From Parasphingorhabdus litoris DSM 22379 (GTDB taxonomy: Bacteria > Pseudomonadota > Alphaproteobacteria > Sphingomonadales > Sphingomonadaceae), in contig NZ_CP086727.1 in NCBI RefSeq assembly GCF_020906275.1, forward strand, positions 2,542,001-2,606,000: a DNA stretch of 64,000 bases, read 5' to 3'. The notes under the pieces are model-generated. The model ran no database searches. It was not told the DNA's origin and worked only from the letters and a program-made list of their open reading frames with translations. Made by a program: the position numbers and the translations under genes. Each line of letters starts with the position of its first letter. The stretch's first letter is position 1. Below, in pieces: positions 1-64,000 of this stretch.

Positions 1-135
1 CGCGATGACTTTCGCATGTTTCGTCTCGACCGCATGGAGAAACTGAGCAAGACCAGAAAGACCTTCACGCCCGCACCGGAACGCTCGCTGGCTGAAATTC
101 TGCGTCAGATCGAAGGAAAATATGGAAAGCAATAG
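1..135 (+). CDS. C-terminal end of a WYL-domain (YafY-type) transcriptional regulator, partial
   Basis: The frame is open from base 1 to a TAG at 133-135 and gives the last 44 residues of a protein whose start lies outside the window. The fragment begins RDDFRMFRLDRMEKL, which resembles the 'R-x-FRLDRI' strand closing WYL ligand-sensing domains in YafY-type HTH regulators. In that family an N-terminal winged helix binds DNA and the WYL domain senses a ligand or nucleic acid. Only the tail is visible, so the assignment rests on this one motif. The next gene, a GST, starts 93 bp downstream with its own ribosome site. Confidence 0.5.
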   Translation, partial: RDDFRMFRLDRMEKLSKTRKTFTPAPERSLAEILRQIEGKYGKQ

Positions 136-170
136 CGTCGGCGAAAGACGTCAGTTTAAATAAGTGCCAA

Positions 171-199
171 CTGCAAAACATCTATCAATTTGCTATGAT
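171..199 (+). promoter_or_regulatory. Possible sigma70-type promoter for the GST gene
   Basis: A TATGAT hexamer at 194-199 lies 17 bp after CTGCAA (171-176), a weak match to TTGACA. Transcription would start near 206, giving a leader of about 23 nt containing the AGGAG ribosome site. The -10 is good and the -35 poor. Confidence 0.3.
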
Positions 200-228
200 T
201 TCAATCCTCGACAATAAAGGAGCAGATA

Positions 229-855
229 ATGTCCCCAACTCCATCACCGCTCACTTTTTACACCAACCCCATGTCCCGTGGTCAAATCGCGCGATGGGCG
301 CTACATGAGGCGGGGGCCGACTATGATCAGAAGATCATTGCATATGAAGGCGAAATGAAATCGGATGAATATCTCGCCATCAATCCGATGGGCAAGGTTC
401 CTGCTATTGTACACAATGGCGGGACAGTGACAGAATGCGCGGCGATTTGTGCGTATCTGGCCGATAGTTTTCCGGAAGCCGGCCTCGCGCCTACAGCAGA
501 TGAGCGCGCGGACTACTACCGCTGGTTGTTTTTCGCGGCAGGGCCGATTGAACAGGCAGTATTGGATCGTAATTTCGGCCTGTCCCCTACAGAAGAGCAA
601 GAGCGTACTGCAGGTTACGGTAGTTATGACCGTGCCATGGATGTTTTGGATCAGATGCTGCAATCCCGTGCTTATGTATGTGGCGATCGCTTCACCATGG
701 CGGACGTCTATGTCGGCTCGCAAGTTGACTGGGGCCTGCAGTTTCAAAGTTTCCCGGAGCGTGACAGTTTCCAAGCTTATGCAGAGCGTTTGCGGACTCG
801 CGACAAATATAAGGAAGCCAAGGCAATTGATGCCGCACTGATGCCAGAAAGCTAG
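229..855 (+). CDS. Glutathione S-transferase family protein
   Basis: A 208-residue cytosolic protein of usual GST length. The N-terminal half is a thioredoxin-like fold with the glutathione-site signature GKVPAIV (residues 55-61, cis-Pro58) followed by a T-E-C turn (68-70) where many GSTs have E-S. The C-terminal half is the all-helical GST domain, with the F-T-M-A-D-V-Y element typical of its hydrophobic core. It probably conjugates or reduces electrophiles with glutathione; the substrate cannot be read. The ATG is preceded by AAAGGAG at good spacing. The gene looks monocistronic, between a WYL regulator end and an exported orphan gene. Confidence 0.88.
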   Translation: MSPTPSPLTFYTNPMSRGQIARWALHEAGADYDQKIIAYEGEMKSDEYLAINPMGKVPAIVHNGGTVTECAAICAYLADSFPEAGLAPTADERADYYRWLFFAAGPIEQAVLDRNFGLSPTEEQERTAGYGSYDRAMDVLDQMLQSRAYVCGDRFTMADVYVGSQVDWGLQFQSFPERDSFQAYAERLRTRDKYKEAKAIDAALMPES

Positions 856-1019
856 GGTTACCGCGACAGAAGAAACTACTCCGCCTATCAAAAATCAATT
901 ATTGAGCAATTTTCTCGATAAAAAAACAGGCGCCCTGTAACCATATTCGGTACAGCCGCGAAACCTCCTATGAATGCAGCAAGCAAACGCATGTTGCAAC
1001 AGATAGGAAGGACGAAGTC

Positions 1020-1469
1020 ATGAAAAATTCGTTTATCGCCGCCGCTGCTGCCATTGTTAGCATTACCGCAACGCCCGCATTTGCAGACTCCGCCATCGAC
1101 ACACAAAGCATGGTAGAGATCGCAACTCCCCAAAAGCAGCAGGCTGTTAATCTACCGATTAGCAAATTTGATCTCGCTGGCGTCGCAAACCAACAGGACC
1201 ATAGTTTCATGGCGACCATGACCAACACATTTGAGCCTGGTTACCGCGTCAAAAATGAAGGTGCGTCTCCGACTGAACAATCCAGTATCGGAATTGCCAA
1301 CCTATTCGTTCCACAAGAGTTTTCTTATCGCTCAACAGCACAAGATAGCGGCGTGGATGCAGTCACCCCCGGACGTTTTCTTTCCAGCTCGATCCGGTCG
1401 GACTTTTTGTCTGATGCAGGACCAGCAGCTTTTGACAAAAGCTCCGTGGGCGTTCGCTTCGGCTTTTAA
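1020..1469 (+). CDS. Small exported protein of unknown function with an OMP-like C-terminus
   Basis: A 149-residue protein with a clear Sec signal peptide (MKNSF, an Ala/Ile-rich core, then AFA-DS, cleavage after about residue 22). I recognise no domain. The mature part is polar and low in cysteine. The last ten residues end VGVRFGF, with hydrophobic or aromatic residues at -1, -3, -5 and -7, the pattern of a beta-signal recognised by BamA. It may be a small outer-membrane or periplasmic protein. AAGGA lies 8 bases before the ATG, and a strong intrinsic terminator follows at 1524, so the gene is probably transcribed alone. Confidence 0.65.
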   Translation: MKNSFIAAAAAIVSITATPAFADSAIDTQSMVEIATPQKQQAVNLPISKFDLAGVANQQDHSFMATMTNTFEPGYRVKNEGASPTEQSSIGIANLFVPQEFSYRSTAQDSGVDAVTPGRFLSSSIRSDFLSDAGPAAFDKSSVGVRFGF

Positions 1470-1523
1470 CTTCTTCCTCCTTCTTTCAGCGCTCTTTCCT
1501 CATCTCTCTGAGCCTGAAAGATA

Positions 1524-1559
1524 AAGGCCAGATGGTTTACCCCATCTGGCCTTATTTTT
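1524..1559 (+). terminator. Intrinsic terminator after the exported orphan gene
   Basis: A perfect 12-bp stem (AAGGCCAGATGG at 1524-1535 with its complement at 1542-1553), a 6-nt loop, and the T-rich tail ATTTTTA. It lies about 55 bp after the stop at 1469 and just before the convergent lipoprotein gene. The minus-strand side has no good T-run. Confidence 0.85.
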
Positions 1560-1586
1560 ATCTGCACGATTTATGATTGCGGGAGA

Positions 1587-2297
1587 CTAATTTTCTTTAG
1601 TCAGTCCCGTTGTGTTGATCGTTTCATCAGCTGCGTCACGAGCCTGTTCCGGCGCATATTGAAGGCGCCAAGCATCAAGATCGCGCTCATATTCTTCATA
1701 GGCAAGATAGAAATCATTGAAGGGTTTTTCCAATTCAGCCAGCGCCTGCGCGCCAAAATCCTTCATGCCATCTTCTTTTGTGATAATCGCCCGTTGACTT
1801 ACTTGAACTGCCTGATCGCAAAAAGGACGACGCAACGGCGAGAATGACCAGTAATTATAGAGGCTGGTCTGATGACGATCATGCGCCTGTTTATAGCCGC
1901 TGCCCTGCTCTCGACGAAACTTGCTTATGATCGCGCTGTTAGCATTGCGAAGATATTTTTTGTTGTTGCCGATAAACGCGTTGTAATCGCTTACGAGGCG
2001 CGCATATTGCGGTCCAGTACAGCTTAGCGCCGCTACATTTAAAGCAGCGCGAACATGCCATAGTGTTTCCAGTGGACCCAGATCACGGTTGATGGTCTGA
2101 CGCAGGCCGTCCGCGCGCAAAGGCGGGACAATGGTATTGGCACTCGCTCCAAAGGGAGTTGTGGGAGCACGCGGCGTATATTGGGGTTGTTGCACCGCGG
2201 GTGACGCCACGGGAGCAGGAGCGGTCTGACACGCTGCGAGAACAGAAACAGCCGCTGTGGCAACCAAAAGGCGTAGATTTTTAAAACCCTGTATCAC
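1587..2297 (-). CDS. Putative lipoprotein of unknown function
   Basis: A 236-residue protein with a short basic N-terminus, a hydrophobic stretch and a lipobox (V-L-A-A-C, Cys22), so it is probably a lipid-anchored envelope protein. A Pro/Ala/Gln-rich linker (about 25-55) precedes a mainly helical domain with two further cysteines and a charged C-terminal tail. No known domain is recognised. The start is GTG with GGGGAG 6 bases upstream. It follows the BI-1 gene on the same strand but is separated from it by a strong terminator, so it probably has its own promoter. Confidence 0.7.
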   Translation of the reverse strand: MIQGFKNLRLLVATAAVSVLAACQTAPAPVASPAVQQPQYTPRAPTTPFGASANTIVPPLRADGLRQTINRDLGPLETLWHVRAALNVAALSCTGPQYARLVSDYNAFIGNNKKYLRNANSAIISKFRREQGSGYKQAHDRHQTSLYNYWSFSPLRRPFCDQAVQVSQRAIITKEDGMKDFGAQALAELEKPFNDFYLAYEEYERDLDAWRLQYAPEQARDAADETINTTGLTKEN

Positions 2298-2382
2298 TTT
2301 ACTCTCCCCTATAAACTGTCGCGTTTCCTATGCCGGGCGTTTAGGATTGTCCAGCATTAGCAACGGGAAAACGACCAACCGC

Positions 2383-2418
2383 CAAAAGAAAAAGCCCAGC
2401 AGTTTCCCGCTGGGCTTT
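2383..2418 (-). terminator. Intrinsic terminator of the BI-1 gene
   Basis: A 10-bp GC-rich stem (AAAGCCCAGC at 2391-2400 with its complement at 2409-2418) and an 8-nt loop. On the minus strand a T-rich tract (complement of 2383-2393) follows. It sits about 30 bp downstream of the BI-1 stop and upstream of the lipoprotein gene. Confidence 0.85.
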
Positions 2419-2447
2419 GTTCTAAATCAAAACATATGAACCAAAGC

Positions 2448-3182
2448 TTATTCTTGGCTGCCCATAAAGCTCAGCAAGAACTGGAACATGTTGATGAAGT
2501 CCAGATAGAGGTTCAGTGCACTCATGATCACCACTTTGCCAACCATGTCGGTGCCAGCAACATAAGCATACATGCTCTTGATCCGCTGGGTGTCATAGGC
2601 AGTCAGACCTGCAAAGATCAGAACACCAATGGCGCTGATCACGAAATGGAACATCGTGGATTGCAGGAAGATGTTAATCACCATTGCAACGATCAGACCA
2701 ATAACGCCCATGATCAGGAAACTGCCCCAGCCAGACAGATCTTTCTTGGTTGTGTAACCAAAGAGGCTCAGCCCTAAGAAAGCAGCTGCGGTTGCGAAGA
2801 AGGTCTGCGCAATTGATGCGCCCGTAAAGACGAGAAAAATTGTCGACATAGAAAGGCCCATGAGGGTTGCAAAGCCCCAGAACATGGCCTGAAGCGTGAA
2901 TGTCGAAAATTTATTCTGGCCAAAGCTCATGGCAAAAACAATGGCCAATGGCGACAACATAATCACCCATTTCAGCGGACCACCACCAAACATGATTTCG
3001 GCCGCCATGCCAGAGCTGGCAAAAAGCATAGCTACTATACCGGTCAACAACACGCCGCTGGCCATATAGTTGTAAACTTTAAGCATGTACGAACGCAATC
3101 CAGCGTCATAAGCGACATCGGATTGTGGCGCAGTTCCAACGGGTGCGCGCGACATTGTCGTTCTAGGGTCAGGCCATGCCAT
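2448..3182 (-). CDS. Bax inhibitor-1/YccA family membrane protein
   Basis: A 244-residue polytopic protein with about seven hydrophobic segments. Family signs include the N-terminal D-A-G-L-R-S-Y-M-L-K-V-Y-N-Y-M stretch, the F-A-G-L-T-A-Y-D-T-Q motif late in the protein and the C-terminal A-L-x-L-Y-L-D-F-I-N-x-F. BI-1/TMBIM proteins are pH-sensitive calcium-leak channels, and YccA also modulates FtsH. The ATG at 3182 has GAGGAG 10 bases upstream; a longer in-frame extension to 3272 lacks this and looks non-coding. A terminator follows at 2391-2418. Confidence 0.9.
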   Translation of the reverse strand: MAWPDPRTTMSRAPVGTAPQSDVAYDAGLRSYMLKVYNYMASGVLLTGIVAMLFASSGMAAEIMFGGGPLKWVIMLSPLAIVFAMSFGQNKFSTFTLQAMFWGFATLMGLSMSTIFLVFTGASIAQTFFATAAAFLGLSLFGYTTKKDLSGWGSFLIMGVIGLIVAMVINIFLQSTMFHFVISAIGVLIFAGLTAYDTQRIKSMYAYVAGTDMVGKVVIMSALNLYLDFINMFQFLLSFMGSQE

Positions 3183-3303
3183 AATATTCAAACTCCTCGG
3201 TTTATTCAGCCGCTTAATACAAAAATGCGACGCTATCTCACCCAATATCGGTTGATTGTGTGAATTTTTCAAGAAAAACCGAAGATCGAACCTGCAAAAT
3301 CAA

Positions 3304-3421
3304 TAAGCACCAGCGATAGACACCATCAATCGATATTCGAATTTCTGCCAAGAAATGAAAATATGGGCATCAAATATGCCGCAAATCGCTCTCTATGAAT
3401 ATGATCTATCGCTGGTGCTTA
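3304..3421. repeat. 118-bp element bounded by a perfect 17-bp inverted repeat
   Basis: The arms 3304-3320 (TAAGCACCAGCGATAGA) and 3405-3421 are exact reverse complements, separated by 84 bp of AT-rich sequence that contains a smaller hairpin (GGCAT/ATGCC at 3366-3380). It occupies most of the 255-bp gap between the phosphatase stop and the BI-1 start. No open frame is evident inside. It could be a MITE-like element, a structured RNA or a distant-armed operator. No second copy is seen in the window. Confidence 0.6.
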
Positions 3422-3437
3422 GTGAGTGGCAGCGGGC

Positions 3438-3896
3438 TCAAGTCAATTTATCGATAAGCGCCTTTGCGCCAGCCACTGCATCGGCCCAGGTTGTATCAAA
3501 TGCCTCATCACTCTCATAATAAGGATCAATGACGCCTTCTCCTTCTCGCCCTTCAACATGGTCTAGAAATAGTGACAACACGGCCACGCTATCTGCTGGC
3601 TGAATGGCCTGTAAGCGGCTTAGATTATCGCCATCAAGCGCGATGATATAATCGAAATTCCGAAAATCAGAGGCTCGGACCGGGCGTGCACGCAGGTGGT
3701 CAATGGGAGCGCCATTTTTTGCAGCTACAGCCTGCGCTCGGTCATCCGGCGGTCGACCTTCGTGCCAGTCATGCGTACCAGCCGAGTCAATAATCATACT
3801 TTTGTGCGCCAACCCACATTGTTGGCGCAGTGCAGCCTCCGCCAAAGGTGACCGGCAAATATTGCCCATACAAACAAAAAGAACTGAAATAGCCAT
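3438..3896 (-). CDS. Low-molecular-weight protein tyrosine phosphatase
   Basis: A 152-residue enzyme of standard length. The catalytic loop C-M-G-N-I-C-R-S is at residues 9-16 (nucleophile Cys9, phosphate-binding Arg15), and the general acid is Asp124 in D-P-Y-Y. These are the complete LMW-PTP signatures. In bacteria such enzymes dephosphorylate tyrosine kinases or arsenate-like substrates, often in exopolysaccharide control, but no BY-kinase is adjacent here. The ATG has GGGGGG four bases upstream. Confidence 0.93.
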   Translation of the reverse strand: MAISVLFVCMGNICRSPLAEAALRQQCGLAHKSMIIDSAGTHDWHEGRPPDDRAQAVAAKNGAPIDHLRARPVRASDFRNFDYIIALDGDNLSRLQAIQPADSVAVLSLFLDHVEGREGEGVIDPYYESDEAFDTTWADAVAGAKALIDKLT

Positions 3897-3979
3897 ACGA
3901 CCCCCCGATAGCTAATTTTATAAGGTATTTTTATTGGAGATATATGATCGCCCTCACACGATCCAACATTGAATGGAAG

Positions 3980-4561
3980 TTATCGTGTCGGCTCAAATTT
4001 TTGAAGTTCGAAAACACCGCATGCTATCCGGCCACCACTTTCTCCCGATGGATCAGTCTTCATATCATCTGGACCGGCATGAACAATAAATGCTGCGCCA
4101 TCTGCATCGATTAGCGCATTGGAGCCCTCTTTCAAGCTAGCACCATCTATTGTAGCCTCAGCCGAACCGAAGCCATCATCACCAATAACCAGATTTAGCA
4201 AGTCACCCATATGTGCACCTTGCGGATTGTCGAACCCATGCTGTCGGTTGGTGGGATTCCAGTGCCCACCCGCCGATTTGAAGTCCGGCCCTTCACATTT
4301 CCCTGTCTCGTGAATATGCACGCCGCGTGGCCCAGGTCCCAGCCCGCGAGCATCTATCCGGACGATTAATCCACCATCGCCCTCACCAATAATGACTTCG
4401 CCATATTGCGCTTGATCAGCCCCCATCAAAGTCGCTCGTGCAATGCTTTCTGCCGGTGCTAGCCCAGATTCCGAGCCGCCACCGCTACACGCCCCAAGCG
4501 CCAGGCTTAATCCCGCAAGCAATAACACTGCGTTACCTGGTTTTCGGTGGATAATGCTCAT
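3980..4561 (-). CDS. sodC: Cu/Zn superoxide dismutase, lipoprotein form
   Basis: A 193-residue protein that dismutates superoxide in the envelope. A signal peptide ends in the lipobox L-G-A-C (Cys25), followed by a Gly/Ser linker, so it is membrane-anchored. All metal ligands are visible: Cu at His82 and His84 (H-I-H), His100 (bridging) and His161; Zn at His108, His117 and Asp120. Cys89 and Cys181 match the conserved disulfide. I chose the ATG at 4561, which has GAGG nine bases upstream, over a longer frame starting at 4597. Confidence 0.93.
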   Translation of the reverse strand: MSIIHRKPGNAVLLLAGLSLALGACSGGGSESGLAPAESIARATLMGADQAQYGEVIIGEGDGGLIVRIDARGLGPGPRGVHIHETGKCEGPDFKSAGGHWNPTNRQHGFDNPQGAHMGDLLNLVIGDDGFGSAEATIDGASLKEGSNALIDADGAAFIVHAGPDDMKTDPSGESGGRIACGVFELQKFEPTR

Positions 4562-4659
4562 TACATATTTCCTCAGTTTGTCTTCAGCCGGTTCCATGGT
4601 AGCAGCGCTTCAGTCGCCTTGAAACTATTTATGCGAAAGCATTTATCTATCGGAGCCTG

Positions 4660-5145
4660 ATGCCAGAAAGCCGTTATCTGATCGCCTTGGGCTCCAATCA
4701 GCGCCATATCCGCTATGGTTTGCCACGCGCGGTACTTAAAGCGGCAATGGCTGAACTGGATGCCAATGCAATCACGGTTCTCAGAAGATCGTCGATAATA
4801 GAATCACGGCCAATCGGACCGTCAAATCGGCAATATGCCAATGCCGCGATTCTGGTCGAAACCCAGCATGATCCCAAAAGCTTGTTGAACGCATTAAAGT
4901 CTATCGAATCAGCGTTTGGTTCAAGGCGCGGAGTTCGATGGTCCCGGCGGGTTCTTGATCTTGATATTATCTTGTGGGGCGGAGGCTCCTTTTACAGTCA
5001 TGTTCCGGCCCTCACCATACCCCATGTTGAGATGCAAAAACGACCGTTCGTCCTCCGCCCAGCCGCTGAAATTGCGGCTGATTGGAGCGATCCTGTTACC
5101 GGCCTGACAATCAGGCAACTGGCTTACCGAATTGGCAAAACTTAA
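4660..5145 (+). CDS. folK: 6-hydroxymethyl-7,8-dihydropterin pyrophosphokinase (HPPK)
   Basis: A 161-residue folate-biosynthesis enzyme that transfers pyrophosphate from ATP to 6-hydroxymethyl-dihydropterin. It begins with the substrate motif A-L-G-S-N (9-13), carries the signature R-R-V-L-D-L-D (96-102) with the two Mg-binding aspartates 100 and 102, and then I-P-H (120-122). Length is normal for HPPK. CGGAG lies four bases before the ATG. It stands alone here, without folP or folB, and is divergent from sodC. Confidence 0.93.
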   Translation: MPESRYLIALGSNQRHIRYGLPRAVLKAAMAELDANAITVLRRSSIIESRPIGPSNRQYANAAILVETQHDPKSLLNALKSIESAFGSRRGVRWSRRVLDLDIILWGGGSFYSHVPALTIPHVEMQKRPFVLRPAAEIAADWSDPVTGLTIRQLAYRIGKT

Positions 5146-5172
5146 AAACCTCACAAAAGCGCTCAAAGCCGC

Positions 5173-5201
5173 TTGACCAGAACGCCAAGCCCCACTAGGG
5201 A
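5173..5201 (+). promoter_or_regulatory. Possible promoter of tRNA-Lys
   Basis: TTGACC (5173-5178) and TAGGGA (5196-5201) are spaced by 17 bp, and the predicted start is about 24 nt before the mature tRNA. The -35 is good and the -10 weak. Confidence 0.35.
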
Positions 5202-5231
5202 GGCGCTTCGCAGCAGCAATTGCGCAGTTGT

Positions 5232-5307
5232 GGGCCCTTAGCTCAGTCGGTAGAGCAACTGACTTTTAATCAGTAGGTCGCTGGTTCGAACCCAGCAGGG
5301 CTCACCA
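5232..5307 (+). tRNA. tRNA-Lys (anticodon TTT)
   Basis: A 76-nt cloverleaf. The acceptor arms GGGCCCT and AGGGCTC pair over 7 bp (one G-T); the D stem is GCTC/GAGC; the anticodon stem ACTGA/TCAGT encloses loop CTTTTAA, anticodon TTT; the T arm contains GGTTCGAACCC. Discriminator A and an encoded CCA end at 5307. Confidence 0.98.
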
Positions 5308-5455
5308 CCATTTTCAATATTTGGCAAACGAGCAGGGTGAACCGGTCCTGCACATATCGCATAGTTAGACCCAGTCTGAAGGTCGGTCGATTGGCCGTAT
5401 GAGCACATCGGCATCTCCGCCCTTTATTCTAATATGAAGTACCTTGTTGCGCTGT

Positions 5456-8368
5456 CTAAGGATTCGAGTCCATTGCCTGCACAATATCGACAGCACCATT
5501 CCTGTCCATTGCAGGGAGGATATAGGCGGCGACGGCATCTTCGCTGGTAAAAACCTGTGATGCGAGAGCTTTTATGTCTTCAACCGTCATGGTTTCCAAA
5601 ACCATCTTGCGCACCCGATGTCGGGCTATTCCATGACCCTCTGTCTGAGCATCGCCCAGAACTGACAACCAATAGCTGTTATTCTCCAATGTGCTGTCAA
5701 TATCGTCGATAATCGGCTTGACCGCCCGCCCAAAAATATCCTGATCGATGGTCCCCGTCGCAAGATCTTTACCAACGGCCAGAACGGCTTGCCGGATATC
5801 TTCTGCTTTTTCCGGGGCGGCGGTAACGCTGGCGAATATATATCCATAGCCTTCAAACAGATCGTTCGCGAATATTCCGGCACCCGGTGAATAGGTTGCC
5901 CCCATTTCTTCACGCAAAACGCTTGTCAGGCGGTTTCTAAAGATGCTGCGCAAGACCTGCATCTTGAATATATTACTTGGATCGGAAGCATCTGGCGCCG
6001 GCCAATAGACACGCACAACCGCCTGATCCGGATTCCCTTGATGATAATATACAAACGGCTCAGCAGGCGCCTCTGGAAAATCCAGCATCTGCATTTCTGG
6101 ATATGCATTCTTGCTATTGGCACGTTTGGGCAAAGCGCCGAATGTCCTGGCAGCCTCTGCAATGGCGGTTTCTCGATCAATGTCACCAACGATCGTAATT
6201 TCGATCAATCCATTCTCCAGTTGCGGACTAATCCAATCTCGAACTTCCTGAATTTGGGGAGACAGAAAAGCTTCCAGATCGGTATAACCATAGCGCGGAT
6301 CACCAGAACGGATCATGCGCGGCAACACCTTCTCTGCCACTGTCATCGGGGTGGCATCATGGGTTGGATACCAGGCCTTCATTTTTTCCCAATAGCGTTT
6401 CGCGATTTCGTGCCGGTAGGCCGGCGCGACGACATGTGCCGTCATCAGATTCAATTGATCGGCCAGATCTTCCCGGCCAGTCCTGCCGATAACCTCCAAA
6501 GCATCATTGTCCGGACGCAGCCGCACTCTCGCCGCCACCCTTTTCCCTGCAAAAAGTGTTGCTAGATCGTCAGCACGATGTCCAACCACACCGCTGTCGC
6601 CGATCAGGTTTTCTGCAAGCCTCCGTAGCTCTTCACTTTTGCGAGGCATAGAGAGAAAGCCGCTACCGACTCGCACCCGAATACCGATCGTATCGGTGTC
6701 GAAGTCTGTCTGCTTGAAGTTCAGGCGCACATTATTGGTAAAGGTTATGCGATAAGCGTCAGCATCTGGAAGGTAGGATTCGCTGCTGACACTTCCTGCC
6801 GTTCCAAATTGTGTATAGCCAAATTCCTGAGCTTCCTTTTTTTCCGGCGCTGACAGCGCAATTTGACGAGAGGTTGAAAAAGCCGACCGGATTTCTTCTT
6901 CGGGGTTTTCCAATTTGGCGCTGGTTGCCAGATAAATAACGGGTTCATCGAAGCTCGCCCAACGCTCTCGAAACACACGCTCGATCTCCGCGAGAGAGAT
7001 ATTGGCCGCAAATTTTTCAAATATCGCAAGATTGTCTTCTGGCGAGGTGAACACGCGTTCCTGCGCAAAACTGTTCACCAGCTCATTGGCGTAGTTATAT
7101 TCCGCGCGTGAATAGGTCTTGCGGGTCGATTTGCGATCCACAGCCGTCTCAAAACTCTTGCGCGCCCTAACCATTTGTTCGTCCAACTCGGCTTGGGAAA
7201 AGCCATAGGTCAAAATACTGCGGATCTCCTGATCACCAGCTGCAAGGGCCTTTTGCCAGTTTTCCGGACGACTGCGCAATCGCACGATCATACCATCAAC
7301 GGTTTGTTCTGCTGTATAGCGGCTGACCGTTGCATCCAGAAAGTCGGCGTCTCCTGTCTCTGTTTTTCGCCACAAACGACGATTCAGCATTCGCATACCC
7401 AAAATACGTGAGAAGGTGTTTTTTCGCTCCGCAATTGTATCATCGCGTCGCTCATAAGGGCTTAAAGCACCCAAGGACACAAAAGTAAGAATCTCATCAT
7501 TTTGATGATAGCCGATCTTGCCCGGAACAATTTCAGCTGATGGAGTTTTAGCATGGGCAAGCGCCGGCATGCTCGGTTTCCAATCGCTGAAATAGGCTTC
7601 GATTTTTTTGATCGCTTCGGCAGTATCTACATCGCCGATGAAAGCGATAAATGTATTTTCCGGACGGTAGTAACCGCGATAATATTTGACAAATTCCGAG
7701 CGGGGCATGGTGGCGATAGTTTCATCAATGCCAATGGGCAATCGGTCGACCAAACCACTACCCTGGGTCAGAAAGCCCATATTCGCAACGAGAGCCCGAA
7801 AGTTCACAGAATCTCGGCTGCGTTTTTCAGAGGCAATGACGCCACGCTCCCGTTCGATCGCATCTTTGTCCAACGTTAGATTTTCTGCCGTTTCGCGCAT
7901 GAGGAAAAAAGCCTCATTCAAGATTTCTTCACCGACCGTTGGCAGGTTAAGCTTATAGGTTGTCTGACTAAACCCTGTGCTCGCATTGGTGTCTGCGCCA
8001 AAGGCCAGGCCATAGCGTTCCAAACGTTTGACCATCTCCCCTTCAGGCACATTTTTGGAACCGTTAAACGCCATATGTTCCAGGAAATGCGCGATACCGC
8101 GCTGTTCTTCGGTTTCGTTCAAGGACCCCGTCGCGATGCGCATCCTTAAAGCGGCCACACCGCTTGGGGTGCTGTTTTTCATGACTGCATAACGCAGCCC
8201 GTTAGCCAGTATTCCATAAACCACGCGAGTGTCCGGTTTTAGATCGCTTCGGTCATGCGCAAAGCCGCTTTTGCGACCTGCATCTTTGGCCAATGCCGGA
8301 CTAGGCCCTAAGGTCAAAAAAACTGCAAGCAGCGCAGAAGGAAGTAGCAACCGGATATACTGTCGCAT
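5456..8368 (-). CDS. Exported M16 (insulinase/pitrilysin) family zinc protease, PqqL/FusC-like size
   Basis: A 970-residue protein with a Sec signal peptide (cleaved near A-L-A, residue 27), so probably periplasmic. The N-terminal M16 module has the inverted zinc motif H94-F-L-E-H98, with Glu174 (in E-R-E-R-G-V) about 75 residues on as third ligand. The C-terminal half repeats the M16 fold without a zinc motif, as expected for the two-lobed chamber of these proteases. It lies 223 bp downstream of, and on the same strand as, a TonB receptor. This recalls E. coli YddB-PqqL and Pectobacterium FusA-FusC, where the protease cuts imported protein. GGAG lies eight bases before the ATG. Confidence 0.9.
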   Translation of the reverse strand: MRQYIRLLLPSALLAVFLTLGPSPALAKDAGRKSGFAHDRSDLKPDTRVVYGILANGLRYAVMKNSTPSGVAALRMRIATGSLNETEEQRGIAHFLEHMAFNGSKNVPEGEMVKRLERYGLAFGADTNASTGFSQTTYKLNLPTVGEEILNEAFFLMRETAENLTLDKDAIERERGVIASEKRSRDSVNFRALVANMGFLTQGSGLVDRLPIGIDETIATMPRSEFVKYYRGYYRPENTFIAFIGDVDTAEAIKKIEAYFSDWKPSMPALAHAKTPSAEIVPGKIGYHQNDEILTFVSLGALSPYERRDDTIAERKNTFSRILGMRMLNRRLWRKTETGDADFLDATVSRYTAEQTVDGMIVRLRSRPENWQKALAAGDQEIRSILTYGFSQAELDEQMVRARKSFETAVDRKSTRKTYSRAEYNYANELVNSFAQERVFTSPEDNLAIFEKFAANISLAEIERVFRERWASFDEPVIYLATSAKLENPEEEIRSAFSTSRQIALSAPEKKEAQEFGYTQFGTAGSVSSESYLPDADAYRITFTNNVRLNFKQTDFDTDTIGIRVRVGSGFLSMPRKSEELRRLAENLIGDSGVVGHRADDLATLFAGKRVAARVRLRPDNDALEVIGRTGREDLADQLNLMTAHVVAPAYRHEIAKRYWEKMKAWYPTHDATPMTVAEKVLPRMIRSGDPRYGYTDLEAFLSPQIQEVRDWISPQLENGLIEITIVGDIDRETAIAEAARTFGALPKRANSKNAYPEMQMLDFPEAPAEPFVYYHQGNPDQAVVRVYWPAPDASDPSNIFKMQVLRSIFRNRLTSVLREEMGATYSPGAGIFANDLFEGYGYIFASVTAAPEKAEDIRQAVLAVGKDLATGTIDQDIFGRAVKPIIDDIDSTLENNSYWLSVLGDAQTEGHGIARHRVRKMVLETMTVEDIKALASQVFTSEDAVAAYILPAMDRNGAVDIVQAMDSNP

Positions 8369-8591
8369 TGCAAATTCTCCAGAGAATCAGGGGGATTTAT
8401 CTGATCTTGTTCAAAGCTATTACTATATAGGACGCGCTTCCAAACAAATTCCTCAATATATGGGGAAAATTATCTGCTACCCAAGCATCATCTATTACGG
8501 CGCGCGACAAGAGTTCATCAGTCGGTTCTGTCTCCTGAGGCCGATACGAGGTTTAGGGTGGGAACGATCGACCCCAGGAAACAGATGGGCT

Positions 8592-11500
8592 TTAGAAATT
8601 GGCACGGATACCCATTGTGACGGTGCGGCCGCCGTTAAATTGGAGGCTTTGAGGGAAGTTAAAGTCTGCACTGCCGATACCGAATTGTGAACTGGTAGTG
8701 GAGCGAATATCGGCTTCTTTGGAACCTTGCAGAAGATTGTCACCTTCTACAAACACAGTGAAAAGACCACCGAAGCGTTCAAAACTGTAAGAAAAACGAG
8801 CGTCCAATGTGCTGTACGATGGGATAACAGTGTTCAGATTGAACTCGTCAAAAGTCTGAGCAGTAGCATCCTGATGTGTAAAAATTACACGCCCCTGAAA
8901 TCCATCACGCTCATAGTCCAGCGATAGATTGTAAACCCATCGCGCTTGATCACGCAGAGCCCGATCAAGACTGAGTTGAATGATATCGCCATTGTCATCG
9001 CGAGCCGAAACCAAAGTCGGGAAGTCACCATTAGTATAGGTCGCGTTGGCTAATATTCCGAAATCACTGAGGAATCCTGGTAGAAAATTCAACCGCCGAG
9101 TAACCTCGAACTCGGCTCCCCAAATGGTTCCTCCTTCACCATTTTCTGGCCGATTGACCAAGAATTCCGTATTCGGCTGTAACTCCAGAAACTCTGGCCG
9201 CGTATCTGCTAGAGGTGCAAATCTCTCACGAAACCGCTGTTCTACGTCTCCATTTTCAGCCGATGAAGACAGCACGTTTGTGAAATTGTTGCTGATCTTC
9301 TTATAAAATAGTGACGCGCGAACCAGTCCAGGTGTATCATCGAAATAGTAAGCGATATCGAAATCAACATTGTCGGTCGTTGATGGCTTCAAATTTGGAT
9401 TGGCCTCCCGAATTGTTACGTTTGCAAAAGCCGGGCGCAAATCGACGCTAAAACTCCTCCCTCGGTTAAGGAGCCTGATATCTGGATGGACTGTAGAACG
9501 GAAGTAACCCAGTCTCGCCACGATATTGGAGTTGGGACGATATGTTGCAAGAAAGCTCGGCGTCCAAGTCTGCACAGTGCCTGCAGTGCTATCAACAAAC
9601 ACAAGACCGGCATCCACAAACGTCTCTCGTGGTTCTCTCCGGATACCCGGCAAATCCAATATCACCGTTGGTGAAGATATCTGCTGTCCGTCGCGTCTTT
9701 CGCGCTCATATCGAACGCCGGCTACCAAATCAAAGCGACCAAAGTTCACCTTCGCTTCTAGATAGCCTGCAATTTTCTCTTCAATGGTTTTGGTCGGCCG
9801 AAGGAAGCCAGCGCTATCTAATATCGGATCCACTGTCGTGAAGTCAGAAAAAGTGTAGCGCTCTTCATTGAACATAGTAGCCGGATCATCGGCCACAAAA
9901 TCAGGCAGTTGGGCGAAAATACTCTTTGAGACATCCGATGTCAAAAACGGAACAAAAAAACCGTTTGCGCCAAGTCTACCAAAATCTTCGTTGCTAAAAG
10001 TTCCGGAATCAAACACTGATAATGGCGTTTCTCGGCCAATAATCCTCGAAAATCTTTGACTGAGAACTTGTCGTGGATCGGAAAATGTACCGACAGTTTC
10101 TCGAACGTTTCTATTATATTTTGATCCTATTTCAACATAGTCAATAAAGTCAGGAGCCGGAATATATCGCGCTTTCAATTCCGCGCTATACGACGTCGTC
10201 GGGTTATCAATTGGGTTCACAGTTGCGAAACGCACATCATATCTGGACGGATCTGAAATACGCGCCAATCCTTCGGCTGTAAGTGAAGGAACCGGGATAC
10301 CATTGTCCGCAAAAAAGAAACCGCCTCCGACAACACGTGGCGTCTGTGCTGCATCATCATCAGGATTTACGAGGATCGTTGAAGGGTTGATCAAGTCGAA
10401 AATATCAGTCGAAGCGGTCTGAAGCAAAGCAATAGAACTATTATTGCCCTCTGCGCGCGATCGCGCATATCCAGCCTTGTAGAATATTTCAAAACGGCCA
10501 ACATTTGTATCGCCGCGAAAGCTTATAGTGTCTGAAGTGAGCTTTTCGTCTCGCGCTGTAAAATTCTGCCGAGGCACGAGAGCCGTCAGCGTTTGGCGCT
10601 GTCTCACTTCTCCGCCAAGTTCAGGGATCGGCATCTCCCGACGAAAGGTTCTAAAACCAATCGCTGCCAATGCATTGCTGCTTTGGACGTCCCTGACGTT
10701 ACGTTGCAAATCCAATCTCAACTTGGTGTGATCTGCAATGTCCCACGCAAAGTTTATCGAACCGACGATCGACTCTTCAGCCCGCTCTCGGCGAGTATAG
10801 GAAGAGCTCGTTATAAGCTGCTGGTTGACTTCTGGATCAAAGGGGAATTCAAAGCTTGCGGGAATGCGGGTTATGGTATTAAAACCTATTGGGAATACTG
10901 GCGGTATAATATCAACAATCGACACATCGTAGTTTGATCGATCGGTCTTGCGATACTGAATTGTCGCGGCGACACCAAAATTAGGTGTTATCTTCTTTGC
11001 GAGCGTCCCGTTGAATTGATATTCATCACCAAATCGACTTTTGAAGTTCCGCTCGCCTTCAGCGCTCAGATTTAGTGCAAAATCCCCGTAGTCGAGCCCT
11101 GATTTAGTTTCAATTTCAACCAGACCGCCCGACCCCGTTGATTCATGGCTTGGCAACAAAGATTTGTGAATAGTAACCTGCGAAATATTGTCGGCCAGAA
11201 ATCCACTCAAGTCGATGGTGCGATCAAAACTGGTGCCCTGCAACTCCAGCCCGTTAAGCTGCACATTAATCGCTTCCGAACTAAACCCTCGAACGGTGAT
11301 TCGCGACCCTTCACCCGTTTCATCATCGCGCCCAAAGGCCACGCCCGGTACGCGTCGCAAAGCCTCCGAAACAGTCTCAGCAGGAAAGCCACCCAACAGG
11401 TCAGACGAAACAACCGTCGCACTGTTGTCCGCATTTTTCTGCTTGTTCAGCGCTTGTTGGATGGAACTGCGATAACCGAAAACCACAATATCCTGATTGG

Positions 11501-12176
11501 CATCACCAATTTGCACATTGGCTTGCTGACGCGAGCCAGGGGATACTGACACTATCGCGGTCCTTGCTTGCTCGCCAAGATATTCCACACGAATGATCTG
11601 CTGTCCGCGCGGAACCGCTGGAAAATAATAATGACCGCGATCGTCGGTTATCGTTTCCAAGTTGGTTCCATCGACCCGCACCAATGCCCCTTTTAACGCA
11701 GCACCGGTGCTTCTGTTTACGACCGTTCCCGCGACAACACCTGTACTGCCGTCATCCGATGAACCATCATTTTGTGCAGCGGTAGAAATGGATGCGGCCT
11801 GCACTGCAGTCGGCGAAGCAACAGCAAATCTCGCAGCATTTCTCCGTTGAGACGTGTCGGCAATTCTAAGCGTAACAACATTCGGCTGGATTTCCCGAAA
11901 GGAAATGGAGGTTCCGCGAAGCAGCAACCGCAAAGCCTGGGTTGGGGTCAGTCGGCCATTGATCGCATTGGCCCTTTTATTTGCAATCATGCTGGGTGGA
12001 TAGACGAGGTTCTTGCCGGTTTTCAGCGCGTAATCCTTCAATGCAGAAGATAGAGACTGGTCTGGCATGTTAAACGACATGGCCTGTTCCTGCGCATGCG
12101 CCGATCCGACGATAGCAATATTGGCGGCACCGGTGAGCATAGCTGCGTGGAGCAGCCTGAACGAACGAGATGGCAT
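8592..12176 (-). CDS. TonB-dependent receptor with N-terminal STN and carboxypeptidase-regulatory-like domains
   Basis: A 1194-residue outer-membrane receptor. Order of parts: signal peptide (to A-H-A, about 28); STN signalling domain (about 33-105), which normally contacts a FecR partner; a polar linker; a carboxypeptidase-regulatory-like beta domain (about 146-225); a TonB-box-like segment D-I-V-V-F-G (229-234); plug with V-P-G-V and R-I-T-V-R-G-F motifs (from about 250); and a 22-strand-type barrel ending in aromatic Phe. The ATG at 12176 has AGGGG six bases upstream, better than a start at 12218. Sigma and FecR genes lie immediately upstream, so it is probably induced by its own ligand. 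The substrate is unknown. Confidence 0.92.
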   Translation of the reverse strand: MPSRSFRLLHAAMLTGAANIAIVGSAHAQEQAMSFNMPDQSLSSALKDYALKTGKNLVYPPSMIANKRANAINGRLTPTQALRLLLRGTSISFREIQPNVVTLRIADTSQRRNAARFAVASPTAVQAASISTAAQNDGSSDDGSTGVVAGTVVNRSTGAALKGALVRVDGTNLETITDDRGHYYFPAVPRGQQIIRVEYLGEQARTAIVSVSPGSRQQANVQIGDANQDIVVFGYRSSIQQALNKQKNADNSATVVSSDLLGGFPAETVSEALRRVPGVAFGRDDETGEGSRITVRGFSSEAINVQLNGLELQGTSFDRTIDLSGFLADNISQVTIHKSLLPSHESTGSGGLVEIETKSGLDYGDFALNLSAEGERNFKSRFGDEYQFNGTLAKKITPNFGVAATIQYRKTDRSNYDVSIVDIIPPVFPIGFNTITRIPASFEFPFDPEVNQQLITSSSYTRRERAEESIVGSINFAWDIADHTKLRLDLQRNVRDVQSSNALAAIGFRTFRREMPIPELGGEVRQRQTLTALVPRQNFTARDEKLTSDTISFRGDTNVGRFEIFYKAGYARSRAEGNNSSIALLQTASTDIFDLINPSTILVNPDDDAAQTPRVVGGGFFFADNGIPVPSLTAEGLARISDPSRYDVRFATVNPIDNPTTSYSAELKARYIPAPDFIDYVEIGSKYNRNVRETVGTFSDPRQVLSQRFSRIIGRETPLSVFDSGTFSNEDFGRLGANGFFVPFLTSDVSKSIFAQLPDFVADDPATMFNEERYTFSDFTTVDPILDSAGFLRPTKTIEEKIAGYLEAKVNFGRFDLVAGVRYERERRDGQQISSPTVILDLPGIRREPRETFVDAGLVFVDSTAGTVQTWTPSFLATYRPNSNIVARLGYFRSTVHPDIRLLNRGRSFSVDLRPAFANVTIREANPNLKPSTTDNVDFDIAYYFDDTPGLVRASLFYKKISNNFTNVLSSSAENGDVEQRFRERFAPLADTRPEFLELQPNTEFLVNRPENGEGGTIWGAEFEVTRRLNFLPGFLSDFGILANATYTNGDFPTLVSARDDNGDIIQLSLDRALRDQARWVYNLSLDYERDGFQGRVIFTHQDATAQTFDEFNLNTVIPSYSTLDARFSYSFERFGGLFTVFVEGDNLLQGSKEADIRSTTSSQFGIGSADFNFPQSLQFNGGRTVTMGIRANF

Positions 12177-12240
12177 AATGATCCCCTGTCTTATCTTTCC
12201 CTGCTGGCCGTCAGTCATGCGCTGACTAGCCTCACGAAAA

Positions 12241-12270
12241 GTAAGACGCGCGAGTGCTCAACTCCCTCAA
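12241..12270 (-). promoter_or_regulatory. Candidate ECF-sigma-dependent promoter of the TonB receptor
   Basis: On the minus strand TTGAGGGA (complement of 12263-12270) is followed 14 bp later by CGTC (complement of 12245-12248), about 65 bp before the receptor ATG. A CGTC-like -10 is common for ECF sigma factors, and the position between FecR and the receptor suits FecI-type control. It is a single copy, so the match is weak evidence. Confidence 0.3.
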
Positions 12271-12332
12271 AAAATATTTCATGCTGAATGATAAATGCGC
12301 AGAAGCGAGGTTGGCTTTGGAGGAATAAAAGC

Positions 12333-12355
12333 AGTCTTTTCAGAAACTAAAGACT
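12333..12355 (-). terminator. Weak hairpin at the end of the FecR gene
   Basis: A 7-bp stem AGTCTTT/AAAGACT with a 9-nt loop overlaps the FecR stop codon and is followed on the minus strand by GCTTTTA. It may attenuate sigma/FecR transcription before the receptor promoter. The stem is short. Confidence 0.3.
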
Positions 12356-13424
12356 ATTCTCTCCAAGTCAGAATAATATCATCCTCATCGGATTGCGCAT
12401 TGTTTGCGACAGGAAAAGAGGCCTCCAGCGCCGCAGCAAAACTGTCAACTGACCCGACCTGAAAAATACCGCTTACCCGCATGTCCGATAAAGTCGCGTC
12501 ACCAACCACCAGTTTGCGCGTGGAATAGCGATTCACTTCCTGAACAATCGCTCCAAGCGGTTCGTTATCGAAAATCAACCTGCCATCTTTCCAACTGGTC
12601 ACAGCATCCGTGTTGATCATGCTAACTTTAAAAGGTTGATCGCCCAGCGCGACCAGCTGTTCGCCAGGCCGCAATTGTTTGGTGCCAACGGCGTTTGGAT
12701 TGGCATCCTCGCGATCCTCATCGTCAACCGTCACAATCCCTTCGATAAGGGTCACACGTATTTCATCATCCGCACGTCGCACCGAAAAAGTCGTTCCGAT
12801 AGCGGTTACGAGCTTACCATCGGCTTCCACAACAAAGGGGCGACTAGCGTCTTTCGCCACCTCGAATAGGGCTTCACCGCGAAGCAAAATAACATCACGC
12901 CTCTCATTACTGAAGTTAATCTGGATCAAGCTATCCGTGTTGAGTTCGACCACCGACCCATCTGGCAAATTTACGGTCGACCTTTGGCCAATAGCCGTTT
13001 TGTAAATGGGCGATGCCTGAGGTTCCGCCTGCGCCAGTTGATCAACAGGATCGATGTTCCCAGACCCGTTCCCAAACTGGAATGGATTAAAGATGACCAC
13101 GGAGATCGCCAACACCAATAGAGACGCAGCAATCGCACCATATTTCAGCCAACCATTATTATTGGCTGCGGCCGGCATAGCCAACGCACTCTGGCGCATG
13201 GCAAGAATATCGTCATCAACCGCACTGTCCTGCATTGCTGTCCATACTTCTTCCTGCAATGCATATGCTTCGGCATGGCGTGGGGATTCCTCCAGCCAGG
13301 CTTTGAAGCGTTTTTGGTCACTTCTGCCAGCATTATCGGCCCGTAACCGAGCAAACCAATGTGCCGCCTGCTCTTCGACACTGTTACTCGTATCGAATGC
13401 GTTCTTGGATCGCGCATCTTTCAT
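12354..13424 (-). CDS. FecR-family anti-sigma/signal-transducing inner-membrane protein
   Basis: A 356-residue protein. The N-terminal cytoplasmic segment (about 15-65, with A-x-x-W-F-A-R-L and F-x-x-W-L-x-x-S-P-x-H-A-x-A) is the DUF4880 region that binds the sigma factor. One membrane helix follows (about 94-114), then the periplasmic FecR domain with the V-x-L-x-D-G-S-x-V-x-L-N-x-x-S core, and a C-terminal STN-like subdomain that would meet the receptor's signalling domain. Its ATG overlaps the sigma stop (ATGA), so the two are translationally coupled. By analogy with FecIR it holds or activates the sigma factor when the receptor is loaded. Confidence 0.92.
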   Translation of the reverse strand: MKDARSKNAFDTSNSVEEQAAHWFARLRADNAGRSDQKRFKAWLEESPRHAEAYALQEEVWTAMQDSAVDDDILAMRQSALAMPAAANNNGWLKYGAIAASLLVLAISVVIFNPFQFGNGSGNIDPVDQLAQAEPQASPIYKTAIGQRSTVNLPDGSVVELNTDSLIQINFSNERRDVILLRGEALFEVAKDASRPFVVEADGKLVTAIGTTFSVRRADDEIRVTLIEGIVTVDDEDREDANPNAVGTKQLRPGEQLVALGDQPFKVSMINTDAVTSWKDGRLIFDNEPLGAIVQEVNRYSTRKLVVGDATLSDMRVSGIFQVGSVDSFAAALEASFPVANNAQSDEDDIILTWRE

Positions 13425-13999
13425 TCTGACGACCCCAAACGCTGTGTAAGATGTTTGATGGCAACCATCATATGCTTTTCAACTGAACTCATTGACATAC
13501 CCAATTGTTGCGCAATCTCGCGATATTTAAACTCCTCAAACCTGTGCAACAGGAAAACTGTCCGTGTGCGTTCAGGCAATTCGTTTAATGCGTTTTTCAG
13601 CGCCACTAGTTTCTCTTTACCTAACAAGACGCGTTCGGGTGAGATTTCCTCAAAAGCATTTTCATTTTGATCAGATAGTTGTTTGGTAAAAGCACGCTTA
13701 GTCGCTTCACGGCGTGCCTTATCGCGCAACAGGTTTGCGGCAATCTGGAAAATGAAGGCTTCGGGACGTTCCAGATCAGTATTATCTGAGCGGGAAGTCA
13801 GACGAAAGAAAACGTCCTGAACCAGATCTTCGACCTCATTTTGATTGTAGACTCTTTTTCGAAAATATTTTTCCAAAGGAATCTGAAATTGATCAAAAAG
13901 GTCTTTGAGGTCTTTATGTGACGACCTGCCCTCAGATCCATCATCACCTGCGCGAAACCTGCCCGTTTTCCGGGGTTCAGTATGCTTTTTCGATGCCAA
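13421..13999 (-). CDS. ECF-type RNA polymerase sigma factor, FecI-like
   Basis: Sigma region 2 (D-L-F-D-Q-F through V-E-D-L-V-Q-D-V-F) and region 4 (L-P-E-R-T-R-T-V-F-L-L-H-R-F-E with the HTH Y-R-E-I-A-Q-Q-L-G) are clear, and there is no region 3, as in ECF factors. The N-terminus has no ATG. I use the TTG at 13999 (192 residues, usual FecI length) because a TTGACA-17 bp-GCTAAT promoter-like pair falls within the longer alternative, which starts at TTG 14071. It is coupled to fecR downstream and divergent from fadH. Confidence 0.88.
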   Translation of the reverse strand: MASKKHTEPRKTGRFRAGDDGSEGRSSHKDLKDLFDQFQIPLEKYFRKRVYNQNEVEDLVQDVFFRLTSRSDNTDLERPEAFIFQIAANLLRDKARREATKRAFTKQLSDQNENAFEEISPERVLLGKEKLVALKNALNELPERTRTVFLLHRFEEFKYREIAQQLGMSMSSVEKHMMVAIKHLTQRLGSSE

Positions 14000-14033
14000 T
14001 GCAGTCCCGATCGAATCCAGATATATCTGCTTA

Positions 14034-16192
<2,159 letters not shown>

Positions 16193-16229
16193 CCTGTACT
16201 CCCAGTCCTGACGACGGCTTTTACCGGTA

Positions 16230-16255
16230 TTATTGGCCAACCAGCGCGCCAATAA
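16230..16255. other. Hairpin between fadH and cysD
   Basis: TTATTGGC (16230-16237) and its exact complement (16248-16255) flank a 10-nt loop. There is no T-run on either side, so it is not a standard terminator; it may be an RNA 3'-end structure or an operator before the cys operon. Confidence 0.35.
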
Positions 16256-16389
16256 ACAAGCAATGTTTATCCATAATTAGAAAATCTTGCCAGCCTTTGC
16301 GCTCCGACTTCGCTATGTATATGTCTCTTGATTGTTGCCTTTGGCCTTATCGGCTTTTGAAAGGGACATGTAATGAAAGCAAACGCGCA

Positions 16390-17286
16390 ATGAGCCTCAC
16401 CCATCTCCAACGTCTCGAATCTGAAGCCATTCACATCATGCGTGAAGTTGCATCGGAGGCTGAGAAACCTGTCATGCTCTATTCTGTAGGCAAAGATAGC
16501 GCGGTGATGCTGCATCTGGCCAAAAAAGCCTTTTTTCCATCTCCCCCACCCTTTCCGCTTCTCCATGTAGATACCACTTGGAAATTCCAGGAAATGTACA
16601 AGCTACGAGAAAAATCAGCCAAAGACGCCGGCATGGAACTGCTCGTCCACCAAAATCCTGAAGCGAAGGACAAGGGCATCAATCCATTCGATCATGGTTC
16701 CTTGCATACTGATATGTGGAAAACCGAAGGGCTGAAACAGGCATTGGACCTCCATGGCTTTGACGCTGCCTTTGGCGGTGCACGACGAGACGAAGAAAAA
16801 AGCCGAGCGAAAGAACGGATTTTCTCCTTCCGATCGGCCAATCACCGCTGGGATCCCAAAAACCAACGACCAGAGCTTTGGAAAGTTTACAACACGCGCA
16901 AAGCCAAAGGCGAGACTATTCGTGTCTTTCCTCTGTCCAACTGGACGGAACTTGATATCTGGCAATATATCCATCTCGAGAATATCGAGATTGTTCCTCT
17001 CTATTTCTCGGCGCCGCGCCCGACTGTGGAGCGCGATGGAATGTTGCTCATGGTTGATGACGAACGCTTCCGTTTTGAAGATGGCGAAGAGCCAGTGGAG
17101 CGTTCCATCCGTTTCCGTACACTTGGCTGTTATCCGCTGACCGGCGCGGTTGAAAGTGAGGCAACCACCCTCCCCCAGATCATTCAGGAAATGTTGTTGA
17201 CCACAACATCGGAACGGCAAGGGCGCGCCATTGATCACGATCAGGCCGCATCGATGGAGAAAAAGAAACAGGAGGGGTATTTCTGA
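16390..17286 (+). CDS. cysD: Sulfate adenylyltransferase subunit 2
   Basis: A 298-residue catalytic subunit of ATP sulfurylase, which makes adenosine 5'-phosphosulfate. The PP-loop S-V-G-K-D-S-A-V is near residues 36-43, followed by the [10 protein letters not shown] and [12 protein letters not shown] motifs and the conserved N-W-T-E-L-D-I-W. The start is the ATG at 16390, aligned with the family N-terminus [10 protein letters not shown]; upstream in-frame sequence does not resemble CysD. The stop overlaps the cysNC start (TGATG), so subunits are made together. Confidence 0.95.
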
Positions 17287-19226
17287 TGACTCATTCCGAA
17301 AATATCAGTTCTGAAACTATTTACGAAACCGATGCCCTCATTGCCGAGGATATCGATGCTTATCTAGAAGCGCATCAGCATAAGACGATGCTGCGTTTCA
17401 TTACCTGTGGTTCAGTGGATGATGGCAAGTCCACGCTAATTGGTAGACTTCTTTACGATTCCAAGATGATCTTTGAAGATCAATTGGCGACATTGGAAGC
17501 CGACAGCAAAAAAGTTGGCACACAGGGCCAGGATATCGACTTCGCGCTTCTTGTTGACGGTCTGGCGGCGGAACGCGAACAAGGCATAACAATTGACGTT
17601 GCCTATCGTTTCTTTGCGACCGAAAAGCGCAAATTCATTGTCGCGGACACTCCGGGTCACGAACAATATACGCGCAACATGGTCACGGGCGCCTCTACAG
17701 CAGACCTGGCTGTCATCCTTATCGACGCCCGGCAGGGCATTTTAACCCAGACGCGCCGGCATAGTTATTTGGCCCATTTGATTGGCATCAAGCATCTGGT
17801 CGTCGCTGTGAACAAGATGGATTTGGTTGGATATGACCAATCCGTCTATGATCAAATCATCGCCGACTATTCCGCTTTTGCGGAGGAGATCGGAATCGAG
17901 GCATTCACACCTATTCCAATTTCTGGTCTGGCCGGAGATAATATCACCAGCAAATCAGACAATAGCTCCTGGTATGATGGCCCTACTTTGGTCGAGCATC
18001 TGGAAAATGTCGAAGTGATGGTAACAACCAACCAGACGCGGCCGCTGCGCATGGCTGTCCAGTGGGTCAATCGACCCAATCTCGATTTCCGCGGGTTCAG
18101 CGGGCAAATTGCAAGCGGGACCGTAAAACCAGGTGACCCGGTTCGTATATTGCCCTCTGGCAAAACCACGACCGTCAAACGTATCGTAACCATGGACGGC
18201 GATCTTGAAGAAGCGGTTGCAGGACAGTCAGTCACTTTGACTTTTGCAGATGAGATTGATTGCTCTCGCGGTGACGTCATTGCAGCCGTTGATGCACCAC
18301 CTCAGGTTGCTGATCAGTTTGAGGCCACCATTGTATGGATGGACGAAGCGGAACTGTTACCCGGTCGCAGCTATTGGATGAAGATCGGCACGCAGCTGGT
18401 CAGCACAACTGTTCAGCCGCCGAAATATCAGGTTAACGTCAATAATATGGAGCAGCTTGCTGCAAAGACGCTGGAGCTGAATGCCATTGGTGTAGCAGAA
18501 ATTGCAACAGATCACCCCATTATCTTTGAACCTTATGCTGATAGCCGTGATCTTGGTGGCTTCATCCTGATTGACAAGATCAGCAACGCAACTGTTGCAG
18601 CCGGAATGCTACACTTTTGTTTGCGGCGATCACAAAATGTCCATTGGCAGGATGTCGATATTGACCGGGCTGCCCATGCCTTGCAAAAACGGCAGGAACC
18701 CCGTGTCGTCTGGTTTACGGGGCTGTCGGGATCAGGCAAATCGACCATTGCCAACATGGTTGAAAAACGACTTCATGCGCTTGGAAAGCACAGCTTCCTG
18801 CTGGACGGCGATAATGTTCGGCACGGCCTGAACAAGGATTTGGGATTTACGGATGCTGATCGTGTAGAAAATATCCGCCGCATTGGCGAGGTGGCAAAGC
18901 TCATGGCCGATGCTGGCTTGATTGTTCTCACAGCCTTTATTTCTCCCTTCAGAGCGGAACGACAGCTCGTCCGGTCGATGTTGCCGGATGACGAATTTAT
19001 CGAAATATTCGTAGATACACCTTTATCGGTAGCAGAAGAACGTGATGTTAAAGGGCTTTATAAGAAGGCGCGCGCCGGAGAACTCAAAAACTTCACAGGG
19101 ATCGACAGCGACTATGAAATTCCGGAAAATGCCGAGATTAGGATCGATACCACTAAGATGAGCCCTGAAGAAGCCGCTGAAATTATCGTGGACAAAATAG
19201 TCGGTAGTTGGTCCTATACGATATGA
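17286..19226 (+). CDS. cysNC: Bifunctional sulfate adenylyltransferase GTPase subunit / APS kinase (CysNC fusion)
   Basis: A 646-residue fusion. The CysN part is an EF-Tu-like GTPase with Walker [10 protein letters not shown] (42-50), D-T-P-G-H and N-K-M-D, whose GTP hydrolysis drives APS synthesis. The CysC part starts near residue 460, with a second P-loop G-L-S-G-S-G-K-S-T (about 478-486) and D-G-D-N-V-R-H-G-L, and phosphorylates APS to PAPS. The fusion is common in proteobacteria. It overlaps cysD by one base and cysQ by four. PAPS may feed assimilation or sulfation; no PAPS reductase or sulfotransferase is in the window. Confidence 0.96.
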
Positions 19227-19960
19227 CAGATGCTGAATTGGCTGCGAAACTGGCAGAAGACGCCGGTGCATTGCTATTGGAATTGAGAAACTCATCAGAT
19301 TTGACCGGCAAAAACCTTGGTGACGCCGGTGACCACAAGGCAAATACTATGCTGATAGCGGCTCTTCGCGAGCATCGCCCCGACGACGGTATCCTTTCTG
19401 AAGAAAGCCAAGAAACGAATGCTCGATTGAGCAAGAACCGTGTCTGGATCATTGATCCGGTGGATGGTACTCGCGAGTATAGCGAGGGTCGCAGCGACTG
19501 GGCTGTGCATGTCGCGCTGGCCATAGACGGCAAGGCTGCAATTGGAGCGGTCGCATTGCCGAGCTTAAATATGACGCTGCGCAGTGATGTGACGACTGCC
19601 TCTCCCACGCGAAGCGACAAGCTGCGTATGGTCGTGAGCCGATCGCGGCCAGCCAAAGAAGCGGTCGCTGTGGCAGAAATATTGGACGCAGAACTAATCC
19701 CAATGGGCTCTGCCGGCGCAAAGGCGATGGCAGTTGTGCGGGGAGAAGCCGATATTTATCTTCATTCTGGCGGCCAATATGAATGGGATAACTGCGCCCC
19801 AGTCGCAGTTGCTCAAGCATATGGTTTGCATTGTTCTCGCATTGATGGAGAGCCGCTCACCTACAATCAGAGCGACACATATCTACCCGATCTATTAATC
19901 TGCCACAAAGAAGATGCCAGTCACATTTTGGATTTGGTCAACGGCATTAACGACCAATAA
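19223..19960 (+). CDS. cysQ: 3'(2'),5'-bisphosphate nucleotidase, CysQ type
   Basis: A 245-residue member of the inositol monophosphatase superfamily, which converts PAP (or PAPS) to AMP and protects sulfate assimilation from PAP build-up. Metal-binding motifs are present: E60-E61 in the S-E-E-S loop, W-I-I-D-P-V-D-G-T (75-83), and the late [10 protein letters not shown] use the ATG at 19223, which overlaps the cysNC stop as ATGA; a TTG 15 bp upstream is less likely. It is the last gene of the cysD-cysNC-cysQ operon and convergent with the next gene. Confidence 0.93.
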
Positions 19961-19974
19961 AAATTGTCTCGGCA

Positions 19975-21840
19975 TCACGACGCGATTTCGGCCTTCTCAT
20001 TGTCACGCTCATGATCAAATTCCGGCACCATTTCTTTCAGCAGCGTAATCGCTTGCGCTGAGTCCCGGCATGTTCGAATGCCATCTAACAATTGATCCAG
20101 CTTGGATTGATCAAGATGGCTCTCACGTGCCATCATGATCCTGTTGTGAACGGTCAATTTCGGATCATTGCCGATAATCAGCTCCTCATAAAGCTTTTCT
20201 CCGGGGCGCATTCCGACCTCTTGGATTTCTATATCGCCATCTGGATTATTCTCATCGCGGACGGTCAAGCCAGAAAGCTGAACCATCGTGTTTGCAAGAT
20301 CTATTATCCGTACCGCCTTACCCATATCGAGCACAAAAACTTCACCACCTTTGGCCATACCGCCGGCCTGGATAACCAACTGCGCGGCTTCGGGTATCGT
20401 CATAAAATAGCGCGTAACCTCACGATGAGTGAGTGTTATGGGGCCGCCCATCTCTATCTGTTGACGGAAAAGAGGAACGACCGAACCACTAGATCCCAAA
20501 ACATTGCCAAAGCGCACCATGGAAAACCTGGTCTGGCTTTTCTTGGCAAAAGCTTGAACGATTTGTTCCGCGCCGCGCTTGGTTGCCCCCATGACATTGG
20601 TTGGGCGAACCGCTTTATCGGTGCTGATAAGGATGAAATCGCTTACCTTCGCTTCATGTGCTGCATTGGCAAGCTCATATGTGCCCAACACATTGTTTCT
20701 GATCCCTTCAACCGGGTTGGCCTCGACCAGTGGCACATGTTTATATGCGGCAGCATGAAAAACCGTGTCTGGTTGCCAATAGGCAAGCGTTTCTCGAACG
20801 CGGGTTGCGTCAGTGACGGAACCTAAGATCGGTATGATTTCGACATTTTGGAGATTGTTGCTCTTTGCATAGCGTCTGAGCTCAGATTCTATGGCGTAAA
20901 GCGAAAATTCCGAAAGTTCGAAAAGCAACAGTTTATGGACACCCGATTGAAGAATCTGGCGGCAAAGCTCGCTGCCAATAGAACCACCGGCACCAGTTAC
21001 CATGACAGATTTGCCGACAATTGTTCGCCCGAGCAAAAGTTCATTCGGCGCGACAGGCTCCCGACCAAGCAGGTCTTCAATATCCAATTCACGGATGTCG
21101 CTAAACGAGACTTGTCCATCCATGATATCCTTCATGTTCGGAAGTGTCTGAACATGAACTTTGAATTTCTGGACTTGATCGACGATAGCACGCCGCTTTT
21201 TGCGAGATATGTTCGGCAAAGCCAATAATATGTCAGTAATGTCATGTTTGCAGATGATATCGGGCAGATTACCGCTCCAAAAAACCCTATCACCATCCAG
21301 TTTTTGACCGTTTAATCTCTGGTCATCGTCAACATATCCGCGCAAGCGCATCGCCGGTTCTGAACGCATTGACGATGCAAGCTGCTGTCCGGCACTACCG
21401 GCACCATAGATCAAAACGGTTTTAACCTGCCCACCAAAAAGGTTGCGACCCAATATATCCACCATCAGATAACGGGCTGTAACTCTTGAAAAGCCGACCA
21501 TGATGAAGAAGATTATCGGCTGTATGACACCTATCGTACGGGGAACGCCTGCCAGGCCGACCACTGAAAAAATCAACACCATGGGTACAGCGTAAATGAC
21601 GAATGCCCGTGCGAGAGTCTTCATCATGCCCGATCCAGCGTAGCGGAAAATCGCGTTGTAGACACCGCTGAAATAGAAAACAGGCAGCAAAATGAGCAAT
21701 GAACCGAGAACCACCTTTTGCACGGCCAAGTCCCAATATATCCAAACCCCGATCCGCAAGGAATATGCGATTATTATCGATAAAATACAAAGGATTATGT
21801 CTAAACTCACGACCGTGAGTTGTTTTTTCCATCGCGTCAT
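19975..21840 (-). CDS. Membrane-anchored nucleotide-sugar dehydratase/epimerase, FlaA1/CapD/PglF family
   Basis: A 621-residue inner-membrane enzyme. Four hydrophobic helices (about 8-120) precede a first Rossmann-like domain (G-A-G-S-A-G) and a catalytic SDR domain with T-G-A-G-G-S-I-G-S-E (about 285). The catalytic stretch S-T-D-K-A-V-R-P-T-N-V-M-G-A-T-K-R has Met in the usual Tyr position, as in PglF/FlaA1 4,6-dehydratases. It probably acts on a UDP-N-acetyl sugar for a surface glycan. The ATG at 21840 or an in-frame TTG at 21873 may be the start; neither has a good ribosome site. It is divergent from ugd. Confidence 0.9.
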   Translation of the reverse strand: MTRWKKQLTVVSLDIILCILSIIIAYSLRIGVWIYWDLAVQKVVLGSLLILLPVFYFSGVYNAIFRYAGSGMMKTLARAFVIYAVPMVLIFSVVGLAGVPRTIGVIQPIIFFIMVGFSRVTARYLMVDILGRNLFGGQVKTVLIYGAGSAGQQLASSMRSEPAMRLRGYVDDDQRLNGQKLDGDRVFWSGNLPDIICKHDITDILLALPNISRKKRRAIVDQVQKFKVHVQTLPNMKDIMDGQVSFSDIRELDIEDLLGREPVAPNELLLGRTIVGKSVMVTGAGGSIGSELCRQILQSGVHKLLLFELSEFSLYAIESELRRYAKSNNLQNVEIIPILGSVTDATRVRETLAYWQPDTVFHAAAYKHVPLVEANPVEGIRNNVLGTYELANAAHEAKVSDFILISTDKAVRPTNVMGATKRGAEQIVQAFAKKSQTRFSMVRFGNVLGSSGSVVPLFRQQIEMGGPITLTHREVTRYFMTIPEAAQLVIQAGGMAKGGEVFVLDMGKAVRIIDLANTMVQLSGLTVRDENNPDGDIEIQEVGMRPGEKLYEELIIGNDPKLTVHNRIMMARESHLDQSKLDQLLDGIRTCRDSAQAITLLKEMVPEFDHERDNEKAEIAS

Positions 21841-22203
21841 GTTGGCAATTTTGGCCAACGCGGCGGTGATCAAGGCGGTGACGGTTTCGATTGCTGAGCT
21901 TCCTGTTACGCTTGGATACTGAACATACTATTTGGTTGGGGTTATTTGATTATTAGCTGCTGTGCATAAAATTTCCAACAATTTTGCTACTTCTATAGAA
22001 CTCAGCAAGGTACAAGGCCGGTGCTAAGATGGTGCCTAAATGGTTTCCACACATTATTTCTTTACCCAATTTCGCTACGAAAGGACAAAATGCACTCTGG
22101 AGGGGTTGGAATAAGTTGCTGTGCTTGACCATATATGCGGATCGGGCCACAAGCGCGGAACCGAGCAAACAATCACACAAATAACGAATATCAAAGGATC
22201 ACT
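21841..22203. other. Divergent intergenic region between the FlaA1-type gene and ugd
   Basis: About 360 bp without a convincing reading frame. It must hold the promoters of both divergent polysaccharide genes. AAGGA five bases before the ugd ATG is clear; TTGACC near 22127 has no convincing -10. I see no strong hairpin or repeat. Confidence 0.5.
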
Positions 22204-23508
22204 ATGAAAATTGCAATGATCGGATCCGGCTATGTCGGATTGGTTTCTGGCGCATGTTTTGCTGATTTTGGCCACCAGGTTGTCTGCGTGGACAAGGATC
22301 CCAGCAAAATCGAGAAACTGAATAAAAATATCATGCCAATTTTTGAGCCAGGCCTTGCCAGTTTGGTTGAACGAAATGTCAATGGCGACCGTCTATCCTT
22401 TTCAGGTGATCTCAAAGAATCAGTGAAAGACTGTGACGCCGTGTTCATCGCTGTTGGAACACCTTCTCGACGCGGTGATGGTCATGCCGATCTGAGCTAT
22501 GTTTATGCAGCAAGCGAAGAAATTGCCGAAGCAATCACCAAGCCAACCGTTGTTGTTACCAAATCTACAGTTCCAGTGGGCACTGGTGACGAAGTTGAGC
22601 ATATATTGTCGAAAAAGCTTAGCTCGGACCAATTTGCGGTCGTATCAAATCCCGAATTTTTGAGAGAAGGCGCGGCAATTGATGATTTCAAGCGGCCGGA
22701 TCGCATTGTCATTGGTGCCGAAGTGGAATGGGCCAAGGATGTTATGAGCGAAATATATCGTCCCTTGTTCTTAAATGAATCCCCAATTCTTTTCACAGGG
22801 CGCCGAACAGCCGAACTCATCAAATATGCAGCCAACGCATTTCTTGCGACAAAAATAACATTCATCAACGAAATTGCGGACTTATGCGAGAAAGTTGGCG
22901 CAAATGTTCAGGAAGTGTCTCGTGGTATTGGATTAGATAACCGCATCGGGTCAAAATTCCTGCACGCTGGACCGGGCTATGGCGGCAGTTGTTTTCCAAA
23001 AGATACTTTGGCACTTCTGAAAACTGCTCAAGATAATGAAAGCCCAGTGCGTATTGTAGAGGCAGTCGTTCAAGTGAATGATCAGCGCAAGCGGGCCATG
23101 GGCCGCAAGGTCATTCAGGCATTGGGCGGAGAGGCGAGAGGAAAGAAAATTGCATTGCTCGGCCTGACTTTCAAACCCAATACAGATGATATGCGAGACG
23201 CACCGTCGATTGCTATTGCACAAACGCTGATGGATGCCGGAGCGCATGTGAGCGCATTTGATCCGGAAGGGATGGAAGTGGCGGCAGAAATAATGCCCGA
23301 TGTAACGATGACCAACAATAGCTATGAAGCGGCCAAAGATGCTGACGCTGTTGTGATTGTTACTGAATGGGATGCTTTTCGTGCGCTTGACCTTGAGCAG
23401 CTATCTTCTGCCATGTCTGGCAATATATTGGTCGACTTGCGCAACATATATCAACCAACCGATGTTACCAAAAACGGGCTGAGCTATTCCAGCATCGGGC
23501 GAAACTAA
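22204..23508 (+). CDS. ugd: UDP-glucose 6-dehydrogenase
   Basis: A 434-residue enzyme that oxidises UDP-glucose to UDP-glucuronate with two NAD+. It starts with the NAD motif G-S-G-Y-V-G-L-V (7-14). The catalytic cysteine is Cys263 in G-P-G-Y-G-G-S-C-F-P-K-D. The C-terminal UDP-binding domain carries G-L-T-F-K-P-N-T-D-D-M-R-D-A-P-S. Length is typical. The ATG is fixed by AAGGA and by the family N-terminus M-K-I-A-M-I-G. The gene leads a same-strand run with manA and manC, so it probably supplies glucuronate for an acidic exopolysaccharide or O-antigen. Confidence 0.95.
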   Translation: MKIAMIGSGYVGLVSGACFADFGHQVVCVDKDPSKIEKLNKNIMPIFEPGLASLVERNVNGDRLSFSGDLKESVKDCDAVFIAVGTPSRRGDGHADLSYVYAASEEIAEAITKPTVVVTKSTVPVGTGDEVEHILSKKLSSDQFAVVSNPEFLREGAAIDDFKRPDRIVIGAEVEWAKDVMSEIYRPLFLNESPILFTGRRTAELIKYAANAFLATKITFINEIADLCEKVGANVQEVSRGIGLDNRIGSKFLHAGPGYGGSCFPKDTLALLKTAQDNESPVRIVEAVVQVNDQRKRAMGRKVIQALGGEARGKKIALLGLTFKPNTDDMRDAPSIAIAQTLMDAGAHVSAFDPEGMEVAAEIMPDVTMTNNSYEAAKDADAVVIVTEWDAFRALDLEQLSSAMSGNILVDLRNIYQPTDVTKNGLSYSSIGRN

Positions 23509-23524
23509 TCGTCAGAAGACAGTT

Positions 23525-24328
23525 ATGAAGCTTAGACAGAAAAAAGTGCCAAAACCCTGGGGGCAATCCAGCCTCCCCCAGATATTTGGTGGTAAACAAA
23601 AGGAAAAGATAGGCGAAATCTGGTTTCAGCCACCCAAGGGCATTACGCCAAAACTGTTAAGCAAATATCTGTTTACGAGCGAGAAACTCTCCATCCAGGT
23701 ACATCCTAATGACCGCCAAGCCCGCCGCAAAGGACTACCCAGCGGCAAAGAAGAATGCTGGTATATATTGGAGGCAACCCCCGATGCCCGCATAGGAATC
23801 GGGCTTACAAAAGAAGTAAGTGCTGCAAAACTAAACGCAGCAGTGGCCTGTGGCCAGATGGAGCAACTTGTAGACTGGAAGCCCGTAAAATCTGGCGATC
23901 TATATTATGTTCCAGCCGGAACAATTCACGCAATTGGTCCTGGAATACGTTTGATCGAGGTACAGCAAAATACCGATATCACCTATCGTCTATATGATTA
24001 TGGGCGTTCGCGAGAGTTGCATTTGGAAGACGCAATTTCCGTCTCAACGCCCGCGCCCTATGACATGAAGTATCATCAAGAACCTCCTGCCGACCAGTCC
24101 ACCATGCTAATCGATGGCCCGCATTTCAAACTGTTTCAAGTCGTTGGCCAAGATCCCACCATATTGCAAAGTTCAACAGCTGGAGAATGGCAAGTTTTGC
24201 CGCTGGAAGGCAAAGTCATAGCCAGAGGTAAAACTATTGGTGCTGGACAATGCGGACTGAGTACCAAGGTTTCAGAAATCGATCTGTCAAAAAACATCAA
24301 ATCCTTGATCGCTTGCAGCATGAATTGA
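23525..24328 (+). CDS. manA: Mannose-6-phosphate isomerase, class I type
   Basis: A 267-residue cupin enzyme that interconverts fructose-6-P and mannose-6-P. The zinc site is visible: I-Q-V-H-P-N-D, the downstream K-E-E-C-W-Y, and G-T-I-H-A-I-G-P-G near residue 135. The conserved Q-x-N-T-D-I-T-Y-R-L-Y-D-Y-G-R follows. It is shorter than the ~390-residue E. coli ManA, matching the compact class I proteins common in alphaproteobacteria. It lies 16 bp after ugd and 10 bp before manC, so the three look co-transcribed. Confidence 0.9.
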   Translation: MKLRQKKVPKPWGQSSLPQIFGGKQKEKIGEIWFQPPKGITPKLLSKYLFTSEKLSIQVHPNDRQARRKGLPSGKEECWYILEATPDARIGIGLTKEVSAAKLNAAVACGQMEQLVDWKPVKSGDLYYVPAGTIHAIGPGIRLIEVQQNTDITYRLYDYGRSRELHLEDAISVSTPAPYDMKYHQEPPADQSTMLIDGPHFKLFQVVGQDPTILQSSTAGEWQVLPLEGKVIARGKTIGAGQCGLSTKVSEIDLSKNIKSLIACSMN

Positions 24329-24338
24329 GGTGAGCGCA

Positions 24339-25406
24339 ATGAGTCAAAATGAACTGATTACACCCGTTATCCTGTCTGGCGGTTCCGGAACACGATTGTG
24401 GCCGGTTTCAACAGATGAATGCCCCAAGCAGTTTCTGAACCTTACCGGCCCACTGAGCATGTTCCAGCTCACGCTTGAGCGCTGTCAGGAAAAAAGCCTT
24501 TTCGACTTGCCCATCATAGTCGGTAGCAGCAAACATGCTGATTTGGCGGAAGGGCAAATGGACGAGATCGGCGCTTCAATACACGCGCATATTTTGGAAC
24601 CATGTGCCAGAAATACCGCTCCAGCAATCGCTTTGGCTGCTCTGGCCTGCAAAAATCCGCAAGGCCTGTTGCTGGTTATGCCGAGTGATCATATCATCAA
24701 AGATGTTCCAGCCTTTCAAAAGGCTGTTCAGGAATCTCTCTCGTTGGCTAAGGCCCGTTGGTTGGTTACTTTTGGAATAGAACCCAAAGCCCCTGAAACC
24801 GGCTATGGCTACATTCAACAAGGTGAACCTGTCTTCGGGAGCTCCAACAGCTTTGCTGCCCAACAGTTTGTTGAAAAACCCCATCGTAGCAACGCAGAAA
24901 AAATGCTGGCAGAAGGTGGCTATCACTGGAACGCCGGAATTTTTCTGTTCCGCGCCGATACATATTTAACTGCTTTGGCTGAACAAGCGCCTGCTATGCT
25001 GGAAGCGGCAAAAAAAGCCATGGAAAAGGCGGATCAAGACCAAACACGAATCAAGCCACATGAAGCAAGCTTTGCCGAGGCACCGTCTGACTCAATTGAC
25101 TATGCCATCATGGAAAAGGCTGAAAAAGTAGCAGTCACGCCGGTTGATCCAGGCTGGTCTGATGTTGGAAGCTGGGATTCGTTGCTCGAAATTGGACAAT
25201 CTGATGAACAGGACAATGTCACTTTTGGCGACGTTTTGACTTTGGAATCAACAGGTAATCTTGTCCATTCTGACGGTCTTGAGATCACAACATTTGGACT
25301 CGAGAATCTGATCATCGTCGCAAACGGTAAACAAGTTATGATCCTGCCGAAAGGGCAATCACAAAATGTCAGAAAAATCGTAACGGCGCGCAAAGACTCA
25401 GATTAA
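24339..25406 (+). CDS. manC: Mannose-1-phosphate guanylyltransferase
   Basis: A 355-residue nucleotidyltransferase that makes GDP-mannose from GTP and mannose-1-P. The signature L-S-G-G-S-G-T-R-L-W-P is at residues 12-22, F-V-E-K-P near 170 and the W-N-A-G-I-F-L-F motif follows. The C-terminal isomerase domain of bifunctional AlgA/ManC proteins is missing, which fits the separate manA next door. GAGG lies nine bases before the ATG at 24339; a GTG at 24330 is also in frame. No phosphomannomutase is in the window. It overlaps the convergent membrane protein by 4 bp. Confidence 0.93.
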   Translation: MSQNELITPVILSGGSGTRLWPVSTDECPKQFLNLTGPLSMFQLTLERCQEKSLFDLPIIVGSSKHADLAEGQMDEIGASIHAHILEPCARNTAPAIALAALACKNPQGLLLVMPSDHIIKDVPAFQKAVQESLSLAKARWLVTFGIEPKAPETGYGYIQQGEPVFGSSNSFAAQQFVEKPHRSNAEKMLAEGGYHWNAGIFLFRADTYLTALAEQAPAMLEAAKKAMEKADQDQTRIKPHEASFAEAPSDSIDYAIMEKAEKVAVTPVDPGWSDVGSWDSLLEIGQSDEQDNVTFGDVLTLESTGNLVHSDGLEITTFGLENLIIVANGKQVMILPKGQSQNVRKIVTARKDSD

Positions 25407-25786
25407 ACCGCTTCTCCCTCCGGTTGACGGCTGTTGTTTGTCGTTGACTGTCGAAAATGTCTCGATTTTCCAACAAACCATGTTGGCCAAAAGCGCGCGA
25501 CGAGCAAAAGAAATGTCGGGATCAACATCGTGTTCCACATGTCTTTGACGCCTTCTGCCTGAAATATGGCTCTTGACTCCGGACTGTTGCCCACTCTTTG
25601 ATAGTCGAAATATTCATTGACAGCTGCTGCAATCAGTACAGTAATCCAGGGCCATGGGCTAGCGAGGGATCGACGAAAAAACAGCGCTAAGAAAAATTGA
25701 ATAAGAACGGCGCCATAAATATGCAACACGTCGCGATCCAGACCGGTGGTGCTTTCCAACCACATTTTAATGTCTAACCAATACAT
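25403..25786 (-). CDS. Small membrane protein of unknown function
   Basis: A 127-residue protein with about three hydrophobic segments (roughly 22-40, 45-60 and 85-105), an intervening polar stretch N-E-Y-F-D-Y-Q-R and a polar C-terminal tail. No named family is recognised with confidence; such short proteins often accompany polysaccharide genes. The start ATG has no obvious ribosome site. Its stop overlaps the end of manC by 4 bp on the opposite strand. Confidence 0.6.
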   Translation of the reverse strand: MYWLDIKMWLESTTGLDRDVLHIYGAVLIQFFLALFFRRSLASPWPWITVLIAAAVNEYFDYQRVGNSPESRAIFQAEGVKDMWNTMLIPTFLLLVARFWPTWFVGKSRHFRQSTTNNSRQPEGEAV

Positions 25787-25950
25787 ATATGCCGCTTGGC
25801 GGAATGATCCCTAACCGTCAATGAACGAATATGTGAGAACTCCATACAAGCTGAATTTTGAACGAGACAGCTCAGCAGTTGTCCGACATTGTCAAGCCGT
25901 CGATTGCAAAAAGAGCGATGGTCCAGTCTTTCAATCACCCCTCACCGCAG

Positions 25951-26700
25951 CTACGATGTAGGTTTTTCCCAAACCACCGTAAGATACTTATTGCAAAAAC
26001 CATCGACTAGAGTTGACCGAATGCGGCTGTAAACTGCTTTTGGATGAGACAGATAATAACCAATTAGGTTTTTGCGCATATCATCAAGCCGCGCTTCGTT
26101 ACCGCTGACAATCTTGAAAGGGCTGAACGGTTGCACTTGATCCATAGCATCAATTTCTTTCAGGCCCAGTTCTGTTCCAAACTTCCGGAAGGATGCTTTG
26201 GTGAAATCATGAAGGTGATACGGATTAACGTCCACGGACGGTGTAACCGGAACCGAAGCAATCAGCTTTCCACCAGGCCGCAGCAAATTTGCGAAATTTG
26301 CCAGCAAAGCCATGGGATCGGGAACATGCTCCACGGTTTCCAGCGACACAATCGTGTCAAAACCTTCGTCATCCTTTAATGCGCATCCGTCTCCCTGTTT
26401 GAAGGAAACGGTTTCCGATGCGTAAGACTCCGAAGCATAGTTGGCGGCCTTGGGATCGATATCGACACCAAGTACTTCTAACGGTTTTTTTTCTGCCTGG
26501 GCCAGTATGGCTGTGCCGTAGCCGACGCCGCAAGCACAATCGAGCACTCGGCCCCCTTTTACAAATCCGGCCGCAAAACGATAGCGCGCCATATGCAGCT
26601 CAAGAGTTTCCTGCCCGGTGGCATCATCATCGGTAAGAGTACCGGGGACGAGTCGTTCCAGCGATATTGATGATGGTGATTCGTTCATGGTCTTGGTCAT
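25951..26700 (-). CDS. Class I SAM-dependent methyltransferase
   Basis: A 249-residue protein. SAM-binding motif I is V-L-D-C-A-C-G-V-G-Y-G (about 52-62), the acidic end of strand 2 is G-V-D-I-D, and D-T-I-V-S-L-E-T-V-E-H-V is the usual motif before the L-R-P-G-G loop. This is a Methyltransf_11/UbiG-like fold. Its place among glycan genes suggests methylation of a sugar or lipid-linked precursor, but the substrate is not readable. GGAG lies five bases before the ATG. It is divergent from the 519-residue membrane protein. Confidence 0.85.
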   Translation of the reverse strand: MTKTMNESPSSISLERLVPGTLTDDDATGQETLELHMARYRFAAGFVKGGRVLDCACGVGYGTAILAQAEKKPLEVLGVDIDPKAANYASESYASETVSFKQGDGCALKDDEGFDTIVSLETVEHVPDPMALLANFANLLRPGGKLIASVPVTPSVDVNPYHLHDFTKASFRKFGTELGLKEIDAMDQVQPFSPFKIVSGNEARLDDMRKNLIGYYLSHPKAVYSRIRSTLVDGFCNKYLTVVWEKPTS

Positions 26701-26823
26701 GGATGCTCCAGCATTTTCTATATTTAAAAGTGGTTTACAGCATCAAAAGTTAATTCTCCGTAAACTATATTTTCGGCCCGCCTGAAACCAAAAATTAACC
26801 ATTAAGATCATAGATGTCGGGCC

Positions 26824-28383
26824 ATGGAAAACGCCAATACCATTGCACCCGGACGCTTGAATATGTCGCTTAAAAGCTTGAGTTCCAGCCGTGCTTACCT
26901 GCTGTTATGTCTGGCATATTTTGCGGTGATGATCGGCTATTACCTTTTTGATCCGTTTGGATTTGAGCATCCCGGACGCGATACATGGCATCATCTTGCT
27001 GTTCTTAGGGAGTTGATGGCATCACCTTTCGATCCATCCAATCCCCATCTGCCAACCGATGAACCGTCGCGCTATTATACTCCATTAAACATACTGGCTG
27101 CCATGGTCGGGCAAATGTTCGGTATCGTACCCTGGGCTCTTTTCAGTTTCATGGGCGCGGCCATGTGTGTCGCATTTTGCGCAGTCACCTGGCTTTTCGC
27201 ACGGCGCTACTATAAATCTGATTGGGCACCCGCCATATTGCTGACCATTTTGCTGTTTGCTTGGGGCGCTCAGCGTGGTCATGCCGGTTTTCATAATTTC
27301 GCGACCTTTATCAGCAGCGGCGGTTATCCGGCCACGCAGGCACTGGTTTTGGGCATGCTCAGCTGGTTCCTGTGCCTCTTCGCGCTTGAGGAAGACCGGT
27401 TTTATCGCCTCAACCTGGCGCTACTGGCAGTATTGACCGCCACGATCGTTATAACGCACCAGTTCAGTGCCTTTATCATGCTGGCGGGTACAGGCAGCTT
27501 CATATTATTTCACAAAGCAGCTGCGATGGATCGGAAGATGACTCTTTTGGCCGCGCTTTTTGTTGGCGGACTGCTCTCGTTGATATGGCCCTATTTCAAT
27601 CCGCTGGACGTGGTTCTTTCGGCATCCGATCCTCGCTGGGAATCCGATGCCAAGGAAATGACGACAATATCCTACCTCATCCTCATGGCGGCTCCGACAA
27701 TATTGGGAATTCTTGGTTTCCGCGATGCCAAAACCGGTCGTGTTCGCTGGGACATTCTGGCCCCGGTGCTGTTTTTCACGTCGGCTTATTTTCTTCTGGT
27801 AGCGCTCGATATGTCGATTGCACACCGGTTCCCGCCCGCGATCATATTATATCTGCAACTGGCACTGGCATGGGCCACTGTTTCTTCAAGTTTCTTCAAG
27901 AAAACCAGCCCGGCAATGCGCGGCATACTGACAACCGCCGGGATTATTTTTATCGGATTTAGCATGTATATCGCGTCGATGCCGCGACAGATGGAATTCG
28001 TCACGCGCGCATCGCATGGCCGGATGATACCGTCCGTGGATGAGATGCAGGCGCATTTACCAATCGGGTCTGTCTCTTTTGCGACCAAGAATATTGTCTA
28101 TCCGCTGCAATCGACCGGCCACCGTGTCGTTTCCATACCCCGGCCGGAACCTGTGGCACCCAGCCTGTTTGAAAGACAGGCGGCGACCGACAAGTTTTTC
28201 GACGCAGATACCAGCCAGGCCGAACGACGCGCGCTTATTCGCAAATGGAAGGCGACCCATATCGCCTTTGCTCCCCCGGACATGACCCGTGCCATTGCCA
28301 AAGAGTTGCGCAAATTTGGTCCTTCCAGAAAATTCACGCGCAATACCGAGATCATCACCATCCAGACGATGGAGGTAGAATAA
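26824..28383 (+). CDS. Large polytopic membrane protein, possible GT-C-type glycosyltransferase
   Basis: A 519-residue protein with about 10-11 membrane segments and a C-terminal soluble tail (from about 400). Near the N-terminus, just after the first helix, it has H-P-G-R-D-T-W-H-H-L in the first periplasmic loop, where GT-C enzymes carry an acidic catalytic motif. It leads a compact set with overlapping stops and starts: EamA-like protein, GT2, DUF2304. That context suggests transfer of a lipid-linked sugar in the periplasm. The family is not recognised with certainty. No clear ribosome site precedes the ATG. Confidence 0.7.
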   Translation: MENANTIAPGRLNMSLKSLSSSRAYLLLCLAYFAVMIGYYLFDPFGFEHPGRDTWHHLAVLRELMASPFDPSNPHLPTDEPSRYYTPLNILAAMVGQMFGIVPWALFSFMGAAMCVAFCAVTWLFARRYYKSDWAPAILLTILLFAWGAQRGHAGFHNFATFISSGGYPATQALVLGMLSWFLCLFALEEDRFYRLNLALLAVLTATIVITHQFSAFIMLAGTGSFILFHKAAAMDRKMTLLAALFVGGLLSLIWPYFNPLDVVLSASDPRWESDAKEMTTISYLILMAAPTILGILGFRDAKTGRVRWDILAPVLFFTSAYFLLVALDMSIAHRFPPAIILYLQLALAWATVSSSFFKKTSPAMRGILTTAGIIFIGFSMYIASMPRQMEFVTRASHGRMIPSVDEMQAHLPIGSVSFATKNIVYPLQSTGHRVVSIPRPEPVAPSLFERQAATDKFFDADTSQAERRALIRKWKATHIAFAPPDMTRAIAKELRKFGPSRKFTRNTEIITIQTMEVE

Positions 28384-28742
28384 TGACCCGGTTCCTCTGG
28401 ATTGTCCTGATTGCCTATCCGATTGCGGTTGGTGCCGGACAGATATTGTTCAAGCTCGCTTCACAGCGCTTGCGCCCGGATCAACCGATCTGGGTTCAGG
28501 CGACAGAACCCATGTTGATTGCCGCCGTGACCTTGTACGGCGCATTGGCGGTCATATGGATACTCATCGTCCGCGAATTGCCGCTGAGCGCAGCTTATCC
28601 TTTTGTCGCACTGTCCTTCGTTTTCACTCCATTATTTGCCTGGCTGTTGCTCGGTGAAAAACTCAACCCCGCGTACATGGTCGGCATAGCCTTCATCTGC
28701 GCGGGCGTCATCATCACGCAAAGGGCCCTCAATGCTGTATGA
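28383..28742 (+). CDS. EamA/SMR-like four-helix membrane protein (ArnE-like flippase subunit)
   Basis: A 119-residue protein with four hydrophobic helices, of the size and pattern of EamA half-transporters. Family-like elements are A-G-Q-I-L-F-K-L-A-S early and L-P-L-S-A-A-Y-P-F-V-A-L-S-F in helix 3, as in ArnE/ArnF, which flip undecaprenyl-phosphate-aminoarabinose. Its ATG overlaps the preceding stop (TAATG) and its end overlaps the GT2 start by 11 bp, so it is translationally coupled. It probably moves a polyprenyl-linked sugar made by the neighbouring GT2. Confidence 0.82.
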   Translation: MTRFLWIVLIAYPIAVGAGQILFKLASQRLRPDQPIWVQATEPMLIAAVTLYGALAVIWILIVRELPLSAAYPFVALSFVFTPLFAWLLLGEKLNPAYMVGIAFICAGVIITQRALNAV

Positions 28743-29430
28743 TCCCATAAATCTCCAGAAAGACGTCTGGATTGTCATTCCTGCCTATAACGAGGGCGGA
28801 ATGATTGCAGATGTCGTAACCGAAGTCGGTACAATGTTTCCGAATATTGTTGTGATAGACGATGCGTCGGCAGACGAAACTTCGGCCACAGCTCGCAGCG
28901 CCGGTGCCACGGTCCTGCGTCACCCGTTTAATCTGGGACAAGGTGCCGCCCTTCAGACCGGTATCGAATTTGCCTTGTCACGTGGTGCTAGTCACGTCGT
29001 AACCTTCGATGCAGATGGTCAGCATCATATCGAAGACGTGCCGGTCATGCTCGAACAGCTCGCTCAAAGCGGTGCTGATCTTGCTCTCGGCAGCCGCTTT
29101 CTGGGCAATACAGTGGGGATGAGCCAGTCGCGCGGGCTCTTGCTGAAAGCAGCGACCCTTTTCACCCAAATTACCACTGGATTGAAATTGACTGATTGCC
29201 ATAACGGCCTCAGGGTTTTTACAGCCAAGGCCGCAAGCCAGCTTAATCTTCGCCAAAATCGCATGGCCCACGCATCAGAGATTTTGGCCGGCATCCGAAA
29301 AAATCGGTTTGACTTCGTCGAAGTCCCGGTGACGATTACCTATTCCGACTATTCGCGGGAGAAAGGCCAGACGTTTACCGACGCCTTCGTCATTTTCCGT
29401 GACCTTATTGCAGCGAGGCTCCTGTCATGA
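28732..29430 (+). CDS. Glycosyltransferase family 2 (polyprenyl-phosphate sugar synthase-like)
   Basis: A 232-residue GT-A fold enzyme. V-I-P-A-Y-N-E-G opens the domain, V-I-D-D-A-S-A-D-E-T binds the nucleotide, and F-D-A-D-G-Q-H-H holds the D-x-D metal site. It ends without membrane helices, as in DPM1-like enzymes that transfer sugar to a polyprenyl phosphate. It overlaps the EamA-like gene by 11 bp and DUF2304 by 4 bp, a layout that suits synthesis of a lipid-linked sugar for flipping and periplasmic transfer. Confidence 0.9.
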   Translation: MLYDPINLQKDVWIVIPAYNEGGMIADVVTEVGTMFPNIVVIDDASADETSATARSAGATVLRHPFNLGQGAALQTGIEFALSRGASHVVTFDADGQHHIEDVPVMLEQLAQSGADLALGSRFLGNTVGMSQSRGLLLKAATLFTQITTGLKLTDCHNGLRVFTAKAASQLNLRQNRMAHASEILAGIRKNRFDFVEVPVTITYSDYSREKGQTFTDAFVIFRDLIAARLLS

Positions 29431-29768
29431 TCGCCCAAATCATTCTTACCCTGGGCCTCTCGGTCTGTCTGTTTTACATTATCAGTCTCGGCAAGTCCTT
29501 GCCAATCGTCCGGTTTGGTTTGTTTCTGGTTGTTCTCACGGGCTATGCGTTTATCTGGTTCCCCGAAATGACTAATGTCTTTGCCAATCTGGTAGGCATT
29601 GGCCGCGGTGCTGACCTGATCATCTATCTTTGGATTTTGATGAGTCTTTTCCTGATCCTGAAACTGCATATCAAACTACGGGAACAGTCGGAAGCGTTGA
29701 CGACATTGGCTCGCCATCTGGCTTTGGGTCAAGAACGGACTGAACAGCAGGCCGAAAACAGCAAGTAA
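29427..29768 (+). CDS. DUF2304 family membrane protein
   Basis: A 113-residue protein with three hydrophobic segments (about 3-20, 30-48 and 65-83) and a charged helical tail. The layout, with R-G-A-D-L-I-I-Y-L before the last helix, is that of DUF2304 proteins, which usually sit beside GT2 genes and are thought to help polyprenyl-linked sugar transfer. The start overlaps the GT2 stop as ATGA. It is the last gene of the four-gene glycosylation module. Confidence 0.85.
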   Translation: MIAQIILTLGLSVCLFYIISLGKSLPIVRFGLFLVVLTGYAFIWFPEMTNVFANLVGIGRGADLIIYLWILMSLFLILKLHIKLREQSEALTTLARHLALGQERTEQQAENSK

Positions 29769-29838
29769 GGTATCTGTGCTTAGGCAAGACAGATGCTTTT
29801 CACTGTCCCGACCGCGTTGGCTTCGATATAGCCTGGGA

Positions 29839-30699
29839 ATGACCGACACCAATTTCCGTCCCCGCCGTTCCTGTCTCTATATGCCGGCGTCCAACGCGCG
29901 GGCTTTGGAAAAGGCAAAAACACTGCCCGCCGACACGATCATTCTCGATCTGGAGGACGCCGTTGCGCCGGATGCAAAAGATGCTGCCCGGGATGCTGCT
30001 TGCAAGGCATTGTCGCAAGGTGGCTATGGCAAGCGTGAAATGGTTGTACGCATCAATGCAATGGACACTCCCTGGTTTGCCGAGGATATGAAGAGCCTTT
30101 GTAACAGCAATGCCAACGCCATATTGGTTCCTAAAGTTCGCAGCGCCGACGATATTGTTGAGATATCCGGGATGATCGAAGGTGATCTGCAGCTATGGGC
30201 GATGATCGAAATGCCGATTGCAGTGCTGAACATTGCCAGCATCGCCCAGACGGCCGCCAAGACCCGGCTCAAAACTTTCGTCATGGGTTTCAATGATCTG
30301 GCAAAGGAAATGCGGGCGGAGCAGGATCGAAACCTGTTCATGCCAGCAATCGCGCAAACGATCATGGCCGGGCGTGCTTTTGGGCTGAATATTTTGGACA
30401 GCGTTTACAACGACTTTAAGGACCCCATTGGGTTCGAACAGGAGTGTCGGCAGGCCAAAACTTTTGGCTTTGATGGAAAAACCCTTATTCACCCTGCGCA
30501 AATTGATATCGCCAATCGCGAATTTGCCCCTGACGATCAAAAGATAGCGGAAGCCAAAGCCATTATTGCTGCGTTCCAGGACCCTGCGAATGACGGCAAA
30601 GGTGTGATTACCGTTGATGGAAAGATGACGGAGATTCTGCATTTGCGGCAAGCCGAACAGACCATAGCCTTGGCAGAGGCGATTGCCTCCGCTTCCTAA
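29839..30699 (+). CDS. CoA ester lyase, HpcH/HpaI (CitE-like) family
   Basis: A 286-residue TIM-barrel enzyme of the citrate lyase beta/malyl-CoA lyase group. Early R-R-S-C-L-Y-M-P-A-S-N-A-R binds CoA, I-L-D-L-E-D-A-V-A-P-D-A-K gives the metal and substrate residues, and the late G-F-D-G-K-T-L-I-H-P-A-Q-I is the family C-terminal motif. Typical reactions cleave (3S)-malyl-CoA, citramalyl-CoA or similar esters. The ATG at 29839 was chosen because upstream in-frame residues do not fit the family. An aldehyde dehydrogenase and a CoA transferase follow on the same strand. Confidence 0.88.
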   Translation: MTDTNFRPRRSCLYMPASNARALEKAKTLPADTIILDLEDAVAPDAKDAARDAACKALSQGGYGKREMVVRINAMDTPWFAEDMKSLCNSNANAILVPKVRSADDIVEISGMIEGDLQLWAMIEMPIAVLNIASIAQTAAKTRLKTFVMGFNDLAKEMRAEQDRNLFMPAIAQTIMAGRAFGLNILDSVYNDFKDPIGFEQECRQAKTFGFDGKTLIHPAQIDIANREFAPDDQKIAEAKAIIAAFQDPANDGKGVITVDGKMTEILHLRQAEQTIALAEAIASAS

Positions 30700-30730
30700 T
30701 CAGCCGTTCAACCTCGACAAACTGCAAAAA

Positions 30731-30759
30731 TATGGTTTAAGTGGTCAATTGAAACCATA
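30731..30759. promoter_or_regulatory. Dyad upstream of the aldehyde dehydrogenase gene
   Basis: TATGGTTT (30731-30738) and its exact complement (30752-30759) are separated by 13 bp, ending 37 bp before the start codon. It may be an operator or a weak hairpin closing the lyase transcript. Confidence 0.35.
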
Positions 30760-30796
30760 ATTTAAGCGCATCAAAGCGTGTTGCAGGAGAAGAGTG

Positions 30797-32251
30797 ATGG
30801 AAGCATTGGAAGCAGCAGCTGGCGAAGTCAGCAAAGACGAAATCATGGCGGCCTTTCAGGCGCAGCGCGATGCTTTTCATGCCGAGTTGCCGGTGACCTA
30901 TGAAAGCCGCATGGACCGGATCAACCGGACCGCGCAAATGATTATCGACAACAAGGATGCGCTTTGCGAAGCCGTGTCCAATGATTTCGGTCATCGCAGC
31001 AGCGTGCAGACCGTCATGACCGACCTGATGTCGGTGGTCGGCCATGCCAAGGATCATAAGAAAAACCTGCGCAAATGGATGCGTCCGGAAAGACGCAAAA
31101 TGGACTTTCCCTTGGGTCTGTTAGGCGCCAGCGGCGCGGTAGAATATCAACCCAAAGGCGTTGTGGGTGTCATTTCCCCATGGAATTTCCCGATCAACCT
31201 GGCTTTTGATCCGGCGATTGGCGCTTTCGGTGCTGGCAACCGGGTGATGATCAAGTTTTCCGAATTCTGTCCGGAAACCGGTGAGCTGGCGAAACAATTG
31301 GTCGCGAAATATTTTGCTCCGGAAGAAATGACCGTGATCACCGGCGGTCCGGCGACCGGCAAAGCTTTCTCGGAAATTCCGTGGGACCATCTGATTTTCA
31401 CTGGCGGTGGCGGAATTGCAAAGCATGTGATGGCCGCAGCAGCACAAAATCTGACACCGGTCACACTGGAACTTGGCGGTAAATCACCTACCATTGTCGG
31501 GCCAGATGCCGATATTCAAAAGACAACCCAGCGGATCGCGATGGGCAAGATGATGAACGCCGGTCAAATCTGCCTCGCGCCAGACTATCTGATGGTGCCA
31601 GCCGACAAAGAAGACAAGGTGGTCGAAGGTATTGCCAGCAATGTGGCAGAGCAATATCCAACGATGATTGCCAATGACGACTATACGTCAGTAATCAACG
31701 GACGGCACAAGGAACGACTACAAGGCTTGATCGATGACGCGGTTGCCAAGGGCGCAAAACAGACCGTGGTCAATCCGGGTGATGAGGATTTCTCGAACAC
31801 CAACAGCAACAAGATGCCGCTCACTGTCCTGCAAAATGTCAATGAGGACATGCGCGTGATGCAGGAAGAGATTTTTGGCCCCGTGCTGCCAGTCAAGACC
31901 TATCGCAACCTGGATGAAGTCGTTGAATATGTGAACGATCATGACCGCCCGCTCGGCCTATACTATTTTGGCGAAACGGAAGCAGACAAACGCAAAGTGC
32001 TCGATCGCACCATTTCCGGCGGGGTCACGGTCAATGACGTGATTTTCCATATCGCACAACATGACCTGCCCTTTGGCGGCATTGGACCATCGGGCATGGG
32101 TGCCTATACTGGGCCAGATGGCTTCAAAGAGTTTAGCCATGCGAAGGCCGTGTACCGCCAGCCGAAAGTCAATATTGCCAAAATTGCTGGTTTCCTGCCG
32201 CCTTATGGATCCGCTACAGAAAAGACCATGAAGCAGCAGATGAAACTCTAA
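30797..32251 (+). CDS. calB: Coniferyl-aldehyde-dehydrogenase-type NAD(P)-dependent aldehyde dehydrogenase
   Basis: A 484-residue aldehyde dehydrogenase. The active site is complete: Glu225 in L-E-L-G-G-K-S and nucleophile Cys259 in G-Q-I-C-L-A-P. The P-W-N-F-P element and the lack of a long N-terminal extension fit the CalB/ALDH3-like group, which oxidises coniferyl and other aromatic or long-chain aldehydes to acids. AGGAG lies seven bases before the ATG at 30797; the GTG just before it is less likely. The true substrate may be broader than coniferyl aldehyde. The CoA transferase gene follows 12 bp later. Confidence 0.87.
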   Translation: MEALEAAAGEVSKDEIMAAFQAQRDAFHAELPVTYESRMDRINRTAQMIIDNKDALCEAVSNDFGHRSSVQTVMTDLMSVVGHAKDHKKNLRKWMRPERRKMDFPLGLLGASGAVEYQPKGVVGVISPWNFPINLAFDPAIGAFGAGNRVMIKFSEFCPETGELAKQLVAKYFAPEEMTVITGGPATGKAFSEIPWDHLIFTGGGGIAKHVMAAAAQNLTPVTLELGGKSPTIVGPDADIQKTTQRIAMGKMMNAGQICLAPDYLMVPADKEDKVVEGIASNVAEQYPTMIANDDYTSVINGRHKERLQGLIDDAVAKGAKQTVVNPGDEDFSNTNSNKMPLTVLQNVNEDMRVMQEEIFGPVLPVKTYRNLDEVVEYVNDHDRPLGLYYFGETEADKRKVLDRTISGGVTVNDVIFHIAQHDLPFGGIGPSGMGAYTGPDGFKEFSHAKAVYRQPKVNIAKIAGFLPPYGSATEKTMKQQMKL

Positions 32252-32263
32252 AGTCAGGCGGAT

Positions 32264-33433
32264 ATGGCAGATTTCCCTTTAGCAGGGCTCAAGGTCCTGG
32301 ATTTTTCGCGCGTGGTCGCGGGCCCTTATGCGACGCGGATGCTCTCCGATCTGGGTGCAGACGTGTTGAAGGTCGAACCGCCGGAAGGCGATGTCACCCG
32401 CAAACTCGCCAAGCGCGAAAGCGGGGTGAGCGGCAATTATCTGCAGCTCAATATCGGGAAACAAAATATCTGTCTCGATCTCAAAGCCGAGGGCGCGCCG
32501 GAACTGGTGAGGAAACTGGCAGCAGAGGCCGATATCGTCGTGGAGAATTTTCGCCCCGGTATCATGGACAGATTTGGTGTTGGCTGGGGTGATCTGTCCA
32601 AGGCCAACCCGCGGCTCATCATGTTGTCTATCTCCGGCTATGGCCAGAACGGACCGGAGCGTGAAAAGGCCGCCTATGCGCCTGTCCTCCATGCCGAGAC
32701 GGGTTTGATTGCGCGGCAGGCACAGATGAGCGGCGGCCATTCCACCGATATTCAGTTTGCCATGGCTGACAGTTACAGCTCCCTGCACGGGATTATTGCG
32801 ATCCTCTCCGCCTTGCGCACGCTCGACCAGACCGGCGAAGGGCAGCATATTGATCTCGCGATGCTCAATGTCCTGCATTCGGCCGATGATTATGCCCATT
32901 TCGCGCTGGATGATATCTGGCCCAAACCGCCGGAAACTCTGGTCTGGGAAGCACCCGAAGATCGCCAGATATTGATTGTCGGCGACATGAAATGGTTATG
33001 GCTGATGTTCTCGACCAAGGACGGCCTTGAGGACCCAACACCAGAGGGCGCGGACATTCCAACAAAGGTAAAGTTACGGCGCGAGGCTATGGAACAGCAT
33101 ATTCGATCCCATGAGAGCTTTGATGCGCTGACCGGCACGCTGGACCGGCTCAATCTGGCCTGGGGCGAAGTGCATCCTTTTGGCCCGGATGTTTACGACC
33201 AACCCAGCATCGAGCATCTGGGCACGATTGTCGATGTCACGGACGATGCTGGCAATGCTCGCCGGACGGTTCAGTCGCCCTATCGTTTTTCAAAATCGAA
33301 AAGCGGTATTGATAGCAACGCCAAGACCGCCAGACGCGGTGAACATAATGTCACTGCGCTCAAACAATGGTTGGGCATGACCGACGATGAAATTGCCCAT
33401 CTTATAGAGAACAAGGCATTGCGTAGTGATTGA
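32264..33433 (+). CDS. CaiB/BaiF (family III) CoA transferase
   Basis: A 389-residue enzyme that moves CoA between carboxylic acids. It opens with the family element G-L-K-V-L-D-F-S-R-V-V-A-G-P-Y-A-T-R-M-L (8-27), followed by A-D-V-L-K-V-E-P-P and V-E-N-F-R-P-G. The catalytic aspartate is Asp169 in F-A-M-A-D-S-Y. The substrate is unknown. With the dehydrogenase 12 bp upstream it could activate the acid that the dehydrogenase makes, and the CitE-like lyase could act later on a CoA ester. Confidence 0.9.
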   Translation: MADFPLAGLKVLDFSRVVAGPYATRMLSDLGADVLKVEPPEGDVTRKLAKRESGVSGNYLQLNIGKQNICLDLKAEGAPELVRKLAAEADIVVENFRPGIMDRFGVGWGDLSKANPRLIMLSISGYGQNGPEREKAAYAPVLHAETGLIARQAQMSGGHSTDIQFAMADSYSSLHGIIAILSALRTLDQTGEGQHIDLAMLNVLHSADDYAHFALDDIWPKPPETLVWEAPEDRQILIVGDMKWLWLMFSTKDGLEDPTPEGADIPTKVKLRREAMEQHIRSHESFDALTGTLDRLNLAWGEVHPFGPDVYDQPSIEHLGTIVDVTDDAGNARRTVQSPYRFSKSKSGIDSNAKTARRGEHNVTALKQWLGMTDDEIAHLIENKALRSD

Positions 33434-33476
33434 TCGGCGATGCAGCCGAATGTTTCAGGTCGCAAAAAGTCTTAAT

Positions 33477-33496
33477 TCATTCAGCCGGCTGAATGA
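33477..33496. terminator. Perfect 20-bp palindrome at the convergent end of two genes
   Basis: TCATTCAGCC followed directly by its complement. It contains the stop codon of the minus-strand membrane protein and lies 44 bp after the CoA transferase stop. As RNA it would form an 8-bp stem; on the minus strand a T5 run follows about ten bases later. It may be a bidirectional terminator. Confidence 0.35.
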
Positions 33497-35093
33497 CTTC
33501 TTTCCGCCATTGTCGGTTCGGCAATAAACTGGCTGCAGCCAGCGGCAATACCCAAACCAGCCGCATCTGATACCGGCCCTTTGCTCCCGAAAGGGCGCCG
33601 CATATTGCAGCATTGGCAAATATTCCTATGACGATCAACAACGAGAAGGTTGCGGTTCTGCCCAAACGCCCCGGCTGCCTAAAATTTCGATACAAGAAAC
33701 CAAGCAAAAACAGCAAAGCAACCCCGGAAACGACAAAGGTCGATATTTCCCAAAACCGTGTCGGCATGGTGTTTTTAAATGCAGCAGATTGCTTTTGCGA
33801 ACCGAACAGCACGCCGGGTATCTTGTCTTGAAATTGGTTTTTTTGTTTGTCGTTATAGTTGAAATTCGGAAGATTGAAGGTGACAAGCTGTGTCCCAAAA
33901 CCGCGGAAAGAAGCTGCCAGAACCTCGATCGGATATTCCAAAAAGACGTCCAGAACGAAGGCCTTTTCGGCAGCTGCAATTTCACGTCTCTCGCGATTGG
34001 GCAACGCCTGAAAAAAGCCTTCATCTTTGGCTTTGCTCCAAAGCAATTGATCGTGATTAATTACTGGAAAATCGAGCACGCGGCAGAATTTATGATCTTC
34101 GGTTTTGCAATGCTTCTCGAGATATTGATATCCCGGGCCGTCAGAAATCACTCTCGCGGCAAGGAAAGGCGGCATGACTGGTGCATTTCCTGAATATTTT
34201 GTCACGCCCCAATAGAAAACGGATTGCCCGGCAAAAGACAGCAATATGCTGGTTACGATCGCCAAGATCGGTTTCCACCCAATCTGCAGAAATTTGGTAA
34301 CATTGCCCAACAGGACCACCGCCAAGAGAGAGATCGTGATCAGAACATTGGTGTTGTGAAAAAGCATCGCGGCGAGAAGTAGGACAAGCCAGAACAGCCT
34401 CTCTGCTGTCCCCTGTCGCCCCCAAAATGCAGCCAAATGGACAAAGGACAGCAACCCCAGGCCGGCAAATATATCGGGCATCAGAAAGCCGGAGAAGAAG
34501 GCAACGGAAGAGAGAAACACAACTGGCAGGCCGATGGCCAACGTTCGTTTCGTGGATGAAACACCGTTTTCTTCCGGCACGAAAGCGCGGATTGTCAACA
34601 TGATTGCAACGCCCACAACCAGGGATTGCAAGACCGCTGCCAACCAAAAATTGCCAAAAATTTGAGCGAGATAGAGAAAGGCACCATAGAAAATCGACCG
34701 ACCTGCCAAAGCTACCGGCGCATCATCCTTGCTGTCAGTCAGTGTAGCTTGCGAGCCGACTGCCGTCGAAGCGGTTTCTTTTGGCGATGCGGAATATCGA
34801 TCATGAAACTCGTTGGTCCAAGGTGACTCCAATCCCGTCAGCTTGTAGACCCCTGCGTCAGCCGCCCGAATATAGCTTGGCGTGTCTGTCATGTAGAATG
34901 GTTCGCCATTGATCAATGACGGCCACAACAATGCAATCGCCAATATTATGACCGAGATGGCTGGTCCGAAACCTGTCTTCCCCGTTTTACTCAAAAATGG
35001 CCTCCGACCGCTCACTCCACTGTCTTTTGCATGTCTATGGCACCGCAAAAGCTGATTCCAACTCGAATTCGCTGATAGCCCATAATGGCACAT
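33477..35093 (-). CDS. Polytopic membrane protein, possible GT-C-type glycosyltransferase
   Basis: A 538-residue protein with about ten membrane segments and a large periplasmic-type loop in the middle that holds two cysteines (C-K-T-E-D-H-K-F-C). The first loop carries Y-M-T-D-T-P-S-Y-I-R-A-A, a place where GT-C enzymes keep catalytic acids. It is divergent from a GT2 gene and near gtrA, so it may be the final transferase of a Gtr-like glycan modification set. The start is uncertain: ATG 35093 and TTG 35102 are in frame and neither has a ribosome site; a GTG near 35015 is also possible. Confidence 0.65.
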   Translation of the reverse strand: MCHYGLSANSSWNQLLRCHRHAKDSGVSGRRPFLSKTGKTGFGPAISVIILAIALLWPSLINGEPFYMTDTPSYIRAADAGVYKLTGLESPWTNEFHDRYSASPKETASTAVGSQATLTDSKDDAPVALAGRSIFYGAFLYLAQIFGNFWLAAVLQSLVVGVAIMLTIRAFVPEENGVSSTKRTLAIGLPVVFLSSVAFFSGFLMPDIFAGLGLLSFVHLAAFWGRQGTAERLFWLVLLLAAMLFHNTNVLITISLLAVVLLGNVTKFLQIGWKPILAIVTSILLSFAGQSVFYWGVTKYSGNAPVMPPFLAARVISDGPGYQYLEKHCKTEDHKFCRVLDFPVINHDQLLWSKAKDEGFFQALPNRERREIAAAEKAFVLDVFLEYPIEVLAASFRGFGTQLVTFNLPNFNYNDKQKNQFQDKIPGVLFGSQKQSAAFKNTMPTRFWEISTFVVSGVALLFLLGFLYRNFRQPGRLGRTATFSLLIVIGIFANAAICGALSGAKGRYQMRLVWVLPLAAASLLPNRQWRKEVIQPAE

Positions 35094-35195
35094 ATTCAAC
35101 AAGATATGCTGGTTTCAGGCCGGTTTTACCTTTTACAAACAGATGCATAATAGTTACCACTTGGCCGCAATGATCGGGTGAAGAAAGAAACGACC

Positions 35196-36236
35196 ATGAA
35201 ATTAATAGTGCAAATTCCATGCTATAATGAAGCCGGCACGCTGGAAGAAACGGTCGCCGATATTCCCAAATCCATCGACGGTATCGACACGATCGAAATT
35301 TTGATCATTGACGATGGTTCGTCAGATGGGACGTCGGAACTGGCGCGCAAGCTGGGCGTTCATCATATCATCAGGAACAAGCGTAATATGGGTCTGGCCC
35401 GCACCTTTAAAAAAGGTCTGGATCACAGTCTAAGCCTGGACGCAGATATCATCGTCAATACCGATGGAGATAATCAATATTGCGGCGCGGACATCGCCAA
35501 GCTGGTTCAGCCAATTATTGCCGGAACCGCCGATATCACGATCGGTGATCGCCAAACATCGACCATTGCGCATTTCTCGCTAGGCAAGAAGCTTTTGCAA
35601 CGCTTTGGCAGCTGGGTCGTGCGGCGTTTCTCTGAAGTTGATGTTCCTGATGCCGTCAGCGGATTTCGCGCGATATCCAGAGAAGCGGCCTTTCGCATCA
35701 ACATCGTTTCCTCTTTCAGCTACACGATCGAGATGCTCATCCAAGTGGGTAAGAAAGGCATAGCTTTCACCAGTGTTCCCGTTCGCACCAATCCCAAAAC
35801 CAGGGATTCACGACTGTTTAACAGCGTATTCCGGTTTATTGAACGATCAGGAACGACCCTGCTGCGCATGTATTCCATGTATCAGCCACTGCGGGTTTTC
35901 ACGCTCATTGGCCTGGTGATCGGTCTAATTGGCACAATCCCGATGATCCGGTTCCTATATTTCTATCTGTTCGTGTCCGGCGAGGGTAAAATTCAGTCGC
36001 TGGTTATCGGGTCGGCTTTCCTGATCGTTGGTGTTTTGACTTTCATTCTCGGCTTGATGGCCGATTTGATAAATCATAACCGCCAATTGATTGAAATGTC
36101 GCTTGAAAAGCTTCGGCATGTTGAAGATGCGCAAAAAGCCTTACTGGCCGATGCCAGTGCCCGATCCGCTGTTGTCGAAGAGCAACCGGTACCAGAAAAA
36201 CTTGAGGAAAGTAGCAGTCGTCAGGACGATCAATAA
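35196..36236 (+). CDS. Glycosyltransferase family 2 with C-terminal membrane helices (GtrB/DPMS-like)
   Basis: A 346-residue enzyme. The GT-A domain has Q-I-P-C-Y-N-E-A-G, I-I-D-D-G-S-S-D-G-T and N-T-D-G-D-N-Q-Y (D-x-D). Two membrane helices follow (about 240-262 and 277-300), then an acidic, apparently disordered tail. This matches GtrB-type enzymes that attach a sugar to undecaprenyl phosphate. The ATG at 36196-type spacing favours the start at 35196; a GTG at 35178 is also in frame. Its last 96 bp overlap the opposite-strand gtrA gene. Confidence 0.88.
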   Translation: MKLIVQIPCYNEAGTLEETVADIPKSIDGIDTIEILIIDDGSSDGTSELARKLGVHHIIRNKRNMGLARTFKKGLDHSLSLDADIIVNTDGDNQYCGADIAKLVQPIIAGTADITIGDRQTSTIAHFSLGKKLLQRFGSWVVRRFSEVDVPDAVSGFRAISREAAFRINIVSSFSYTIEMLIQVGKKGIAFTSVPVRTNPKTRDSRLFNSVFRFIERSGTTLLRMYSMYQPLRVFTLIGLVIGLIGTIPMIRFLYFYLFVSGEGKIQSLVIGSAFLIVGVLTFILGLMADLINHNRQLIEMSLEKLRHVEDAQKALLADASARSAVVEEQPVPEKLEESSSRQDDQ

Positions 36237-36575
36237 AGCCAGAATATAGGTCATATTGAGCATTTCATGCAGCAGCAGAAACGCCAGATATTCAGACGTT
36301 CGAAACGCCAAGCTGCTGAGCGCAAATTTGAGGAAGTCGCCGCGTACAGTACCTGCGCTGGAAAAAACAACGCGGCGAAGCGACAGGAAATTCACCATAT
36401 AAGCGACGACAAATGCCACTAGCACCGCTATCTTTTCCTGAACCCCGAATATCTCATGCAGAAATATCGGAATCCCAAGAGTGATCGTCGCACTTGTCGC
36501 GCTGACAATGACGAACTTCTGTATCTGACGCCAGGTTCGTTTGTTGATCAGCCGATCTCGCAAATTCGCTATCAT
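36141..36575 (-). CDS. gtrA: GtrA-family membrane protein (polyprenyl-linked sugar flippase)
   Basis: A 144-residue protein with four membrane helices. The core resembles GtrA: K-F-V-I-V-S in helix 1, N-F-L-S-L-R-R-V-V-F-S between helices 2 and 3 and K-F-F-W-Y-R-L-L-F near the end, matching the family 'N-F-x-x-x-R-x-x-V-F' and 'F-x-W-x-R-x-x-V-F' patterns. GtrA flips bactoprenol-linked glucose in O-antigen glucosylation, working with a GtrB like the convergent GT2 gene, which it overlaps by 96 bp. Confidence 0.85.
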   Translation of the reverse strand: MIANLRDRLINKRTWRQIQKFVIVSATSATITLGIPIFLHEIFGVQEKIAVLVAFVVAYMVNFLSLRRVVFSSAGTVRGDFLKFALSSLAFRTSEYLAFLLLHEMLNMTYILALLIVLTTATFLKFFWYRLLFDNSGSGTGIGQ

Positions 36576-36650
36576 CTAAACAAACCTTGGCTTTCTGATC
36601 CGAAGCGGACGGCTTCCTGAGGAGGCTTTATCGCATCAATTGGCTGTTAT

Positions 36651-37991
36651 TCAAGCATCCGCTTTACGCGCCTGACGCCGTTTGAACGACTTGGCTGCGT
36701 TATTCCAATGCTTGGGACCGCCCTTCTTGCCGCCGCCGGGACGCCCTTTGCGCGAACTATGCTTGTTCTTCGGAGGGCCACCGCGTGTCGGCTTCGCATT
36801 GTAGCGTTTGGGCTTCTGACCATAGATGCGCGGTGCCACTTCTTCGCGGGACGGTTCGTCATAACCTTCCGGCAAAGCAATAACTTCCGGTTTCACACCG
36901 GTTAGCTTGACCACGTCACGTAGAAACTGACGCTCGTCCGGAGCCACCATTGAGTATGAAATTCCTGAGGCCCCTGCCCGCGCAGTCCGGCCGATACGGT
37001 GGACATATTGCTCCGGCACATTGGGCATATCGAAATTGATCACATGGCTGACACCATCGACATCAATACCGCGTGCGGCAATGTCGGTTGCAACCAGAAT
37101 ATTGATCTTGCCCTTGCGGAAATCACCCAGGGCGCGCTCGCGCTGCGGCTGGCTTTTATTGCCATGAATGGCGGCGCTATGGATGCCCACAGCATTCAGG
37201 TTTTTCACAACCTTGTCTGCGCCATGTTTGGTCTGGGTAAAGACCAGCATGTGATCCGGGTTTTCCTGGTTCACAAAGTCTTTTAACAGACGCTGCTTAT
37301 CTTCTTGATTAACATAGGTAACCCGTTGATCAACACGCTCCGCAGTCGTGGATTGCGGCGCGACCGAAACCTGAACCGGGTTGGTCAGAAACCGGTCGGC
37401 CAGTTCAGAAATTGTCTTAGGCATGGTTGCCGAGAAGAACAGGCTTTGCCGCTTCTTAGGCAGCATCGGCACGATCTTTTTCAGCGGAACGATAAAGCCA
37501 AGGTCCAGCATCTGGTCCGCTTCATCGAGCACCAATATCTCGACCTTACTGAGGTCAAGGCTGCGTTGATCGACGAGGTCAAGCAAACGGCCCGGGGTTG
37601 CGACAAGCACATCCACGCCGCGCTGCAAAATACGTTTTTGCCGGTTGATCGGAACGCCGCCAAAAGCAGACGTCACATACATGCCAAGGCCTTTGGAATA
37701 GCCGGTCATGCTATCGGCAATCTGCCGCGCCAGTTCCCGCGTTGGTGCGAGCACCAGCATCCGGCATTCGTTGCGGCCAGGCTTGCGTTTGTTGTTCAAC
37801 AGGTGGTGGATAGAAGGCAGCGAGAAAGCAGCGGTCTTGCCGGTGCCGGTCTGGGCGATGCCAAGAATGTCCTTGCCTTCCAGTGCTGGCGGGATGGCCT
37901 GCTGCTGAATGGGGGATGGTTTGGTGTAGCCGCCTTCGGCCACACGCGTTTGAATTGGTTTCGCCAGAGCGAAATCAGAAAATAAAGTCAA
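36651..37991 (-). CDS. rhlE: DEAD-box ATP-dependent RNA helicase, RhlE-like
   Basis: A 446-residue helicase. In order: Q motif (K-P-S-P-I-Q, 24-29), A-Q-T-G-T-G-K-T (46-53), P-T-R-E-L-A, T-P-G-R, D-E-A-D, S-A-T, then the second RecA lobe with V-A-T-D-I-A-A-R-G-I-D and H-R-I-G-R-T-A-R-A-G. The tail is a Lys/Arg/Gly-rich low-complexity RNA-binding extension. It unwinds RNA in ribosome assembly or mRNA decay. The start is TTG at 37991, fixed by the conserved N-terminus M-T-x-F-S-D, with AAGG upstream. A leader region of up to 490 bp precedes it. Confidence 0.92.
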   Translation of the reverse strand: MTLFSDFALAKPIQTRVAEGGYTKPSPIQQQAIPPALEGKDILGIAQTGTGKTAAFSLPSIHHLLNNKRKPGRNECRMLVLAPTRELARQIADSMTGYSKGLGMYVTSAFGGVPINRQKRILQRGVDVLVATPGRLLDLVDQRSLDLSKVEILVLDEADQMLDLGFIVPLKKIVPMLPKKRQSLFFSATMPKTISELADRFLTNPVQVSVAPQSTTAERVDQRVTYVNQEDKQRLLKDFVNQENPDHMLVFTQTKHGADKVVKNLNAVGIHSAAIHGNKSQPQRERALGDFRKGKINILVATDIAARGIDVDGVSHVINFDMPNVPEQYVHRIGRTARAGASGISYSMVAPDERQFLRDVVKLTGVKPEVIALPEGYDEPSREEVAPRIYGQKPKRYNAKPTRGGPPKNKHSSRKGRPGGGKKGGPKHWNNAAKSFKRRQARKADA

Positions 37992-38483
37992 AAATAATAC
38001 CTTAAAAATAGCAGCGAGTGTTACGGCACAGCATCATTGCTATGCGCGCGTCCGCCGTCGGTTAAGACGACCCGCGTGATCAGGCTGCCGGGAAATAAAA
38101 GAGCAATGAGGCGAGGTTCGAGATAAACTTTTCATCTCTCACGCAGAACTTTCGCCAGACAGTTATCTGCCTTTGCTGTGACGCTAAATAGGATCAAAAG
38201 AAATCAAGTCAAGTTTTTTGTGCGCCGCAACATATTTGCATCTTGCCCAAACAGGCCATGAAAGCCCCTGTAAATACTGCTTTCCTACATTGATGGCATG
38301 CGTATAGATTGTCTGTGACGCTGTTCGTTCTTCTAAGAGCCTGATTTTGACTTTTTCGGCCAGACATGTCGCGATTTTTCAGTCGATTCTGTGTCGAAGC
38401 TGTATAAACTGTCAGGAATTCGGGCCCTAATATGAACGAATCAAATTGTGCCAAAGGATTAGGGTTAGGGTTTGCAGGATATG
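37992..38483. other. Long divergent intergenic region between rhlE and the gamma-glutamyltransferase gene
   Basis: About 490 bp without a supported gene; an 81-codon minus frame inside has no family resemblance. It must hold both promoters. RhlE-type helicases often have long cold-responsive leaders, which would fit, but I cannot identify a specific motif. A short TTAGGG-TTAGGG-TT run sits near 38458. Confidence 0.5.
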
Positions 38484-40280
38484 ATGAAACGGTTTTTGGC
38501 TTTTACCGCGGCGGCGGCTTTGTCCTTTACTCCGGCAGCAGCGCAACAAACAGCCACAAAAAGCGGCGTTCAGAAACCCGCCCTTGAAATTGGCGGCGGC
38601 GGGCGTCCGGTTGGCGAAGCCTGGGCCCGCAGCCCCGTCTACGCGGCAAACGGGATGGTCGCGACCGCCCATCCGCTGGCCAGCCAGATCGCGATTGATA
38701 TCCTCAAGAAAGGTGGCACCGCGGTTGATGCCGCGATTGCCGCCAATGCCGCGCTCGGACTGATGGAACCGACCGGCAACGGTATTGGCGGGGATCTGTT
38801 TGCAATTATCTGGGACCCCAAAACTCAAAAGCTTTACGGCCTGAACGCGTCTGGCAAAAGCCCGATGGGTACGTCCTATGAAGAGTTTATCAAGCAGCTG
38901 GATGGCCGTGAAACCATCCCGCCCTTCGGTCCGCTGCCGGTCACTGTGCCAGGAACGGTGGATGGCTGGTTTGAGATGCATGAGCGGTTTGGCAGGCTGA
39001 GCATGGCCGACATCCTCGCGCCAACGATTGACTATGCCAATGAAGGGCATCCGATTGCGCCAGTTATCGGTTATTATTTTGGCCGCAATCTCAAACGCTT
39101 TGAAGAAAATCTCGATATGATCGGGGAGTTTGAAAATGCGCGTGCGACCTATTTTGCGGATGGACCGCCCAAGGAAGGAAAGATTTTCAAAAATCCGGAC
39201 CTAGCCAACACCTTGACCAAGATTGCCGAAGGTGGCCGCGATGTATTTTACAAAGGCGAGATCGCCCGGACAATGGATGCCTATTTCAAACGCATCGGCG
39301 GCAATCTGCGCTACGAAGATTTTGCGGCGCATAGCAGCAAATGGGTGGAACCGGGCTGCGTGACCTATCGCAAAGGCTATGAATTGTGTGAACTTCCACC
39401 GAACAGTCAGGGCTTTGCGGCGCTGCAAATGGCGAATATCCTGAAAAATATCGACCTCGCGCAATATCCGCGCGGCAGTGCCGAAGTGCTGCACTATATT
39501 ACCGAAGCCAAGCGGCTTGCCTTTGAGGATGTGGCGCGTTTCTATGCCGACCCGGACATGTCCCCTGCCCCGCTCGACTGGCTGCTCAGCGATGCCTATG
39601 GCAAGGAGCGTTTCGCGCTGATTGATCCGGCCAAGGCGTCACCGGAATTCGGACCCGGCGAGCCCAAGCTCGAAGGCGAAGGGGATACGACCTATCTGAC
39701 GGTGGCCGACAAAGACGGCATGATGGTGTCGTTGATCCAGTCCAATTATCGCGGCATGGGCAGCGGCTTGGTCGCAGATGGCCTCGGCTTCATGTTTCAG
39801 GATCGCGGGGAGCTTTTCTCACTCGATCCAAACCATCCCAATGTCTACGCACCGGGCAAACGCCCATTTCAGACTATCATCCCGGCCTTCATGAAAAAGG
39901 ATGGCAAACCCTATATGTCCTTTGGCCTGATGGGCGGCGGCATGCAGCCGCAGGGTCATGTGCAGGTGATGATCAACATGGTCGACTATGGCATGAACCT
40001 GCAGGAAGCCGGCGATGCGGCGCGGCTCAACCATGATGGCGGACGGCAACCGACCAATGATCTGGCTGGCACCGGTGCGGACCTGCTCGGGACTCTGAAT
40101 GTGGAGCCGGGTATTTCAGATGAGACGGTAGAGCGGCTCAAGGCGATGGGCCACAAGGTCAAACGGGTCGATAATGGGGTGATGTTCGGTGGCTATCAAG
40201 CGATCGTCCGCGATCCGGAAACGGGTGTCTATCACGGCGCCACCGAAATGCGGAAGGATGGCCAAGCGCTGGGCTATTAA
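38484..40280 (+). CDS. ggt: Gamma-glutamyltransferase (Ntn hydrolase)
   Basis: A 598-residue exported enzyme that removes the gamma-glutamyl group of glutathione and similar compounds. A signal peptide ends in A-A-A-Q-Q (about 22). The precursor is cut before Thr402 in G-D-T-T-Y-L-T, which becomes the N-terminal nucleophile of the small subunit. The large-subunit elements G-G-T-A-V-D-A-A-I-A and G-N-G-I-G-G-D are present. In the small subunit, G-L-M-G-G-G-M-Q-P-Q-G-H-V-Q is the family C-terminal motif. AGGA precedes the double ATG; I use the second. It looks monocistronic. Confidence 0.93.
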   Translation: MKRFLAFTAAAALSFTPAAAQQTATKSGVQKPALEIGGGGRPVGEAWARSPVYAANGMVATAHPLASQIAIDILKKGGTAVDAAIAANAALGLMEPTGNGIGGDLFAIIWDPKTQKLYGLNASGKSPMGTSYEEFIKQLDGRETIPPFGPLPVTVPGTVDGWFEMHERFGRLSMADILAPTIDYANEGHPIAPVIGYYFGRNLKRFEENLDMIGEFENARATYFADGPPKEGKIFKNPDLANTLTKIAEGGRDVFYKGEIARTMDAYFKRIGGNLRYEDFAAHSSKWVEPGCVTYRKGYELCELPPNSQGFAALQMANILKNIDLAQYPRGSAEVLHYITEAKRLAFEDVARFYADPDMSPAPLDWLLSDAYGKERFALIDPAKASPEFGPGEPKLEGEGDTTYLTVADKDGMMVSLIQSNYRGMGSGLVADGLGFMFQDRGELFSLDPNHPNVYAPGKRPFQTIIPAFMKKDGKPYMSFGLMGGGMQPQGHVQVMINMVDYGMNLQEAGDAARLNHDGGRQPTNDLAGTGADLLGTLNVEPGISDETVERLKAMGHKVKRVDNGVMFGGYQAIVRDPETGVYHGATEMRKDGQALGY

Positions 40281-40285
40281 GGCCG

Positions 40286-40948
40286 CTAACCGGCGTTCAT
40301 AACCGCGTAAAGGCTACCCGCAACAATGGCAATGCTAGCGATCAGAGCTACGGGGCGGACATTGACGGCCGACACCGGCTCGATATCGCTGCGGCGGCCC
40401 GTCACCATCGGGCGGATGAGATTGTCTTTCAGGATCAGCCGATAGATTGCAATGGCCGCGATATGCAGCACGATCAGCGCGACAAGGATATCGAAATTGA
40501 GCTCATGGATATCGGCAATATCCCTGCCAGTGCTGAAGCTCACGAGAATGGATAGAGGGCCGGATTCCAGGCCATCGACATCGACGGCAAACAGCCCGGT
40601 TCCAATCTGCACAGACAGTGCAGCCAGCAGCGCGAAAACGCTTAAGCTGCCGATAGGACTGTGGCCGAAAGAGGGGCTGTGCCGCCCCGTGAAAAGGTCA
40701 CGGATATAGGTAGGTGCTGCGGTCAGACGCTTGATCATCGGAACAAAGCGCGCGGTCCAACTGCCGATGATACCCCAGACCAGGCGGAAAAGGATCAGCG
40801 CGAACAAGGTCAGCCCCAGCCGTCGATGCCAGTCCATCATGCCTTCTTCGGCCGTCCACCACATCAGCGGGATGAGCAGGACGATCAGCCAGTGAAACAG
40901 GCGGACCGTCCAATCCCAGACAAGTGTCTGCCCGGCCTTTGAGGTCAT
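40286..40948 (-). CDS. Cytochrome b561-type diheme membrane protein
   Basis: A 220-residue protein with four main membrane helices plus one at the C-terminus. Heme-ligand histidines are placed as in cytochrome b/b6-domain proteins: R-L-F-H-W in helix 1, W-H-R-R-L-G-L in helix 2 and L-I-V-L-H-I-A-A-I near the end. Such proteins pass electrons between the quinone pool and periplasmic c-type cytochromes. Its start lies 6 bp from the end of the cytochrome c gene on the same strand, so the two probably form an electron-transfer pair. Confidence 0.88.
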   Translation of the reverse strand: MTSKAGQTLVWDWTVRLFHWLIVLLIPLMWWTAEEGMMDWHRRLGLTLFALILFRLVWGIIGSWTARFVPMIKRLTAAPTYIRDLFTGRHSPSFGHSPIGSLSVFALLAALSVQIGTGLFAVDVDGLESGPLSILVSFSTGRDIADIHELNFDILVALIVLHIAAIAIYRLILKDNLIRPMVTGRRSDIEPVSAVNVRPVALIASIAIVAGSLYAVMNAG

Positions 40949-40954
40949 CGTAGG

Positions 40955-41482
40955 TTAGTCGTCCAGGCGATAATCATCGTGGCAGGCTTTGCAGGTGCCA
41001 CCGGTGGCTTTAAACGCCTCGCCAATGGCCGCCATATCAGCGCCCTGGGCAACGGTATTCAGATTAGCCGCAGCTTCCTGCATATTGCCAACCTTCTCTT
41101 GGAAATCCGCCATATTTTCCCAGATCGCAGGCAGCGCGTCTGTTTCAACACCGGATTCAGGACCGCTGCCTTCCGGCCACCAGTCCGCCATGCCTTCTGT
41201 GGCTTCCGGAACCGCAGCAGCCGCTTCCTGGATAATCGCGATATCCGGGCTGCTGGCTTTCAGTTGATCGCTGATCGCCTTGAACGCGTCGCCCACTTTT
41301 TCAAGCTGGCCTTGACGGGCTTCAATCTGTTCCTTGATCGTCATGCCGTTGGGCAATTGTGCGCTGGCCGCTTCACTGGCGGCCTCTGACTCAGCTTCTG
41401 ATCCGCCGCTGCCGCCACATGCACTAAGCAACATCATCGTTGCGATAGCCGGAGCTACAATCTTTACCCTTAGCATTTTCAT
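40955..41482 (-). CDS. Cytochrome c' family lipoprotein
   Basis: A 175-residue protein. The signal peptide ends in lipobox L-L-S-A-C (Cys23 in the shorter form), followed by a Gly/Ser/Glu/Ala linker. The mature part is a helical bundle, and the single heme motif C-K-A-C-H lies about ten residues from the C-terminus, as in cytochromes c' and c556. It is therefore a membrane-anchored periplasmic high-spin or c556-like cytochrome. GGAGG lies five bases before the ATG at 41482. It is upstream of and probably co-transcribed with the cytochrome b561 gene. Confidence 0.88.
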   Translation of the reverse strand: MKMLRVKIVAPAIATMMLLSACGGSGGSEAESEAASEAASAQLPNGMTIKEQIEARQGQLEKVGDAFKAISDQLKASSPDIAIIQEAAAAVPEATEGMADWWPEGSGPESGVETDALPAIWENMADFQEKVGNMQEAAANLNTVAQGADMAAIGEAFKATGGTCKACHDDYRLDD

Positions 41483-41576
41483 CAAGGCCTCCTTGTCTGT
41501 CTAGATCCCCAAAGAATGCTGGGGTAAGGAATAACTACAGGAAAATCGGCGAGTTGGCCAGCACCGAGAAAGCCCC

Positions 41577-42737
41577 TTAATAGGAGCGCGGCAAATCCAG
41601 AACATGCTCGGCGAGATAGGACAGGATCAGGTTGGTCGAGATTGGCGCGATTTGATAGAGCCGCGTCTCCCGCCATTTGCGCTCGATATCATAATCCTCG
41701 GCAAAGGCGAAACCGCCATGGGTTTGCATGCACGCCTCGCCTGCCGCCCATGATGCTTCAGAGGCGAGCATTTTCGCCATATTCGCTTCTGCTGCCATCC
41801 CCTCGCCGGCATCGAACATGGCCGCTGCCTTGCGTACCATCAGGTCCGCTGCTTCGGTTTGCGCATAGCTGCGGGCGATTGGGAACTGTACGCCCTGGTT
41901 TTGACCGATCGGGCGATCGAATACCTCGCGCTCGCTCGCATAATGCGATGCCTTTTTGGTGAACCAGCGCGCGTCACCGATACATTCGGCGGCGATCAAT
42001 ACCCGCTCGGCATTCATACCGTTGAGGATGTAGCGCAGCCCTTTGCCTTCCTCACCAATGATATTGGCCGCCGGCACGCGCAGGTCGTCAAAATAGACTT
42101 CGGTTGTGCTGTGGTTGATCATCGTACGAATGGGTTTGATGGTGAGACCGTTGCCCACTGCTTCGCGCATATCGACGATGAACACGGAGAGGCCGTCGGT
42201 TCGCTTCTGTACCTGATCCTGCGGCGTTGTGCGGGCCAGCAGGACCATCAGGTCGCTATATTCCGCGCGGCTGGTCCAGACCTTTTGGCCGTTGATCACA
42301 TAATCATCGCCGTCACGCATAGCCGTGGTCTTTAGGCCTAGCGTGTTTGTACCGCTCCCCGGCTCGGTCACGCCAAAGGCTTGCAGACGCAGCTCACCCG
42401 TTGCGATCTTGGGAAGATATTGCTGTTTCTGCCCTTCGCTGCCATCGCGCAAGATCGTGCCCATAATATACATCTGCGCGTGGCACGCACTGGCATTGCA
42501 ACCGCTGCTGTGAATTTCCTCAAGGATCGCTGCAGCGGCGGAAAGACCCAGTCCGCTGCCGCCATATTCTTCCGGGATTAGTGCCGCCAGAAAGCCCGCT
42601 TTGGTAAGTGCCTCGACAAATTCCTCAGGATAGGCGCGTTCCCGATCTTTCTCCCGCCAATAGCTGCCGGGGAAATCGCTGCACAAGGCGCGCACGGCTT
42701 CGCGCATTTGCGCGATTTCTGGCGTGTCATTCCACAT
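41577..42737 (-). CDS. Acyl-CoA dehydrogenase family flavoprotein
   Basis: A 386-residue enzyme of normal length for the family. It has F-G-V-T-E-P-G-S-G-T-N-T-L (FAD-binding middle domain), G-Q-K-V-W-T-S, and the C-terminal helical domain with Q-T-H-G-G-F-A-F-A-E-D-Y-D-I-E-R, where the usual R-D region follows. It should oxidise an acyl-CoA to the enoyl-CoA; chain specificity is unknown. The ATG at 42737 overlaps the fghA stop by one base (TGATG), so it is translationally coupled to formaldehyde genes, an unusual partnership. Confidence 0.9.
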   Translation of the reverse strand: MWNDTPEIAQMREAVRALCSDFPGSYWREKDRERAYPEEFVEALTKAGFLAALIPEEYGGSGLGLSAAAAILEEIHSSGCNASACHAQMYIMGTILRDGSEGQKQQYLPKIATGELRLQAFGVTEPGSGTNTLGLKTTAMRDGDDYVINGQKVWTSRAEYSDLMVLLARTTPQDQVQKRTDGLSVFIVDMREAVGNGLTIKPIRTMINHSTTEVYFDDLRVPAANIIGEEGKGLRYILNGMNAERVLIAAECIGDARWFTKKASHYASEREVFDRPIGQNQGVQFPIARSYAQTEAADLMVRKAAAMFDAGEGMAAEANMAKMLASEASWAAGEACMQTHGGFAFAEDYDIERKWRETRLYQIAPISTNLILSYLAEHVLDLPRSY

Positions 42738-43573
42738 CAGAGCCGCTCCGCATGCCAACGCAAATGATCATCCATGAAGGTCGAGATGGTGAAATAGCTA
42801 TGATCATATCCCTCGCGCATATTGAGCGTCAGAGGGATAGCGACCCGCTCGCACGCTGCCACTAGCAAATTTGGTTTGAGCTGTTCTTCGAGAAACTGAT
42901 CTGCGGTCCCTTGATCAATCAATATATCCGAAATGCGTGCGCCATCGTCGATTAGGGCGCAGGTGTCATAGTCTCGCCAAGTCGATTGATCAGCGCCCAG
43001 ATATCCGCCGAGCGCCTTGTGCCCCCAAGGACAATTTATCGGAGAGACGATCGGTGCAAAGGCCGAGACACTTTTGAAACGACCTGGATTGCGCAGTGCA
43101 ATGGTCAATGCCCCATGGCCACCCATGCTGTGGCCGAATATACCCTGCCGCTTCATATCCGCCGGAAACTCGTTGGCCACAAGAGCCGGCAATTCCCGTT
43201 CAATATAGCTGCGCATGCGAAAGTTGGCGGCCCACGGCTCCGCAGTCGCATCAACATAAAAGCCAGCACCCTGCCCCATATCATAGGCATCATCATCCGG
43301 TACTGCATCACCGCGCGGTGACGTATCGGGACAGATAATGATCAGCCCCAATTCACTCGCCAATCGGCGATATTCGCCTTTGTCCATGACGTTGGCATGG
43401 GTGCAGGTCAGACCGGACAGATACCAGAGCACGGGTAGTCTCGCGCCATCCTCATGCTCCGGCACAAAAACGGCAAACGTCATCTCCGTTTTTGTTTCGG
43501 CGGAGGCATGGGAATAAACGCCCTGCACTCCGCCGAAAGCCTTGTTTTCCGAAACTGTTTTCAGAGCGCTCAT
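42737..43573 (-). CDS. fghA: S-formylglutathione hydrolase
   Basis: A 278-residue esterase-D-type hydrolase that releases formate and glutathione in the last step of GSH-dependent formaldehyde oxidation. The nucleophile is Ser149 in G-H-S-M-G-G; acid and base are expected at D-Q-G-T-A-D and G-Y-D-H-S-Y-F near residues 218-260. S-G-L-T-C-T-H and W-G-H-K-A-L-G-G-Y-L-G are highly characteristic. It overlaps the VOC gene by 4 bp and the acyl-CoA dehydrogenase by 1 bp on the same strand, downstream of adhC. Confidence 0.95.
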   Translation of the reverse strand: MSALKTVSENKAFGGVQGVYSHASAETKTEMTFAVFVPEHEDGARLPVLWYLSGLTCTHANVMDKGEYRRLASELGLIIICPDTSPRGDAVPDDDAYDMGQGAGFYVDATAEPWAANFRMRSYIERELPALVANEFPADMKRQGIFGHSMGGHGALTIALRNPGRFKSVSAFAPIVSPINCPWGHKALGGYLGADQSTWRDYDTCALIDDGARISDILIDQGTADQFLEEQLKPNLLVAACERVAIPLTLNMREGYDHSYFTISTFMDDHLRWHAERL

Positions 43574-43962
43574 CCAGGCCGATACATAGCGCAGAGTTTA
43601 TGGCCATCAAGATCGCGAACATAGGATAAGTGCATCTCGCCCATGGTCGAATTCCTTGGACCCGGAGGATCTTCAATAGACGTCGCGCCATTATCAACAG
43701 CGACGTCATGAAACTCTTTTACCTGTTCCGGCGAAGAGCAAGCGAAACCGATAGTAGCGCCATTGGCGACCGTTGCAGACTGACCATCAATTGGTTGGCT
43801 AACACTAAATATATTACCGTTGTGAATATAGAAAAGCCGGGTCGTGCCGTCTTCTTTTATATCCACCATCGGCTCGCCGGCACCCAGCGTACCGAGCACA
43901 GCATTATAAAATGACTTAGACCTTTCAATATCATTGGTTCCAACCATGACGTGACTGAACAT
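43570..43962 (-). CDS. VOC (glyoxalase/bleomycin-resistance) family protein
   Basis: A 130-residue protein with the paired beta-alpha-beta modules of the VOC fold: F-S-H-V-M-V-G-T-N-D-I-E-R-S-K-S-F-Y at the start and the closing Y-V-R-D-L-D-G-H-K-L-C-A-M-Y. Possible metal ligands are His4 and late acidic residues. It lies between adhC and fghA, overlapping fghA by 4 bp, so it may help glutathione adduct handling, for example hydroxymethylglutathione formation or a glyoxalase-like step. The exact reaction is not known. Confidence 0.85.
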   Translation of the reverse strand: MFSHVMVGTNDIERSKSFYNAVLGTLGAGEPMVDIKEDGTTRLFYIHNGNIFSVSQPIDGQSATVANGATIGFACSSPEQVKEFHDVAVDNGATSIEDPPGPRNSTMGEMHLSYVRDLDGHKLCAMYRPG

Positions 43963-43986
43963 TTTTTCTCTCCTTAATTGAATGTC

Positions 43987-45096
43987 TTAGAAAACCACGA
44001 CACTACGGATGCTCTCGCCCGCATGCATCAGATCAAAGCCCTTGTTTATTTCTTCGAGCGTCAGCGTGTGCGTGATCATCGGATCAATTTCGATCTTGCC
44101 ATTCACATACCAGTCGACGATTTTTGGAACATCCGTGCGGCCCCGTGCGCCGCCAAATGCCGTGCCTTTCCAGACGCGGCCCGTGACCAGTTGAAATGGC
44201 CTTGTTGCTATCTCTTTACCGGCTTCCGCTACACCAATGATGATGCTCTCACCCCAGCCGCGGTGGCAGGCTTCGAGGGCAGTCCGCATCACATCGGTAT
44301 TGCCAGTACAATCAAAAGTATAATCGGCACCGCCATCGGTCAGAGCGACCAGATGCTCGACTATATCACCGCTGACGTCTTTAGGATTGACGAAATGGGT
44401 CATGCCAAACTTACGGCCCCATTCTTCCTTGTCGGGGTTTAAATCAACACCGATAATCTTGTCCGCTCCGACCATCCGGGCACCCTGAATAACGTTCAGA
44501 CCAATGCCGCCTAGGCCGAAGACAATGACATTTGCACCGGGCTCTACCTTCGCTGTGTTGGTGACAGCACCAACACCTGTCGTCACGCCACAGCCGATAT
44601 AACAGCTCTTTTCGAAGGGAGCATCCGTACGGATTTTAGCCACAGCAATTTCAGGCAATATGATAAAGTTCGAGAAAGTGGAGCAGCCCATATAATGATA
44701 AATTGCCTCACCCTTATAGGACATCCGGCTCGTGCCATCCGGCATCAGCCCTTTTCCTTGCGTCGCTCGAATGGCTGTACACAGGTTGGTTTTACCGCTG
44801 AGACATGATTTACACTGGCGACATTCCGGCGTGTAGAGGGGGATCACATGATCATCTGGTACGACAGAAGTAACGCCCGCACCCACTTCGCGGATTATGC
44901 CAGCCCCCTCGTGCCCCAATACGCTGGGAAACTTGCCTTCACTGTCGAGGCCATCAAGCGTATAGGCATCCGTGTGGCAGATACCGGTCGCCATGATCTC
45001 GACCAGCACTTCACCAGCCTTCGGACCTTCCAGATCCAGCTCGACAATTTCCAACGGTTTTTTGGCTTCAAAGGCAACGGCAGCGCGGGTCTTCAT
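43987..45096 (-). CDS. adhC: S-(hydroxymethyl)glutathione dehydrogenase / class III alcohol dehydrogenase
   Basis: A 369-residue zinc enzyme that oxidises S-hydroxymethylglutathione to S-formylglutathione. Catalytic-zinc ligands include Cys40 and His62 (G-H-E-G-A-G), and structural zinc is held by Cys92, Cys95, Cys98 and Cys106. The Rossmann motif [12 protein letters not shown] and G-V-D-L-N-P-D-K are typical of class III ADH. The start at 45096 has AGGAAG upstream and aligns with the family M-K-T-R-A-A-V-A-F; a longer frame to 45186 is unlikely. It heads the adhC-VOC-fghA-acyl-CoA dehydrogenase run. Confidence 0.96.
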
Positions 45097-45157
45097 AAGA
45101 TAGTGCTTCCTGACAGATTGGTCTGCCTGCAACCTTATCTTATCGCTGTATGCAATC

Positions 45158-45172
45158 AACCGGATTCCGGTT
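45158..45172. promoter_or_regulatory. 6-3-6 dyad upstream of adhC
   Basis: AACCGG-ATT-CCGGTT is a perfect dyad whose near edge is 62 bp from the adhC start. It could be an operator in the adhC/XRE divergent region. A second dyad of the same geometry but different sequence lies at 45301. Confidence 0.35.
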
Positions 45173-45300
45173 CTTAAATATGACAATTGGATGGCGACAG
45201 ATTATTCCGACCGCCAATAAAAACTGACAAGCTGGTCCAGCCGGTCAATATTCTTCTCAATGGCCACCTCTTTCCCCTGCACAATCGATCCGAATTGCCC

Positions 45301-45315
45301 TTGCCATTCTGGCAA
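45301..45315. promoter_or_regulatory. 6-3-6 dyad upstream of the XRE regulator gene
   Basis: TTGCCA-TTC-TGGCAA is a perfect dyad ending 40 bp before the XRE gene start, a suitable place for autoregulation by a dimeric HTH protein. Confidence 0.4.
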
Positions 45316-45355
45316 ATGTGTGAGAAATAAAAAACCATATAGGTTGGAGAAAGTG

Positions 45356-45919
45356 ATGATTAGTCGCATAAGAGAGGTTCGTAAGACCAAAGGTTTGACG
45401 CTGGATGATGTTGCGAAGCGCTGTAATCCGCCAACAACAGCACAGACTATCGGTCGCTTGGAAACAGGCATGCGAACATTGTCACTCGACTGGCTAAACC
45501 GTATCGCCGATGCACTTGCAGTCGATAGCGCAGAACTGCTCGCCTTGCCGGATCAAGATGAGTTACCGGTTGCCGCGATGCTTGATCACAAAGGCGCGCA
45601 CGCTTTAAAAAAGACCGAAGCGATAGCCCAGCCAACGATTGAAACTGATATGGTCGCACTGCGCGTCAAAAGCAGCATTGGTGACTATCGCGCCGGTGAT
45701 GATGTCTGGCTGTCACGGCGCGCACCAGATCAATATGCCGCTGCGCTGAACCGGGACATATTGGTGCCTCGACCGGCCGGACGCTTTCTATTTGGCCGCC
45801 TGATTGGGCGGGAAGGCGACATGATTCAGATATTGCCGCTCGGCAGTGGCGCCCGGCAACAAGTCGTCAAAGATCCTGAGTGGATCGGGGTTGCAGTGAG
45901 GTTGGTAAGATCGCTTTAA
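45356..45919 (+). CDS. XRE-family HTH transcriptional regulator
   Basis: A 187-residue protein. The N-terminal helix-turn-helix (about 1-58: I-R-E-V-R-K-T-K-G-L-T-L-D-D-V-A-K-R, then T-I-G-R-L-E-T-G and L-x-W-L-N-R-I-A-D-A-L) is a standard XRE domain. The C-terminal half is beta-rich, with D-D-V-W-L-S-R-R and P-R-P-A-G-R-F-L-F-G-R-L, resembling S24/LexA-like dimer or ligand regions without an evident protease Ser/Lys pair. The start at 45356 has GGAG upstream. It is divergent from adhC and followed 24 bp later by a GT4 gene. Confidence 0.85.
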   Translation: MISRIREVRKTKGLTLDDVAKRCNPPTTAQTIGRLETGMRTLSLDWLNRIADALAVDSAELLALPDQDELPVAAMLDHKGAHALKKTEAIAQPTIETDMVALRVKSSIGDYRAGDDVWLSRRAPDQYAAALNRDILVPRPAGRFLFGRLIGREGDMIQILPLGSGARQQVVKDPEWIGVAVRLVRSL

Positions 45920-45943
45920 AGGCATGCTGCTAAGACCGTCGTT

Positions 45944-47119
45944 ATGACTAACCCGCTCAACATATTGACGCTATCGACATTGTTCCCCAACGCAGCGTCG
46001 CCCAATTTTGGTATTTTTGTCGAGCGCCAAACCACAGAACTTGCGAGTAGGGCAGAAGCCGATGTCACGGTCATTAACCCCATCGGGATACCTCCCCTGC
46101 CGCTAAGAGGTCTTGAGCCTTATCGCGCTTTAGCAGACCTGCCTGAGCACGAATTGTGGCGAGGGCTCAACGTCTATCGCCCGCGTTTTCCTCTGATCCC
46201 AAAGTTCGGAGGCTCCAGAAACCCGGAACGGATTGCAGCAGCCCTCTTGCCTCTTGTCAAAAAACTCCATGACGGAAAACCATTTGATTTGATTGACGCA
46301 GAGTTTTTCTATCCCGATGGCCCTGCCGCGATGCGCCTGTCGAACCAACTCGACATACCGTTCACGGTAAAGGCTCGCGGAGCGGATATTCATCACTGGG
46401 GAAGAGAAACCAAATGCCTGCCACAGATATTGGCAGCAGCTGACAAGGCTTCCGGTTTGCTGGCGGTGTCCAAAGCGCTGAAACAGGATATGGTTGATCT
46501 TGGTATCGAGAGTGACAAAATTTTGGTTCACTATACCGGTCTCGATCGTCATAAGTTTGCACCCGTTGACCGCTCTGCGACAAAACGCAAACTGGATGTT
46601 CACGGACCATTGTTTATCTGTGCAGGTGCCCTCATCCAGCGCAAGAACCAGGTGCTGGTAATCGAGGCCATACAGTCTATCCCAGACGCCACCTTGATGT
46701 TGGCGGGCACAGGCGAGGAAGAAAATGCATATCGCGCATTAGCCGACAAGTTGGGCGTCAAAAATCGCGTTCGTTTCCTTGGCAATGTTCCCCATGATGA
46801 CTTACCGGAGTTGGTTGCTGCCGCCGATATCGCAATCCTGCCTTCGAAGTCCGAAGGGCTGGCCAACGCCTGGGTAGAAGCCCTTTCCTGCGGCACACCG
46901 ATTATCATCAGCGAAGCTGGTGGCGCGAGGGAATTGCTATGCTCGGATACCGCCGGCCGGATCGTGGAGCAGAAGAGCTCAGCAATTGTTGATGCTGTAA
47001 AAGTGCTCTTAAAGGATAAACCAGAACAAGAGGACGTTCGCGCGACCGTCAGTCAATTTAGCTGGCAAAACAATGGGGATGCGTTGGTGAAACTATTCAC
47101 CAAAATTGTGCGGCGTTAA
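45944..47119 (+). CDS. Glycosyltransferase family 4 (GT-B fold)
   Basis: A 391-residue enzyme. The N-terminal half has the acceptor-side motif N-F-G-I-F-V-E-R-Q, and the C-terminal half has the nucleotide-sugar site with L-P-S-K-S-E-G-L-A-N-A-W-V-E-A-L-S-C-G-T-P (the E-x7-E motif). These place it in GT4 of exopolysaccharide or teichuronic-acid-type transferases. It lies 24 bp after the XRE regulator on the same strand, an odd pairing, and its end is 2 bp from the convergent Mth938-like gene. The sugar and acceptor are unknown. Confidence 0.9.
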   Translation: MTNPLNILTLSTLFPNAASPNFGIFVERQTTELASRAEADVTVINPIGIPPLPLRGLEPYRALADLPEHELWRGLNVYRPRFPLIPKFGGSRNPERIAAALLPLVKKLHDGKPFDLIDAEFFYPDGPAAMRLSNQLDIPFTVKARGADIHHWGRETKCLPQILAAADKASGLLAVSKALKQDMVDLGIESDKILVHYTGLDRHKFAPVDRSATKRKLDVHGPLFICAGALIQRKNQVLVIEAIQSIPDATLMLAGTGEEENAYRALADKLGVKNRVRFLGNVPHDDLPELVAAADIAILPSKSEGLANAWVEALSCGTPIIISEAGGARELLCSDTAGRIVEQKSSAIVDAVKVLLKDKPEQEDVRATVSQFSWQNNGDALVKLFTKIVRR

Positions 47120-47120
47120 A

Positions 47121-47501
47121 CTAGCCCAGTGGCATGAACGCGCCGACAATCCAGCGTTCTTCGGCCCTTAATACGCCCCAGGACCGCGCTGCGGCACGGC
47201 TATCCATTACTTCAACACCCATGTTCATGGCCTCTGCCGCACGGCGAAAAGCCGCAGGCGGTTGCTCCATTTTTGCGCCGCTACCAAATAATAGAAATTC
47301 AGGTTCTGGGGAGAGATTAAGAGCACCAACTATACTGCCGAAATCCAATTGCTCACGCGCCGGTGCATCCCAAGGCAATGCTTGTTCAGGAGACAACAGC
47401 AAGCCGCCATCAAAACGTCGATCGCCGATTTTATAACCATTCGCGGTAAAACCGGTAATAATCGGCCCTTCAAATTCAACGTCGCGTCTGAGTTCAACCA
47501 T
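47121..47501 (-). CDS. Mth938-domain (DUF498) protein
   Basis: A 126-residue cytosolic protein of the Mth938/NDUFAF3-like family. Markers are I-T-G-F-T-A-N-G-Y-K-I-G early, E-F-L-L-F-G-S-G-A-K-M in the middle and A-A-R-S-W-G-V-L near the end. Eukaryotic relatives assist complex I assembly, but the bacterial role is unclear. It follows secF by 12 bp on the same strand, a linkage often seen in alphaproteobacteria, so it is probably part of the yajC-secD-secF operon. Confidence 0.88.
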   Translation of the reverse strand: MVELRRDVEFEGPIITGFTANGYKIGDRRFDGGLLLSPEQALPWDAPAREQLDFGSIVGALNLSPEPEFLLFGSGAKMEQPPAAFRRAAEAMNMGVEVMDSRAAARSWGVLRAEERWIVGAFMPLG

Positions 47502-47513
47502 CGATTGTAACTA

Positions 47514-48497
47514 TCAGCCGACTTCTTCCGGATCACCAAGCTTTTCTGCTCTGTCGCCGGCGCTCGCTGGCGGCACGAAGCTGTCGGGACCAACCTTCAG
47601 CCAGATCAATATTGGCGCCGCCATGTAGACGGAAGAGTAGGTTCCGATAAACACACCAAGGAACATGGCCGCAGCAAAACCAAATATCACATCTGGTCCC
47701 CAAATGATCAGAGCGATCAAGGCGACAAGCATCGTCAAACTGGTCATCACCGTACGCGCCAAGGTTTCATTGACCGACAAATCAAGCAGCGCGATGATGT
47801 CCATCTTGCGATATTTCTTCAGATTTTCTCTGATCCGGTCGTAGACCACAATTGTATCGTTCAATGAATAGCCGATAATCGTCAACAGCGCCGCCACGAT
47901 ATTGAGGTTAAACTCTAACTGCGTAAGTGCAAAAAAGCCAAAAGTCAGCGCGACATCGTGAAACAGAGCGAACAGCGCCCCCGCTCCAAATTGCCACTCA
48001 AATCGTATCCAAATATAAAGCGTGATTGCCAGCATGGCGCCAACTAGCGACCAGACACCTTTTGATAGAAGTTCCTCGGACACCTTACCAGAAACGGAAT
48101 CGACGCCATCAATACGCACATCTGGATATTCGGTTTTCAGCATACCGGTAATCTCATCAGCCATTGTATTGGCCAATTCCGGATCCTGATCTGAACCCGT
48201 AGGCAGCTTCATTCGGATCGATACTTCATTGGGCTGGCCGAAACGTTGAATTGTCGGATCACCGTAACCAAGTGCGCCAACCTTCTCTCGCAGCTCGGTA
48301 ATTGGCGCATCTTCCATCTGAGTAAATGTCGTTCGGATCATCTGACCGCCCACGAAATCAACACCAAAGTTCAGACCACGTTGCGCAACCAGTGCCATCG
48401 AACCGATGATCATCAAAATGCTGATGGCCACGGCGATATTCCGCCATTTCAAAAATGCAATATTGGTAGTATCGGGAACAAGTTTGAGAAGCTTCAT
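47514..48497 (-). CDS. secF: Protein translocase subunit SecF
   Basis: A 327-residue six-helix RND-like protein that works with SecD to pull proteins through SecYEG using the proton gradient. The first helix is followed by the periplasmic P-domain with N-F-G-V-D-F-V-G-G; helices 2-6 include the conserved S-L-N-D-T-I-V-V-Y-D-R-I-R-E-N and the R-T-V-M-T-S-L-T region. The ATG at 48497 has GGAGGG seven bases upstream. It lies 12 bp after secD. Confidence 0.95.
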   Translation of the reverse strand: MKLLKLVPDTTNIAFLKWRNIAVAISILMIIGSMALVAQRGLNFGVDFVGGQMIRTTFTQMEDAPITELREKVGALGYGDPTIQRFGQPNEVSIRMKLPTGSDQDPELANTMADEITGMLKTEYPDVRIDGVDSVSGKVSEELLSKGVWSLVGAMLAITLYIWIRFEWQFGAGALFALFHDVALTFGFFALTQLEFNLNIVAALLTIIGYSLNDTIVVYDRIRENLKKYRKMDIIALLDLSVNETLARTVMTSLTMLVALIALIIWGPDVIFGFAAAMFLGVFIGTYSSVYMAAPILIWLKVGPDSFVPPASAGDRAEKLGDPEEVG

Positions 48498-48509
48498 GAC
48501 CATTCCCTC

Positions 48510-50114
48510 CTATATAACCAGCTCTTGTGGACGCGTCCGGCGCAGCCAGAGCGCGACCAACATCCGTGTCACCACGACAGCGGTAAACACCGATGTAACA
48601 ATGCCAATGATCAGAACAACCGCAAATCCGCGAACCGGCCCAGAACCAAATATAAACAACAACAAACCGGCAATAACATTGGTGATATTAGCATCAAAAA
48701 TCGCTCGAGAGGCTTCTTTATAGCCAACCTCTACCGCCTGCACTACGCGCCTGCCGCGCCGCCTTTCCTCACGTATTCGCTCGTTAATCAGCACATTTGC
48801 ATCGACCGCCGAACCGACAGTCAAAATGAAGCCGGCAATGCCTGGTAAAGTAAGGGTAGCATTGAATATCGCCATAATCCCGAGGATGAGGAACAGATTT
48901 AACGCAAGCGCAAAATTCGCATAAAATCCAAAACGTCCATAGGTGACAACCATGAAAGCCAGCACCGCTGCCGTTCCAATGATCGCAGCTATCATGCCTT
49001 TACGGATAGAATCTGCGCCAAGGTCTGGGCCAACCGTGCGTTCTTCAACAACTTGTAACTCGACGGGCAAAGCGCCCGAACGCAAAGCGATCGACAGCTG
49101 ATTGGCTTCGTCAACCGTAAAATTGCCAGAAATCTGCGCTGAACCTCCCAAAATGGGTTCGTTGATATTAGGTGCTGAAAGAACCTCTCCGTCCAATATG
49201 ATGGCAAAGGGGCGGCCGACATTATTTTGAGTCAGCCGCGCGAATTTCGCACCGCCTTCGGTATCAAAAGTTATATTCACAACCGGCGCGTTGGTTTCTT
49301 GGTCAAAGCCCTGCCCTGCATCAGTTAGCTTGTCACCCGAAATGCCACCAAGTCGCTTGACCGCTATATTTGGCAATCCGGAAGGATTATCCGGATAAGG
49401 AAATATCTGGCTGCCCACGGGTGGACGGCCCTCGGCAACGGCGTTAGGGTCGGCTTCAAAATCAACCAGCTTGAACTCAAGCTTGGCGGTTTTACCCAAA
49501 AGCTCTTTGAGGGCTTCAGGGTCTTCAAGGCCCGGGACCTGGACCACTATTCGCATATCACCTTGACGAATAATTGTGGGTTCACGGGTTCCCATTTCGT
49601 CAATACGCCGCCGGATCACGTCGGTCGCCGTATCCATGGCGTTGTCAACCGCATTATCTAGCCCGGCAGAAGTCGGCGACACAACAAAGCGCGTGTCGTC
49701 GCGAACTTCTATGTCCCAATCTCGTTGACCAGTTAGGCCAGCGCCAGTTGTCAGTGGCAACAAAGCTTCCCGTGCAGCGTCAACCTGCGTAGAATCACGC
49801 ACCATGAAAGATAGAACACCGTCTTTTCGCGAGATATCTCCGATATTGATCCGTGGATTGGCGCGGCGCATCTCGGCGCGGACCGACTCTTCCATGGTCT
49901 GTAAACGGGTTTCCGCGACGTCAGCTGGATCTGCTTCCAACAATATGTGGCTACCGCCGGAAAGATCGAGCCCCAGATTGATGGTCTCATCCGGAAGGAA
50001 GGTTGGCCAATATTTATGGTTTTCACCAAAAAAAAGGCTGGGAAGCGACATCAGCACGCCGAAAGCCAGTAGCAAAGAAATGGAAATGACTTTCCAGCGC
50101 GGGAAATCTAACAT
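48510..50114 (-). CDS. secD: Protein translocase subunit SecD
   Basis: A 534-residue partner of SecF. One N-terminal helix, then a large periplasmic P1 domain opening with L-G-L-D-L-S-G-G, then five helices with the D-A-N-V-L-I-N-E-R-I-R-E-E motif, where the Asp is implicated in proton movement. Length is at the short end of normal. It lies between yajC (29 bp upstream) and secF (12 bp downstream) in a standard yajC-secD-secF operon. Confidence 0.96.
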   Translation of the reverse strand: MLDFPRWKVISISLLLAFGVLMSLPSLFFGENHKYWPTFLPDETINLGLDLSGGSHILLEADPADVAETRLQTMEESVRAEMRRANPRINIGDISRKDGVLSFMVRDSTQVDAAREALLPLTTGAGLTGQRDWDIEVRDDTRFVVSPTSAGLDNAVDNAMDTATDVIRRRIDEMGTREPTIIRQGDMRIVVQVPGLEDPEALKELLGKTAKLEFKLVDFEADPNAVAEGRPPVGSQIFPYPDNPSGLPNIAVKRLGGISGDKLTDAGQGFDQETNAPVVNITFDTEGGAKFARLTQNNVGRPFAIILDGEVLSAPNINEPILGGSAQISGNFTVDEANQLSIALRSGALPVELQVVEERTVGPDLGADSIRKGMIAAIIGTAAVLAFMVVTYGRFGFYANFALALNLFLILGIMAIFNATLTLPGIAGFILTVGSAVDANVLINERIREERRRGRRVVQAVEVGYKEASRAIFDANITNVIAGLLLFIFGSGPVRGFAVVLIIGIVTSVFTAVVVTRMLVALWLRRTRPQELVI

Positions 50115-50143
50115 CGTAAAACTATCCGTTCCCTAAATCAGGT

Positions 50144-50473
50144 TTAATCGTTGGCCGCTTTGCCGCTGCCACGTGGCATCACGTCGGATAACGTGGCCTT
50201 AACCGCCTTGACACGAATGCCCTTCGCGATCTCAACTTCGACATATTCATCATCTACCTTCATCGCCTTGCCGACCAAACCGCCACCAGTGATCACTTCA
50301 TCATTTTTTTGTACAGCAGCGATTTTGCCTTGATGCTCTTTCATCTTCTTTTGCTGCGGGCGGATGAGCAGAAAATAGAATACAGCAAAAATCAAAACCA
50401 GCGGCATGATCGAAACAAGAAATCCACCGGCTCCGCCGGAAGCTGCCTGCGCAGAAATCAAAAGTGAAGTCAT
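50144..50473 (-). CDS. yajC: Preprotein translocase subunit YajC
   Basis: A 109-residue single-span protein that joins the SecDF complex. After a short periplasmic N-terminus the helix (about 20-40) leads into the family motif F-L-L-I-R-P-Q-Q-K-K-M-K-E-H, then V-I-T-G-G-G-L-V-G. It is first in the yajC-secD-secF-Mth938 operon. A TATAAT lies very close to its ATG but leaves almost no leader, so I do not call it a promoter. Confidence 0.95.
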   Translation of the reverse strand: MTSLLISAQAASGGAGGFLVSIMPLVLIFAVFYFLLIRPQQKKMKEHQGKIAAVQKNDEVITGGGLVGKAMKVDDEYVEVEIAKGIRVKAVKATLSDVMPRGSGKAAND

Positions 50474-50711
50474 TTCAATATCCCCATTATAGTCGCCTGG
50501 TTTCGAAGCCTTTGGACTATCATTTTACTCTTACGAACCGCCAGTCATTGACGCTGCGCGCGCCTATCACGCACCCCCAATGAAAGCAATCTCTTAGCAA
50601 AAGGAAAACGATTTGAACGTCGTTCTCCTAAACGCTTTCATGTAAATGGGAAGCGGTTCGGATGAGGTCAAGTGTGGACAGATTTGTGCGACCGAACAGC
50701 AGCCAAAGCAC

Positions 50712-50740
50712 TTGCCAAGGATGCCAGACCGCCATATAGG
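50712..50740 (+). promoter_or_regulatory. Promoter of tRNA-Pro
   Basis: TTGCCA (50712-50717) and TATAGG (50735-50740) are separated by exactly 17 bp; transcription would start near 50747, about 27 nt before the mature tRNA. Confidence 0.55.
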
Positions 50741-50773
50741 CGCTGGCTCGGCCAAAGATATCGTGCCGACGGT

Positions 50774-50850
50774 CGGGACGTAGCGCAGCCTGGTAGCGCA
50801 TCACACTGGGGGTGTGGGGGTCGGAGGTTCGAATCCTCTCGTCCCGACCA
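50774..50850 (+). tRNA. tRNA-Pro (anticodon GGG)
   Basis: A 77-nt cloverleaf. Acceptor arms CGGGACG and CGTCCCG pair fully; the D stem is GCGC/GCGC; the anticodon loop CTGGGGG gives anticodon GGG; the T arm contains GGTTCGAATCC. Discriminator A and an encoded CCA end at 50850, followed by a T6 run that may help terminate transcription. Confidence 0.97.
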
Positions 50851-51223
50851 ATTTTTTAAAAATATTTGAGCTTTCCAATCAAGTATTGATAATAAGTTCA
50901 ACGCTGAAGCTAAAAATGATTAATTAACAAACCAATATTTGTTCGTTTTGCTCATGCATAAGTAAAACGAAAATCAAACTAAAAAATGGTTTCAAAACAA
51001 AGGCTAGCATATACTCAAAGAGTTTCCGGCTTTGTCGATTTAACGTGATTCAATCACTCGTTGAGCGAAGACCGCACCGTCCAATTACAGTGACAGACCA
51101 AGCAGAAATTAAACTCATTTTTTCAGAGTTTTGCTGATACATTTATGGTTAATCGCTATTGTGTTGAGTTGTTGTTTCGTCAATAGAGCTTCAAACAAAA
51201 AAAGCGTCGCAAGGACTAAACCG
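50851..51223. other. AT-rich intergenic region after tRNA-Pro
   Basis: About 370 bp, clearly AT-richer than the rest of the window. No convincing gene: a frame continuous with the next small gene starts at TTG 51131 but its extra residues look non-coding. No copy of the tRNA 3' end is seen that would mark an integration site. Confidence 0.5.
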
Positions 51224-51388
51224 ATGTTATCGGATGATGAACATAGGAATTTTGAAGATTCTGATGTGAAGGCAAAAGCCAATGCCCTGATGGAACAGGC
51301 GTTGGAATTATTGGACTCGAGTGATGAATTATTGGTTGCAGCAAAGCTGGACGATGCAATCTGCGCATTGGGAATTCGCAAGGATTGA
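51224..51388 (+). CDS. Small helical protein of unknown function (54 residues)
   Basis: A 54-residue acidic protein; the middle (D-V-K-A-K-A-N-A-L-M-E-Q-A-L-E-L-L-D, then E-L-L-V-A-A-K-L-D-D-A-I-C-A-L) reads as two amphipathic helices. Small proteins of this form occur in sphingomonads without a known role. The ATG at 51224 has AAGGA eight bases upstream, and codon use looks coding. It converges with the winged-helix gene, with 16 bp between stops. Confidence 0.6.
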   Translation: MLSDDEHRNFEDSDVKAKANALMEQALELLDSSDELLVAAKLDDAICALGIRKD

Positions 51389-51404
51389 ACAGAGCACGAA
51401 GCAA

Positions 51405-51722
51405 CTAGTCTTCAAAGATTGATTGAAAGCACTCTGTTGCGCTGTCTGAAAGCATGAACACTGATTCCTTTGGGTCGCCAGCCGACGACTTTTCTATCAC
51501 CCCATCACTCTCCATCAGCGATACATATCGATCAAATGTTGATGGCGGCGTCGCCACCAACTCAATCAAGTCGCCTCTGTCCAATGCATCGCCACTACGT
51601 TGTGCAATATAGATGTTAAGCCCTATCGCCAATGGAATGTTCTTTGTCATATCTCCACCAACTGCCTGCTCGCATATAGTCAGCAATTGGTAGAAACTCT
51701 CTAATTTGGGCAGCTTATTCAC
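51405..51722 (-). CDS. Small winged-helix (MarR-like) DNA-binding protein
   Basis: A 105-residue protein with a helix-turn-helix around residues 50-71 and the wing element R-Y-V-S-L-M-E-S-D-G-V-I-E-K-S-S. The core resembles MarR/wHTH regulators but lacks their long dimer helices. It shares R-Y-x-x-x-M-x-x-x-G-x-x-E-K-S-S with the plus-strand protein at 54372, so the two appear related. The start is GTG, immediately after the RadC-like stop (TAAGTG), so it is probably translated with that gene. Confidence 0.75.
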   Translation of the reverse strand: MNKLPKLESFYQLLTICEQAVGGDMTKNIPLAIGLNIYIAQRSGDALDRGDLIELVATPPSTFDRYVSLMESDGVIEKSSAGDPKESVFMLSDSATECFQSIFED

Positions 51723-52400
51723 TTACGGTTTCCTTATGATATCGATTAATGACTGCAGGTAGAATTCAAACATATTCGCTGGCTCTCGCATTTCTCCAGC
51801 GCGTTGAGGCTTCTCTGTCTGGTTAGATCGCAAAAGGCCTAAATCACGAAAACTGCAGATACCGCTGCGAGCCACGATGAGATGATCGATCAACTCCAAT
51901 TCAAAAGTCCTGCACGCGTCGATGATTTTTTCAGTCAGTGCAATGTCGGCTGAGCTGGGACTGGGGTCACCAGACGGATGATTATGGACCAAAATTATAC
52001 TTGTGGCGTTAAGATCCAACGCTGCTTTGACAACTTGTCTTGAGTATATCGGAACCCGGTCCACCGTGCCGATACTCATTAATCTATCTTCGATAAGGCG
52101 ATTGGCGGCATCCAGAAACAAAGCCCGGAACATTTCAGTTTCCGCTGCTGAGCAACTGTTAAACAAATAGTCATGCAAAGAACTTGAATTTGGAAGAACG
52201 GGACCGCTTAGAACTTCGCGTTCCAGCGCATAAGCGAATGAGTTTGACAAAATCTTCAGGTATCGGGCAACCGGCTGACTTAGCCCAAGAGGGATCGGGT
52301 CATTCTTCGCAAAATATCGAAACAACTCGTTGACCGTACTAAATTTGGAAATCAGCCTCTTTGCTTCAGTTTTGGCATTGTCACCGATAATCGGCTCCAT
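51723..52400 (-). CDS. Short RadC-like JAMM-domain protein
   Basis: A 225-residue protein. The C-terminal domain has the JAMM metal signature H139-N-H-P-S-G-D, then Ser150 and Asp152, with an upstream F-R-A-L-F-L-D-A-A-N-R-L strand, as in RadC/YeeS. The N-terminal part is a reduced helical region in place of the full helix-hairpin-helix of housekeeping RadC. The start at ATG 52400 lies 17 bp past the preceding gene's stop; longer frames would overlap that gene. RadC-like proteins are often in mobile or defence contexts; no function in repair is proven. Confidence 0.82.
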   Translation of the reverse strand: MEPIIGDNAKTEAKRLISKFSTVNELFRYFAKNDPIPLGLSQPVARYLKILSNSFAYALEREVLSGPVLPNSSSLHDYLFNSCSAAETEMFRALFLDAANRLIEDRLMSIGTVDRVPIYSRQVVKAALDLNATSIILVHNHPSGDPSPSSADIALTEKIIDACRTFELELIDHLIVARSGICSFRDLGLLRSNQTEKPQRAGEMREPANMFEFYLQSLIDIIRKP

Positions 52401-52417
52401 GATTTGAGCAATCGTCT

Positions 52418-52840
52418 TTATGTCCCTTGCTCTAATTGTCTCCTTTTTTTGCTCCGCAAGGCAGCCCAGATTATGATCATCAGCTGAGGATAGCTCCACA
52501 CTCCTTGGGTAAGCCCGATCCCGTAAGACTCGAGATCCTCCCCGACCCACGTCACAAAGAAGGTCAGGACCGGTATCATTTGAAAGGCTGCGACTGGCAT
52601 TGGCCAAAATCTTTTACTCCGAAAAGCCATCACGGCGAGAATTATCAACGCCAGCAAATCCAGTAGGAATATGCCAACTTGTGGCTGTATCCAGTCGGGA
52701 TTTCCCAGCCAATAAATCAAGCCCGTAGCTATAAAATTCACTAGTAGAACAAAAAGAGCTGTGCGCTCCTCGAGACGCCCAAACAAAAAGACGAAGGTGA
52801 CCGCTGCAATTACTGCCGCTAAAAATATCCAAAAACCCAT
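52418..52840 (-). CDS. Four-helix membrane protein of unknown function
   Basis: A 140-residue protein with four hydrophobic helices (about 3-20, 27-45, 53-70 and 78-95) and a Lys/Arg-rich C-terminal end after a W-S-Y-P-Q-L-M-I-I-I-W-A-A-L stretch. No named family is recognised. It sits between a 120-residue unknown protein and the RadC-like gene on the same strand, and may serve as a membrane partner for that cluster. Confidence 0.65.
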   Translation of the reverse strand: MGFWIFLAAVIAAVTFVFLFGRLEERTALFVLLVNFIATGLIYWLGNPDWIQPQVGIFLLDLLALIILAVMAFRSKRFWPMPVAAFQMIPVLTFFVTWVGEDLESYGIGLTQGVWSYPQLMIIIWAALRSKKRRQLEQGT

Positions 52841-52887
52841 TTCTCAGGTTTTTAGCGACGTCCTTCCAACGGTCAACTCGCTAGATA

Positions 52888-53250
52888 TTAGGCTGCCTCT
52901 TCTTTGCGATCTTCAATACCAACTACCGGCTCATTGGCAGCATCCGCGTGAGGCGGTTTCCAAAAATTTCCACCGGCATAAGTTCGAAGACCCATTTGGT
53001 TGCGCGCATCTGCAAAGGCACCGTGCGCTTCCACCATTTTTGCACGCGCCGCGTGCAGCGATTGAATCGCATCTCCCGTCAATCCTATGGCATCTTGGGC
53101 CACAACAGCGGAAAGATTGGCTTTCTGCCTTCCTGATGCGACTGTAACTGTAAGATCACCGGCACATATAAGAGCGTCATCGATGGCGGCTTCCAGCGCT
53201 GTTAGTTTGTCAGTTACATCTCTTACAACACGCAAACGATTCTTCAGCAT
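52888..53250 (-). CDS. Unknown soluble protein, helical
   Basis: A 120-residue protein. The first 80 residues are predicted helical and Ala-rich (T-A-L-E-A-A-I-D-D-A-L and A-I-Q-S-L-H-A-A-R-A-K-M); the tail is Pro/Glu-rich. No known domain. AGGAG lies upstream of a double ATG (53253 and 53250); the second has better spacing. It is the second gene of a same-strand run that begins with the LuxR-type regulator at 53869. Confidence 0.65.
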   Translation of the reverse strand: MLKNRLRVVRDVTDKLTALEAAIDDALICAGDLTVTVASGRQKANLSAVVAQDAIGLTGDAIQSLHAARAKMVEAHGAFADARNQMGLRTYAGGNFWKPPHADAANEPVVGIEDRKEEAA

Positions 53251-53308
53251 CATAAAACTCCTATTCACTCGATTGAGCGAAATTTTCAGAGGTAGCTGAG
53301 AAAAATAA

Positions 53309-53869
53309 TCAAGCTATACGCGACAGTCCTTCAGCAACGCTGACCAAAAGAGCAAATGCAATCAGACCTGTCATCATGATCAACAACATCAAGCCCAAAC
53401 GTGCGCTTATGGATAGTTGGTTTTCCCTGTCTACCTCAAACAGAGCCGAAAAAAGCGTAGACCATTTTGAAGCACGAGCAGGCTGATCAAAAATAAAAGC
53501 CTGAGACTCACGCAGTTCAGTCTCTCCGCTATCAACCGAAGGGCTCCATTCATCAGCTGATGCCCCTTCTTTGCGGGCATAGCGATATTGTGGAAGATCC
53601 GAACTTTGGTGTACCAAACTCTCGTATATGTCAGAATCAATATCTCCTGTCTCTGCTTCATAAGACGCGAGTATTCGTGCCGCTTCTGCGCGACCAGAAA
53701 CGTCCAAAATGGATTGGGCGCGTTTCAGACGCTGATCCACTGTATGATGAGAAATTTGAAGGGCGCGCGCGATCTGCTTGGAGGACATCAGATCCGCGAC
53801 CAACCTTAAGCACTGTTTCTGCCCTTCAGTCAGTTTTTCAACCCGAGAATTGACATTCCGGTCATTCAT
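53309..53869 (-). CDS. LuxR-type HTH regulator with a C-terminal membrane anchor
   Basis: A 186-residue protein. The HTH of the LuxR/NarL type is at the N-terminus (about 12-66: L-T-E-G-Q-K-Q-C-L-R-L-V, then S-S-K-Q-I-A-R-A-L-Q-I-S-H-H-T-V-D-Q-R-L-K-R-A). A long acidic, probably flexible linker follows. A single hydrophobic helix (about 158-178) ends the chain with only about eight residues left, so the protein should be tail-anchored in the inner membrane with its DNA-binding domain in the cytoplasm. It has no receiver or autoinducer domain. It leads the run towards the RadC-like gene. Confidence 0.82.
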   Translation of the reverse strand: MNDRNVNSRVEKLTEGQKQCLRLVADLMSSKQIARALQISHHTVDQRLKRAQSILDVSGRAEAARILASYEAETGDIDSDIYESLVHQSSDLPQYRYARKEGASADEWSPSVDSGETELRESQAFIFDQPARASKWSTLFSALFEVDRENQLSISARLGLMLLIMMTGLIAFALLVSVAEGLSRIA

Positions 53870-54371
53870 AATTTTGCCCCATTAGGATTTATGAATAACA
53901 GAACAAGTTAATGGCTGCAATTATCGATATTGTTGAAAACTATTACTTCGTCGTCGCCTATCGGGCGTTTGCAGAATATCGTTTTTACAATAACATAGTT
54001 TGGCAAAATGATGCTCGCAGAAAAGCTTACATATGAGCTTTTTGAGATCGTAAAACTGTATAAAACCAGGGTTCGTGGGCTATTTGGAAATGACAAAAGA
54101 ACATAAATTCGATCAGCCGCGCGCTCTGCCAACCACTTGCTGAAAAAGTCCAATGGTCAGCTAAAGGATTTGAAAATACCTTGCTGCAACATTAACAATA
54201 TTCCTCCAGAACGGATCATTTTCCCAACTCAGACCACCGGTAGCAAGGTATTTTATATGTTTTTCAATGTGTTAAGGTTGTCCCTTAGAAATTTATCCAA
54301 ATATACAACAATGTAGATATTATTTTTCGTGTCAGCTAACCTTTTAACAAATAATAATATGGCACGGGGAA
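53870..54371. other. AT-rich divergent intergenic region
   Basis: About 500 bp between the LuxR-type and winged-helix genes. No frame with coding character; an 81-codon minus frame is not supported. It contains the inverted repeat at 54173-54254 and must hold two promoters. Confidence 0.5.
54173..54254. repeat. 13-bp inverted repeat with a 56-nt spacer
   Basis: AAAATACCTTGCT (54173-54185) and its exact complement (54242-54254). It lies in the divergent region of the regulator cluster, 118 bp before the winged-helix gene. It may be a paired regulatory site or a small structured RNA. Confidence 0.45.
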
Positions 54372-54851
54372 ATGGCCAAAGTTAGTGCAGAAATAGCTGC
54401 GATTAAATCGGTTTTAGCCGAAGTAGCAGAACAAATTGAGAATCTGGATGGGATGATCGCCCGTCCTGGTGATGCACCAACGAGTGATGCTTTCTTGAAC
54501 AACAGTGATGTTGATGATGTTGAGCTAATCAATCGCGCTAAGACGCTTTTGGAGTGGAGCCGTTTTAAAGCACAAACGCTGAATTTGGGATCAGGGCTAT
54601 TTTCGGATTCATGTTGGGACATGTGCTTGGATATTTATATCTGCGATTTGAAGGACGAAAAAATCACGATTTCTTCCATCGCGCATAGCTCTGGCATTCC
54701 TATGACCACTGCGATGCGATATATTAATGTTATGACGGAGGAAGGTTTGCTGGAGAAATCATCCAATCCTTCGGATAATCGCATGGTTTTCATTTCTACG
54801 TCGGACGACTGCAAAGAAAAAATATCCACGATATTACGGAATTTACGTTAG
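54372..54851 (+). CDS. Winged-helix DNA-binding protein with an N-terminal helical region
   Basis: A 159-residue protein. Residues 4-30 look like an amphipathic helix or short coiled coil; a winged helix occupies about 78-150, with I-S-S-I-A-H-S-S-G-I-P-M-T-T-A-M-R-Y-I as HTH and L-L-E-K-S-S-N-P-S-D-N-R as wing. It is related to the small minus-strand protein at 51405. A GGGG stretch precedes the ATG. It could regulate the divergent cluster or the flagellar activator that follows 195 bp later. Confidence 0.78.
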   Translation: MAKVSAEIAAIKSVLAEVAEQIENLDGMIARPGDAPTSDAFLNNSDVDDVELINRAKTLLEWSRFKAQTLNLGSGLFSDSCWDMCLDIYICDLKDEKITISSIAHSSGIPMTTAMRYINVMTEEGLLEKSSNPSDNRMVFISTSDDCKEKISTILRNLR

Positions 54852-54968
54852 CTGAAAGTTCGCGAAAGTGCCGTGGAGCGGTACTATTTCATATAGACTT
54901 CCAAACCGGATGCATGGGGTTAACCCTAACTTAACTATCTTTGTTCATTTGTGAATTTACCAGGTGAC

Positions 54969-55018
54969 GGTTCGAAGATTGCGGGATCTTCGAACCACCC
55001 TTCCCCGGCCGAGCCGGG
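54969..55018 (+). promoter_or_regulatory. Tandem hairpins in the leader of the sigma54 activator gene
   Basis: Hairpin 1 has a perfect 11-bp stem (GGTTCGAAGAT at 54969-54979 with 54986-54996, 6-nt loop). Hairpin 2 is CCCGGC-CGA-GCCGGG (55004-55018). They end 28 bp before the activator ATG and lack a T-run, so they look like RNA structures or protein-binding sites rather than a plain terminator. Confidence 0.55.
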
Positions 55019-55046
55019 TCGTGTGGTTTGTTATCTGGGTAGTTTA

Positions 55047-56207
55047 ATGACTGAAGCAAATGTAGAGACGCTCCTTGCAGAGAAGCTGATAGGCAGCAGT
55101 CCCAAAATGCAGCAGCTGCGCATGCTGGTAAAATTCGCCGGGCGTTGCAATTCCTCTATCATGATCACAGGTCCTTCGGGCAGCGGTAAAGAAGTTGTTG
55201 CCGACGCCATTCACAGCATTTCCCAGCGCGCCTCCCATCCCAATATCACGGTCAATTGCGGCGCTCTGCCCGAACAGCTGATTGAATCAGAACTGTTCGG
55301 CCACGAAAAAGGCAGCTTTACAGGCGCCATAAACAAACATGTCGGGCTGTTTGAGCAGTCCGATGGCGGCACCATTTTCCTCGATGAAATCGGTGACATG
55401 CCGCTTAACATGCAGGTTAAGCTGCTGAGAGTATTGGAATCACGGATCGTCAACCGGGTTGGCGGTAACCAGAATATTCCGATCAATGTCCGGGTTATTG
55501 CCGCAACGCATAAGAATCTGGGTAGCTCGATCCAGGGCGGATCTTTTCGCGAGGATCTTTTCTATCGGCTTTGCGTGGTCCCCATCGAGGTTCCTGCGCT
55601 TAACGAGCGCACCGAAGACATTCCAGCGCTGGTCGCGCATTTCCTTAAAAATCAAACCGATGCCAATCCGGCCCCGATCTTCACGGCAGAAGCCTATGCC
55701 GCACTGCAAAATCACGATTGGCCCGGCAATGTGCGCGAATTGCGCAATGTCGTCGAGCGCGCAACTGTGTTCTTTTCCGGTCAACAGGTGCAGGCGCATG
55801 ATATCGCAATGTTGGTCCAATCCGACATCGCACCGACACATAATGGCAACGGATCAATACCGCCTCAGTCCACACCGGCACAGCCGGTTATGCAGCAACC
55901 ACAATTTGCGGCAGCAGGCTTTGGTACAGACCACGGCACAGATCATGGCACGAATAATCAGCCATTCGCTCCGCGTGCCTTTGCAGCCGCACCGGCTCAG
56001 CCATCAAATGAGATTGTCGATCTCAACGCGCATCTTCAAAATGAAGAGCGCCGGATCATCATGCAGGCTTTGGAAGCCTCCCACGGCGTCGTTTCGAAAG
56101 CGGCCCGCTCGATCAATATCAAGCGCACCACCTTTATCGACAAGATGCGCAAGCACAGCCTCGATAAACAAATGCAGAATGAAACGGTATTGGCCGCAGC
56201 CTTTTAA
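55047..56207 (+). CDS. Sigma54-dependent flagellar transcriptional activator (FleQ/FlbD-like, no receiver domain)
   Basis: A 386-residue AAA+ activator. Walker A is T-G-P-S-G-S-G-K-E (41-49), the sigma54-contact loop reads G-S-F-T-G-A (89-94) instead of the usual GAFTGA, and Walker B is T-I-F-L-D-E-I-G-D (109-117). Arg fingers lie in F-R-E-D-L-F-Y-R-L. A Pro/Gln-rich linker with D-H-G-T repeats precedes a C-terminal Fis-type HTH (about 335-370). There is no N-terminal sensor domain. The next genes are fliS and fliD, so it probably controls flagellar genes. A GTG at 54951 would add 32 residues but crosses both hairpins. Confidence 0.85.
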   Translation: MTEANVETLLAEKLIGSSPKMQQLRMLVKFAGRCNSSIMITGPSGSGKEVVADAIHSISQRASHPNITVNCGALPEQLIESELFGHEKGSFTGAINKHVGLFEQSDGGTIFLDEIGDMPLNMQVKLLRVLESRIVNRVGGNQNIPINVRVIAATHKNLGSSIQGGSFREDLFYRLCVVPIEVPALNERTEDIPALVAHFLKNQTDANPAPIFTAEAYAALQNHDWPGNVRELRNVVERATVFFSGQQVQAHDIAMLVQSDIAPTHNGNGSIPPQSTPAQPVMQQPQFAAAGFGTDHGTDHGTNNQPFAPRAFAAAPAQPSNEIVDLNAHLQNEERRIIMQALEASHGVVSKAARSINIKRTTFIDKMRKHSLDKQMQNETVLAAAF

Positions 56208-56608
56208 ACCCTCGCTACGCCGGGAGCGATCGCCAACCACGCCTTTTCAATTTCGTGCAGCATCTCTCTGGCGGACTCGGCCCGTTCAATAAAGGATGCC
56301 CCGATCTCCGCCTGTATCCGCCGCGCGGCTTCCCGATAGATGGTGTGTAAAGTCTGTGCGAGCTCACCAGCCGCTTCAAAATTCAGCGATTCATCCAGTC
56401 CGTTCAAGATACCCAGCGCCTTTGCCCGGAATTCGAACATGCGGGCATTGTCATTGCGACGCGCGCTTTCCACCATGAGGTCTAGATTCTCACGCAGTTC
56501 GGCAAAAAGCACAGCCACCAAGTCATAGGGATTTGCCGACAACACGCGGCTGTTTTTTGCGATGGACTTGTAGTTCGACGTGCGCCGAATATTGGATTGG
56601 TATGTCAT
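56204..56608 (-). CDS. fliS: Flagellin export chaperone FliS
   Basis: A 134-residue helical chaperone that binds the C-terminus of flagellin in the cytoplasm and delivers it to the export gate. The N-terminal Y-x-x-N-x-x-x-x-A-N-P-Y-D-L-V-A-V-L-F pattern and the five-helix layout are those of FliS. It follows fliD by 19 bp on the same strand, the usual order, and overlaps the activator gene by 4 bp tail to tail. Confidence 0.9.
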   Translation of the reverse strand: MTYQSNIRRTSNYKSIAKNSRVLSANPYDLVAVLFAELRENLDLMVESARRNDNARMFEFRAKALGILNGLDESLNFEAAGELAQTLHTIYREAARRIQAEIGASFIERAESAREMLHEIEKAWLAIAPGVARV

Positions 56609-56627
56609 TCTTTACTGCTTTCTAGCG

Positions 56628-57980
56628 TCAGTTATCATCGAAAGAGGCGAATTGTTGTTGAACATAGGATTGGGTTGCACGCAGGACGGACAGCTGTCGC
56701 TCCAACCCTGCAAATGTGCTTTCCAATTGTTCACGAAGGCGATCACCTTCGTCCGTTATTTTCACGCGGCGTTCCTCAATGGACTCGCGGATGGCATCCA
56801 GCCGTTCTTGCGCCAATGATAAGGCGCCGTTTTCTTCCTGCAGCGAGGATGAAATAGCATCCAGCGCTCCGGAAAGACCTATATTGGTTTCGGTCACAAT
56901 GGCAGGTTCCAGCATCAGCTTGATGGCACCGGAATCAAGCTCCAGCGCGGCATCAAGGCGCGTATCGTCAATGCTCAATGTGCCGTCGCTTTCTGTCCGG
57001 ACGCCAATATCTGCCAGAGTCCTGAAGTCGCCGCTGTCGGCCAATGGCGTCGACGTCAGCTGGCTCAATTTCCGGATCACCTCTCGGACGCCGCGATCAC
57101 CGGCCAGCGGACCGCCACTTGCGCCAGCGAGGCCCGGCGCGGTCGCGTCATTCAATGAGGAACGCAATTCGTTATAGGCCGTCACAAACTCCGTCACCAA
57201 ACTGCGTACATCAAGCGGTTCGGAATCACCGCTAATTGTAAAGGTGGTTCCCGGTTCCGCAGCCAATAGTGACAGCTGCACACCCGGAATAGCGCCAGTA
57301 ACGGCATTGCTGCTGTTGGTCAGTTCAATCCCATCCACGCGGATGATGCTGTCCTGTGCGGTTGCGATATTTGTCAGGTTCAGCGCCGGTGAAGCGCCAC
57401 CTTGCGCAATTGTGAAACTATTTTCTGTTCCTTCTTGCGCTTCAAAAACCAGCCGCGCACCCGCATTATCGGTCAATATCGAGGCGGTGACGCCGCTATT
57501 ACTGGCATTAATCGCGTCTCTTAATCCGGCGAGGCTGTTATTTGCCGCGTCAATGACAATGTCAAAACTGCCGCCACTATTGGTTATCGTGAGCGTACGC
57601 TCACCAATGGGATCGGAAGCACTGGCAAACACATCGCTTACTTCGCGCTGTGCTGATGCTGTTTGAACAACCTCTACAGAAGCCGGCAAGCCTTCGGGAC
57701 GGGCATCTTCCAATACCGTGGCATTCGCTAGCTCCGTCCGGCTCGAGACCAGCTCGCCTACGAATCCTTGGCCATTGAGCGTCTCTTTTACCGCGTCGGA
57801 GAATGTCGTCAGCGCCGATGCTGTTGCTGCCATCGCGGATATCCGAGTGTTGTTGAGCTGGGCCCGCTCATTGAGCTGGCTCAACTTCACACCTGTTGAT
57901 GCTGCAACCAGGTCGGACACCAATTGGGAGGAATTGATACCTGACCCAGCACCGATGCTGTTAATGACATTACCAAACAT
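56628..57980 (-). CDS. fliD: Flagellar filament cap protein FliD
   Basis: A 450-residue hook-associated protein 2. The N-terminal D0/D1 region opens with G-A-G-S-G-I-N-S-S-Q-L-V-S-D-L and an amphipathic helix; the middle is a beta-rich, Asn/Ala/Ser-rich variable region; the C-terminal helices (E-S-T-F-A-G-L-E-R-Q-L-S-V-L-R-A-T-Q-S-Y-V-Q-Q-Q-F) complete D0. It caps the growing filament and folds flagellin in. AAGGTGAG precedes the ATG. It lies 69 bp after flhB. Confidence 0.92.
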   Translation of the reverse strand: MFGNVINSIGAGSGINSSQLVSDLVAASTGVKLSQLNERAQLNNTRISAMAATASALTTFSDAVKETLNGQGFVGELVSSRTELANATVLEDARPEGLPASVEVVQTASAQREVSDVFASASDPIGERTLTITNSGGSFDIVIDAANNSLAGLRDAINASNSGVTASILTDNAGARLVFEAQEGTENSFTIAQGGASPALNLTNIATAQDSIIRVDGIELTNSSNAVTGAIPGVQLSLLAAEPGTTFTISGDSEPLDVRSLVTEFVTAYNELRSSLNDATAPGLAGASGGPLAGDRGVREVIRKLSQLTSTPLADSGDFRTLADIGVRTESDGTLSIDDTRLDAALELDSGAIKLMLEPAIVTETNIGLSGALDAISSSLQEENGALSLAQERLDAIRESIEERRVKITDEGDRLREQLESTFAGLERQLSVLRATQSYVQQQFASFDDN

Positions 57981-58049
57981 ATATTCTCACCTTCTGGGTG
58001 GTGTACGGCTGTTTTTGAGACGGATTAAGGTGATGGGATCGATGAAACA

Positions 58050-59192
58050 TCATGCCAATCGGCTCCCATCCACATCAAATTGCATGCCTTCTGGAACCTC
58101 AATTCGCGGCTTGTTCAACGGGCTGACCAGCTTTTCGTCCAGCTGGATCAGGAAGCTCAGAACGGCTGCGACCACAGCATAGAGACGATCATCAATCGTC
58201 TCGCCGACATCTGACGTATAGTAGATTGAACGGGTAAGGTCGGCATATTCCATGACCGGCGTGCCAACTTCTGCGGCCATTTCGCGCATGGCAAGAGCAA
58301 TGGAATCACAGCCTTTGCCCAGCAGCACTGGCGCATAATCCTGCTCTCGATCATAGCGCAGTGCGACCGCGAAGTGCGTTGGATTGACCAGCAATACGGT
58401 TGCGTCGGCGACCGCCTTGCGAGTGGAATCGTTGAGCATCTCACTACGACGTTGGCGCTGTACGGCACGGGTATCTGGCGAACCTTCGGTTTGCTTATAC
58501 TCGTCCTTGACCTCTTGCTTGGTCATTTTCAGACGTTTGCCGCGCTGGAACATCTGAATCGGTACGTCGATCATCGCAATCAGCATCAGGCTGACCGTAA
58601 TCCCGACCAACAATTTCAGAAACAATGATGTATAGCTGGCGATCGCCATATTCAAATCTTGCGCAGCCATTTGCGCGAGGTCTTCGAGATGTAGGTACAG
58701 GATGGTTCCGCCAACCACGCCCAAAAGCAGTACTTTCATGATTGATTTGCCCAATTCCATCAGGCCGTTTGTGCCGAATATTCGGCCCAACCCCTTGATC
58801 GGGTCCAGCTTGGATGGTTTTGGTTTCATGGCTGACCAGCGAAATCCGAGTGATCCCAGCAAGGCTGGTGTTGCGATAGCTGCGATAAGCAGGACAACAA
58901 ACAAAGCCATAAATTCGGGTATCAAGCCCGAAACAAGGGTAAAGCTACGGTTTTCAATATCGAAAGCTTCGACGTCCCGCCGATTGAACACCAAGGCACT
59001 GGTGACCATATCGGCCAGCGCTTGATAGAGTGTGCCGCCAAATATCACGATGGCAACCGTCCCAACAAATGTGACCACAGCACCGCCGAGATCGCGGGAC
59101 TGGAGAACATCACCTTTCTGGGCGCTGTCCTTCAGTTTCTTGGGGGTTGGTGCTTCGGTCTTTTCACCGCCACCAGGCGCCTCTTGTGCCAT
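58050..59192 (-). CDS. flhB: Flagellar export gate and substrate-switch protein FlhB
   Basis: A 380-residue protein: a charged N-terminus (G-E-K-T-E-A-P-T-P-K-K), four membrane helices and a cytoplasmic domain that self-cleaves at N270-P-T-H. The A-V-A-L-R-Y-D segment after the site is conserved. Cleavage switches export from hook to filament proteins, with FliK as the ruler. Its start overlaps the fliR stop by one base (TAATG), so it is coupled to the export-gate run. Confidence 0.95.
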   Translation of the reverse strand: MAQEAPGGGEKTEAPTPKKLKDSAQKGDVLQSRDLGGAVVTFVGTVAIVIFGGTLYQALADMVTSALVFNRRDVEAFDIENRSFTLVSGLIPEFMALFVVLLIAAIATPALLGSLGFRWSAMKPKPSKLDPIKGLGRIFGTNGLMELGKSIMKVLLLGVVGGTILYLHLEDLAQMAAQDLNMAIASYTSLFLKLLVGITVSLMLIAMIDVPIQMFQRGKRLKMTKQEVKDEYKQTEGSPDTRAVQRQRRSEMLNDSTRKAVADATVLLVNPTHFAVALRYDREQDYAPVLLGKGCDSIALAMREMAAEVGTPVMEYADLTRSIYYTSDVGETIDDRLYAVVAAVLSFLIQLDEKLVSPLNKPRIEVPEGMQFDVDGSRLA

Positions 59193-59974
59193 TATCCGCC
59201 TCCCCCTACGAGCGCGGCCTGGCTAAGTCCCATGCCGAGTGAACGGACAATCGTGTCCGCAATGATCGGTGCGGTGACCGCCAGTGCAACAAGCCCTGCA
59301 GTAATGGTGACCGGAATACCCACGGCGAAAAGGTTCAACGCAGGTGCGGTACGGGCCAAAAATCCCATAATGAATTGGATCAGGATCAACGCCCCGCCGA
59401 CAGGCAAAGCGATGAGCAATCCCATAGCAAACAGCGTGCCACCAAATTCTACCATGTCCATTAACAGTTCAGGCCCGAGAAACGCATAGCCCGGCGGCAA
59501 GGCTGAATAGCTTTGCACAATGGTGGCGAGCAGCATCAGATGACCATCAATGGCCAATAGTAACAATGTTGCCAATATCATGAGGAACTGGCCAATAACC
59601 GGCGTCGATTGACCCGTCTGTGGATCGGCCATGCTGGCAAAGCCAAGGCCCATGGCGTTACTGATCGTCTCACCGGCGATCAGCACGCTGGAAAATCCCA
59701 GTTGAAGCGCAAAGCCGATTGCAACGCCGACCAGCACTTCGCCCAAGACAAAAATTGTGTTGCTGAGGCTGATAGCTGTGTCGCTCGGTAAATCGAAACT
59801 GACAGTATTTGTTGCAACCAGACCGATCATGAAGGCCAGGATGATGCGGATCTGAACCGGCACATTGGCTGCACCAAATACCGGTGTCACAACCATGGCT
59901 GCGCCAGGGCGGATCATCGCCATCATCCATATCCAGATCTGGCTTTCTACATCAGCAAAGCCGGGCGCAATCAT
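59192..59974 (-). CDS. fliR: Flagellar export gate protein FliR
   Basis: A 260-residue membrane protein of the FliP-FliQ-FliR export gate, with about six hydrophobic segments. Family elements include R-P-G-A-A-M-V-V-T-P-V-F-G in the first third, then G-E-V-L-V-G-V-A-I-G-F and the G-x-x-A-L-P-V-G-G-A-L-I-L region. The start overlaps fliQ by 4 bp and the stop overlaps flhB by 1 bp. Confidence 0.94.
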   Translation of the reverse strand: MIAPGFADVESQIWIWMMAMIRPGAAMVVTPVFGAANVPVQIRIILAFMIGLVATNTVSFDLPSDTAISLSNTIFVLGEVLVGVAIGFALQLGFSSVLIAGETISNAMGLGFASMADPQTGQSTPVIGQFLMILATLLLLAIDGHLMLLATIVQSYSALPPGYAFLGPELLMDMVEFGGTLFAMGLLIALPVGGALILIQFIMGFLARTAPALNLFAVGIPVTITAGLVALAVTAPIIADTIVRSLGMGLSQAALVGGGG

Positions 59975-60246
59975 AATAGCAAGTCCGGTATGCGAGCAAA
60001 AATCTCTCGGGTAAAATCGACGATCAACACCAATATGGAACCACCAAATACCGCAGCCATTACGGCGACGACGACCAGCTTGGGTACGAAGCTCAAGGTC
60101 TGTTCATTGATCGATGTTGCCGCCTGTACCATGCCGAGCAAAAGCCCGACCAACAGCGCGGGGATCAGCAATGGCGCGGCTGCCAGTGCGGTAACCCACA
60201 AGGCCTGTTGCGCGACACCGACAAAGAAATCTGCATTATCGGTCAT
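59971..60246 (-). CDS. fliQ: Flagellar export gate protein FliQ
   Basis: A 91-residue protein with two membrane helices, the typical FliQ size. The P-x-L-L-I-P-A-L-L-V-G-L-L-L-G-M-V-Q-A-A-T-S-I-N-E-Q-T-L stretch is strongly characteristic. Several copies wrap the FliP-FliR core of the gate. It starts 3 bp after fliP and overlaps fliR by 4 bp. Confidence 0.95.
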   Translation of the reverse strand: MTDNADFFVGVAQQALWVTALAAAPLLIPALLVGLLLGMVQAATSINEQTLSFVPKLVVVAVMAAVFGGSILVLIVDFTREIFARIPDLLL

Positions 60247-60249
60247 CGG

Positions 60250-61056
60250 CTAGCTCGCAAATGAGGCCGCGAGAGACCCCATGGTCAGCGCCCAGCCATC
60301 GACCAAGACGAACAGCAGCAATTTAAACGGCATGGAGATGATCACCGGTGACAACATCATCATGCCCAGCGCCATCAGGACCGCAGCAACCACCAGATCA
60401 ATGATCAGGAACGGCAGGAAGATCATGAAACCGATTTGAAACGCGGTTTTTAGTTCGCTGGTGACAAAGGCCGGCAGCATGATCGAAAACGGGATGTCCT
60501 CGGTCGAGGCAAAGCTCTCTTGATCGGCAAGGTCCATGAACAGACGCAGATCCGATTGACGCGTCTGCTTCGCCATGAAACTGTGCATCACATTACCGGA
60601 AATCTCGACCGCTTGCGTCAATGTAATTTCGTCGGACGAATAAGGGGCGATGGCCTGTTCGTTGATTTTCTCAATGCTTGGCGCCATCACGAAAAGCGAA
60701 AGAAACAGCGACAGTCCGATCAACACCTGATTGGGCGGCGTTTGCTGCAAGCCCAGGGCATGACGCAATATCGACAAGACGATGATGATCCGGGTGAAGC
60801 TGGTCATCATCAGAACGATAGAAGGCAATATCGTCAGCAAACCCATCAGGATCAGGATTTGCAAAGTGATGCTCAGCGGCTGTCCGTCGCCTGATACATC
60901 ATCGAGCGCGCGTTCCAGCGCTTCGGATGCACCAGGGGCAGCGGCTGCGGCTTCTGTTGGAGGTGCCGTTGCCGCTTGAGCAAAGGATGGGTCCGCGACA
61001 AAAGCGGAGGCGATGAACGCCAGAATGACCCAGATATATTTGAAATTAATCCGCAT
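60250..61056 (-). CDS. fliP: Flagellar export gate protein FliP
   Basis: A 268-residue protein. A cleavable signal peptide (ending near F-A-Q) precedes an Ala/Pro-rich linker and four membrane helices. Conserved pieces include [17 protein letters not shown], then the [19 protein letters not shown] stretch and [13 protein letters not shown]. It forms the pentameric pore of the gate. I use the ATG at 61056, which overlaps fliO by 11 bp; earlier in-frame ATGs at 61065 and 61083 overlap it further. Confidence 0.93.
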
Positions 61057-61300
61057 TTTTTGCATCAATCTTTGCAACGCCATTGCGGGTGACCGACAGA
61101 AGGATCTTGCGTCCTTCAAAGTCAACAACCGCCAATTTGTTGTTCACGCCAATTGGCATGACCTCGACGACATTCAGGCTGTTTGAATTTTGCCGCATCA
61201 TGTTCTGCGGCTGATATTTGCGATACAGCCAAAGCGATCCGTAGATCAGCAGCGCGATGATCGGCAGCATGATCACCAGTTTGAGGATATAGAAGGTCAT
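61046..61300 (-). CDS. fliO: Flagellar biosynthesis protein FliO
   Basis: An 84-residue protein with one N-terminal helix (about 5-25) and a small beta domain ([18 protein letters not shown]). FliO is poorly conserved; size, topology and its place between fliN and fliP identify it. It helps assemble the FliP ring. The start overlaps fliN by 1 bp. Confidence 0.88.
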
Positions 61301-61641
61301 TAGTTGCGCCTTTCAACCCGGGCGCGTGCCATGCCATTCGACACGATTTCCGCGATCCGTACGCCGAATTTATTCTTGACCGGAACAACCTCGCCTCGCG
61401 CAACCAGCGTGCCGTTGACATTAATGTCGATCAGCTGGTCCACCTGACGATCGAGTTCGACCACCGAACCTTCTTGCAGGTCCATTATTTCCGAGACTTT
61501 CATCGATACGCTGCCCACTTCGACGGACAGGCGAACCTTGATGTCGGAAAGAAATGCATAGTGATCTTGCGGTTGGCTGATTGTTGCTGGTGCCGGTTCT
61601 GCGGCACTCAGGGCTTCAGCATCATGTGTCATATCGTTCAT
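61300..61641 (-). CDS. fliN: Flagellar motor switch protein FliN
   Basis: A 113-residue C-ring protein. After a variable N-terminus, the SpoA domain carries V-E-V-G-S-V-S-M-K-V-S-E-I-M-D-L-Q-E-G-S-V-V and the closing K-N-K-F-G-V-R-I-A-E-I-V, typical of FliN. It forms the lower C-ring with FliM and sets rotation direction and export docking. TAGGA precedes the ATG. It lies 9 bp after fliM and overlaps fliO by 1 bp. Confidence 0.94.
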   Translation of the reverse strand: MNDMTHDAEALSAAEPAPATISQPQDHYAFLSDIKVRLSVEVGSVSMKVSEIMDLQEGSVVELDRQVDQLIDINVNGTLVARGEVVPVKNKFGVRIAEIVSNGMARARVERRN

Positions 61642-61650
61642 TTTCTGGTC

Positions 61651-62544
61651 CTATAGAAAGTGTTTTATTTTGAAGGCGACACCGCCATTTTGCTCTCCGA
61701 TGCTGCCATGTGCGAAGACACGGTCACCGACGATGAGCGGGACATTATCCGTCGGCGCCACAGGCAAAATATCGCCCACGGCAAGCCTCGAAAGCTGTGA
61801 CAAATCCATGGTCGGTCGCGCGAGTACGGAGCGCACGGGCATGTAGACCTGATCGAAGGAGTCTTTGAGAGACCGCTGCCAGTCTGGATCAACAATGTCA
61901 TTTTCGCGGGTCAGCGGGCTGCTCTGCTGCGGGTCGATAGAGGCCAATCCATCGACAGATTGAACCAGTTCAATGGCCTCAAGCCCGTGCCCTGAAATTT
62001 CGATCCGCGCGGCGGCGGCCAGAATATCATCATTTTCGAGCTGCATCTCGACATCGTCTTTGTCATGCACAAAGCCAGAATAGCGGATGGCAGTTTCACA
62101 TATTGTCGACCAACTGGCACTCAAACTAGCTTCGACGGCCCCGCCCAATCGCTCTATCATGCGCAATTCGGAACGGTTCAATGGCCCTGTTGCACAGCTC
62201 TCACCATCATATCGTCCGCCAAAGAAGCAATCGACACAGGCGGTTAGAAAGGGACGAGAGATACGAACCCAAATCGGCGGTTCGGAAATCCCAAACTGAT
62301 ATTGCAGATAGACGGAATCCGTTTCCTGCGCCCCCAGCCAATCGGTAAATTTCGCCTTGTCACTGCTCGCCAGCTCCAGAGCAAGCTCACATCCAATCAC
62401 GTTGATCAAATGGCCCTTCAACTGCCCAGCCAGCCGCTTTTCAACTTTGCCATACATGGCCAAAAGCGTGTCATCAGGGCCGCTTTTTTTCAGCAAGCTA
62501 TGCTCTGCAGGCGCGGGCGCAGGAGTGGGAGAAGGATTGGACAT
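61651..62544 (-). CDS. fliM: Flagellar motor switch protein FliM, divergent N-terminus
   Basis: A 297-residue protein. The middle CheC-like domain is recognisable by position and by segments such as S-E-L-R-M-I-E-R-L-G-G-A-V; the C-terminal SpoA domain has R-P-T-M-D-L-S-Q-L-S-R-L-A-V-G-D-I-L-P and ends F-K-I-K-H. It is shorter than the usual ~330 residues. The N-terminus is a Pro/Ala/Thr stretch and lacks the L-S-Q-x-E-I-D-A-L-L motif by which FliM binds phospho-CheY. Position between fliL and fliN supports the call. No good ribosome site precedes the ATG. Confidence 0.88.
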   Translation of the reverse strand: MSNPSPTPAPAPAEHSLLKKSGPDDTLLAMYGKVEKRLAGQLKGHLINVIGCELALELASSDKAKFTDWLGAQETDSVYLQYQFGISEPPIWVRISRPFLTACVDCFFGGRYDGESCATGPLNRSELRMIERLGGAVEASLSASWSTICETAIRYSGFVHDKDDVEMQLENDDILAAAARIEISGHGLEAIELVQSVDGLASIDPQQSSPLTRENDIVDPDWQRSLKDSFDQVYMPVRSVLARPTMDLSQLSRLAVGDILPVAPTDNVPLIVGDRVFAHGSIGEQNGGVAFKIKHFL

Positions 62545-62565
62545 GGCTCTATGCTTTCTGCCGAC

Positions 62566-63141
62566 TTACTGAATGACCAGGCTGGTGAAATAGACGTCTT
62601 CAATTCCGCCAAAGCCGGCTTTTTCTTTCAGGGTTGCGTTGATCACGTCGCGCAATTTTCCCTTGAGTTTCACTTTGCCAGCCGGCGTCTCAAGCTCGAT
62701 CGGATCTTGCTGGCCGAGCTCAAGGAGCACGGCTGAACGCAGCGCGATTTCATGCTCGGTAACATTTTCGAATACGCGCTCATCATAATAGGTCGAGATG
62801 GCCAGTGACATTTGTGCGAAGCTTTCGGAATGAGACAAATTCGATGTGAACGGCTGCTCAATCTGATGATAGGTAACCTTGAACTTGTTCTCATTCTCGC
62901 TCGGCATCGCGGTTTTTGCTTCTCTTTCGCTAACCTCGGTACCGTCTTTCAAAACAATCTTGGGTTTGTTCGGGTCTTCCGGTTCCACATTCTCGCCGCC
63001 CATGCTGCCCGCAACATAGAAGCCGCCAGCCGCGCCGCCGCCGCCAACAACAGCAACAACCAACAGCCCAATGATGAGCCCCTTCATCTTACCCTTTTTC
63101 TTTTTGGGTTTTTCTTCTTCTTCGGGATTATTATCTGACAT
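62566..63141 (-). CDS. fliL: Flagellar basal-body-associated protein FliL
   Basis: A 191-residue protein with a Lys/Glu-rich cytoplasmic N-terminus, one membrane helix (about 21-45, very Gly-rich) and a periplasmic stomatin-like domain. The FliL pattern Y-H-Q-I-E-Q-P-F-T-S-N-L and L-A-I-S-T-Y-Y is visible, ending near the G-I-E-D-V-Y-F-T-S-L-V-I-Q terminus expected for the family. It surrounds and stabilises stators. It lies 21 bp before fliM and 45 bp after fliK. Confidence 0.93.
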   Translation of the reverse strand: MSDNNPEEEEKPKKKKGKMKGLIIGLLVVAVVGGGGAAGGFYVAGSMGGENVEPEDPNKPKIVLKDGTEVSEREAKTAMPSENENKFKVTYHQIEQPFTSNLSHSESFAQMSLAISTYYDERVFENVTEHEIALRSAVLLELGQQDPIELETPAGKVKLKGKLRDVINATLKEKAGFGGIEDVYFTSLVIQ

Positions 63142-63186
63142 TTTTACCTCTGAAATTTTAAGCGTTATGGGCTGTGTGGTTCATGC

Positions 63187-64000
63187 TCAGGCGTAGCGAC
63201 TATTGTCGGTCGGCATCTGTGGATCGACCGGACCTTCTAGGGGTGCGGTTTGTCCGTAATGTTGTGTTGGATTGGAACGTTCTTCCTGGGTGTCGCTGCG
63301 GTCTTGCTGCGCAAAATTCATGCTGTCGTTACCGGATGAAGCGAGCATATTATCCCGAACGTCTACGCGCAGGGTAACATCGGATCGACCTTGCGCTTTC
63401 AACATGTCCTGGATTGCCTGACTATGCTGCATAATCACTTCACGCGCTGCTTCACTTTCAGCTTCAATCTGAAGTATTTCAGCGCCACCTCTTGCCGCAA
63501 AAGACACTTCCAAACGACCCATATTCCTGGGATTAATCTCGAATTTCTTGAGATCGCCTGTGGCTGTCAGATCACTTAGTTCGGAGGCAAAACGCTCGGC
63601 AAATAGCGGCGCATTCCAATCAAAATTCACGACCTTCTGCATGCCATTGGTTGCACCGCTTACCGAGGGTGATTGGACGGGCGCTGATAACTCAATGCTT
63701 CTTTCCAGATGACTGGCTGCGGGGCGGCTGTCCATTTCGGCGAAAGAAGGTTTGGTTTCGAGCTTAATCGGCTTGTCATTAGTGAGAGCCATGTCATCAG
63801 CCTGGGATTTTGAAATCTGCCGAGAAATGACATCTTCAACCTTGGCCTTGCTGGCCGTCGGGAGATCAAGCACTTCTGTAATGGTTTGATCAGGCGCAGT
63901 ACCTGACTGTATTTTCTTACTCAGACCGATGGTTTTGGATTGGTTAGGCACACCGGAATCAAGAACAGACTTTGTAGCGATGGTTTCCACCGAGTTTTGC
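63187..64000 (-). CDS. fliK: Flagellar hook-length control protein FliK, C-terminal part (start outside window)
   Basis: The frame is open to the last base, so the N-terminus lies beyond the window; at least 270 residues are visible. The C-terminal Flg_hook domain shows E-R-F-A-S-E-L-S-D-L, then N-P-R-N-M-G-R-L-E-V-S-F and I-M-Q-H-S-Q-A-I-Q-D-M-L. This domain contacts FlhB to switch export specificity once the hook is long enough. The preceding residues are low-complexity Ser/Thr/Ala-rich, as usual for the ruler part. It heads the fliK-L-M-N-O-P-Q-R-flhB run on the minus strand. Confidence 0.9.
   Translation of the reverse strand, partial: QNSVETIATKSVLDSGVPNQSKTIGLSKKIQSGTAPDQTITEVLDLPTASKAKVEDVISRQISKSQADDMALTNDKPIKLETKPSFAEMDSRPAASHLERSIELSAPVQSPSVSGATNGMQKVVNFDWNAPLFAERFASELSDLTATGDLKKFEINPRNMGRLEVSFAARGGAEILQIEAESEAAREVIMQHSQAIQDMLKAQGRSDVTLRVDVRDNMLASSGNDSMNFAQQDRSDTQEERSNPTQHYGQTAPLEGPVDPQMPTDNSRYA

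Follow-up and report, generated by a model that had tools for sequence, protein, structure and literature searches.

A candidate FecIR-type import locus in Parasphingorhabdus litoris whose STN receptor and M16 protease genes share a promoter-like motif

Can a bacterium place the uptake of an external polypeptide and its digestion under one signal-controlled switch? The question is raised by a 64-kb stretch of DNA of Parasphingorhabdus litoris DSM 22379 (hereafter the window), in which a sequence-only reading had seen regulators of the FecIR type beside a TonB receptor and an M16 protease, and had proposed that a proteinaceous ligand would induce its own import and cleavage. The Fus system of Pectobacterium (FusA and FusC) and YddB/PqqL of Escherichia coli are described as ‘protease-associated import systems’ (Grinter et al. 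2019, PMC6793856); the main text of that paper reports ydd/pqqL to be under Fur control and contains 0 occurrences of ‘FecR’ and ‘STN’. Here, we analyse the locus and its relatives and find the earlier interpretation, taken as a whole, to be partly supported.

Open reading frame (ORF) calls and Pfam searches across the window place the sigma, fecR, receptor and M16 genes in this order, all on the minus strand, in agreement with the sequence-only reading. The features are as follows:

14035..14062, minus strand: candidate sigma-gene promoter of the housekeeping type (TTGACA and GCTAAT, 16-nt spacer)
13421..13999, minus strand: ECF sigma factor gene, FecI-like (Pfam Sigma70_r2 and Sigma70_r4_2; TTG start)
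13625..13653, minus strand: shared promoter-like motif, copy within the sigma gene and ahead of fecR (exact motif match)
12354..13424, minus strand: FecR-type anti-sigma factor/sensor gene (Pfam FecR, E = 1.3e-21; DUF4880, E = 2e-12)
12242..12270, minus strand: shared promoter-like motif, copy upstream of the receptor gene (exact motif match)
8592..12218, minus strand: TonB-dependent receptor gene, 1208 aa (STN, CarboxypepD_reg, plug and barrel)
8428..8456, minus strand: shared promoter-like motif, copy in the 223-bp gap upstream of the M16 gene (exact motif match)
5456..8368, minus strand: gene for an exported, two-lobed M16 metalloprotease, 970 aa (Pfam; HFLEH)

An ATGA overlap joins fecR to the sigma gene, as had been read, and the FecR protein, with DUF4880 and FecR domains and a single membrane span (judged by eye), thus adjoins an ECF sigma factor as in FecIR-type systems. 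The sigma ORF is open upstream to 14071; at the start chosen in the sequence-only reading, the TTG at 13999, ten close loci (window included) carry TTG in eight cases and GTG in two. All ten also carry the TTGACA of the candidate sigma-gene promoter, the −10 element of which (GCTAAT) was read by eye. This candidate is not listed by a general promoter scan of the sigma-70 type, which returned 9 sites against 10.1 in shuffled sequence; a general terminator scan returned 10 against 9.6.

The receptor matches TIGR01782 above its cut-off and, as claimed earlier, carries an STN domain (PF07660, E = 1.2e-10), the N-terminal signalling domain of FecIR-type receptors; a profile search aligns it with the corresponding domains of FpvA, FecA, PupB and HasR. 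The protease likewise proved to be the two-lobed M16 enzyme of 970 residues that had been described, with its HxxEH motif intact: HFLEH at residues 94–98, together with E174 and E181, is invariant in nine aligned orthologues. Its signal peptide was judged by eye. Over its full length, the fold of the protease model is closest to those of PqqL, 9ldy (an M16 protease of P. gingivalis) and FusC, so that the linked peptidase is of the kind found in protease-associated import.

The likeness to FusA/FusC drawn in the sequence-only reading stands for the protease; for the receptor no such likeness was recognised. No chain named FusA occurs among 22 PDB sequence matches (E 0.01) or 16 profile matches (E 1e-10), with the presence of FusA in either library unconfirmed, and its absence from the 50 fold matches listed for the receptor model excludes nothing. 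Neither sequence nor profile identifies the receptor as FusA, and we dropped its membership of the FusA group as a claim; the module would accordingly be one that works like Fus without necessarily being Fus. A FusD-like ABC transporter is a component of the Fus system; we recognised neither this nor a FusB-like TonB protein among the ORF translations of the window flanks, read by eye.

In fold, the receptor model resembles TonB receptors at large and is uninformative on the ligand. Among the fold matches listed are receptors that admit antibacterial peptides or proteins (Cir, for colicin Ia and microcin V; FhuA, for microcin J25), which raises the idea that the protease protects the cell by destroying such peptides as they enter. 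Co-induction would suit this role, but it would be poor design for a toxic ligand to induce the route by which it enters, and only the four genes recur: around the module no further ORF of at least 60 aa does so (28 loci compared, output read for seven). We regard protection as very improbable.

Whether receptor and protease belong together was addressed by comparing gene order in relatives. Among 298 genomes of the family, receptor orthologues occur in seven, and all seven have the M16 orthologue in the same locus, which bears out the pairing. M16 orthologues occur in nine. Unlinking in relatives, named beforehand as grounds for refutation, holds for two of these nine: in two same-genus genomes the gene lies beside polA, with neither receptor nor motif, nor any FecR akin to this one within 19 kb. 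The one unlinked copy placed in the tree (L073) is nested among linked copies, and unlinking therefore looks secondary; the protease, standing without receptor or motif in these two genomes, may have a use of its own. A class-wide sample of 385 genomes, searched at strict thresholds, returned the organism’s own genome as the sole match, which adds rarity only (in both scans no more than two candidates were scored for each genome).

M16 relatives turn up in 203 of the 298 family genomes at E 1e-60 and so are common, as would be expected if the M16 gene were a housekeeping neighbour associated with the module by chance. Against this stand the linkage of the specific orthologue at all seven receptor loci, the in-step change of the motif common to M16 gene and module (below), and the 11 paralogue loci fetched (roughly 34–37% identity), none of which has relatives of the other three genes within 17 kb. 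Chance adjacency is strongly disfavoured, with hardly any probability left to it, and we reject it. We also rejected the notion that M16 genes beside STN receptors are simply common: a family survey of 48 STN matches, with four short regions, found an adjacent M16 gene at 3.

In group I of the related loci, an M16 relative of at least 40% identity is present in 25 of 30. Qipengyuania flava and Pelagerythrobacter marinus are among the relatives that carry the module. No M16 gene is seen in five of 26 group I loci: L116, seen with 10 kb downstream; L114, which has a shortened receptor gene; and L118, L119 and L123, which are cut by contig ends. Receptors at greater distance are paired with M16 proteases of other lineages. 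This is an indication of function, and not of inheritance alone, and suggests that M16 proteases have repeatedly been recruited beside related receptors.

A gap of 223 bp, which the sequence-only reading had not mentioned, separates the receptor and protease genes, so that one transcript for both could not be taken for granted. The gap carries a copy of the motif that precedes the receptor gene. Across the 3.61-Mb genome, the pattern TTGAGG-N15-GCGTC[CT]T[AG] is matched perfectly three times, each time in this locus and within a span of 5.3 kb; its reversed control has zero matches in the 64-kb window. With one mismatch allowed, motif and control each have four genome matches, so that only the perfect copies stand out; a first, window-derived pattern with up to three mismatches gave 27 genome matches against 39 for its reversed control.

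The core TGAGG-N15-GC[GA]TC recurs with fixed spacing at the same three sites in 30 related loci, being found inside 22 of 28 sigma genes, before 21 of 30 receptor genes and before 17 of 25 M16 genes. At N15 there are 60 matches at the three sites and six elsewhere, one of the six (in L123) preceding an unlabelled receptor match by 87 nt; with six other spacings there are 21 matches in all, none labelled at the three sites. We first noticed the motif by eye, in the window and in its relatives, and its GCATC form was likewise known before counting; the counts include these discovery loci, and L148 and L149, with weak partial receptor matches, were dropped beforehand. In one group of loci GCATC replaces GCGTC, and all sites found agree within a locus: the G or A of the −10 element is that of the sigma-gene site of the same locus at all 21 receptor sites and all 17 protease sites. 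The G-to-A change may have been a single event inherited by related loci. At the copy inside the sigma gene, codon choice is constrained; the T of the −35 element belonged to the selection pattern for this analysis and the leucine codon did not, and because the loci are related, the codon products are not probabilities.

Related group II loci have a different motif before the receptor gene and, in six loci, also before the sigma gene (read by eye before its count). We gave up the proposal that a long gap always goes with a separate site for the protease. Gaps by called start codons are roughly 26, 65 and 101 bp in the site-less loci L076, L124 and L079; measured to the start of homology, lengths overlap, at 165–219 bp in site-less loci and 182–272 bp in those with a site.

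A conserved ECF-type motif, as a putative promoter, thus precedes the receptor gene as in FecIR-type systems, and we infer that it is the promoter recognised by the ECF sigma factor of this locus. Its presence before both genes suggests co-regulation of receptor and protease, in line with the joint control foreseen in the sequence-only reading.

The same motif lies ahead of fecR, and periplasmic proteases are known to act in cell-surface signalling of this kind; the M16 enzyme might therefore serve signalling, cutting FecR as a first-site protease, or the receptor’s signalling domain, rather than cargo. Yet the other 45 of the 48 STN matches (four regions short) have no adjacent M16 gene, and signalling thus does not usually need one; the M16 genes of the two same-genus genomes have none of this FecR’s relatives within 19 kb; and the closest full-length structures include FusC, a cargo cutter. 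We consider a signalling role quite improbable.

Taking together the gene order, domains, conserved linkage and shared motif with its fixed spacing and coordinated change, all observed in the sequence, we judge the module to be probably, with appreciable room for doubt, a ligand-sensing receptor–protease import unit under its own ECF sigma factor. The sigma factor would be made from the housekeeping-type promoter. Ligand binding to the receptor would lead the STN domain to signal to FecR, which would release or activate the sigma factor; this would fire three copies of one promoter, raising FecR, receptor and M16 protease, with the raised FecR forming a damping loop. The ligand, or its polypeptide part, would enter the periplasm through the receptor and be cut there by the protease.

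In pairing a TonB receptor gene with that for an exported two-lobed M16 protease, and in its sporadic distribution, the module resembles Fus and YddB/PqqL. Its receptor differs from that of Fus in carrying STN and CarboxypepD_reg domains, and in contrast to ydd/pqqL, reported under Fur (PMC6793856), it has its own ECF sigma factor and FecR. With FecIRA it shares the ECF sigma factor, FecR, the STN receptor and an ECF-type motif before the receptor gene; unlike FecIRA, it has further copies, one before the protease gene and one ahead of fecR within the sigma coding sequence. The fecI-fecR-SMc04205 locus of S. meliloti also sets FecIR beside a TonB receptor, with a putative transcription start mapped upstream of fecR; in the account of it drawn on here (PMC6180224), no promoter motif was identifiable, unlike here, and no M16 gene is mentioned.

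The sequence-only reading knew of no described precedent. We found none for the M16 version in the open-licence literature searched, but the logic itself is not unprecedented: lasso-peptide isopeptidase clusters (astexin, sphingopyxin and rubrinodin; PMC9266682) combine sigma/anti-sigma factors and a peptidase with a TonB transporter. In those clusters, which make their own lasso peptide, the peptidase is an isopeptidase of the serine type; here the linked peptidase is an M16 enzyme, and only four genes recur. Such similar wiring around a different peptidase, together with an STN part closest to those of siderophore and haem receptors, would also fit import of a small peptide natural product or of a non-polypeptide ligand (a metal chelate, for instance) through the receptor, the M16 enzyme trimming a peptide part or disposing of by-products with no protein import. 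The recurrence of two-lobed M16 proteases of different lineages beside receptors would be odd if the peptidase were incidental, and the genome’s other STN receptor (best NCBIfam match a siderophore subfamily, below cut-off) has no M16 gene nearby. We hold this alternative to be unlikely, if worth keeping in view.

The receptor–protease import unit that we favour may exemplify a general class. Polypeptide-import modules under ECF/FecR control would then exist in sphingomonads, in relatives of Robiginitomaculum and Algimonas and in Woeseiaceae, M16 proteases of different lineages having been taken up time and again beside related receptors; in the window’s group a working target promoter would lie inside the sigma gene, so that activation raises FecR rather than the sigma factor, a built-in damper. 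This wider proposal we hold tentatively, inclining slightly to doubt. If the proposals hold, these bacteria would detect an external polypeptide-containing ligand and switch on the import gate and the cutting protease together, protease-associated import would extend to receptors that cannot be recognised as FusA, and the intragenic site in the sigma gene would offer a clear example of a regulatory element lying within the coding sequence of its own regulator. The motif evidence makes the idea testable without knowledge of the ligand, as it names the sigma factor, its likely promoter and its targets.

The four genes proposed by the sequence-only reading, and their arrangement, were confirmed:

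13421–13999, minus strand: ECF sigma gene, with a TTG start at 13999 in an ORF open to 14071
12354–13424, minus strand: fecR, with an ATGA overlap with the sigma gene
8592–12218, minus strand: TonB receptor (1208 amino acids) with STN, CarboxypepD_reg, plug and barrel domains
5456–8368, minus strand: M16 protease (970 amino acids) with HFLEH at residues 94–98

The receptor exceeds the TIGR01782 cut-off. The protease HFLEH (94–98) is unchanged across nine aligned orthologues, and the protein's N terminus, judged by eye, resembles a signal peptide. After the module comes a tRNA-Lys, encoded on the opposite strand. The sigma start at 13999, as first read, is better than the ORF's open end at 14071, because ten close loci (window included) have TTG (eight) or GTG (two) as the codon at 13999 and TTGACA lies upstream in all ten. 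Because of this TTGACA, the sigma gene is probably driven by a candidate housekeeping-type promoter, whose −10 was assigned by eye and which is absent from the sites listed by a general promoter scan. Upstream of it, a short element of the GACATA-N2-AGG-CA type (14077–14092), partly kept in the ten loci, overlaps the called start of a divergent oxidoreductase ORF, whose family match starts only at around residue 33.

Of 298 Sphingomonadaceae genomes, 7 contain a receptor orthologue (E at most 1e-150), each with an M16 orthologue (over 50% identity) in the same locus. Five of six relatives keep all four genes on a single strand in the order sigma, fecR, receptor, M16; in the sixth (genome G146), the M16 gene runs divergently. 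Nine of the 298 genomes have the M16 orthologue, and in two of the window's genus (G243 and G153) it adjoins polA, with no relatives of the three partner genes within 19 kb around it. In an M16 tree that took in the orphan (receptor-less) copy of locus L073 and left out that of L074, the former groups with L100 inside the linked clade (support 0.996), and the unlinked state thus looks derived. Partner-gene relatives were absent from the 17-kb loci of eleven M16 paralogues (L081–L091, about 34–37% identity). When a class-wide sample of 385 genomes was screened at strict thresholds, the own genome was the sole match, so that the module is, by this sampling, rare and patchy.

Scanning named genomes with the receptor alignment yielded 50 loci; the weak partial matches L148 and L149 were left out, and L104, L112 and L124, taken to be the same loci as L075, L080 and L077, were counted once. 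The closer relatives (group I; 26 loci, receptor identity 41–85%) come from uncultured Sphingomonadaceae, Sphingorhabdus, Erythrobacter-type genera, Emcibacter, Robiginitomaculum, Algimonas, a Caulobacterales MAG, a Brevundimonas MAG and two gammaproteobacterial MAGs (one Woeseiaceae). An M16 gene is present in 21 of them, including L120, where it (43% identity) lies 4.6 kb from the receptor, and L142, where sigma and fecR lie between receptor and M16. It is absent from the 10 kb visible downstream in L116, and from L118, L119 and L123 within views limited by contig ends. In L114 (Qipengyuania citrea), residues 1–328 are missing from the receptor match, marking an N-terminally shortened gene, and the neighbourhood shows no regulators and no M16; this receptor is probably a remnant. 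In L102 and L103, a second TonB receptor gene (1030 amino acids) follows the M16 gene by roughly 0.6 and 1.0 kb.

The more distant relatives (group II; 22 loci, receptor identity 28–33%), from Sphingopyxis, Sphingomonas, Hephaestia, Woeseiaceae and others, include an M16 gene in 17 loci, 2–6 kb off in three (L135, L136 and L147). Of eight group II proteases aligned, seven are 17–19% identical to the window's and the eighth (L132) 33%; the one compared with solved structures (L128) is closest to the M16B peptidases 4nnz and 3amj. Receptor-linked proteases are scattered over several places in the M16 tree, whose deep branches are long, and the simplest reading is repeated recruitment of M16 by these receptors. 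Several group II loci (L127–L146) carry, by eye, a GC-rich inverted repeat in the receptor–M16 gap, possibly an attenuator or processing site. As a baseline, we surveyed 48 STN matches (four regions being short) in 39 family genomes, 18 of which had any; M16 is adjacent in three: the window, L077 and L179. The last (G006) has a different STN receptor, divergent FecR and sigma, and an M16 protease directly behind that shares 28% identity with the window's across 210 residues, adding another instance of the pairing. Besides the module's receptor, the own genome has a single STN match (C1:2910439–2915491; L092:10439–15491), a receptor nearest the siderophore subfamily (below cut-off) and preceded by a FecR and an ECF sigma of its own; an M16 gene was not found nearby.

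The 223-bp gap before the protease gene contains TTGAGGAATTTGTTTGGAAGCGCGTCCTA, and the receptor upstream region contains TTGAGGGAGTTGAGCACTCGCGCGTCTTA, with identical spacing. Three sites in the 3.61-Mb genome match TTGAGG-N15-GCGTC[CT]T[AG] perfectly, one in each of these regions and one inside the sigma gene (13625–13653). Tolerating one mismatch adds a single site, 1.3 Mb off; at that tolerance the reversed control gave four hits in all, and it has no perfect match within the 64-kb window. Across 30 loci (window, L100–L124, L142, L076, L078 and L079; 651,111 bases, both strands), we counted 22 copies of TGAGG-N15-GC[GA]TC within the sigma gene, 21 before the receptor, 17 before M16 and 6 elsewhere, one of these (L123) 87 nt ahead of a receptor match that was too short for labelling. 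Spacings of 12, 13, 14, 16, 17 and 18 gave 3, 5, 2, 3, 1 and 7 hits, and at none of these spacings was a hit labelled at the three sites. A sigma relative is found in 28 loci, and 22 of these have the sigma-gene site, which reads GCGTC in sixteen and GCATC in six, all of Erythrobacter type (L109, L110, L111, L113, L115 and L117), and the same locus's receptor (21/21) and protease (17/17) sites match its form. The change, which turns a valine codon into isoleucine in the coding site, may be one inherited event.

The sigma relatives without the site (L078, L112, L119, L120, L121 and L142) are 27–45% identical to the window's. In L078 and L112, receptor and protease are kept (about 51–58% identity), sigma and FecR are only about 27–31% identical and the upstream sequence differs; the regulators were apparently exchanged. 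The site precedes 17 of the 25 M16 genes in the set. L124, L076 and L079 have the sigma-gene and receptor sites and lack the M16 site; their proteases are most naturally assumed to be expressed by read-through from the receptor promoter. Gap length did not cleanly separate M16 genes with and without a site. The orphan M16 genes of L073 and L074 lack the site, in line with the absent sigma.

At the intragenic site, the −10-region leucine codon, which lay outside the search pattern, is TTA, TTG or CTA in 22 of 22 cases and never CTG. Six loci reach a GC of at least 0.61 (L104, L116, L118, L124, L076 and L079); there, the expected share of these leucine codons is 0.01–0.14, and a T-ending codon at −35 has an expected share of 0.04–0.24. 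Set against these shares, codon choice gives good evidence for a nucleotide-level constraint. The natural role of the site would be that of a fecR promoter leaving out sigma itself, and thus of a damper. In S. meliloti, a putative start has been mapped upstream of fecR, and no motif was identified (PMC6180224). Group II has a different motif, TGTCGG-N16-CGTCT (scan of 23 loci, L142 among them); 10 loci carry it ahead of the receptor and 6 ahead of the sigma gene, and no other spacing from 10 to 19 gives more than one hit. The group II sigma may raise itself.

Lasso-peptide isopeptidase clusters likewise place a receptor and a peptidase alongside a FecIR-type switch (PMC9266682), and Fus-like clusters likewise join receptor and M16 (PMC6793856; for FusC, PMC6071955); 'FecR' and 'STN' do not occur in the main text of PMC6793856. 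In the open-licence literature, a coverage that leaves most subscription journals outside, we found nothing joining a FecIR-type switch with receptor and M16. The original proposal, FecIR-type control of a FusA/FusC-like import-and-cleave locus, gains from motif evidence unavailable to that reading and is partly supported overall: the genes, their linkage and the shared, co-varying motif stand; this motif would be the sigma factor's promoter, and signalling, transport, cleavage and a polypeptide ligand are predicted. The parts fit a module that would serve as a ligand-sensing import-and-cut unit.
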